Of a DNA stretch of 23,544 nucleotides, positions 1 to 23,544 are shown in pieces. The position numbers were made by a program, and so were the translations under genes. Numbering within the stretch: the stretch's first letter is position 1; each line of letters starts with the position of its first letter. Location of the stretch: positions 1 through 23,544 of the IMG/VR virus record IMGVR_UViG_3300008261_001983; one strand, written 5' to 3'. Source of the DNA: a virus. The notes under the pieces were generated by a model. It saw only the letters and a list, made by a program, of their open reading frames with translations. It was not told where the DNA came from and did not search any database.

Positions 1-336
1 GTCAGATCACCCGATGCTGTGATAAAATTGTCTTATGTCTATGGAGTTGTTATTGCTGAGCTTATGTCTACTGGGTCTAAGGTTATTACTATTAGCCCAT
101 CCTCGTGGCAGGCGCACATTGGCAACAAAAATCCAACGAAAGATGAAAAGTCTGCAATAAGATTAGCCAATCCAGGATACGCAGAATCCTGGTATAAGAA
201 TCAGTTACGCAATATGAGAAAGCAGAGAACTGCTGACTACTTTAATAGAAAGTATAATTTAAATGTGGTGGATTTTGACGTTGCAGATAGCTTTGGTATT
301 GCACATTATGCTAACAAGGTATTGACTGAAAGATGA
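1..336 (+). CDS. RuvC-like Holliday junction resolvase, 3' part (5' end outside window)
   Basis: The reading frame is open from base 1 to a TGA at 334-336, leaving 111 codons, so the gene starts before the window. The visible part holds a conserved-looking SPSSWQAHIG segment, a basic helix and a C-terminal FDVADSFGIAHYA segment. An Asp in a helix near the C-terminus with this spacing is typical of the last catalytic acidic residues of RuvC-type, RNase H-fold resolvases. Phage RuvC-like enzymes resolve branched DNA before packaging, which fits the position upstream of terminase. The N-terminal catalytic Asp cannot be seen, so the family call is moderate. The end overlaps the next ATG by 4 bases. 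Confidence 0.65.
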   Translation, partial: VRSPDAVIKLSYVYGVVIAELMSTGSKVITISPSSWQAHIGNKNPTKDEKSAIRLANPGYAESWYKNQLRNMRKQRTADYFNRKYNLNVVDFDVADSFGIAHYANKVLTER

Positions 337-479
337 AATATTATCAAAGCAAAGAGTGGCTTTATAGAAGATATGTGATTCAAAAGAAAACCGTTACAGA
401 GATCGGAAAAGAATGCGGAGTTTCCGCAATGACTATACAAAGGTACTTAGACCAGTTTGGATTAATTAAAAAAAGATGA
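333..479 (+). CDS. 48-aa helix-turn-helix mini-protein
   Basis: This short gene begins at an ATG overlapping the stop of the RuvC-like gene (ATGA) and ends overlapping the methyltransferase start (ATGA), so three genes are translationally chained. The protein is basic; its middle part (about residues 22-40, VTEIGKECGVSAMTIQRYL) reads as a classic helix-turn-helix: a hydrophobic first helix, a G-V-S turn and a recognition helix. It lacks any other domain, so it may be a stand-alone DNA-binding protein or a resolvase/invertase-type HTH remnant. The target is unknown. The double overlap and the clean HTH pattern argue that it is real despite its size. Confidence 0.7.
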   Translation: MKYYQSKEWLYRRYVIQKKTVTEIGKECGVSAMTIQRYLDQFGLIKKR

Positions 480-1027
480 GCAAAGACGTATGGCTAGGCG
501 CCAATAAAGAAACAGCTGGAGATCTAATTCTTACTGGATACAGTGGACCACTTAAAGATATGCCAGTATATGATGAGATTAAATCTTTGTTTGGAAATGG
601 AGAGACCGCATTAGATTTTGGATGTGGGGTCGGAAGAAACTCCGTAGCTCTTGCAGAAACATATGACAAGGTTATTGCATTTGATCTCCCAAGCATGATA
701 GGTTTAGTGCCACAAGAAAACAAATTAAATAATATATCCTATACCACCGACTGGGACTACGTAAAAGGGTTTAAGTTTAATTTAGCATTAGCTAGTCTTG
801 TATTTCAGCATATAGATGATGCGGAGTTAAACTCATATCTAAAAGATTTGTCTCAAATAGTGGACAGGCTTGTACTTCATAGCCGAACATGGATTGATCA
901 TTCTGCATCACAGGTGTTGCCAATTGTTGAAAAATATTTTACAATAGACACCATAGAGTATTCAAAAGATCCCAATAACCCTATTGATGATCATTTTATT
1001 GCAACACTAAACAAAAAGGCGGAATAA
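476..1027 (+). CDS. Class I SAM-dependent methyltransferase
   Basis: This 183-aa protein has the Rossmann SAM-binding motif I as DFGCGVGRN (residues 47-55) followed by an acidic residue at the end of strand 2 (AFD, D70), as in class I methyltransferases. A central ASLVFQHI segment matches the usual strand-4 region of small-molecule/protein methyltransferases. I see no DPPY/NPPY or PC motif, so it does not look like an adenine or cytosine-C5 DNA methyltransferase. It lies between an HTH mini-gene (4-base overlap) and an Nmad1-like gene (1-base TAATG overlap), and such company suggests a role in nucleotide or DNA modification. The substrate is not readable from the sequence. Confidence 0.85.
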   Translation: MSKDVWLGANKETAGDLILTGYSGPLKDMPVYDEIKSLFGNGETALDFGCGVGRNSVALAETYDKVIAFDLPSMIGLVPQENKLNNISYTTDWDYVKGFKFNLALASLVFQHIDDAELNSYLKDLSQIVDRLVLHSRTWIDHSASQVLPIVEKYFTIDTIEYSKDPNNPIDDHFIATLNKKAE

Positions 1028-1359
1028 TGTTTGGATATCCAAATAAACAAAATGGTTTTCAGTTATGGGTAACTGATTTACAGCTAATGGCAACAGACGC
1101 ACCATCTGGAAATAAGATTATTACCCAGTGTCTTGAGGTGGCACAGATGCTAATTGAAAAGAATATATCTTACGGAGACTCAGCCTTATCTCCAATTAGA
1201 ATATTTTCGCAGGCGGATAATCAAGAGCAGATTAAGATTCGTATTGATGACAAGATAAATAGAATTAAGAATGGGTCTGGCTTTGCTGGAGATAATGATA
1301 TTGATGACATGATAGGCTATTTAATTCTTCTTAAGATTGCTAAGGCTAATTCTAATTGA
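1027..1359 (+). CDS. DUF1599 / Nmad1-like protein (nucleotide-modification-associated)
   Basis: This 110-aa protein carries a KNISYGDSALSPIRIF stretch (residues 45-60), a RIDDKINRI stretch (72-80) and DIDDMIGYLILL near the C-terminus (91-102). The order YGDS, RxDDKxxR, D-x2-D-x2-GY resembles the all-alpha DUF1599/Nmad1 family, related to MazG-like NTP pyrophosphohydrolases and often found in phages near base-modification genes. The conserved acidic residues could bind Mg and a nucleotide; that is family knowledge, not shown here. It is coupled to the methyltransferase by a TAATG overlap and ends just at the -35 of the terminase promoter. Confidence 0.7.
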   Translation: MFGYPNKQNGFQLWVTDLQLMATDAPSGNKIITQCLEVAQMLIEKNISYGDSALSPIRIFSQADNQEQIKIRIDDKINRIKNGSGFAGDNDIDDMIGYLILLKIAKANSN

Positions 1360-1384
1360 CATTTTAGTCGACTAAAAGTACAAT
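1356..1384 (+). promoter_or_regulatory. Consensus sigma-70-type promoter for the terminase genes
   Basis: TTGACA (1356-1361), a 17-base spacer and TACAAT (1379-1384) form a near-perfect vegetative promoter. Six bases separate the -10 from the ATG at 1391, so transcription should start at or next to the start codon and the mRNA should be leaderless. Confidence 0.75.
1362..1377. promoter_or_regulatory. Perfect 16-bp palindrome in the promoter spacer (candidate operator)
   Basis: TTTTAGTCGACTAAAA is its own reverse complement and fills almost exactly the spacer between the -35 and -10 boxes of the terminase promoter. A dimeric repressor bound here would block RNA polymerase. The binding protein is unknown. 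Confidence 0.5.
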
Positions 1385-1390
1385 AGATTA

Positions 1391-1927
1391 ATGAGCGAAA
1401 TAGAATTATCACAGCATTTTGATAGAATGAATAGGGTTGTTGAAGAACTTCTTAAAGGAAGTACTCCTACCCAAATCGCCACAATTACTGGTATCCAGCG
1501 CAAAGAAGTATTAGAGTTAATTGACGACTGGAAAGATGTCGTTCATAATGACAACAACATAAGAGATCGTGCTAGAGAAGCTATATCTGGTGCTGACCAA
1601 CATTATGCAATGCTTATCAAAGAAGCGTGGAAGACAGTTGAAGATGCAGATACGTCTGGTCAGCTAGGAATTAAGTCTGGCGCACTAAAGCTTATTGCAG
1701 ATATTGAAACTAAAAGGATTGCAATGTTGCAGTCTATAGGTGTTCTTGAAAATAATGAAATAGCATCTCAAATTGCAGAAACAGAGCGCAAGCAAGAGGT
1801 CCTTGTTAAAATTTTAAAGGAAGTAACCTCAACATGTCCTAAGTGCAAGATGGATGTTGCAAAAAGATTGTCTCAGATAACTGGAGTAATCGAATCAGTG
1901 CCAGTAGAGGCATCCGATGTCGTTTGA
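1391..1927 (+). CDS. Terminase small subunit-like DNA-binding protein
   Basis: This 178-aa protein directly precedes and overlaps the large terminase gene by 11 bases. Residues about 20-42 (LLKGSTPTQIATITGIQR) form a helix-turn-helix-like segment, followed by a long helical, charged region expected to oligomerise, the usual architecture of phage small terminases that recognise packaging DNA. Near the C-terminus a CPKC pair (149-152) suggests half of a metal site or an intermolecular zinc knuckle, which is unusual for the family. The call rests on position and architecture, not on sequence-family recognition. The start is placed at the ATG six bases after a consensus -10, with no Shine-Dalgarno. 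Confidence 0.7.
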   Translation: MSEIELSQHFDRMNRVVEELLKGSTPTQIATITGIQRKEVLELIDDWKDVVHNDNNIRDRAREAISGADQHYAMLIKEAWKTVEDADTSGQLGIKSGALKLIADIETKRIAMLQSIGVLENNEIASQIAETERKQEVLVKILKEVTSTCPKCKMDVAKRLSQITGVIESVPVEASDVV

Positions 1928-3719
1928 TTTTAATGACCTTATCGACATGCTCGATGGTGAGGAGTTTGATGAAAAACCAGTCGATCTTAGAACGTTTGTT
2001 AGAAGTCCAGAATACCTTGGGCTTCCAGAACTTTCCGACTACCAGTACACGCTTATTGAAAAAAGTTCGCAGATCTACAAAGAGTCAACCCTCGTCAAGT
2101 TATTTGGAGAACAAGAAGGAAAAATAAGATTTAAGCAGACCGCTAACGAAGTTGTTGCTCAGCTTGGAAAAGGTTCTGGAAAAGATTATTGTTCGACAAT
2201 TGCAGTAGCATACATTGTATATCTTTTACTATGCCTCAAAGATCCAGCAACATATTATGGAAAACCTCCAGGAGATAGCATTGACATTATTAACATTGCT
2301 ATTAACTCTCAGCAGGCAAGCAACGTATTCTTTAAGGGATTTAAAACACGTATCGATAAGTCACCTTGGTTCGCAGGTAAGTATAACGATAAGGCTTCAG
2401 AAGTTAAATTTGATAAAGCCATTACAGTACACTCAGGTCACTCAGAGCGTGAGGCTTGGGAAGGATACAACGTAATTGTTGTTATCCTCGATGAGATTTC
2501 TGGCTTTGCAATAGACAATACAACTGGCCACGAGCAAGCAAAGACAGGTGCAGCTATATATGACATGTACCGTGCATCAGTAGACTCTCGCTTTCCAGAC
2601 TTCGGCAAGGTTATATTGCTGTCATTTCCTAGATATAAGAATGATTATATTCAACAAAGATACAATGCGGTTGTGGCAGAAAAAGAAACTGTTATTCGTG
2701 ATCATAAGTTTAAAATGGATGAAGATCTTCCAGATGGAACAGAGGGAAATGAGTTTAGCGTAGAGTGGGAAGAAGATCATATTGTTTCATATAAGATTCC
2801 AAAAGTATACGCTCTTAAGCGTCCCACTTGGGAGATAAACCCAGTTAGAACGATTGATGATTTTAAGGTAGCTTTTTTTACAAACCCACTAGATGCATTA
2901 TCTAGATTTGCTTGCATGCCACCAGATGCTGTCGATGCATTCTTTAAATCAAGAGAAAAGGTGGAGAAGGCTTTTAATAAAGGACATCTTGCGGTAGATA
3001 AATTTGGCAGACTTGAAGATTGGTTTATTCCAGATCCAGACAAGGAATATTTCTTACACGTAGACCTAGCACAAAAGCATGACCATTGTGCAGTTGCAAT
3101 GGGGCACGTAAACAAATGGGTTAATATTAAAGTTACAGATAGCTATTCTCAACCAGCACCCTTGGTTGAAATTGATGCTGTTAGATTCTGGACCCCTACA
3201 GCAGATAAGTCCGTAGACTTTACAGAAGTAAAAGATTATATATTATCATTAAGAACACGTGGGTTTAAGATAAAGGTTTGTACTTTTGACAGATGGAACT
3301 CTCATGATATGATGCAACAACTAAAACAATACGGCATCAATACAGAGATTCTATCTGTCGCTAAAAAACATTATGACGATATGGCAATGATTGTGGCTGA
3401 AGAAAGACTATCTGGGCCCCACATACAGTTGCTTATAGATGAATTACTTCAGCTTAAAATAATGAGAGATAGAGTTGACCACCCACGAAAAGGCTCTAAA
3501 GACTTGGCGGATGCAGTTTGTGGAGCTATTTACAATGCTATTAGTAGAAGTAAATTTGATACAAGCGAAGAGATCAATGTGCATACATATGAATCTATGA
3601 GCTATGACAACGATTTTGGAACAAAAGATGACGGAGAAACTAGCTCATATAATATGATTAGGGCTCCAAGAATGCCAGAAAACTTAAGAGACGCAATGGA
3701 CAGGATGATGATAATATGA
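1917..3719 (+). CDS. terL: Terminase large subunit (packaging ATPase-nuclease)
   Basis: This 600-aa protein pumps DNA into the prohead and cuts the concatemer. The ATPase domain has a Walker A-like GKGSGKD (residues 84-90), a Walker B VIVVILDE (186-193) with the catalytic Glu, and a coupling-type SFPR (236-239). The C-terminal RNase H-like nuclease domain shows HVDLA (D383), TFDRW (D458) and KDLADAV (D529/D532), the expected acidic triad. Length and motif order are normal. It overlaps the small subunit gene at the 5' end and the next gene by ATGA at the 3' end. The next genes are not portal or capsid genes, an unusual order for tailed phages. Confidence 0.95.
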   Translation: MSFDFNDLIDMLDGEEFDEKPVDLRTFVRSPEYLGLPELSDYQYTLIEKSSQIYKESTLVKLFGEQEGKIRFKQTANEVVAQLGKGSGKDYCSTIAVAYIVYLLLCLKDPATYYGKPPGDSIDIINIAINSQQASNVFFKGFKTRIDKSPWFAGKYNDKASEVKFDKAITVHSGHSEREAWEGYNVIVVILDEISGFAIDNTTGHEQAKTGAAIYDMYRASVDSRFPDFGKVILLSFPRYKNDYIQQRYNAVVAEKETVIRDHKFKMDEDLPDGTEGNEFSVEWEEDHIVSYKIPKVYALKRPTWEINPVRTIDDFKVAFFTNPLDALSRFACMPPDAVDAFFKSREKVEKAFNKGHLAVDKFGRLEDWFIPDPDKEYFLHVDLAQKHDHCAVAMGHVNKWVNIKVTDSYSQPAPLVEIDAVRFWTPTADKSVDFTEVKDYILSLRTRGFKIKVCTFDRWNSHDMMQQLKQYGINTEILSVAKKHYDDMAMIVAEERLSGPHIQLLIDELLQLKIMRDRVDHPRKGSKDLADAVCGAIYNAISRSKFDTSEEINVHTYESMSYDNDFGTKDDGETSSYNMIRAPRMPENLRDAMDRMMII

Positions 3720-3946
3720 GTACTTATCAAGAGAAAGCTAAAGAATGTAAGTGTTGTGGAAAGCATGTTCCTCTTCCAACGGTATTAAAGGAATACAACG
3801 GATTAGTTTTGTGCCCAACAACTTTCAGCAATGTAATTGAATATAAAAGAATCTGGAAGGCTGCTGGACATAGACCTATGGGTAATATTAGAAAGCATTT
3901 TTCAGAATATGTACAGCAAATAGTTGAAGGTTCAGTTAATGATTAA
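3716..3946 (+). CDS. Small zinc-binding-type protein of unknown function
   Basis: The 76-aa product begins with a CKCCGKH cluster (residues 11-17) and has a further Cys in LVLCPTTFSN, giving a likely one-zinc knuckle at the N-terminus. The rest is basic with an aromatic-rich helix (IEYKRIWKAAG) and a helix ending KHFSEYVQQIV. It is coupled to terL by an ATGA overlap, so it is probably made together with the packaging motor and could be an accessory packaging factor or an HNH-like remnant; no HNH catalytic pattern is visible. I do not recognise the family. Confidence 0.75.
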   Translation: MSTYQEKAKECKCCGKHVPLPTVLKEYNGLVLCPTTFSNVIEYKRIWKAAGHRPMGNIRKHFSEYVQQIVEGSVND

Positions 3947-4031
3947 GAATATTTTTTACAGCTTATACGTATACTTATACAGAAAAAAGAGTAAAAAAAG
4001 AATTAGAAAAAATGGAGATTATATTTACTAA
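3939..4031 (+). CDS. 30-aa lysine-rich mini-protein (possible coupling ORF)
   Basis: An ATG lies inside the stop region of the preceding zinc-protein gene and the frame ends in a TAATG overlap with the SGNH-like gene. The product is 30 aa: a short aromatic helix (YSLYVYLYR) then a cluster of Lys/Arg. Both overlaps fit the chain of coupled genes here, which is the main reason to call it. It could be merely a translational bridge carrying ribosomes across what would otherwise be an 84-base gap, or not expressed at all. Confidence 0.45.
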   Translation: MIKNIFYSLYVYLYRKKSKKRIRKNGDYIY

Positions 4032-5035
4032 TGAATCTAAAAAATAGATTTAGAGACGCCCTATTAGGAAAAGCCGATACCTTTTATAGCAGCAGTCAAA
4101 GAAATAATTTTCTATATCCTAGTCTTCAAAATCTTTCTCAGAAGCATGCATATAAGCCTAACCTATGGGGCCAAGCTAAAGAAGAATACTATCTAGATAA
4201 ATTAAAAAATAAAATTTTCTATAAGAACCATCCAGACTACAGCCTTTTTAGCCAAGAAAACTATTCTATAAATAGAAAATTATACAGAGGTAAAAATTTT
4301 ATTCAGGGTAGTCCTGCCGAGATTTTAGTTGCAGGATGCTCACAAACATGGGGGACTGGGCTTCCAGACTCCCTAATCTGGCCAAACATTTTAAAAGAAA
4401 AGTTGAACGCAAAAGATGTAGATAATTTAGGGCAGCCAGGTAAGTCGGTAAGAGGAATTGTTGAAATAGTTTTTGCTTACTTTAAAGAAATTGGTCACCC
4501 AGAAAAATTATTTATTCTTTTGCCACCACTCTGGAGATTTAGGCTGCCAAGAACTCCAGAAGTTATGGTATCTAAAGAAACACATAACAATGACATATTA
4601 ATTGACGGCAGCGTTAATCCCGAACTGCATGCTAAATTTTATAAATTGCCTTTAATCTTACAAGAAATTATCACAGAAGAAATTGCTTATGATCAATCTT
4701 TAATGTCACTAAGACTACTTGAGCAATATTGCAATCAGTCTAATATATTTTTAAGATATGGATTTTGGGACCCAGATGAAAGTTTATTCTTCAAAGAGAT
4801 TGCTAATCAAAATGAATACTATAAAGGCTATACTTCTATAGATTCTAGGTGGTTTAGCGAAAAAACTTTTAGCGGTGACCACCCTGATTGTCATCAAGAT
4901 CTCGCAAATAACACAGGCTATAGGATGTTTTGGGAAATAGCAAACGATTACGATCAACACAAAAACCCTCACATAGGTGCACACGCAAGCATTCATATCG
5001 CAGAAAAATTTTATGAGGAGACTTTAAATGGATAA
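4031..5035 (+). CDS. SGNH/GDSL-like hydrolase or acyltransferase, paralogue A
   Basis: This 334-aa protein has a block-I-like AGCSQTWGTGLP (residues 101-112), with the usual GDS changed to GCS but the nucleophile Ser retained (S104). A block-II-like NLGQPG follows at 132-137, and the C-terminal PHIGAHASIHIAEK carries histidines (H318, H322) where SGNH enzymes have the catalytic DxxH. Block III is poorly conserved (ILLPPLWR), so activity is not assured. SGNH proteins add or remove O-acetyl and other acyl groups, commonly on sugars. About 95 N-terminal residues precede the fold. The gene is coupled upstream by TAATG and overlaps its paralogue by 8 bases; both precede a carbamoyltransferase. Confidence 0.75.
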   Translation: MNLKNRFRDALLGKADTFYSSSQRNNFLYPSLQNLSQKHAYKPNLWGQAKEEYYLDKLKNKIFYKNHPDYSLFSQENYSINRKLYRGKNFIQGSPAEILVAGCSQTWGTGLPDSLIWPNILKEKLNAKDVDNLGQPGKSVRGIVEIVFAYFKEIGHPEKLFILLPPLWRFRLPRTPEVMVSKETHNNDILIDGSVNPELHAKFYKLPLILQEIITEEIAYDQSLMSLRLLEQYCNQSNIFLRYGFWDPDESLFFKEIANQNEYYKGYTSIDSRWFSEKTFSGDHPDCHQDLANNTGYRMFWEIANDYDQHKNPHIGAHASIHIAEKFYEETLNG

Positions 5036-6026
5036 TCAAGGCGGTAAAAAGTATATTGATTGGGATATCAAGGATGGCAAAAGAACAGCCGAAGCTATTT
5101 CTTCAAACAAATTAGAGAATCAAATATTTGTTAATAGAGCTCCAACAGTTAGCAAGTTGTTTAAAGAATGGAATAAAGAGGGTATTAACTACTCTTTAAA
5201 TAACTATGGATTCAGAGACAAGGATTTTTTTGAAGCAGCAGACTTACTGATAAACGGATGCTCTCAAACATGGGGCACATCCTTGCCAAAAGAATATAGA
5301 TTTTCAGATATTGTAGAAGATAATTTTTTGGGAACAGTTCATAATATTGCTTATGAGGGCAACTCAGTAGGATCTGTTGTTCGTTCAACATTTGCATATA
5401 TAAAGGAGTTTGGAAACCCAAAATATATTTATTGTATGCTGCCACCATTTGAAAGAATTGAGTTTATTCCAGACCCAAACACAATAACTAAATGGGACTG
5501 GGCAGAATATTATAAAAAGTTTAAGAAAACAGAAACAGAAGATGTTGATTTTTCTCCATTGCAGATTGCTACTGTTGATGTATTTACACCTATATACGCA
5601 AAAGCACCATACGCAATAGAAGATGTAATGAATCCGCAATCAGCATATTTTATAAATATGCAAATGCTTTTAATGCTTGAGCAATATTGCGAGAATGCAG
5701 GTATTAAATTTATGTGGTCCTGTTGGAGTAACTCATATAGCGTAATGGATTTTATAGCAGATTTACAAAAAAATAATAAGGATCACCAAAGCTATTTTCA
5801 TATACCAGTTTGGAGTTGGTATTTGGATAAAAATAAAAAGGATATTTTAGATGCTTCGGGTTGCCATAAGGATTTAGAGTCTGAGGACGTGGTGTTTTTT
5901 AATCATGCCAAAGATATTGGAAAGGTTGCAACCAGCACACCACACTGGGGTTCACACAGGAACATACACGTAGCGGAAAAAGTTTTATCTGAAATGAAAA
6001 ATAGATGGGGTGGGGTAGTAAAATGA
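5028..6026 (+). CDS. SGNH/GDSL-like hydrolase or acyltransferase, paralogue B
   Basis: This 332-aa protein shares with its upstream neighbour the block I (NGCSQTWGTSLP, Ser79), a following EGNSVGS block, a (F)AYxKExGxPxxxxxxLPP segment and the C-terminal HWGSHRNIHVAEK with H310/H314. The shared idiosyncratic GCSQTWG box shows that the two arose by duplication. An SLNNYGFRDKDF stretch before the fold is also typical of environmental SGNH proteins. The stop overlaps the carbamoyltransferase start (ATGA). Two divergent copies suggest a heterodimer or two substrates. The reaction is unknown; sugar de-/acylation is the family-based guess. Confidence 0.75.
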   Translation: MDNQGGKKYIDWDIKDGKRTAEAISSNKLENQIFVNRAPTVSKLFKEWNKEGINYSLNNYGFRDKDFFEAADLLINGCSQTWGTSLPKEYRFSDIVEDNFLGTVHNIAYEGNSVGSVVRSTFAYIKEFGNPKYIYCMLPPFERIEFIPDPNTITKWDWAEYYKKFKKTETEDVDFSPLQIATVDVFTPIYAKAPYAIEDVMNPQSAYFINMQMLLMLEQYCENAGIKFMWSCWSNSYSVMDFIADLQKNNKDHQSYFHIPVWSWYLDKNKKDILDASGCHKDLESEDVVFFNHAKDIGKVATSTPHWGSHRNIHVAEKVLSEMKNRWGGVVK

Positions 6027-7516
6027 TTATTTTAGGAGTTAATGAAACTTCTCACGATGCTTCTGTATCTTTAATTAAAGATGGAGAGATACTCTTTGCG
6101 GGCCATGCAGAAAGATACAGTAAAGAAAAAAATGATTGGTACGTTAATGACAGCCTTGTTAAAGACGCACTGTCGTATGGCTCACCTGATGCTATAGCCT
6201 ACTATGAGAAACCCCTTCTAAAGGCCTCCAGGCTATTTCTAAAGGGCGGTGCTGGAGACTGGAGACCAAGATTCAACCTGCCAGGTGTTCCAAGAAAATC
6301 TTTTAGCCACCATTACTCACATGCCTGTGCTGGCTATTATACTAGCAAGTTTACAGATGCAGTAATTGTAGTATTGGATGCTATTGGTGAATATAACACA
6401 TCAACAATCTGGGTCGGAGAAGGCGAAAAGATTAAAATGGTTCATCAGGACAACTATCCGTTTAGCTTTGGGTTATTTTATTCAGCATTTACAAAATTTT
6501 TAGGATTAATGCCAAACCAAGAAGAGTACATAATGATGGGGATGGCTGCATATGGAAATCCAGATAGATATTTTGATCAGGTAAATGAATATTTCCCTAA
6601 ATACAATAAGCAAAAATATAATTTTCATACTGGGATAACAGATTTTGACTGGGGTTATGTGCCATGCTTTGCAGGACAAGAAGGCACTGGATATATAGGC
6701 CAGTGGTTTGAGCAAAGAAAATTTGATTTAGCTGCAGCAGTTCAAAAGGTATATGAAAAAAGACTTATTGAGTATATGCGTTACGCTAAAGTAATTACAA
6801 GAAAAAGTAATTTAGTTTTTATGGGAGGATGTGCTTTAAATAGTAAGGCTAACACATCATTGTGGGATATATTTAAGGACGTCTGGATTATGCCAAATCC
6901 AGGAGATGCTGGTAGCTCGCTGGGTGCAGCTGCAGCATTATATGGAAAGCATTTAGAGTGGAAGACTCCATATTTAGGATACGATATGGGAGGAGATTAC
7001 CCAGTACAACAAATAGTTGATAGCATATTAAAAGATGGAATTGTTGCGGTTGCTTCAGGAAGAGCGGAGTACGGCCCAAGAGCTTTGGGAAACAGAAGTA
7101 TCCTTGCAGACCCAAGAGATCCTAATATTAAAGATAAAGTAAATCTAATTAAACAAAGAGAGTTGTTCCGTCCGTTTGCCCCAGTAGTTATGGAAGAGTG
7201 TGCATCTAAATGGTTTGACATGGACTTCGCTTCTCCATATATGCAGTACACGGTTAAGTGCTTAAAGCCAGACTTAATCCCTTCCGTTGTTCACGAAGAC
7301 GGAACATCAAGAGTTCAAACAGTCAATAGGGATCAGCATAGAGGTTTATGGAGAGTATTAAATAAGTTTTATTTACAAACTGGTGTTCCAATTTTATTAA
7401 ATACTAGTTTAAACATAAAGGGCCAACCCTTACTAAATGATCATCAAGATGCTATTGACTGGCAGGCACATTATGGATATAATATACTAACAGGCAACAA
7501 TAGCTTAGTTGGTTAA
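6023..7516 (+). CDS. NodU/CmcH-family O-carbamoyltransferase
   Basis: This 497-aa enzyme is expected to transfer carbamoyl from carbamoyl phosphate through a carbamoyl-adenylate to a hydroxyl group. The N-terminal Kae1-like domain shows NETSHDAS (residues 7-14), HAERYSKEK and the metal-binding HHYSHA (96-101); GGCALN (about 268-273) and NPGDAGSSLGAA follow. The C-terminal YrdC-like domain has GRAEYGPRALGNRS (about 345-358) and RPFAPVV. All hallmark motifs are intact. I chose the ATG at 6023, overlapping the previous stop as ATGA and followed directly by the IILGVN strand, over an in-frame start six codons earlier. The last seven codons and the stop lie inside a tRNA gene. Acceptors could be a sugar or a hydroxymethylated base. 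Confidence 0.92.
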   Translation: MIILGVNETSHDASVSLIKDGEILFAGHAERYSKEKNDWYVNDSLVKDALSYGSPDAIAYYEKPLLKASRLFLKGGAGDWRPRFNLPGVPRKSFSHHYSHACAGYYTSKFTDAVIVVLDAIGEYNTSTIWVGEGEKIKMVHQDNYPFSFGLFYSAFTKFLGLMPNQEEYIMMGMAAYGNPDRYFDQVNEYFPKYNKQKYNFHTGITDFDWGYVPCFAGQEGTGYIGQWFEQRKFDLAAAVQKVYEKRLIEYMRYAKVITRKSNLVFMGGCALNSKANTSLWDIFKDVWIMPNPGDAGSSLGAAAALYGKHLEWKTPYLGYDMGGDYPVQQIVDSILKDGIVAVASGRAEYGPRALGNRSILADPRDPNIKDKVNLIKQRELFRPFAPVVMEECASKWFDMDFASPYMQYTVKCLKPDLIPSVVHEDGTSRVQTVNRDQHRGLWRVLNKFYLQTGVPILLNTSLNIKGQPLLNDHQDAIDWQAHYGYNILTGNNSLVG

Positions 7517-7567
7517 AGCCCCGAACTCATAATTCGGTAATCGTAGGTTCAAGTCCTACTTGTTGCA
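7494..7567 (+). tRNA. tRNA-Met (CAT) or tRNA-Ile2 (CAT)
   Basis: A full cloverleaf fits 74 bases: acceptor GCAACAA/TTGTTGC, D-stem GCTT/AAGC with GG in the loop, anticodon arm CCGAA-CTCATAA-TTCGG, variable TAATC and T-arm GTAGG-TTCAAGT-CCTAC, discriminator A, no encoded CCA. The anticodon stem lacks the GGG/CCC pairs of initiator tRNA, so it is elongator Met or, if the C is modified to lysidine, Ile2. Its first 23 bases overlap the end of the carbamoyltransferase gene. Confidence 0.9.
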
Positions 7568-7578
7568 CAGGAGGAAAA

Positions 7579-7866
7579 ATGGAACCTAACGATATGGATT
7601 ACTATATTGAGATCGGTGCTATAGATATTAGCGGAGTCGATAAAGACGGAGAAATATTATTTTCTGTTACCGAAAAAGCAAAGGATCTGGCACCTGATTT
7701 GTGGGAAGCCCATGTAAAATTTATAGACCAGGCATTGGTTGATTTATATAATAAAAACTTAATAAGTGTTGAATATAATGAAAACCTAGAGGCTATTATT
7801 TCTTACACTCCAGAAGCAGAAAATCTGCTAAAAGACATAGGACTAAGTCACAACGATGGGGATTAG
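7579..7866 (+). CDS. 95-aa acidic protein of unknown function
   Basis: The gene has a strong AGGAGG Shine-Dalgarno right after the upstream tRNA and starts at ATG 7579. The acidic protein alternates beta-like (YYIEIGAIDISGVDKDG) and helical segments (LWEAHVKFIDQALVDLYNKNL), ending with another short strand and helix. No motif is recognised. It sits between two tRNA genes, and its final codons and TAG lie within the acceptor/D region of tRNA-Asn. Confidence 0.75.
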   Translation: MEPNDMDYYIEIGAIDISGVDKDGEILFSVTEKAKDLAPDLWEAHVKFIDQALVDLYNKNLISVEYNENLEAIISYTPEAENLLKDIGLSHNDGD

Positions 7867-7932
7867 CTCAGATGGTAGAGCGTCGAACTGTTAATTCGAA
7901 TGTCGCAGGATCGATGCCTGCATCCCCAGCCA
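7857..7932 (+). tRNA. tRNA-Asn (GTT), CCA encoded
   Basis: The cloverleaf is TGGGGAT/ATCCCCA acceptor, GCTC/GAGC D-stem, TCGAA-CTGTTAA-TTCGA anticodon arm (GTT), variable ATGTC and T-arm GCAGG-ATCGATG-CCTGC. The mature body is 7857-7929 with discriminator G, followed by a genomically encoded CCA (7930-7932). The T-loop begins ATC instead of the usual TTC. The first ten bases overlap the end of the preceding CDS. Confidence 0.9.
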
Positions 7933-7933
7933 T

Positions 7934-7978
7934 ACCCTTGTAGCTCAGCGGAAGAGCTATTCGCTTGAAAGGGGAATA
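7934..7978 (+). pseudogene. 5' half of a tRNA fused to the hsp20 ribosome-binding site
   Basis: One base after the CCA of tRNA-Asn begins ACCCTTG-TA, a D-arm GCTC-AGCGGAA-GAGC, then T, ATTCG and a loop CTTGAAA that reads as an anticodon arm (TGA). After the loop the expected CGAAT, variable region, T-arm and 3' acceptor are missing; instead GGGGAATAAA leads to the hsp20 ATG. TATTC (958-962 of this thousand) can pair with GAATA (974-978), which puts the hsp20 Shine-Dalgarno GGGG largely in an 11-base loop. It is either a tRNA remnant or a tRNA-like mRNA leader. Confidence 0.6.
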
Positions 7979-7980
7979 AA

Positions 7981-8478
7981 ATGGTAACAACACTGGATTT
8001 TTTTAATGATCCATTTTTTATTGGTTTTGATCGCCAAATTAAAGATCTACAAAATATACACAGAAATACTTCAAACTATCCACCACATAACATATCTAAG
8101 GTTAAAGGCCCAGATGAAATGTATGTGATTGAGCTAGCCCTGGCTGGCTTCAAGAAAGAAGATATTGAGGTAGAACAAGACAAGAATGTTCTAACAATTA
8201 AGGGCTCTTCACACGAGGATCCAAATAAAGAATATCTTTATAAGGGAATCGGTGCACGTTCATTTGTTAAAACATTTTCTCTTGCAGAATATGTAAAGGT
8301 AAATTCTGTATTTATTTTAGACGGAATCCTTATGGTAGGACTGACTAAGTATATTCCAGAAAGTGAAAGACCAGTCAAGTTCGATATTCATGATTTTGAT
8401 GCAGAGGATAGCTTTGGAGATTTAAGAGATCTTGCCGAAGAAGAAGCTGCAACAAAGACAAAAAGAACTAAGAAATAG
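7981..8478 (+). CDS. hsp20: Small heat-shock protein, Hsp20/alpha-crystallin family
   Basis: This 165-aa ATP-independent holdase should bind unfolding proteins in the cytoplasm. After an N-terminal arm with DFFNDPFFIGFDR, the alpha-crystallin domain runs about residues 44-130: YVIELALAGFKKEDIEVE, LTIKG, then ARSFVKTFSLAEYVKV, which is the IbpA-like signature, and a final beta hairpin LDGILMVGL. The C-terminal tail is acidic then Lys-rich (TKTKRTKK). Phages with large virions or long infection cycles often carry hsp20. The Shine-Dalgarno AAAGGGG lies 6-7 bases before the ATG in the truncated tRNA element. The gene is probably co-transcribed with the tRNAs. Confidence 0.93.
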   Translation: MVTTLDFFNDPFFIGFDRQIKDLQNIHRNTSNYPPHNISKVKGPDEMYVIELALAGFKKEDIEVEQDKNVLTIKGSSHEDPNKEYLYKGIGARSFVKTFSLAEYVKVNSVFILDGILMVGLTKYIPESERPVKFDIHDFDAEDSFGDLRDLAEEEAATKTKRTKK

Positions 8479-8484
8479 TATAAT
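8455..8484 (+). promoter_or_regulatory. Probable promoter before the structured leader
   Basis: TATAAT (8479-8484) overlaps the hsp20 stop region and AAGACA (8455-8460) lies 18 bases upstream as a weak -35. Initiation near 8490 would place the hairpin-rich leader at the very 5' end of the transcript. Confidence 0.5.
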
Positions 8485-8489
8485 AATAG

Positions 8490-8559
8490 TCTGCACCTCG
8501 TCACTGAGGAGTCGCAGATAGCGGGCCGTTACCCGCAGGATGGACCTGAGTAAGTCCTC
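8490..8559 (+). ncRNA. Structured RNA leader of the luciferase-like gene (class unknown)
   Basis: A GC-rich island in an AT-rich genome holds consecutive stems: TCTGC/GCAGA (8490-8494 with 8514-8518) enclosing CCTC/GAGG (8496-8499 with 8506-8509), GCGGG/CCCGC (8521-8525 with 8532-8536) and GGAC/GTCC (8542-8545 with 8554-8557). GAGGA (8506-8510) could alternatively pair with TCCTC (8555-8559), so two folds are possible. It begins about six bases after a -10 box and is followed by the monooxygenase gene. It matches no riboswitch or ribozyme consensus I can recall. Confidence 0.45.
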
Positions 8560-8590
8560 AAACTGCTCTCTATTATTAGTTAGGGAAGTT

Positions 8591-9373
8591 ATGGACCTGC
8601 ATTGGATGTCAGTTAGGGATGACAGTGATTTAGTTTCACTCAAAAGGTTATCCAACACAGTAAACGATGCAGGGTACAAATCAATTTTGCTTGTGTACCA
8701 TTCTCTTTTGCCAGATCATATGATCAAGGTAGCAAATATTATAGACAAGACTCATTCATTTAAATATATGTTTGCAATTAGAACATATGCAGTCAGCCCA
8801 GAGCTCTGTGCAATGATGATGCATTCTTTTCATGAAATAGATAAAGACAGAGTGATGCTAAATATTGCGGCGGGAGATATGAAAGAAGATGAAGATAGTA
8901 TAAACAACATGGTATTCATATCAGATCAAATGAGAACTAAAGATCAAAGAGTTTTATATACAACAGAGTGGATAGAAAAATTTATCAATCACCCCATGTT
9001 AGTAAAAAAGCCAGGCATTGTGATAAGCGGAACTTCTGAAAAAACAATTGAAAACTCAGAAAAGTATGCAGACATTCACCTGGCTATGCTATCAACATAT
9101 AAAGAGGGGTTTAAGGTAAATACAAAAAGAAAAATGGCCTCAACCATAGTCATAATACGTGATACCAACGAAGAAGCAAGGGCGGTAGCCAACCAAGAAA
9201 AGAATTACATGATGCGTAACTCTATGGTATACGGCACTGAAGATGCTGTTTTAGAAAAATTAAAAAAGCTTAGTCTTTTAGGAATAACAGATATACTTAT
9301 TTCAGATAGCGTGTGGGACAATCAGCTATACAGACTACACAAGATGGTAAAAAGAGTACAGGGAGTTTTATAA
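8591..9373 (+). CDS. Luciferase-like (flavin/F420-type) monooxygenase
   Basis: From ATG 8591 the product is 260 aa and starts with a short strand (MDLHWMSVRD), as expected for the first strand of a luciferase-like TIM barrel. Later features fit this superfamily: FAIRTYAVSPELCAMMMHSF, then MLNIAAG (about 87-93), GIVISGTSEKTIE with the following YADIHLAM, and a long C-terminal helix-strand pair ending LLGITDILI. Substrate and cofactor (FMNH2 or F420H2) cannot be assigned. An in-frame ATG at 8540 would give 277 aa, but it lies within a hairpin and adds residues with no family character. The stop overlaps the FmdB-like gene (TAATG). It is probably an auxiliary metabolic gene. Confidence 0.75.
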   Translation: MDLHWMSVRDDSDLVSLKRLSNTVNDAGYKSILLVYHSLLPDHMIKVANIIDKTHSFKYMFAIRTYAVSPELCAMMMHSFHEIDKDRVMLNIAAGDMKEDEDSINNMVFISDQMRTKDQRVLYTTEWIEKFINHPMLVKKPGIVISGTSEKTIENSEKYADIHLAMLSTYKEGFKVNTKRKMASTIVIIRDTNEEARAVANQEKNYMMRNSMVYGTEDAVLEKLKKLSLLGITDILISDSVWDNQLYRLHKMVKRVQGVL

Positions 9374-9561
9374 TGCCAGTATATGAATACAAGTGTAGTC
9401 AAGATGATGCACATGCAACACTTGCAGTGACCAGATCAATCTCAGAAGATGATCCAGGTTACCTGTGTGAAGAATGTGAAGCGGATATGATAAGACACTT
9501 CACCCCCTTTGGAATCCAGTTTAAAGGTAATGGCTTTTATAAGACAGATAATCCTAAGTAA
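9373..9561 (+). CDS. FmdB-type zinc-ribbon protein with a degenerate first knuckle
   Basis: The 62-aa protein starts MPVYEYKC, the signature opening of FmdB-family zinc ribbons, and ends with GIQFKGNGFYKTDN, the equally typical tail. The second knuckle CEEC (32-35) is intact, but the first CxxC is reduced to C8-S-Q-D, with H14 as the only nearby replacement ligand. Zinc binding through C8, H14, C32 and C35 is therefore possible but non-canonical. The start at 9373 overlaps the previous stop by one base. The molecular role of this family is unclear; many phages carry one. Confidence 0.85.
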   Translation: MPVYEYKCSQDDAHATLAVTRSISEDDPGYLCEECEADMIRHFTPFGIQFKGNGFYKTDNPK

Positions 9562-9563
9562 GG

Positions 9564-9591
9564 TATAATGTATATCTAGGGTAAACCCCTA
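9564..9591 (+). promoter_or_regulatory. TATAAT promoter element with a leader hairpin
   Basis: GGTATAAT ends at 9569. The leader then holds a TAGGG/CCCTA hairpin (9577-9581 with 9587-9591) and an AGGAG Shine-Dalgarno before ATG 9604. No good -35 is seen. It likely starts the structural/adhesion unit. Confidence 0.5.
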
Positions 9592-9603
9592 TTAGGAGTA
9601 AAT

Positions 9604-9873
9604 ATGCTAAGAACACGTAATTTAACTTTAAACGGTACAGCACAAGAGCTTACTATTGATGATATGATAGATACGCCAAATTCATTATCGGTTCAAAATA
9701 CATCAGATAGCGGATACGCATACATTGGCAATCAATCAGTTACGACATCAGGATATGGGCATAAGCTTTTCCCAGGTCAAAGCTTTTCTATAGATTTGGG
9801 CTCAGATGATCAAGTTTTTGCAGTGGGCGATTCAGGAGTAACCGTAGCAGTATTTATTTTGGAGAAAGCATGA
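9604..9873 (+). CDS. Small beta-rich phage structural-type protein
   Basis: This 89-aa protein is almost all short beta strands with Ser/Thr/Gly-rich turns (YAYIGNQSVTTSGYG, LFPGQSFSIDLGSDDQVFAV). The pattern of a small sandwich with a LxPGQSxxxDL strand is common among phage capsid-associated or tail-associated accessory proteins, and downstream genes look like fibres. The gene has its own promoter and Shine-Dalgarno and overlaps the next start (ATGA). Specific identity is not established; head decoration or fibre-attachment protein are both possible. Confidence 0.6.
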   Translation: MLRTRNLTLNGTAQELTIDDMIDTPNSLSVQNTSDSGYAYIGNQSVTTSGYGHKLFPGQSFSIDLGSDDQVFAVGDSGVTVAVFILEKA

Positions 9874-10340
9874 TACATGTAAGCGATGCAGTAGGTGGGC
9901 AGGCAGTAAGATGGTCACCAAACTTTACAGCAACTGGCCTAGCGTTTACTGGAACAGGCGCTACATATCCAACATATAATTCTTATTACGTTAAAGCAGG
10001 AAAATTAGTTAGTTTTGCAATTCAAGTTGATTTCACCACAGTTACTAATTTTGGAACTGGACAATATAAGTTACAACTACCATTTACTCCTGCTGTTGGT
10101 TTTAATCATTTTTCTGGCTGGGCATGGGCCGATCCTAATGTTGATCCAGACACTGGAACTGGTCATACAATTGTTAATGCTGATACGTCAGGAGTTACTG
10201 ATGTATTAGATCTTCATTATCTTAAGTCAGCAGGCGGTGCTAATTCTCCGATTAGAGAAGGATTGTTTTTGCAAGGAACTCCAGTAACACTAACTACTAT
10301 TAGCAAAATTTATGTTAATGGTACTTACATAACTGCTTAA
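9870..10340 (+). CDS. Tail-fibre/receptor-binding-type beta protein
   Basis: The 156-aa product reads as a beta-sandwich with the pattern VRWSPNFTATGLAFTGTG, YPTYNSYYVKAGKLVSFAIQV, TNFGTGQYKLQLPFTP and a final ISKIYVNGTYITA. This organisation (WxPxFT.tGLtFTG, YYvk.GklvsF.i) is familiar from C-terminal fibre or appendage domains in environmental phage genomes. It has no signal peptide and is translated in step with the 89-aa gene before it. I infer a virion surface role in host binding. No chaperone or protease domain is present. Confidence 0.6.
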   Translation: MIHVSDAVGGQAVRWSPNFTATGLAFTGTGATYPTYNSYYVKAGKLVSFAIQVDFTTVTNFGTGQYKLQLPFTPAVGFNHFSGWAWADPNVDPDTGTGHTIVNADTSGVTDVLDLHYLKSAGGANSPIREGLFLQGTPVTLTTISKIYVNGTYITA

Positions 10341-10371
10341 TAATAAGGTTTAATTAAACTAACACATCTGG

Positions 10372-10413
10372 TATAATTACTAAGTAAGCAAAGATATTGC
10401 ATTACTTAGGAGA
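10372..10413 (+). promoter_or_regulatory. Promoter and Shine-Dalgarno-adjacent leader hairpin
   Basis: TATAAT (10372-10377, preceded by TGG) is followed by an inverted repeat: CTAAGTAAGCAA (10380-10391), loop AGATA, then TTGC, a bulged A and TTACTTAG (to 10409). The 3' arm ends in the AG of the AGGAGA ribosome site (10408-10413). The fold starts at about the expected transcript end and can control access to the TTG start at 10421. Confidence 0.6.
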
Positions 10414-10420
10414 TACCTAG

Positions 10421-12745
10421 TTGACTAGAAAGTTACAGTATTTTTTAACCAGCCTTTTTATAATCGGCTGGCTCTTTCTTTTTGGACCAAGCAATGCACA
10501 TGCTGAAGAAGTTACTGTTCAGGTAACACCAGCAAACCCATCTTCAGATACCGCCACAGCAACCACTCCTGTTACAGTTGAGATAGTTGCAAATAAAATA
10601 GAGGCGGCAGAAACAACGCTACAGGCGGCAGCTCAAACACAGGCAAATACGATCATATCTACAATTCAAGCAAATGTCCCAAACACAGACACTCAAACTG
10701 CTACTCAAATTGCTACAACTCAAGAGCCAATTGCAACTGCGGTTGCAGAGGCTACAGTCAAAGTTCAGGATGCTAACAATGCAATACAGTCTGCTGAGAC
10801 TGCAGTAGCAGTAGCAGAAACAGCCCAAGCAGCAGTTGAATCACAAACTGCAGTAGTTGCTACAGCGACAACAAATCTAAATAATGCTCAAACAAATTTA
10901 AATACAGTAACTCAACAGGTTGAGTCTCAGACTGCTGTAGTTGCAACAGACACTACAAACCTTGCTACAGCACAGGCTGCTGCGGATGCTTCAGCCGTTA
11001 CAACTACAACTAATGGAATTCAGGTAACAACTTACGCATCTCCTGGTGGGCAGCAGCCACCAATGCCAGCAGAAAATGCAACACCACTTTCAACTACAAC
11101 AGTTCCTTATATTGCTCACCAATTTGGAAGCGGACAGGTATTTAACTCTGGCAGAGTAGACAATGTAATTGTTAAGTTTGAAGGAAAGATTACCGTTCCA
11201 GAAGAAGCAGTATCAGTAAGGTATGCAATTCATTCAGATGATGGCGCAAAGATGTATGTTGATGGACAACTTGCAATTAATGAATGGATTGATAAGGGCG
11301 GGGGGTGGAGTCAATATTCCCCAACCTATAACACAACTACAGATAAACAACAGGACTTTACTATTTGGTACTATGAAAATGGTGGAGGATCAGCCGTCAT
11401 ACTTGGCTGGGCGATAACAAGAGAAAACGGAACTGGCTACTTTACTACCCCAGTCAATGAAGCATTTGCAACTACAACAGTGACAAAAGATCCAGTATTA
11501 GTTGCTGCAGTTGCTACTGCACAGACAACACTTAATAATGATACTGCAGTTCTTAATACTCTTACTACACAAAAGACTGCAGCAGAAGCAGTAGTTGTGG
11601 ATAAAACAGAAGTCAAAGCAGCTGAAGTTGCAACATTAAATCAGCTTACAGAAACTGCTACAGTAGCAGTTCAAACAGCAGACACCCTTGCTAATACAGC
11701 AACAACAAAAGTAAATGAAGCAGTAACTGCAATGACAAATGCAGCACAGGTTACAGTTAATTATTATGCAGAGCAACAAGCAGCAGCACAAGCAGAAGCA
11801 GATGCAAAAGCAGCAGCGGAAGCTGCAGCAAAAGCAGAAGCAGAAGCCAAGGCAGCAGCGGAAGCTGCAGCAAAAGCAGAAGCAGAAGCTAAAGCCGCAG
11901 AAGAAGCGGCAGCTAAGGCTGAAGCAGACCGTGTAGCCGCAGAAGAAGCCGCTGCTAAAGCAGAGGCTGATCGTATAGCAGCAGAAGAAGCAGCAGCGCA
12001 AGCAGAACAAGAAGCTAAAGAACAAGCTGAAGCAGATGCAAAAGCGGAAGCAGATAGATTAGAAGCAGAGGCTGAAGCGGCAGCACAAGCAGAGGCAGAT
12101 GCTAAGGCTGAAGCAGAAGCAAAGGCTCAAGAAGAAGCAGATGCTAAAGCAGAAGCAGAAGCTAAAGCACAAGAAGCGGCAGATGCAAAAGCGGAAGCTG
12201 AAGCAAAAGCTGCAGAATTAGAAGCGGCAAAGGCGGAAGAAGAAGCATTAAAGAAAGCAGCAGAAGAAGGCAAACTAACTGAAGAGCAAAAAGAAGTTGT
12301 AGTAGAAAAACTTATAGAAAATCTTGCTCCAGGAGAATCTATTTCAGCAGAAGAAATTAAAGCAGCAGGAGTTTCTTATTCAGATCTGCCACCATCAACA
12401 CCAGTTGAAGTTCGTACAGATGAAAATGGAAACGCTCTTATAATTACTGCAGCTGTCGCTGCACAAGTTGAGCTTGTGCAAAATCCAGCAGCTTTGGTAG
12501 AAGAATTATTTACTAATCCAGCAGCGGCAATTGCAGCTCTTGGAAGCATTGGTGCAGATATGACTGAAGAAGAAAGAGAAGAAGCAACAGATATGGTTGT
12601 CGCTACAGTTGTTGCAGCAGGTGCTGCTATTAATGCAGTGGGAGCAGCAACAGGAGGAGCCACTGGAGGTGGCACAGGCGGAGGAAGTTCTGGTGGAGGC
12701 TCAGGGGCCAATTCACCAGGTCAAGGAGGAAGAAGAAAATGGTAA
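10421..12745 (+). CDS. Exported PA14-domain, Ala/Glu coiled-coil surface protein
   Basis: This 774-aa protein starts at TTG, eight bases after AGGAG. Residues 1-28 form a signal peptide: basic start, hydrophobic core (FLTSLFIIGWLFLF) and an AHA cleavage site before EE. A Gln/Thr/Ala-rich helical region follows, then a PA14-like beta-barrel (about 205-343) with VRYAIHSDDGAKMYVDG and WYYENGG, a carbohydrate-binding fold. Residues about 447-615 are a long A/E/K coiled coil built of 14-residue repeats, then a compact helical domain, and the end is Gly/Ser-rich with terminal RRKW. Signal peptides are rare on virion proteins; it may be a host-surface adhesin or exclusion factor, or a fibre protein with an atypical leader. 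It overlaps the next gene by 7 bases. Confidence 0.8.
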   Translation: MTRKLQYFLTSLFIIGWLFLFGPSNAHAEEVTVQVTPANPSSDTATATTPVTVEIVANKIEAAETTLQAAAQTQANTIISTIQANVPNTDTQTATQIATTQEPIATAVAEATVKVQDANNAIQSAETAVAVAETAQAAVESQTAVVATATTNLNNAQTNLNTVTQQVESQTAVVATDTTNLATAQAAADASAVTTTTNGIQVTTYASPGGQQPPMPAENATPLSTTTVPYIAHQFGSGQVFNSGRVDNVIVKFEGKITVPEEAVSVRYAIHSDDGAKMYVDGQLAINEWIDKGGGWSQYSPTYNTTTDKQQDFTIWYYENGGGSAVILGWAITRENGTGYFTTPVNEAFATTTVTKDPVLVAAVATAQTTLNNDTAVLNTLTTQKTAAEAVVVDKTEVKAAEVATLNQLTETATVAVQTADTLANTATTKVNEAVTAMTNAAQVTVNYYAEQQAAAQAEADAKAAAEAAAKAEAEAKAAAEAAAKAEAEAKAAEEAAAKAEADRVAAEEAAAKAEADRIAAEEAAAQAEQEAKEQAEADAKAEADRLEAEAEAAAQAEADAKAEAEAKAQEEADAKAEAEAKAQEAADAKAEAEAKAAELEAAKAEEEALKKAAEEGKLTEEQKEVVVEKLIENLAPGESISAEEIKAAGVSYSDLPPSTPVEVRTDENGNALIITAAVAAQVELVQNPAALVEELFTNPAAAIAALGSIGADMTEEEREEATDMVVATVVAAGAAINAVGAATGGATGGGTGGGSSGGGSGANSPGQGGRRKW
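11810..11893 (+). repeat. Tandem 42-bp coding repeat in the coiled coil
   Basis: Two adjacent 42-base units (11810-11851 and 11852-11893) are identical except for two synonymous changes near their ends, and encode 14 residues each (AAAEAAAKAEAEAK). Weaker, diverged copies continue to about 12220. The high identity suggests recent slippage or recombination, in frame. Confidence 0.85.
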
Positions 12746-12918
12746 GAATAATAAAGAATATCCTAAAGGATATGGTTGACCAAGCATGGACCCTTCTTGG
12801 AATGTTTATTGCTTGGGTAGTTCTGGACGGAAGTGCAAAGACTATTGTCGGTTATGGCATTATGGCAACGACTGCTCTTTGGATAATTACAAGTCCAATA
12901 AGAAATAAGGAGGAATAA
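12739..12918 (+). CDS. 59-aa small membrane protein (holin-cassette candidate)
   Basis: The ATG overlaps the last codons of the PA14 gene and the stop lies two bases before the next ATG. The product has a short amphipathic N-terminus (MVRIIKNILKDMVDQ) and two closely spaced hydrophobic segments (WTLLGMFIAWVVL and IVGYGIMATTALWII), ending in charged residues. The size and the place directly before a second small membrane protein and the endolysin suggest a holin, antiholin or pinholin partner. No sequence family is recognised. The next gene uses an AGGAGG-like site in its last codons. Confidence 0.75.
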   Translation: MVRIIKNILKDMVDQAWTLLGMFIAWVVLDGSAKTIVGYGIMATTALWIITSPIRNKEE

Positions 12919-12920
12919 AA

Positions 12921-13208
12921 ATGGCAAAGGCATATATTGAAGAGCCAACACAAGTAGGATCAGGAGCAATTGCAAGCATAAATAATATTCTTATGAGAAT
13001 AATTGCAGTATTTGCAGCATCAGGATTGTCCGTAATTGGAGCAGGTGCAGTGGTAGGAATTGAAACCTATAAGGCAGTAATATTGGCAGGAACTTTAGGA
13101 GTAGCAACTGTAGTTGAAAGACTAGCAAGAGGCTTCCTGGATGACGGCAAGCTGACTGTGGCAGAAATTAATGCAGCATTTTCAGCGGTAGACAAAAAAG
13201 CAAAATAA
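12921..13208 (+). CDS. Holin-like membrane protein
   Basis: This 95-aa protein has a hydrophilic N-terminus, a first membrane segment (about 24-47, ILMRIIAVFAASGLSVIGAG), a second (about 51-67, YKAVILAGTLGVATVV) and a soluble C-terminal tail (KLTVAEINAAFSAVDKKAK). Two transmembrane helices, small residues on the helix faces and a position immediately before the endolysin match actinophage holins, which permeabilise the membrane at a set time. A strong GGAGG Shine-Dalgarno precedes the ATG. Confidence 0.8.
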   Translation: MAKAYIEEPTQVGSGAIASINNILMRIIAVFAASGLSVIGAGAVVGIETYKAVILAGTLGVATVVERLARGFLDDGKLTVAEINAAFSAVDKKAK

Positions 13209-13218
13209 ATGCTATACT
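13189..13218 (+). promoter_or_regulatory. Extended -10 promoter for the endolysin gene
   Basis: TAGACA (13189-13194), 18 bases, then TGCTATACT with TATACT at 13213-13218. It overlaps the end of the holin gene. An AAAGGAGG ribosome site follows before ATG 13245, so the endolysin can be made independently of the holin. Confidence 0.55.
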
Positions 13219-13244
13219 ACATATAACCTTAAAGGAGGACTTAA

Positions 13245-13811
13245 ATGTCAAACAATATACACCCAAATGCAGCCAAAGTTGTAGCTGCAGCAAAGAAGTA
13301 TGCTGATGAAGGCTACTCAGAAGGACCAAATAACGATACAATTTTTGGAAAGCGATACGGAATGAATCACCAGCCTTGGTGTGCAATGTTTGTTTCAGGA
13401 TGCTTTGATGACGCAGGACTAGTTCATCTAGTTGCAGCTTCAACAAAGAAAGGCTTTGCGTCATGCGATGCAGGAGCACAGTGGTTTGCTAAGAACAAGA
13501 GAATTGTTCCTATCGGACAAGCACAAGCAGGAGACGTAGTATTCTTTAACTTTGATAAGACACCAACAGATACAGAGCATGTTGGAATTGTTGTTAAGAA
13601 TGATGGAAAGAATTTGCACTGCTACGAAGGAAATACTAGTGGAAACGCAAAGGGATCACAGGCTAATGGAGATGGCGTATTCCTTAAGAAGAGAGCATAC
13701 AGCTTGGTCATGTCAGTAGCTAGACCAGACTGGGATGCACCAGTTCCAGCAGCAAAGGCTCCCGCAAAGAAAGCGGCTCCTGTAAAGAAGGCGGCAGTCA
13801 AGAAAAAGTAG
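13245..13811 (+). CDS. CHAP-domain endolysin with Ala/Lys-rich tail
   Basis: This 188-aa cysteine amidase/endopeptidase should cut peptidoglycan cross-links at lysis. The CHAP core shows the nucleophile in PWCAMFVS (C46), AGDVVFF, the catalytic His in TEHVGIV (H112) and YEGNTSG (128-134) with the third polar residue. No cell-wall-binding domain is present; instead the last ~25 residues are Ala/Pro/Lys repeats ending KKAAVKKK, a cationic tail that may bind wall polymers or the envelope. There is no signal peptide, so release depends on the holin upstream. The gene has a strong Shine-Dalgarno and its own promoter. Confidence 0.92.
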   Translation: MSNNIHPNAAKVVAAAKKYADEGYSEGPNNDTIFGKRYGMNHQPWCAMFVSGCFDDAGLVHLVAASTKKGFASCDAGAQWFAKNKRIVPIGQAQAGDVVFFNFDKTPTDTEHVGIVVKNDGKNLHCYEGNTSGNAKGSQANGDGVFLKKRAYSLVMSVARPDWDAPVPAAKAPAKKAAPVKKAAVKKK

Positions 13812-13813
13812 TC

Positions 13814-14578
13814 ATGGAAATTTTAGAAACTAAAATACCTGACGTACACATTATAAGGAATTACATTAGCCAAGAAGAGGTTAATGTAATTAACTCTGCA
13901 CTATGCTCTCTTAATGAATCAGATTGGAATATCTTTGATGCAGAAAGAAGAATTCAAAGATATAAAAATTTAAAAAGAGATCAAAAAGAAATTACGGGTA
14001 GTAATCCTACAGGCAGAAAAGATGTTTGGGATGGCATGACAATAGGAACAACAGATATTCCTAAATCTCGTGCCATGTACCCAAATTTTCCTTTAGACCT
14101 TGTATTTGATATAGAAAAAAGAATGCAAGCTACGGCTGAAGAGCAATTTAATCAAAAACTTTTGGTACAGCTATCTGGACTTCACAGATGGAGAGTCGGT
14201 AGACTTCAAGAGCCACACATAGATTACTTTGATCCTGAAGAGGATTACGATTGGGAAGAGCTAGCTAACTACAGAATATGGCCTGAGAGCGCAGAAAAGT
14301 TTGGAAAAACATTTTTTGATAAACATTACTCAAGCTTACTTTATTTTAATAGTGATTATGTAGGAGGCTCTCTTTACATGCCACAATATGATTTTGAAAT
14401 TCAACCAGAGCCAGGAATGCTTATTTCATTTAAAGGAGACTCAAAACATCTTCATGGTGTTCGTGAGATAACAGAGGGAGTAAGACATACCCTTTCTCTT
14501 TTTTGGACTAAGAGATCTTGGTATGATATACCAGGAAATTCAAAAATTTTCCCAGGAAGGCACCCGAACAATGTATGA
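13814..14578 (+). CDS. 2-oxoglutarate/Fe(II) dioxygenase, prolyl-hydroxylase type (copy 1)
   Basis: This 254-aa protein contains the double-stranded beta-helix Fe site: HxD in EPHIDYF (H135, D137), distal His in HLHGV (H214) and the 2-oxoglutarate-binding Arg in EGVRHTLSLFW (R224). YFNSDYVGGSLYMP and PEPGMLISFKGD are the usual connecting strands of P4H-like enzymes. It starts two bases after the endolysin stop and overlaps the nuclease gene by 8 bases. Phage members hydroxylate unknown protein, glycan or base targets. It is a paralogue of the oxygenase encoded on the opposite strand at 14978-15697. Confidence 0.9.
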   Translation: MEILETKIPDVHIIRNYISQEEVNVINSALCSLNESDWNIFDAERRIQRYKNLKRDQKEITGSNPTGRKDVWDGMTIGTTDIPKSRAMYPNFPLDLVFDIEKRMQATAEEQFNQKLLVQLSGLHRWRVGRLQEPHIDYFDPEEDYDWEELANYRIWPESAEKFGKTFFDKHYSSLLYFNSDYVGGSLYMPQYDFEIQPEPGMLISFKGDSKHLHGVREITEGVRHTLSLFWTKRSWYDIPGNSKIFPGRHPNNV

Positions 14579-14975
14579 ATATCACGTAAAAAAAGTAACT
14601 AATGTAGTAGACGGAGATACAATAGACGTAGAGATTGATCTTGGTTTTGATATATCATTTAGTTCAAGAGTCAGGCTTGCGGGCATCGATACCCCAGAAA
14701 GTAGAACAAAAGATAAGATTGAAAAAGCTTTAGGTCTTGAAGCAAAAGAGTATGTTAAGTCTAAGATTAAAGACGCTAAAGAAGTTGTTATTAAAACAGA
14801 AAAAATGGATTCTTCAGAAAAGTACGGAAGAATCTTAGGATGGTTGTATCTAGACGGATCAACAGTTTCTGTAAATGAGCAAATGATTGCTGATGGTTAC
14901 GCCTGGGGATACCTTGGAGAAACTAAGGTTAAAGACTTTGAAGAGCTTGCAAAGATAAGATCTAAAAAGAAATAA
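14571..14975 (+). CDS. Staphylococcal-nuclease-like (TNase/SNc) nuclease
   Basis: This 134-aa protein has the thermonuclease signature: VVDGDTIDV (residues 12-20), VRLAGIDTPES with the catalytic Arg and Asp-Thr, and KYGRILGWLYLDG with the second catalytic Arg, then VNEQMIADGYAWGY. It cleaves DNA/RNA phosphodiesters with Ca2+. No signal peptide is seen, so it would act in the infected cell, for example on host DNA. An in-frame start 16 codons upstream exists, but 14571 has a GGAAGG ribosome site and starts directly at the fold. The gene ends two bases from a convergent gene. Confidence 0.92.
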   Translation: MYEYHVKKVTNVVDGDTIDVEIDLGFDISFSSRVRLAGIDTPESRTKDKIEKALGLEAKEYVKSKIKDAKEVVIKTEKMDSSEKYGRILGWLYLDGSTVSVNEQMIADGYAWGYLGETKVKDFEELAKIRSKKK

Positions 14976-14977
14976 AT

Positions 14978-15697
14978 TTATTTGTTTTTGTGCTTTTCTA
15001 AAAACTCAAGAGTTGTCTGAACTTCCTGGTGTATTCCATTTCTTGCATTGGTATACCTTTGTGTTTTATAAAACTCATCTGAATTTCTAACGGCTGGCCA
15101 GAAGAATGAAATTAGATTATTTCTTTCTCCAGATAGAACTGGTGTTACCTCATGTGGCACTTCTTCGTCACCAGTAAAGAATATAAACGTACCTGGCTTT
15201 GGTTTAATTTTAAAGTTTTGGAATGGGAAGTTTAACTCTCCACCTTCACAGTCAGAATAAAAGTATAGCAACCCAGATCTGTCTGAATCAGCTCCAGGTC
15301 TTTCCAATAGCTCATCTTTTGTTGAAACAAATCTATTGTCCATGTGCAAAACATTTCGTCCGCCAGTTACCATTTTGCTATAAAATGCTGTCTTTAGATC
15401 GTAGTCTTCTTTATAGAAATCAGATATTACCCTAGACATCATTGGGCATATTAATGATAGTAAATCAATTCCAACATTGTACATTGGGTCATTGTTGTAG
15501 TGTGCGATAGGTCTTTTTATTCCAACCTCTTCTGCATTATCACCAGCACTAGGGCCAGAAAATACTGAAGGCCCAGCTTTTTGGTGACTCATATCAACAT
15601 GCGGATTAATAGCCTTGTATATAAACATGGCTGTATCTGGAGAAATAAAATCTTCAATAATATGAATTTTTCCGTCTATGCTTTTTATGTTTTTCAT
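14978..15697 (-). CDS. 2-oxoglutarate/Fe(II) dioxygenase, prolyl-hydroxylase type (copy 2)
   Basis: The only minus-strand gene in the window encodes 239 aa with HxD in NVLHMDNR (H118, D120), distal His in VPHEV (H182) and Arg in GERNNLISFFW (R192). It shares LLYFxSDxxGGxLxxP and FxIxPxPGxxIxFxGD with copy 1, so the two are paralogues, but the N-terminal half differs. It should catalyse an oxidative hydroxylation on an unknown substrate. Its own promoter gives a leaderless message: TATAGT ends six bases before the ATG. It runs convergently into the nuclease gene, so the two transcripts may overlap at the ends. Confidence 0.9.
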   Translation of the reverse strand: MKNIKSIDGKIHIIEDFISPDTAMFIYKAINPHVDMSHQKAGPSVFSGPSAGDNAEEVGIKRPIAHYNNDPMYNVGIDLLSLICPMMSRVISDFYKEDYDLKTAFYSKMVTGGRNVLHMDNRFVSTKDELLERPGADSDRSGLLYFYSDCEGGELNFPFQNFKIKPKPGTFIFFTGDEEVPHEVTPVLSGERNNLISFFWPAVRNSDEFYKTQRYTNARNGIHQEVQTTLEFLEKHKNK

Positions 15698-15703
15698 ATA
15701 TAT

Positions 15704-15709
15704 ACTATA
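15704..15709 (-). promoter_or_regulatory. -10 box of the oxygenase copy 2 (leaderless, divergent)
   Basis: On the minus strand TATAGT (15709-15704) is followed by exactly six bases and the ATG at 15697. The -35 is weak and falls in the divergent promoter region. Confidence 0.55.
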
Positions 15710-15721
15710 CCATATTTGTGA

Positions 15722-15727
15722 TATAAT
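15722..15727 (+). promoter_or_regulatory. -10 box of the 48-aa gene (leaderless, divergent)
   Basis: TATAAT (15722-15727), six bases, then ATG 15734. Together with the minus-strand box it makes a divergent pair within 37 bases, so both genes may share control. Confidence 0.6.
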
Positions 15728-15733
15728 TGATAG

Positions 15734-15880
15734 ATGGAAAAATATCTAATTAAGCTAAATATTGATATAGAGGTTGAAGCCTTTAATGAATCTGATGCAA
15801 AAGAATATGCTCTTGATGTATTAAATATAGACAATGAAATTAAGCATATAGATATTTTAAAAATAAAAAAGATTAAATAA
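15734..15880 (+). CDS. 48-aa small protein of unknown function
   Basis: The start is fixed by a TATAAT ending six bases before the ATG with no ribosome site, the same layout as several neighbours. The protein is a beta-alpha-beta pattern: KYLIKLNIDIEVEAFNESDAK, a helix, then a strand ending in Lys-rich KIKKIK. The first strand and the following helix resemble small phage proteins with a ferredoxin-like half. No motif points to a function. Confidence 0.6.
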   Translation: MEKYLIKLNIDIEVEAFNESDAKEYALDVLNIDNEIKHIDILKIKKIK

Positions 15881-15884
15881 TCTA

Positions 15885-15914
15885 TTGACAGCATGGGTTT
15901 AAATATTATATAAT
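15885..15914 (+). promoter_or_regulatory. Consensus promoter for the WhiB unit
   Basis: TTGACA (15885-15890), 18 bases, TATAAT (15909-15914). It starts just after the stop of the 48-aa gene. Here the start codon (GTG 15949) lies 34 bases downstream behind an AGGGA site, so this transcript is not leaderless. Confidence 0.7.
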
Positions 15915-15948
15915 AGGATATAGGCGGAACTAACAGATAGGGAAATAA

Positions 15949-16182
15949 GTGCTAGTTTTGACGCCTAAAGGAGTTGATGTCTTTATTGAAAGATTCAGCT
16001 CTAAAGATAGAGAATCCTATTGGGATAACTATAATTTAATTATATGGAAAAAAAATCCAACGGGGTTTTCTAATAAAAAGGGATTATTTAAAAACAATTC
16101 TTGGGGAATTGCAGAGAATTTATCTATAAGTACAGACGGAACATGGAAGATGTCGGACAAATATGTCAAATATTTTAAATGA
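15949..16182 (+). CDS. 77-aa protein of unknown function
   Basis: The gene starts at GTG with AGGGA six bases upstream and overlaps whiB by 20 bases. The product begins MLVLTPKGVDVFIERF, then SYWDNYNLIIWKKNPTGF and ends in strands with DGTWKMSDKYVKYF. The aromatic-rich, basic composition suggests a small beta fold, and the opening resembles the start of small phage proteins with no assigned role. It is co-transcribed with WhiB and possibly related to its regulation. Confidence 0.6.
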   Translation: MLVLTPKGVDVFIERFSSKDRESYWDNYNLIIWKKNPTGFSNKKGLFKNNSWGIAENLSISTDGTWKMSDKYVKYFK

Positions 16183-16474
16183 TCTAGGTCTAGAGGAAAG
16201 TGATTTTAAGTGGTTTGATATTGCTATTTGTCGTGGTATGGACACAAATTTATTTTACGACAAGTATGAATCAGATCCAATCATAGCCTCAAGTATTGAT
16301 GAAGCTTGTTTGAGTTGTCCAGTTTCTAAAGATTGTTTCGAGTCTGGAACCATAAACAATGATCACGGTGTATGGGGCGGCATATATCTAAACTCTGGCG
16401 AGATAGACAAGGTAAAGAATATTCACAAAACAAAAGAGTTTTGGCAAAAAATAAAAACAAAAAATGGTATTTAA
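16163..16474 (+). CDS. WhiB-family iron-sulfur transcription regulator
   Basis: The 103-aa protein has the WhiB cysteine pattern C23 ... C49-x2-C52-x5-C58, which ligates a [4Fe-4S] cluster, followed by GVWGG (69-73), the sigma-A-binding turn. The C-terminal basic stretch (KVKNIHKTKEFWQKIKTK) takes the place of the DNA-binding hook. WhiB-like proteins bind the host sigma factor region 4 and redirect transcription; phage WhiB proteins such as the mycobacteriophage ones can inhibit host WhiB2 and block superinfection. This gene is the best host marker in the window. Confidence 0.93.
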   Translation: MSNILNDLGLEESDFKWFDIAICRGMDTNLFYDKYESDPIIASSIDEACLSCPVSKDCFESGTINNDHGVWGGIYLNSGEIDKVKNIHKTKEFWQKIKTKNGI

Positions 16475-16477
16475 AAA

Positions 16478-16807
16478 ATGGAATTTATAAACAAAGACAA
16501 AGACCACTTTAGATATGGTGTCAATGAATGGACGGGCGATCCAAACAAGCCAGTTTTTTACACCCCAGAAATGGCAAAAAGAATTAGAGAAATTAAGAAG
16601 CCTGACATGGGCTTGCAAATGGACATAGCAAAGTATCCAGAGTTTTTAGCAATAAGACTATATGAAGACAATTTTTTGCAATACGAAGGTATTAAAAAAG
16701 AAATGGTAATTGATTACGTTGGAAAAGTTAAAAAACTAATCGAATCTTATGGAGTAAGATGCGAACTGGAAGGGGTCCCAAGTGCGAGAATATTACGAAG
16801 TAATTAA
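16478..16807 (+). CDS. 109-aa phage protein of unknown function
   Basis: It follows whiB by three bases with no clear ribosome site. The protein is mixed alpha/beta: an N-terminal aromatic segment (HFRYGVNEWTG), a helix TPEMAKRIREI, then YPEFLAIRLYEDNFLQY, which looks like a conserved core, and an amphipathic helix (YVGKVKKLIESYG). The C-terminus reads CELEGVPSARILRSN. I recognise no family. It overlaps the next GTG by 26 bases. Confidence 0.65.
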   Translation: MEFINKDKDHFRYGVNEWTGDPNKPVFYTPEMAKRIREIKKPDMGLQMDIAKYPEFLAIRLYEDNFLQYEGIKKEMVIDYVGKVKKLIESYGVRCELEGVPSARILRSN

Positions 16808-16979
16808 GATTGTATTTATTCATGCTGAAAGAGTATACGGCTCAGTAGAAAGCTTGGGCCTATATGCATCAAAAGTTAAATACCAAAAGGATGGTATTGA
16901 AATAGAAGAAGTGCTAGAAAATGATGAATTTACCATAATGGATGAGATCGTTTTTGAACACGTAGAGGAATCTAATTAA
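16782..16979 (+). CDS. 65-aa small acidic protein, unknown
   Basis: The GTG at 16782 lies inside the end of the preceding gene behind a GGAAGG-type sequence; the stop overlaps the next ATG by one base (TAATG). The product has an amphipathic start (YYEVIKIVFIHAERVYG) and an acidic C-terminal half (IEIEEVLENDEFTIMDEIVFEHVEE). The predicted fold is two strands with helices; no motif. Confidence 0.6.
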   Translation: MREYYEVIKIVFIHAERVYGSVESLGLYASKVKYQKDGIEIEEVLENDEFTIMDEIVFEHVEESN

Positions 16980-17215
16980 TGGAAAAAATACTATGTTACT
17001 CCTGTAACAAGACCAAAAACAAGTTAAGTGTAAGAAAATCAATCTTAATTCCAATTAACTTGTTAATGTGTGAGACATGCATATCTTCTAAATTTGAGCC
17101 TAGGTGGGTTATTATCCTTGCTGGCAGACAACTAGGACCAGATAGTGTTAAAGAGCTTATTATTAAGAAGAGATACTGCGGAAACGACATTGCGGCCTCT
17201 GAACTTTTAGTTTAA
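16979..17215 (+). CDS. 78-aa protein with a two-CxxC zinc site
   Basis: CYSC (residues 6-9) and CETC (31-34) form a likely zinc ribbon separated by a basic stretch and two strands. The second half (WVIILAGRQLGPDSVKELIIKKRYCGNDI) looks like a short helix-rich tail. It is the last gene of the whiB operon (coupled TAATG). The role is unknown; small zinc ribbons in phages are often host-protein-binding factors. Confidence 0.65.
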   Translation: MEKILCYSCNKTKNKLSVRKSILIPINLLMCETCISSKFEPRWVIILAGRQLGPDSVKELIIKKRYCGNDIAASELLV

Positions 17216-17251
17216 GTCAACTAGGAATAATCTAATTAAATTAAATTAGTT

Positions 17252-17280
17252 TTGAGTTATAACTATTAGTCGAGTATAAT
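17252..17280 (+). promoter_or_regulatory. Promoter with leaderless GTG start
   Basis: TTGAGT (17252-17257), 17 bases, TATAAT (17275-17280), six bases, GTG 17287. TAGTCGAGTA (17268-17277) overlaps the -10 box and differs from the core of the terminase operator by one base. Confidence 0.65.
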
Positions 17281-17286
17281 TTACAT

Positions 17287-17568
17287 GTGAGCGTATTAGA
17301 ATGGATTGTGTTATCGGCTGCTGCAAGCGCTGGCCTAGGATACTTTGTAGGCAAATTCATTAAGCTATTCAAAACGTGGTTTGACTTTATTGATGAGTGG
17401 TATGGAACAGAAGAAACCCCAGGAATAACCGCCAGGCTAGATGACGGACAACAGCATTTTAATAAAATAGATGCTGAGCTGGCAACCATTAAAGCCGAGC
17501 TATTTAATAATGGCGGCTCCTCATTGCGTGATGCAATTGATCGCATCGAAAAAAATACCTCAAAATAG
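17287..17568 (+). CDS. Membrane-anchored coiled-coil phage protein (DUF2746-like)
   Basis: The start is the GTG placed six bases after TATAAT. A single hydrophobic segment (about 5-21, WIVLSAAASAGLGYFVG) is followed by a basic-aromatic stretch (FIKLFKTWFDFIDEWYG) and then a heptad-like helix region (ARLDDGQQHFNKIDAELATI) with another amphipathic helix. Many actinophages carry a protein of this size and layout (annotated DUF2746); that resemblance is from memory and not proven here. It could be a spanin-like, holin-associated or superinfection-control membrane protein. Confidence 0.7.
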   Translation: MSVLEWIVLSAAASAGLGYFVGKFIKLFKTWFDFIDEWYGTEETPGITARLDDGQQHFNKIDAELATIKAELFNNGGSSLRDAIDRIEKNTSK

Positions 17569-17593
17569 CCTATACCTTCGAATTTATATTTAG

Positions 17594-17599
17594 TATACT
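17594..17599 (+). promoter_or_regulatory. -10 box of the Ntn-hydrolase gene (leaderless)
   Basis: TATACT (17594-17599), six bases, ATG 17606. ATATTTAGT precedes the box, as it does at the subtilase promoter; no good -35 is seen. Confidence 0.55.
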
Positions 17600-17605
17600 A
17601 GGGAT

Positions 17606-18163
17606 ATGACCTGTATAGTAGCTATTGCCCAAAATGGTGTTGTTTATATGGCATCCGATCACGCCGCATCCGATGATAAGACTGGCTGGATTCTTGCAAG
17701 AAAAGAACCTAAAGTGTTTAAAGTGGGACAGTACGGAGTTGCGTTTACAGATTCATTTCGCATGGGACAAATTTTGCAATACTCATGGACGCCACCAAAG
17801 TATACTCCAACAAAAACTAATTCAGGTTTAGATAAGTTTATGCGGACCAAGTTTATTGATTCAGTTAAACAGGCATTCAAAGACAATGGTTACGGAAGCA
17901 TCGGATCTTCTTCAGAAGAAGACACTGGTGGAATATTTATAGTTGGAATCTGTGGAAGAGTTTTTACTGTAGACGAAGACTTCCACGTAGGTGAGAATGT
18001 TGTTAACTATATGGCAGAAGGAAGCGGTGGACAGATAGCGCTTGGTGCTTTATATGCTACAAAGAATCAAAAGAATCCACGCTTACGCTTAAAGGCGGCG
18101 CTAGAAGCTGCTTCAGAGTTTAATATGAGCGTATCTGCCCCCTATACATACATCCAAGTTTAA
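17606..18163 (+). CDS. Proteasome beta/HslV-like Ntn hydrolase
   Basis: The 185-aa protein opens M-TCIVAIAQNGVVYMASDHAAS. Removing the Met would expose Thr as N-terminal nucleophile; D18 and K36 (PKVFKVG) fall where the catalytic Asp17 and Lys33 lie in proteasomal peptidases, and EGSGGQIALGALYAT matches the SGG-x-A-x-A segment, followed by a helix (RLRLKAALEAASEF) as in HslV. No propeptide precedes the Thr. A host regulatory ATPase may be needed for peptidase action. The message appears leaderless, so the first codon of the gene is also the RNA end. It could process phage or host proteins. Confidence 0.75.
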   Translation: MTCIVAIAQNGVVYMASDHAASDDKTGWILARKEPKVFKVGQYGVAFTDSFRMGQILQYSWTPPKYTPTKTNSGLDKFMRTKFIDSVKQAFKDNGYGSIGSSSEEDTGGIFIVGICGRVFTVDEDFHVGENVVNYMAEGSGGQIALGALYATKNQKNPRLRLKAALEAASEFNMSVSAPYTYIQV

Positions 18164-18171
18164 GGTATAAT
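18143..18171 (+). promoter_or_regulatory. Promoter with leaderless start
   Basis: TATACA (18143-18148) as a weak -35, 17 bases, TATAAT (18166-18171), six bases, ATG 18178. It overlaps the stop of the Ntn hydrolase gene. Confidence 0.6.
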
Positions 18172-18177
18172 AGAACT

Positions 18178-18537
18178 ATGAAATGGCTCATAGTAATTGC
18201 AGTTACACTTGCAGTATACATCTGGGCATCAAAAATTAAAGCAAATGTCAAGCTATTCCTTGATAACTATGAAATTTTGCTGGTAGACAAGGAAGATGTT
18301 GAAAGAGAAGGCAGACACTCTGATGACATTTTACAATTAAGACCAGAAAGTTATGAGAACTCTATTGATTTAAGAGGCACCCCAACACACGTATGTCCAT
18401 GTGGATCACAAATTTGGAACCTTAAAGTTATTTTTGAAGACTTTGAAATTGCTACCTATTTCCTAGATATGGAATGTGTTAGCTGCGGTAGTGTTGCTAC
18501 AGCACCTACCCCTGTAGACAGAGAGGAAACAGAGTGA
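18178..18537 (+). CDS. Membrane-anchored zinc-ribbon protein
   Basis: The 119-aa protein starts with a hydrophobic anchor (about 3-17, WLIVIAVTLAVYIWA), then a polar stretch (YEILLVDKEDVEREG) and a zinc ribbon of CPCGS and CVSCGS (about residues 73-103). The last part is acidic. No family is recognised. The leaderless start fixes the N-terminus. Its stop overlaps the next GTG (GTGA). Confidence 0.65.
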   Translation: MKWLIVIAVTLAVYIWASKIKANVKLFLDNYEILLVDKEDVEREGRHSDDILQLRPESYENSIDLRGTPTHVCPCGSQIWNLKVIFEDFEIATYFLDMECVSCGSVATAPTPVDREETE

Positions 18538-18713
18538 GAAAGTCAGAAAGACTAAGACTACTAGAAATGCAAGTCGTAAGACTTGAAATGATGGTTGAGT
18601 TGTATACACAAAGCTTAACTAATCTATTACAGTCTCAAGGCCTACAGACTCCAACACAGCTCGATGCTGGAAAATGGTATAAGGCTAAGTTAGATAAACT
18701 AGATAACGAATAG
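18534..18713 (+). CDS. 59-aa coiled-coil-type protein, unknown
   Basis: The GTG overlaps the stop of the gene before (GTGA) and the frame ends at TAG 18711. The product is basic at the start (VRKSERLRLLEMQVVRLEMM), with leucine/valine heptads over about residues 5-30, then polar Gln-rich turns and a final charged helix (WYKAKLDKLDNE). It probably oligomerises. No known family. The tail end overlaps none of the subtilase promoter boxes but its stop lies just before the -35. Confidence 0.6.
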   Translation: MRKSERLRLLEMQVVRLEMMVELYTQSLTNLLQSQGLQTPTQLDAGKWYKAKLDKLDNE

Positions 18714-18715
18714 CC

Positions 18716-18745
18716 TATTGACAACCTGTCAATATTTAGTAGAAT
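18716..18745 (+). promoter_or_regulatory. Subtilase promoter with a 19-bp inverted repeat on the -35
   Basis: TTGACA (18718-18723), 16 bases, TAGAAT (18740-18745), seven bases, ATG 18753, so again nearly leaderless. The -35 is one arm of TATTGACA-acc-TGTCAATA (18716-18734), a perfect 8-bp inverted repeat and an obvious repressor-type site. Confidence 0.6.
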
Positions 18746-18752
18746 AGGTACT

Positions 18753-19694
18753 ATGAATAAAAAAATAATCACGGCTCTAGTAGCCCTAGTAATCGCTTTA
18801 CCTACAACTGCAACTGCTGCTTCTAAAAACAATATTAGCAACAAGTCTGCACAAATTCCAACAATAGCAATCCTGGACACAGCGATTGACACATCTCTAC
18901 CTATTTTTAAAGACAAGATTATTTACGAAGCATGTGTTGTTCAGTGGAGCTCATGCCCAAATGGCTTGTCGGTCATGGAAGGTCCTGGCTCTGCCACATT
19001 GAAGACAGAGTGGCTTTCAAAAAATGGATTTGATCATGGCACACAAATGTCATCTCTTGCAGTGGCAACAAATCCAAACATTAACATTGTTTTTGTTAAG
19101 ATTATCGGTACAAACATCAATGGATTGAGGCAGGCTGCAGGAGAACCTACTGTGTATAACGCATTAGAATGGGTAATCCAAAATAAGAATAAGTTTAACA
19201 TTCAGGCTGTTTCTATGTCTCAAGGACACCACAACTTGGTAACTGGATCAGACTATTGTCCTAAAACACCAGTAACCGAATCAAAGATTGAAACATTGAA
19301 ATCAATGGATGTCGGAGTATTCTTCCCAACTGGAAATACTAGAGACTATTCAAGAATCGATTGGCCAGCATGTATCCCATCTGCAATAGCAATTGGTGCT
19401 ACAATGCCTACACAAACTGTTGCGATTTATAGCAATTATGACCCTAAGCTAACAGATTTCTTTGCACAGGGAACAACACAAGCGGTCACCGTTGGCGGAA
19501 AGACTATCAATGTCGCTGGAACCTCTAGTGCAACTGTAATTGCAGCCACATCATGGGCAACAATTAAAGCGCATAAGCCACAACTTAATTACAATCAGAT
19601 TTATGATTTGATTGCTAAGACATCTATCAATACATCTAGTTCTAGGGTAACTTCTGGTAAGTTAATTAATTTAAATGGCGCTCTAAATGGGTGA
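18753..19694 (+). CDS. Exported subtilisin-like serine protease (S8 family)
   Basis: This 313-aa protein has a signal peptide (residues 1-23, ending TATAA) and the complete subtilase triad: Asp in IAILDTAID (D42), His in FDHGTQMSSLAV (H95) and Ser in VAGTSSATV (S258), with the oxyanion Asn in FPTGNTRD (N195). Four cysteines (61, 68, 169, 207) could form disulfides outside the cell. Only about 18 residues separate the signal from the catalytic Asp, so no I9-type prodomain is present and folding must not need one. No membrane anchor or sortase motif is seen at the C-terminus. Likely substrates are host or competitor surface proteins, or phage-encoded exported proteins. Confidence 0.9.
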   Translation: MNKKIITALVALVIALPTTATAASKNNISNKSAQIPTIAILDTAIDTSLPIFKDKIIYEACVVQWSSCPNGLSVMEGPGSATLKTEWLSKNGFDHGTQMSSLAVATNPNINIVFVKIIGTNINGLRQAAGEPTVYNALEWVIQNKNKFNIQAVSMSQGHHNLVTGSDYCPKTPVTESKIETLKSMDVGVFFPTGNTRDYSRIDWPACIPSAIAIGATMPTQTVAIYSNYDPKLTDFFAQGTTQAVTVGGKTINVAGTSSATVIAATSWATIKAHKPQLNYNQIYDLIAKTSINTSSSRVTSGKLINLNGALNG

Positions 19695-19896
19695 ACAATT
19701 AACCATACTTGAAGAGATCATTAAAGAAATTGGTGAGGAGTTGTACCAGAAATGGTACAACGGCCTTGCCCTAGAAGATAGAACTGAAGAAGCTTCAAAG
19801 GCTATGTCTGTAAATGCAGGAGAAACCGCAGTCTGGGTTATCCAAACATTTATGAATAAGTTCAATAGTGCAGCGGATGAATTAAAGGGAGAGTAA
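19687..19896 (+). CDS. 69-aa helical acidic protein, unknown
   Basis: The gene overlaps the end of the subtilase gene by 8 bases and ends one base before the thioredoxin start. The product is all-helical and acidic: TILEEIIKEIGEELYQKWY, then a second helix (EEASKAMSVNAGETAVWVI) and a third. It could be a small partner or chaperone-like protein. No motif seen. Confidence 0.6.
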   Translation: MGEQLTILEEIIKEIGEELYQKWYNGLALEDRTEEASKAMSVNAGETAVWVIQTFMNKFNSAADELKGE

Positions 19897-19897
19897 G

Positions 19898-20200
19898 TTG
19901 ATAGTTACAGATGAAAGTTTTGATAGCGTACTTAAATCTCACGATTTAGTGCTTATCGACTTTTGGGCTCCATGGTGTGGACCATGCAAAAAGGTATCTC
20001 CAATCCTAGATGAGATATCAGAAGAGCGTGGTTTATGGGTCGGAAAGTTAAATGTTGATGAGAATCCTATAAAATCATCAGAATACTCTGTAACATCAAT
20101 ACCTTATATGGTATTATTTAAGTCTGGAAAGCCAGTGAAAACAATTACTGGTGCAAAGCCTAAGCACATCATGCTAAAGGAGATTTCAGAATGGATCTAG
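19898..20200 (+). CDS. Thioredoxin
   Basis: The 100-aa protein has the active site WCGPC (residues 26-30) in DFWAPWCGPCKKV, the strand LWVGKLNVDENP, the cis-Pro loop SVTSIPYMVLF and the final strand/helix. It reduces disulfides, for example on ribonucleotide reductase or, as in T7, a polymerase; it has no signal peptide and is cytoplasmic. It starts at TTG with an AAGGGAGA site about 8 bases upstream; an ATG start is not available. Overlap of 10 bases with the next gene. Confidence 0.93.
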   Translation: MIVTDESFDSVLKSHDLVLIDFWAPWCGPCKKVSPILDEISEERGLWVGKLNVDENPIKSSEYSVTSIPYMVLFKSGKPVKTITGAKPKHIMLKEISEWI

Positions 20201-20391
20201 AATTTGATTCAGAAGATACTAATCATTTAGAGTTTGAAATATGGCTTAAGAATGGTTATGATCGTGGCTGGGTATCAGATGTATTTTGTGATACACATGA
20301 TGGCCCACCAATGTCAGATGAAGAAATGCAAGAATGGGATGAAGGTGGAGATCCCTGTTCATTTCATGTAAAAATACATGAATTACATTAA
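20191..20391 (+). CDS. 66-aa small acidic protein, conserved-type phage protein
   Basis: The start overlaps the end of the thioredoxin gene behind AAGGAGA. The product reads FEIWLKNGYDRGWVSDVFC, then DTHDGPPMSDEEMQEWDEGGDPC and SFHVKIHELH. The two Cys with a His (CxTHDG) and the acidic turns resemble small proteins seen widely in actinophages; a metal site through Cys/His is possible. Function unknown. Confidence 0.7.
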   Translation: MDLEFDSEDTNHLEFEIWLKNGYDRGWVSDVFCDTHDGPPMSDEEMQEWDEGGDPCSFHVKIHELH

Positions 20392-20439
20392 GTTTCTGTG
20401 CTCAAATTAGAGGCAGAAGAAATAAGGAGAATAAATTAA

Positions 20440-21462
20440 ATGAACTCATTTAAGAAAGTATCGCTAATCATCGCTGCAGCCCTGACTAGCACAATGCTTG
20501 TATCGCCAGCAGCTCAGGCTAATGCTGGAACTGTTACCCTAACGGTGGCGGGATCTGCAGCAACAGGTGGAACAGTAGTAGGAACTCCTGTATCACTTCC
20601 AGTGCCAGCAGACAACAGTATCGATGCAGCAGATGCATTGAAGATTGCTGTAACGTCAGTAGACACTGGCACAGTAGTAACAGCAGTTGCAACTAATGCA
20701 ACAATTGTTTCTGCTCTAGCAACATCAGCAGCACCAGTAACCGCATCAAGCGGATCTTCAACACTTTCAGTTTCAACAGGAACTGGAAATTCAGCAGACT
20801 TTTTTGTATATACTAAGTCTACATCAGTAGGAACAGTATCGATTACTCGTGCTGGAACTACAACTGTTTACTATGTACAGGGTACAGCAGGTGCCCTAAA
20901 CTCAATCGCTTTGTCTGCACCAGTATCAGGAGCAGCAGGCACAGTAGCAACACTAAAGGTAACTGGATACGATGTATTCGGTAACGCTAAGGGTGGAGCA
21001 ACAATTAATACTCTAGTATCTTCAAATGGTGTTGCAACAGCAACAGCGCTTACAACAGATACAGCAACAGCAACACTTGGAACAAAGGAGCAGTCAGTCA
21101 CACTTCCTGCTTCAGGTTCAGTCGTTGTTACAGCATATGCAACAGTTGCAGCAGCAGTAACTGGTCTTTCAACACCAGTAGGTGCAGTAACAGCAACAGT
21201 TGCAGTTCGTGATCTTGCAGGTGAGCTTGCAGCAAGAACTGCAGAACTAGCAGTTGCTAACGCAGCGCTAGCAGCAGAGAAGGCTGGACGTGCAGCAGAT
21301 AAGGTAGCAGCAGATAAGGCTATTACAGATGCAGCAGCAAAGCTTGCTACAGACAAGGCAGCAGCGGATCTTGCTAAGGCTATTTATATCAAGGAATACA
21401 ATGCCCTTGCTACAAAGTGGAACGCAAAGAATCCAAAGGCTAAGGTCAAGCTAAAGAAGTAA
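20440..21462 (+). CDS. Exported Ig-like/coiled-coil surface protein
   Basis: This 340-aa protein has a signal peptide with cleavage near residue 29 (AQANA/G), a long Ala/Thr/Ser/Val-rich beta region, including a Big/Ig-like module (about 148-250, NSIALSAPVSGAAG, KVTGYDVFGNAKGG), then an Ala-rich coiled coil (about 253-310) and a Lys-rich end (KNPKAKVKLKK). The layout is that of bacterial surface-layer or adhesin proteins, and codon use with many GCA/ACA Ala/Thr codons stands out. AAGGAGA lies 9 bases before the ATG; a small hairpin (20394-20418) precedes it. A terminator follows, so it is a single strongly expressed unit. It may have been acquired from a host. Confidence 0.8.
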   Translation: MNSFKKVSLIIAAALTSTMLVSPAAQANAGTVTLTVAGSAATGGTVVGTPVSLPVPADNSIDAADALKIAVTSVDTGTVVTAVATNATIVSALATSAAPVTASSGSSTLSVSTGTGNSADFFVYTKSTSVGTVSITRAGTTTVYYVQGTAGALNSIALSAPVSGAAGTVATLKVTGYDVFGNAKGGATINTLVSSNGVATATALTTDTATATLGTKEQSVTLPASGSVVVTAYATVAAAVTGLSTPVGAVTATVAVRDLAGELAARTAELAVANAALAAEKAGRAADKVAADKAITDAAAKLATDKAAADLAKAIYIKEYNALATKWNAKNPKAKVKLKK

Positions 21463-21473
21463 TTCTTTAAATT

Positions 21474-21503
21474 AAAGGGGCAGGACTCAGGTCTTGCCCC
21501 TTT
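21474..21503 (+). terminator. Strong hairpin terminator after the Ig-like gene
   Basis: AAAGGGGCAGGAC (21474-21486), loop TCAG, GTCTTGCCCCTTT (21491-21503) pair over 13 bp with one G-U, followed by AGTATATAAATG with a short T run in the 3' arm. Confidence 0.85.
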
Positions 21504-21522
21504 AGTATATAAATGATAGAAT
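21494..21522 (+). promoter_or_regulatory. Promoter of the mini-gene cluster (leaderless)
   Basis: TTGCCC (21494-21499) inside the terminator 3' arm, 17 bases, TAGAAT (21517-21522), six bases, ATG 21529. Confidence 0.5.
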
Positions 21523-21528
21523 AGATGT

Positions 21529-21672
21529 ATGGATAAACTCATAGAATACCTAGATGAAAGTCATAGGAAAAAAATTGCGGATGAGATAAGATATTTAGAA
21601 TTGCCTCCAGAGTGGAGACCGTATGAGGTTATACGATATATAGTTAGGATAATAGAAAAACAAAATGGGTAA
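21529..21672 (+). CDS. 47-aa small protein, unknown
   Basis: The start is fixed by the TAGAAT box six bases upstream (leaderless). The protein is a helix (MDKLIEYLDESHRKKIADEI), a turn LELPPEWRPYE and a basic helix (VIRYIVRIIEKQ). The ELPPEWRPY turn looks conserved-type. It ends overlapping the next gene by 8 bases. Confidence 0.6.
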   Translation: MDKLIEYLDESHRKKIADEIRYLELPPEWRPYEVIRYIVRIIEKQNG

Positions 21673-21808
21673 GCACCACGACAAAATTAAAAAGGCTTTA
21701 GAGCAAAGAATTGCAGCAACACCTAACGGTGCAGGATTTAAGAAACCAGGTTCTATGAATAAAAAGAAGACAGGTTATCGTGGCCAAACAGCCAAAGGGT
21801 CCAAATAG
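21665..21808 (+). CDS. 47-aa basic mini-protein, unknown
   Basis: It overlaps the gene before and after (stop/GTG overlap of one base). The product begins MGKHHDKIKKALEQRIA and ends in Gly/Lys-rich GYRGQTAKGSK, with no predicted fold beyond the first helix. The charge (many Lys) suggests nucleic acid or membrane interaction. Context alone supports it. Confidence 0.55.
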   Translation: MGKHHDKIKKALEQRIAATPNGAGFKKPGSMNKKKTGYRGQTAKGSK

Positions 21809-21930
21809 TGTTCGGTGAGTTATGTGAATGGCCTGGATGTAGTAATAAATCTAGTAGGATTGCTGCTAAACCAGAAGGCGGAATTATAGATATTTGTGAC
21901 AAGTGTTGGCACAACGAATATAAATCATAA
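21808..21930 (+). CDS. 40-aa zinc-knuckle mini-protein
   Basis: GTG start overlapping the previous stop. The product has C6 and C11 (CEWPGC) and CDKC (31-34), a four-Cys zinc site in only 40 residues, with an intervening IAAKPEGGIIDI strand pair. Ends in HNEYKS. Probably a zinc ribbon; function unknown. Confidence 0.6.
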   Translation: MFGELCEWPGCSNKSSRIAAKPEGGIIDICDKCWHNEYKS

Positions 21931-21941
21931 GAGGTATTAAA

Positions 21942-22160
21942 ATGGAATCGTCCAAGAGAAGTTTATACAAGTCATTATCATGGCCTGCAGTACATATCCT
22001 TTTTGTAGGCACACTGGTATATTTTTTTGAGCTACTAATTACTGGAGAAGCACACTGGGAGTATGCTGGTTCATTTGCAATAATTTATACCCTATGTGAA
22101 GCCTTAGGGTTCTTTCTACACGAAAGAGCATGGAATAAATACGGCAATAAGATCAAATAG
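21942..22160 (+). CDS. DUF2061-like two-helix membrane protein
   Basis: This 72-aa protein has two hydrophobic segments (WPAVHILFVGTLVYFFELL and AGSFAIIYTLCEALGFFLHE), the KSLSWPAVH opening and the HERAWNKYG close that are typical of DUF2061 proteins. AGAGGT lies 6 bases before the ATG. The biochemical role of the family is unknown; in bacteria such genes are often next to metabolic cassettes. The cytoplasmic basic ends put the loop outside. Confidence 0.75.
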   Translation: MESSKRSLYKSLSWPAVHILFVGTLVYFFELLITGEAHWEYAGSFAIIYTLCEALGFFLHERAWNKYGNKIK

Positions 22161-22191
22161 CCAACGTTTTAGTCTATTAAAAAAGAAATGC

Positions 22192-22228
22192 TATAATAGA
22201 CTGATAGATGGATTTCTAGACCCATCTA
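22192..22228 (+). promoter_or_regulatory. Promoter and leader hairpin
   Basis: TATAAT (22192-22197) preceded by TGC (extended -10) and by TTTTAGTC (22167-22174), a half-site of the terminase operator. The leader has TAGATGG/CCATCTA (22205-22211 with 22222-22228), then AGGAG before ATG 22253. Confidence 0.55.
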
Positions 22229-22252
22229 AATACAACCTATAGGAGTAATAAA

Positions 22253-22411
22253 ATGACAGACGGAAACAACTTGACAGGTTTTAATGAAGTAAAGCCAGCA
22301 ACAGCAACAGCTTGGAATGGTGAGCAATATGCAGCAGATCCTGCATCAGCTTTCTCATCAGCAGATAAGTCAACACAAGACGGTTCTGGCCTAGGCAACG
22401 GCGGTAAGTAA
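22253..22411 (+). CDS. 52-aa Gly/Ser/Ala-rich small protein, unknown
   Basis: A strong TAGGAGTAA ribosome site and a promoter precede the ATG. The product is soluble and low in charge (NNLTGFNEVKPATATAWNGE, then ADPASAFSSADKSTQDGSG and GLGNGGK). Such composition is common in small structural or disordered phage proteins. It ends two bases before an MCIECGC mini-gene. Confidence 0.6.
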   Translation: MTDGNNLTGFNEVKPATATAWNGEQYAADPASAFSSADKSTQDGSGLGNGGK

Positions 22412-22413
22412 TT

Positions 22414-22563
22414 ATGTGTATTGAATGCGGATGTGAAGCATTTGGTAGCGAAACTGGTATTGTTCCAGTAACTATTACTGATGTTTCAAGAGATGGCGAA
22501 TCAGGTCTAACCCTAGACATGACTTCAACACCAGAGCAGACAAGACAATTCATCAATGAGTAA
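22414..22563 (+). CDS. 49-aa MCxxCGC mini-protein (metal-binding type)
   Basis: The product starts MCIECGCEAFGSETG. CxxCGC at the very N-terminus is a soft-metal motif like that of HypB; the rest (VPVTITDVSRDGESGLTLDM) looks like a strand pair and the end is a short helix (TPEQTRQFINE). A second mini-gene (22822-22911) has the related MCKKCGNC. The stop overlaps the next start by 8 bases. Metal binding or a Fe-S/zinc hook is inferred. Confidence 0.6.
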   Translation: MCIECGCEAFGSETGIVPVTITDVSRDGESGLTLDMTSTPEQTRQFINE

Positions 22564-22768
22564 TTTTACAAAAGACGATGGAACTGGAATGACACCACCA
22601 GGAGGCGCAGGATCAGCATCTGGTGCAGTAACAAGTCGTGAGGCAACAAGAAAATATCCAAAGCAAGGCGTTAAGCCAAGAATAAAGATAGATGTTAACA
22701 GCCACGGTATACGTAGAGAAACATCACTAGATCCAAAGCCTAAGAAGACAAGACCAAAGAAGGTCTAA
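22556..22768 (+). CDS. 70-aa Gly-rich N-terminus, basic C-terminus, unknown
   Basis: The ATG overlaps the end of the MCIECGC gene. The N-terminal half is Gly/Ser/Pro-rich (GTGMTPPGGAGSASGAVTSR), the C-terminal half is basic (KPRIKIDVNSHGIRRE, then KPKKTRPKKV). This looks intrinsically disordered and able to bind nucleic acid or a virion component. No family. Confidence 0.6.
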   Translation: MSNFTKDDGTGMTPPGGAGSASGAVTSREATRKYPKQGVKPRIKIDVNSHGIRRETSLDPKPKKTRPKKV

Positions 22769-22779
22769 TTACATATTAG

Positions 22780-22805
22780 ATATGGCCCCATAACTGGGGC
22801 TATAT
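22780..22805 (+). terminator. Hairpin terminator
   Basis: ATATGGCCCC (22780-22789), loop ATAACT, GGGGCTATAT (22796-22805) pair over 10 bp with one G-U, followed by TTATTTAA. Placed between the 70-aa gene and the MCKKCG gene. Confidence 0.75.
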
Positions 22806-22821
22806 TTATTTAAGGATAACA

Positions 22822-22911
22822 ATGTGCAAAAAATGTGGTAACTGTTCAGCAGAACATAACGGCAGAACTATAGATGATGCTATAGACGAAATCCTTGACT
22901 CTCCAATATAA
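22822..22911 (+). CDS. 29-aa MCKKCGNC mini-protein
   Basis: AAGGAT precedes the ATG. The product is MCKKCGNC, then an acidic helix-like tail (TIDDAIDEILDSPI). Three cysteines in the first eight residues with a CxxCxxC spacing suggest a metal or Fe-S hook. It follows a terminator, and a second promoter is embedded in its end. The related start of the 49-aa gene upstream supports that both are real. An out-of-frame CKKCGEKREHVEN string also occurs at 23165-23203. Confidence 0.55.
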   Translation: MCKKCGNCSAEHNGRTIDDAIDEILDSPI

Positions 22912-22923
22912 ATATTATATAAT
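22895..22923 (+). promoter_or_regulatory. Consensus promoter within the MCKKCG gene
   Basis: TTGACT (22895-22900), 17 bases, TATAAT (22918-22923), a near-perfect pair. The -35 is part of the coding end of the MCKKCG gene; transcription starting near 22930 serves the membrane-protein gene at 22949. Confidence 0.7.
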
Positions 22924-22948
22924 GGATATCTAACAGAAAGAATTTTAA

Positions 22949-23161
22949 ATGTATTGGTCGTATGTATTAGCTGCAATTGGCGTAGCAGGAATATTTTTTG
23001 TCGGTAGGAAAACAATATGGGGATGGCTAATTCTGCTATTTAATGAAGCCTTGTGGATAACCTATGCTTTAATAACTAATCAATATGGATTTATATTGTC
23101 AGCAATTGCTTATGGTATTGTATATATTAGATCTTATATACACTGGAAAAGAGAAGAATAG
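22949..23161 (+). CDS. 70-aa small membrane protein
   Basis: Two to three hydrophobic segments: WSYVLAAIGVAGIFFVG, then WGWLILLFNEALWITYAL and FILSAIAYGIVYIRSYI, ending in HWKREE. The order of two hairpin helices with short turns is seen in small actinophage membrane proteins. The message has a leader of about 20 bases and a weak ribosome site. Function unknown; host-membrane interaction is possible. Confidence 0.7.
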   Translation: MYWSYVLAAIGVAGIFFVGRKTIWGWLILLFNEALWITYALITNQYGFILSAIAYGIVYIRSYIHWKREE

Positions 23162-23192
23162 TGATGCAAAAAGTGCGGCGAAAAGAGAGAGC

Positions 23193-23330
23193 ATGTTGAG
23201 AATTAAAAGCATTTTGTGCAAAATTAAAGGACATGTGTTGGTAATGGCGGGCTCATGCCCGTTTACAGGATCAACTTATGAATACTGTGAAAGATGCACG
23301 GCAATGATTCCTATTCAGAAAGCGGTTTAA
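23193..23330 (+). CDS. DUF1660-like zinc protein, 45 aa
   Basis: The product starts MLRIKSILCKIKGHVLVM, then a CPFTGSTYEYCERC stretch. The CKIxGH opening followed by a C-terminal YxYCxRC matches small prophage proteins of the DUF1660 type, which bind a zinc through the Cys/His set (C9, H14, C37?, C40?-type spacing). I use ATG 23193; the frame extends further upstream but would add overlap with the membrane gene. The next gene starts directly after its stop. Confidence 0.65.
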   Translation: MLRIKSILCKIKGHVLVMAGSCPFTGSTYEYCERCTAMIPIQKAV

Positions 23331-23331
23331 A

Positions 23332-23544
23332 ATGTTAACTAATTTAGTTGAAAGATACCTTATGCGTCCTAAACGCCTCAGAGAGGTAATACAAGCGGTT
23401 GTTCACGATAACGATGAACTACTACGCAGGATTAAAGAACACGAACAAGATGATACTCCAACCAATCTTACGTGGTCTGAAGGCGACAGATGGTATGGAT
23501 GGACATACAATAGTAACGCCAAGCGTTATTACTTTGACGACATT
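23332..23544 (+). CDS. Phage protein of unknown function, 5' part (3' end outside window)
   Basis: The frame is open from ATG 23332 to the window end (71 codons). It begins MLTNLVERYLMRPKRLREVI, continues as an acidic-basic helix (DNDELLRRIKEHEQDD) and then TWSEGDRWYGWTYNSNAKRYY, an aromatic-rich segment that looks like the start of a beta domain. No family recognised. The start lies one base after the stop of the DUF1660-like gene. Confidence 0.65.
   Translation, partial: MLTNLVERYLMRPKRLREVIQAVVHDNDELLRRIKEHEQDDTPTNLTWSEGDRWYGWTYNSNAKRYYFDDI

Follow-up and report, generated by a model that had tools for sequence, protein, structure and literature searches.

The window analysed here, a 23,544-nt stretch of viral DNA (IMG/VR record IMGVR_UViG_3300008261_001983), contains at positions 3939-7516 four plus-strand genes that, on direct reading, overlap end to start, as the original prediction had proposed. 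The first (3939..4031) encodes a 30-aa micropeptide, MIKNIFYSLYVYLYRKKSKKRIRKNGDYIY, which is rich in Lys/Arg and ends in Tyr-Ile-Tyr. It is followed by two genes for putative SGNH-fold proteins, S1 (4031..5035; 334 aa) and S2 (5028..6026; 332 aa), and by that of a putative O-carbamoyltransferase, CT (6023..7516; 497 aa). The last base of the micropeptide TAA is the first base of the S1 ATG (TAATG), S1 and S2 overlap by 8 nt, and the TGA of S2 overlaps the start of CT at 6023 (ATGA). These overlaps may, as was predicted, keep synthesis of the four products in a fixed ratio. Outside the cassette, a plus-strand ORF for a 76-aa Cys-containing protein (3716..3946), which in this lineage of phages comes after the terminase gene, overlaps the micropeptide ORF by 8 nt (ATGATTAA); its family was found in 18 of 31 representative loci, along with the terminase lineage. 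In three clades, pN was far lower than pS for the 76-aa ORF, the micropeptide ORF (pN 0.079-0.179 versus pS 0.648-0.776), S1, S2 and CT, all of which are under purifying selection. The window also encodes two PF13640 proteins, none of them within the cassette.

On the other side, a plus-strand tRNA-Met(CAT) gene identified by ARAGORN (7494..7568) shares 23 nt with the 3' end of CT. With tRNAs flanking the module, tRNA modification was considered only as a candidate and set aside; these tRNAs fit ordinary AT-rich phage tRNA arrays.

The enzymes of the cassette

CT was assigned to the NodU/TobZ-type O-carbamoyltransferases by its sequence, in agreement with the original prediction: it contains the domains Carbam_trans_N (PF02543, E 7e-40) and Carbam_trans_C (PF16861, E 1.1e-53), matches phrog_1601, 'Nol-like carbamoyltransferase' (E 9e-104), and retrieves GdmN/TobZ from the PDB in sequence searches. 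Like members of the NodU/TobZ/GdmN family, it has both domains and the conserved motifs, of which HHxSH, GPRALGNRS, RPFAP, SRVQ and NTS are invariant across 18 relatives. Unlike them, it has SGNH proteins and a micropeptide as partners, and is shorter than its aligned relatives (497 versus 566-600 aa).

S1 and S2 are 28% identical over 312 aligned residues, share the GCSQTWG box and end in HIGAHASIHIAEK and HWGSHRNIHVAEK, all as had been claimed. The SGNH fold then proposed is borne out by AlphaFold2 models of S1 (pLDDT 87.0, pTM 0.90) and S2 (pLDDT 83.3, pTM 0.88), from which both proteins are predicted to adopt it. The top structural match of each was the crocagin enzyme CgnD (8a2n_A; Z 15.2 over 208 residues for S1 and 15.5 over 215 for S2), a fold-level match at 8-13% identity, with the next SGNH entries at Z 13.8 and 12.6, respectively; TesA was matched at Z 13.7 and 12.6. 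A profile search did not return CgnD among its matches.

The putative catalytic residues lie in conserved columns: Ser104, the candidate nucleophile, Asp306 and His314 in S1, and Ser79, Asp296 and His306 in S2, which also has invariant Arg143 and Cys221. Among 55 aligned relatives (S2 numbering), Ser79 was present in 54, with one gap, and Asp296 and His306 in all 55. The putative block II Gly111, assigned by sequence position, was Gly in 49, Ala in four and Ser in two. The block III Asn of the oxyanion hole is missing, with Pro at position 139 in 53 of the 55 and Arg143 in all of them; because of this absence, the family would have an SGNH fold with a non-canonical active site. According to PMC9487903, PatB1 (Arg) and SASA enzymes are likewise devoid of this Asn. 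Thus, the phage proteins resemble the SGNH hydrolase superfamily (TesA, carbohydrate esterases, PatB1-type O-acetyltransferases) in fold and in their Ser-Asp-His set, but differ in having Pro for the block III Asn and an invariant Arg four residues on, a GCS box, and an Asp-to-His spacing of ten residues in S2 and eight in S1, longer than the usual three. The box had been singled out as unusual for its Cys; the residue is indeed there, but is not odd for the clan, since position 78 is Cys in 50 of the 55 relatives (Asp in four) and DUF6071 proteins also carry NGCS.

Profile comparison linked the phage SGNH family to DUF6071 (PF19547; probability 97.7, E 1.4e-12, 82 columns). The two share an NGCSxT box and, following the block III position, an invariant Arg, and the bacterial DUF6071 gene adjoins a carbamoyltransferase gene whose product is 45-50% identical to CT. 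Unlike the phage proteins, DUF6071 is usually encoded by one gene, and we found no micropeptide with it; S1 and S2 themselves did not match the DUF6071 model over the Pfam cut-off. Two fresh DUF6071 genes that both adjoin a carbamoyltransferase gene, L273 and L274, are not independent, given their resemblance to seed loci L185 and L181.

Pfam, PHROG and NCBIfam assigned S1 and S2 to no family, apart from one weak, unrelated Mtf2 match for S2, and neither S1 and S2 nor three further SGNH relatives gave matches by tblastn in the phage collection. Homologues of S1 and S2 are missing from annotated isolates at the tblastn level, consistent with the earlier view that this is not a standard phage module. 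A search for the GCSQTWG pattern in bacterial and archaeal genomes produced 21 pattern matches, none confirmed as members of the SGNH family. S1 and S2 fell into separate clades in a quick tree with SH-aLRT support only and several long branches; we rejected a recent tandem duplication, and the two appear to be old paralogues.

Recurrence of the module and its micropeptide

Co-occurrence of the SGNH and carbamoyltransferase genes in other phages, expected from the original prediction, was found repeatedly. From the best 80 of at least 595 CT relatives we obtained 52 non-redundant loci at 90% identity (the CT-first set), 39 of which contained an SGNH relative, within 200 nt of CT in 34 cases. 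Of the 13 with no SGNH match in this set from the best 80 of at least 595, only L120, L138 and L149 retain some 5 kb to either side, the sequence of the others ending early on at least one side. Likewise, 10 of 11 large phage records have an SGNH gene no more than 200 nt from CT. The micropeptide occurred in 44 of the 52 CT-first loci (best 80 of at least 595), with no fit in eight, and in 28 of 31 SGNH-first representatives, hand-picked from a wider locus set, with no fit in three. Micropeptide, SGNH and CT genes thus form a recurrent phage module.

The micropeptides are 25-35 aa long and Lys/Arg-rich, lie beside SGNH or CT genes, and end in [F/Y]-[I/T/V]-Y immediately before the stop; their N-terminal half is hydrophobic-aromatic and their C-terminal half basic. 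The full pattern, whose C-terminal part was defined after viewing examples from part of the same loci, was present in 78 of 472 small same-strand ORFs near the modules as compared with two of 4514 elsewhere on the same strand, and in one of 8147 small ORFs on the opposite strand. When selection ignored the C-terminal pattern, Tyr was the last residue in 63 of the 70 K/R-rich small ORFs whose stop lay between -3 and 30 nt before an SGNH or CT start, versus 49 of 736 others. In G001, a 109-kb relative scanned on both strands, the sole fit was the homologue of the window peptide. Codons for Phe, Tyr, Ile and Thr vary and all three stops are used, and pN is far below pS, so the constraint acts at the protein level; it is sharpest over the terminal tripeptide and its free C-terminus.

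The micropeptide was present in eight of 14 CT loci without an SGNH gene. Of ten SGNH genes away from CT, seven had no peptide. Among 89 cellular and isolate CT loci, 88 had no such peptide next to CT, and the two pattern fits in the remaining one, L184, look like chance overlapping frames. Overall, this 25-35-aa Lys/Arg-rich peptide is genetically tied to NodU/TobZ-type carbamoyltransferases and SGNH-fold enzymes. The 30-aa ORF had been counted among the four genes but given no role, and it is tied to CT as tightly as are the SGNH genes.

The nearest known system to which we could compare the module is that for crocagin, a ribosomal peptide. Its pathway includes the precursor CgnA, the SGNH enzyme CgnD, the carbamoyltransferase CgnI, the dioxygenase CgnC and the peptide-binding proteins CgnB/CgnE. 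The precursor is 21 aa long, with an 18-aa K/R-rich leader and the three-residue C-terminal core Ile-Tyr-Trp, which is freed by CgnD, a slow leader protease; other crocagin-like clusters have a glycosyltransferase in place of the carbamoyltransferase. The phage module resembles this system in having a short peptide, rich in K/R, whose three-residue C-terminal end contains aromatic residues, in combining an SGNH-fold enzyme, for which CgnD is the top structural match, with a carbamoyltransferase, and in that the same phage genomes encode 2OG-Fe(II) oxygenases. It differs in being phage-borne, in often having at least two SGNH genes, and, in the window, in a cassette without an oxygenase. The peptide family shows a basic stretch, a putative leader, and a conserved C-terminal core, as does a crocagin-type precursor, but with the core motif [F/Y]-[I/T/V]-Y instead of Ile-Tyr-Trp. 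PF13640 proteins were found in all 11 large relatives. Our literature search, a weak test of absence as it covered few subscription journals, found no paper on DUF6071, none for phrases on phage carbamoyltransferase and none joining phage, RiPP and carbamoyltransferase.

Candidate functions

Our best reading, to which we give slightly less than an even chance, is that of a phage-borne, RiPP-like cassette that would tailor the C-terminus of the micropeptide. The K/R-rich part would act as a leader and dock the peptide on the enzymes. CT would convert carbamoyl phosphate and ATP into carbamoyl-adenylate and move the carbamoyl to a hydroxyl at the C-terminal end of the peptide, which might be the Tyr phenol or a hydroxyl that a 2OG-Fe(II) oxygenase had installed. 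The SGNH enzymes may cleave or re-esterify this end by an acyl-enzyme route, like CgnD. It is probably the SGNH proteins that determine the final product, with CT as the common catalyst, because S1 and S2 vary and travel together whereas CT is conserved and exchanges alone. Inheritance of the cassette is mosaic, with S1 and S2 placing the window with locus L004 and CT placing it with L010. This mosaic pattern favours the reading, as do the peptide family with its protein-level constraint, its presence at CT loci that lack an SGNH gene, the CgnD match and the conserved Ser-Asp-His set. Counting against it are the low identity behind the CgnD match, the slowness of CgnD as a leader protease, the glycosyltransferase of other crocagin-like clusters, the loci with no fit, the SGNH genes away from CT that have no peptide, and the lack of such a peptide at cellular and isolate CT loci; in the window, moreover, the peptide lies directly before S1 alone and not before S2 or CT. 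If the reading is right, dsDNA phages would make and tailor a ribosomal peptide with crocagin-type enzymes, the 'Nol-like carbamoyltransferase' of many phage genome annotations, for which no substrate is known, would gain a chemical role, and the candidate substrate would be pinned to three residues. Should the peptide turn out not to be the substrate, it would still represent a new phage gene family of 25-35 aa, absent from the Pfam/PHROG matches for the window genes, with a sharply fixed C-terminus and coupled to two enzyme families.

The main rival, somewhat unlikely in our estimate, is glycan tailoring, in which CT would O-carbamoylate a sugar, the SGNH proteins would attach O-acyl groups to that same glycan, of virion or host, or take them off, and the peptide would be an accessory, anchoring to the membrane or complex. 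Classical NodU/TobZ-type enzymes act on sugar hydroxyls, which we count in its favour, and carbohydrate esters are common SGNH substrates. Within 7 kb on either side of CT in the 11 large phage records, PF11397 (GlcNAc) matched five and GT61 four of 142 ORFs (retained from 157, with 15 short ones omitted by hand). Capsule-type glycosyltransferase and nucleotidyltransferase genes occur at other loci, and in cyanophages, carbamoyltransferases from another branch are encoded together with heptose and sugar-epimerase genes in a stretch bounded by tail-fibre genes. However, the glycosyltransferase families are inconstant (PF11397 in five of the 11 records), none was recognised in the scanned part of the 23.5-kb window, and glycan tailoring leaves unexplained a peptide with a fixed C-terminus even beside CT genes that lack SGNH neighbours.

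The micropeptide could instead be a regulatory or structural partner of CT and the SGNH proteins (an activator, membrane anchor or assembly factor), which we consider improbable. Its hydrophobic-aromatic first half and basic second half would suit contact with membranes or nucleic acids, and it precedes either enzyme (CT in 29 and SGNH in 18 of 48 cases in the CT-first set, from the best 80 of at least 595 relatives). Yet the tightest constraint falls where a modified or recognised end would be expected, although a C-terminal binding motif is also compatible with it. That the ORF merely passes ribosomes to the next start, as TAATG might suggest, is very unlikely: the final stop base does double as the first base of the next ORF in 29 of 47 CT-first cases (best 80 of at least 595) and in 22 of 28 SGNH-first ones, but the amino acids are conserved despite synonymous change, stop codons differ, gaps to the next gene reach tens of nt, and some copies, such as that in L087, follow a gene instead of preceding one. 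Least probable is the DNA-base tailoring included in the original prediction, with CT carbamoylating a hydroxymethylated base, which was not supported. A phage-associated 5-hydroxymethylcytosine carbamoyltransferase is described in PMC8670742, and sub-threshold Tet_JBP matches occurred in nine of 12 relative records. However, CT is only 25% identical to that enzyme, no Tet_JBP match exceeded the cut-off in the 12 records and those 2OG oxygenases fit PF13640 better, and neither the thymidylate synthase/dCMP hydroxymethylase family, the missing partner, nor a C5 methyltransferase was found in any of the 12, ten of which are over 100 kb, their completeness not established.

Returning to tailoring of the peptide, a more detailed version, possible but more tentative, is a natural-product cassette in which CT would carbamoylate the free C-terminal [F/Y]-[I/T/V]-Y and fast-diversifying SGNH enzymes would then release or cap it, yielding small carbamoylated peptides that hit the host or competing phages during infection; swaps of SGNH and peptide genes would alter the product, with CT shared.

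Overlapping cassette and its recurrence in phages

In the window, a 23.5-kb virus record, the terminase gene is followed by a 76-aa ORF and then by four overlapping genes, whose coordinates agree with the original prediction: a 30-aa, Lys/Arg-rich ORF (the micropeptide; 3939-4031), the SGNH-fold paralogues S1 (4031-5035) and S2 (5028-6026), and a NodU/TobZ-type carbamoyltransferase, CT (6023-7516). As had also been proposed, S1 and S2, which are 28% identical, share the GCSQTWG and HxGxHxxIHxAEK motifs, and a Pfam scan found both carbamoyltransferase domains in CT. The gene order is conserved among IMG/VR relatives, and comparison of the window with loci L004 and L010 indicated purifying selection on all these genes, including the 30-aa ORF. 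The histories of these three clades differ among genes: S1 and S2 pair the window with L004, CT pairs it with L010, and the terminase pairs L004 with L010. In a tree of SGNH proteins, S1 belongs to one clade and S2 to another. CT shares its last 10-23 nt with a tRNA-Met(CAT) gene in the window (7494-7568) and in L001, L004, L010, L042, L043, L045 and L059.

The SGNH family, used as query, retrieved 70 viral loci, and CT was present in 29 of 31 hand-picked representatives; the two ORFs overlapped or touched in 17 of these 29, as counted from first-start coordinates. With CT as query (best 80 of at least 595 relatives, 52 after reduction), 39 of the 52 loci contained an SGNH relative, within 200 nt in 34; the co-occurrence extends to other phages. 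Eleven larger phage records had one CT each and 25 SGNH genes in total, 13 of them within 200 nt of CT and spread over 10 records; random placement (20,000 trials) yielded a mean of 0.085 such records and a maximum of 3. CT is conserved, being 66-94% identical to that of the window in 17 relatives, whereas SGNH proteins were mostly 20-31% identical to S2.

In one locus lacking an SGNH-profile match (L120), CT is overlapped by a gene (6440-7099) whose 219-aa product contains a GSSD box and may be a degenerate SGNH partner. Weak profile matches lie beside CT in pelagiphage Mosig (locus L095, 2884-3624) and marine virus AG-345-D19 (locus L096, 3906-4586 and 4762-5643); there were none beside CT in six other phage loci examined.

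A short basic peptide family

The 30-aa ORF is the least expected part of the cassette. A profile built from four copies retrieved others immediately ahead of SGNH or CT genes. Scanning for [FYW][IVTL]Y at the extreme end plus at least five K/R in the last 22 residues, we found fits in 78 of 472 small ORFs near modules on the same strand, as compared with 2 of 4514 elsewhere on the module strand and 1 of 8147 on the opposite one. A second count, confined to K/R-rich small ORFs, ignored the C-terminal pattern: of those stopping -3 to 30 nt before an SGNH or CT start, 63 of 70 ended in Tyr, versus 49 of the 736 others. The 71 distinct copies show synonymous codon variation and differ in stop codon (TAA 56, TGA 12, TAG 3); the antepenultimate position holds Phe (44), Tyr (26) or Trp (1), and the penultimate one Ile (56), Thr (11), Val (3) or Leu (1). 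In one further locus, L106, which comes from the phage that also gave L045, the C-terminus is Gly-Phe-Met-Tyr. Allowing Met, the micropeptide occurs in 28 of 31 loci gathered from the SGNH family and in 44 of 52 gathered from CT (best 80 of at least 595), some with two copies. It is retained in 8 of 14 CT loci without an SGNH gene, and accompanies 3 of 10 SGNH genes away from CT. In a 109-kb relative scanned on both strands (G001), the sole fit was the homologue of the window micropeptide.

Predicted folds and candidate functions

Models of S1 (alignment of 48 relatives; pLDDT 87.0, pTM 0.90) and S2 (55 relatives; pLDDT 83.3, pTM 0.88) are both SGNH folds, bearing out the predicted assignment. 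Of 55 aligned relatives, 54 have the putative nucleophile Ser (the other has a gap), and all 55 have Asp296, His306, Arg143 and Cys221 (S2 numbering); the block III Asn is Pro in 53. Conservation of Ser, Asp296, His306 and Arg143, together with the Asn to Pro change, suggests that these enzymes should be active, with an unusual oxyanion hole. According to PMC9487903, an Arg takes the place of the block III Asn in the oxyanion hole of the O-acetyltransferase PatB1.

In a viral structure library the top match was an uncharacterised uncultured-phage protein (TM 0.75, 27% identity). For S2, the top Foldseek match was TesA (E 5.8e-5), and CgnD, the SGNH hydrolase of the crocagin (RiPP) pathway, was among 11 matches at E<=0.001. 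In VIA-align 2, CgnD was the leading match of both paralogues (S2, Z 15.5 over 215 residues, runner-up 12.6; S1, Z 15.2 over 208 residues, runner-up 13.8). PMC10070186 describes a 21-aa precursor, CgnA, whose 18-aa leader has many basic residues, those close to the core being important for processing, and whose C-terminal core is Ile-Tyr-Trp, as well as the dioxygenase CgnC, CgnD, which frees the core, and the carbamoyltransferase CgnI. The phage cassette repeats a peptide, an SGNH enzyme and a carbamoyltransferase, and its modelled SGNH folds are closer to CgnD than to the other listed structures; by this analogy, it may be RiPP-like. The same paper reports that CgnD is slow and that a glycosyltransferase replaces the carbamoyltransferase in other crocagin-like clusters, neither of which would argue strongly for or against such a reading.

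2OG-Fe(II) oxygenases occur in all 11 large relatives, and two in the window. PF13640 members number 8 to 13 per record in eight of the 11, and form tandem runs, with seven in 5.3 kb of G001 (61362-66684).

Tailoring of a glycan by the cassette keeps real weight: the most frequent families in the 142 ORFs near CT in 11 phage records include 2OG oxygenases (11), PF11397 (5) and GT61 (4). PF11397, a GlcNAc glycosyltransferase family that acts on Skp1 hydroxyproline, is found together with PF13640 oxygenases in G003, G004, G005, G007 and G008, a pairing that hints at a glycosylated hydroxylated protein. The DNA-base modification contemplated in the original prediction is unlikely, since neither thymidylate synthase family members nor C5 methyltransferases were found across 12 records, Tet_JBP matches were below cut-off, and CT is only 25% identical to the 5hmC carbamoyltransferase described in PMC8670742.

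Literature searches, with most subscription journals outside their reach, returned no match for DUF6071 (an SGNH-like family), for phrases naming phage carbamoyltransferases, or for phage, RiPP and carbamoyltransferase jointly. An ocean RiPP-and-phage paper (PMC11118758) deals with host RiPPs, and its main text contains neither carbamoyl nor SGNH.

Cellular relatives and other features of the window

The closest cellular CTs (42-47% identical) adjoin a DUF6071 gene in four loci (L181, L182, L184 and L185), as well as on Mesorhizobium huakuii and Streptomyces goshikiensis plasmids, and profile comparison indicates that DUF6071 and the SGNH family of the phages are related (hhalign probability 97.7, E 1.4e-12, 82 columns). 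Few genomes carry DUF6071: in two phyla it turned up in 1 of 396 and 4 of 398, and three of these five are the seeds; the two new genes both adjoin CT but resemble seed loci, and the S. parvus copy has no CT within its 3.7-kb locus (L268). SGNH-profile matches lie within 2 kb of CT in 11 of 80 cellular CT loci, and therefore the SGNH-CT partnership also occurs outside phages. The micropeptide was seen in phages only: 89 cellular and isolate CT loci gave two pattern fits, both in GC-rich overlapping frames of L184. L182, a contig filed under a Pacearchaeota MAG, carries short overlapping virus-like genes with its DUF6071-CT pair, and is possibly a phage contig within the bin.

In the window, the tRNA array at 7857-7978 varies among near-identical phages, with Met, Asn and Arg in L001, a truncated Arg in the window and a truncated Asn in L003; deletion or an assembly switch between similar tRNA genes is a candidate explanation. 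A 774-aa protein (10421-12745) with a signal-peptide-like start and a long Ala/Lys/Glu-rich coiled stretch is probably secreted or fibrous. A small ORF containing Cys (16163-16474) appears WhiB-like, which would indicate an actinobacterial host.
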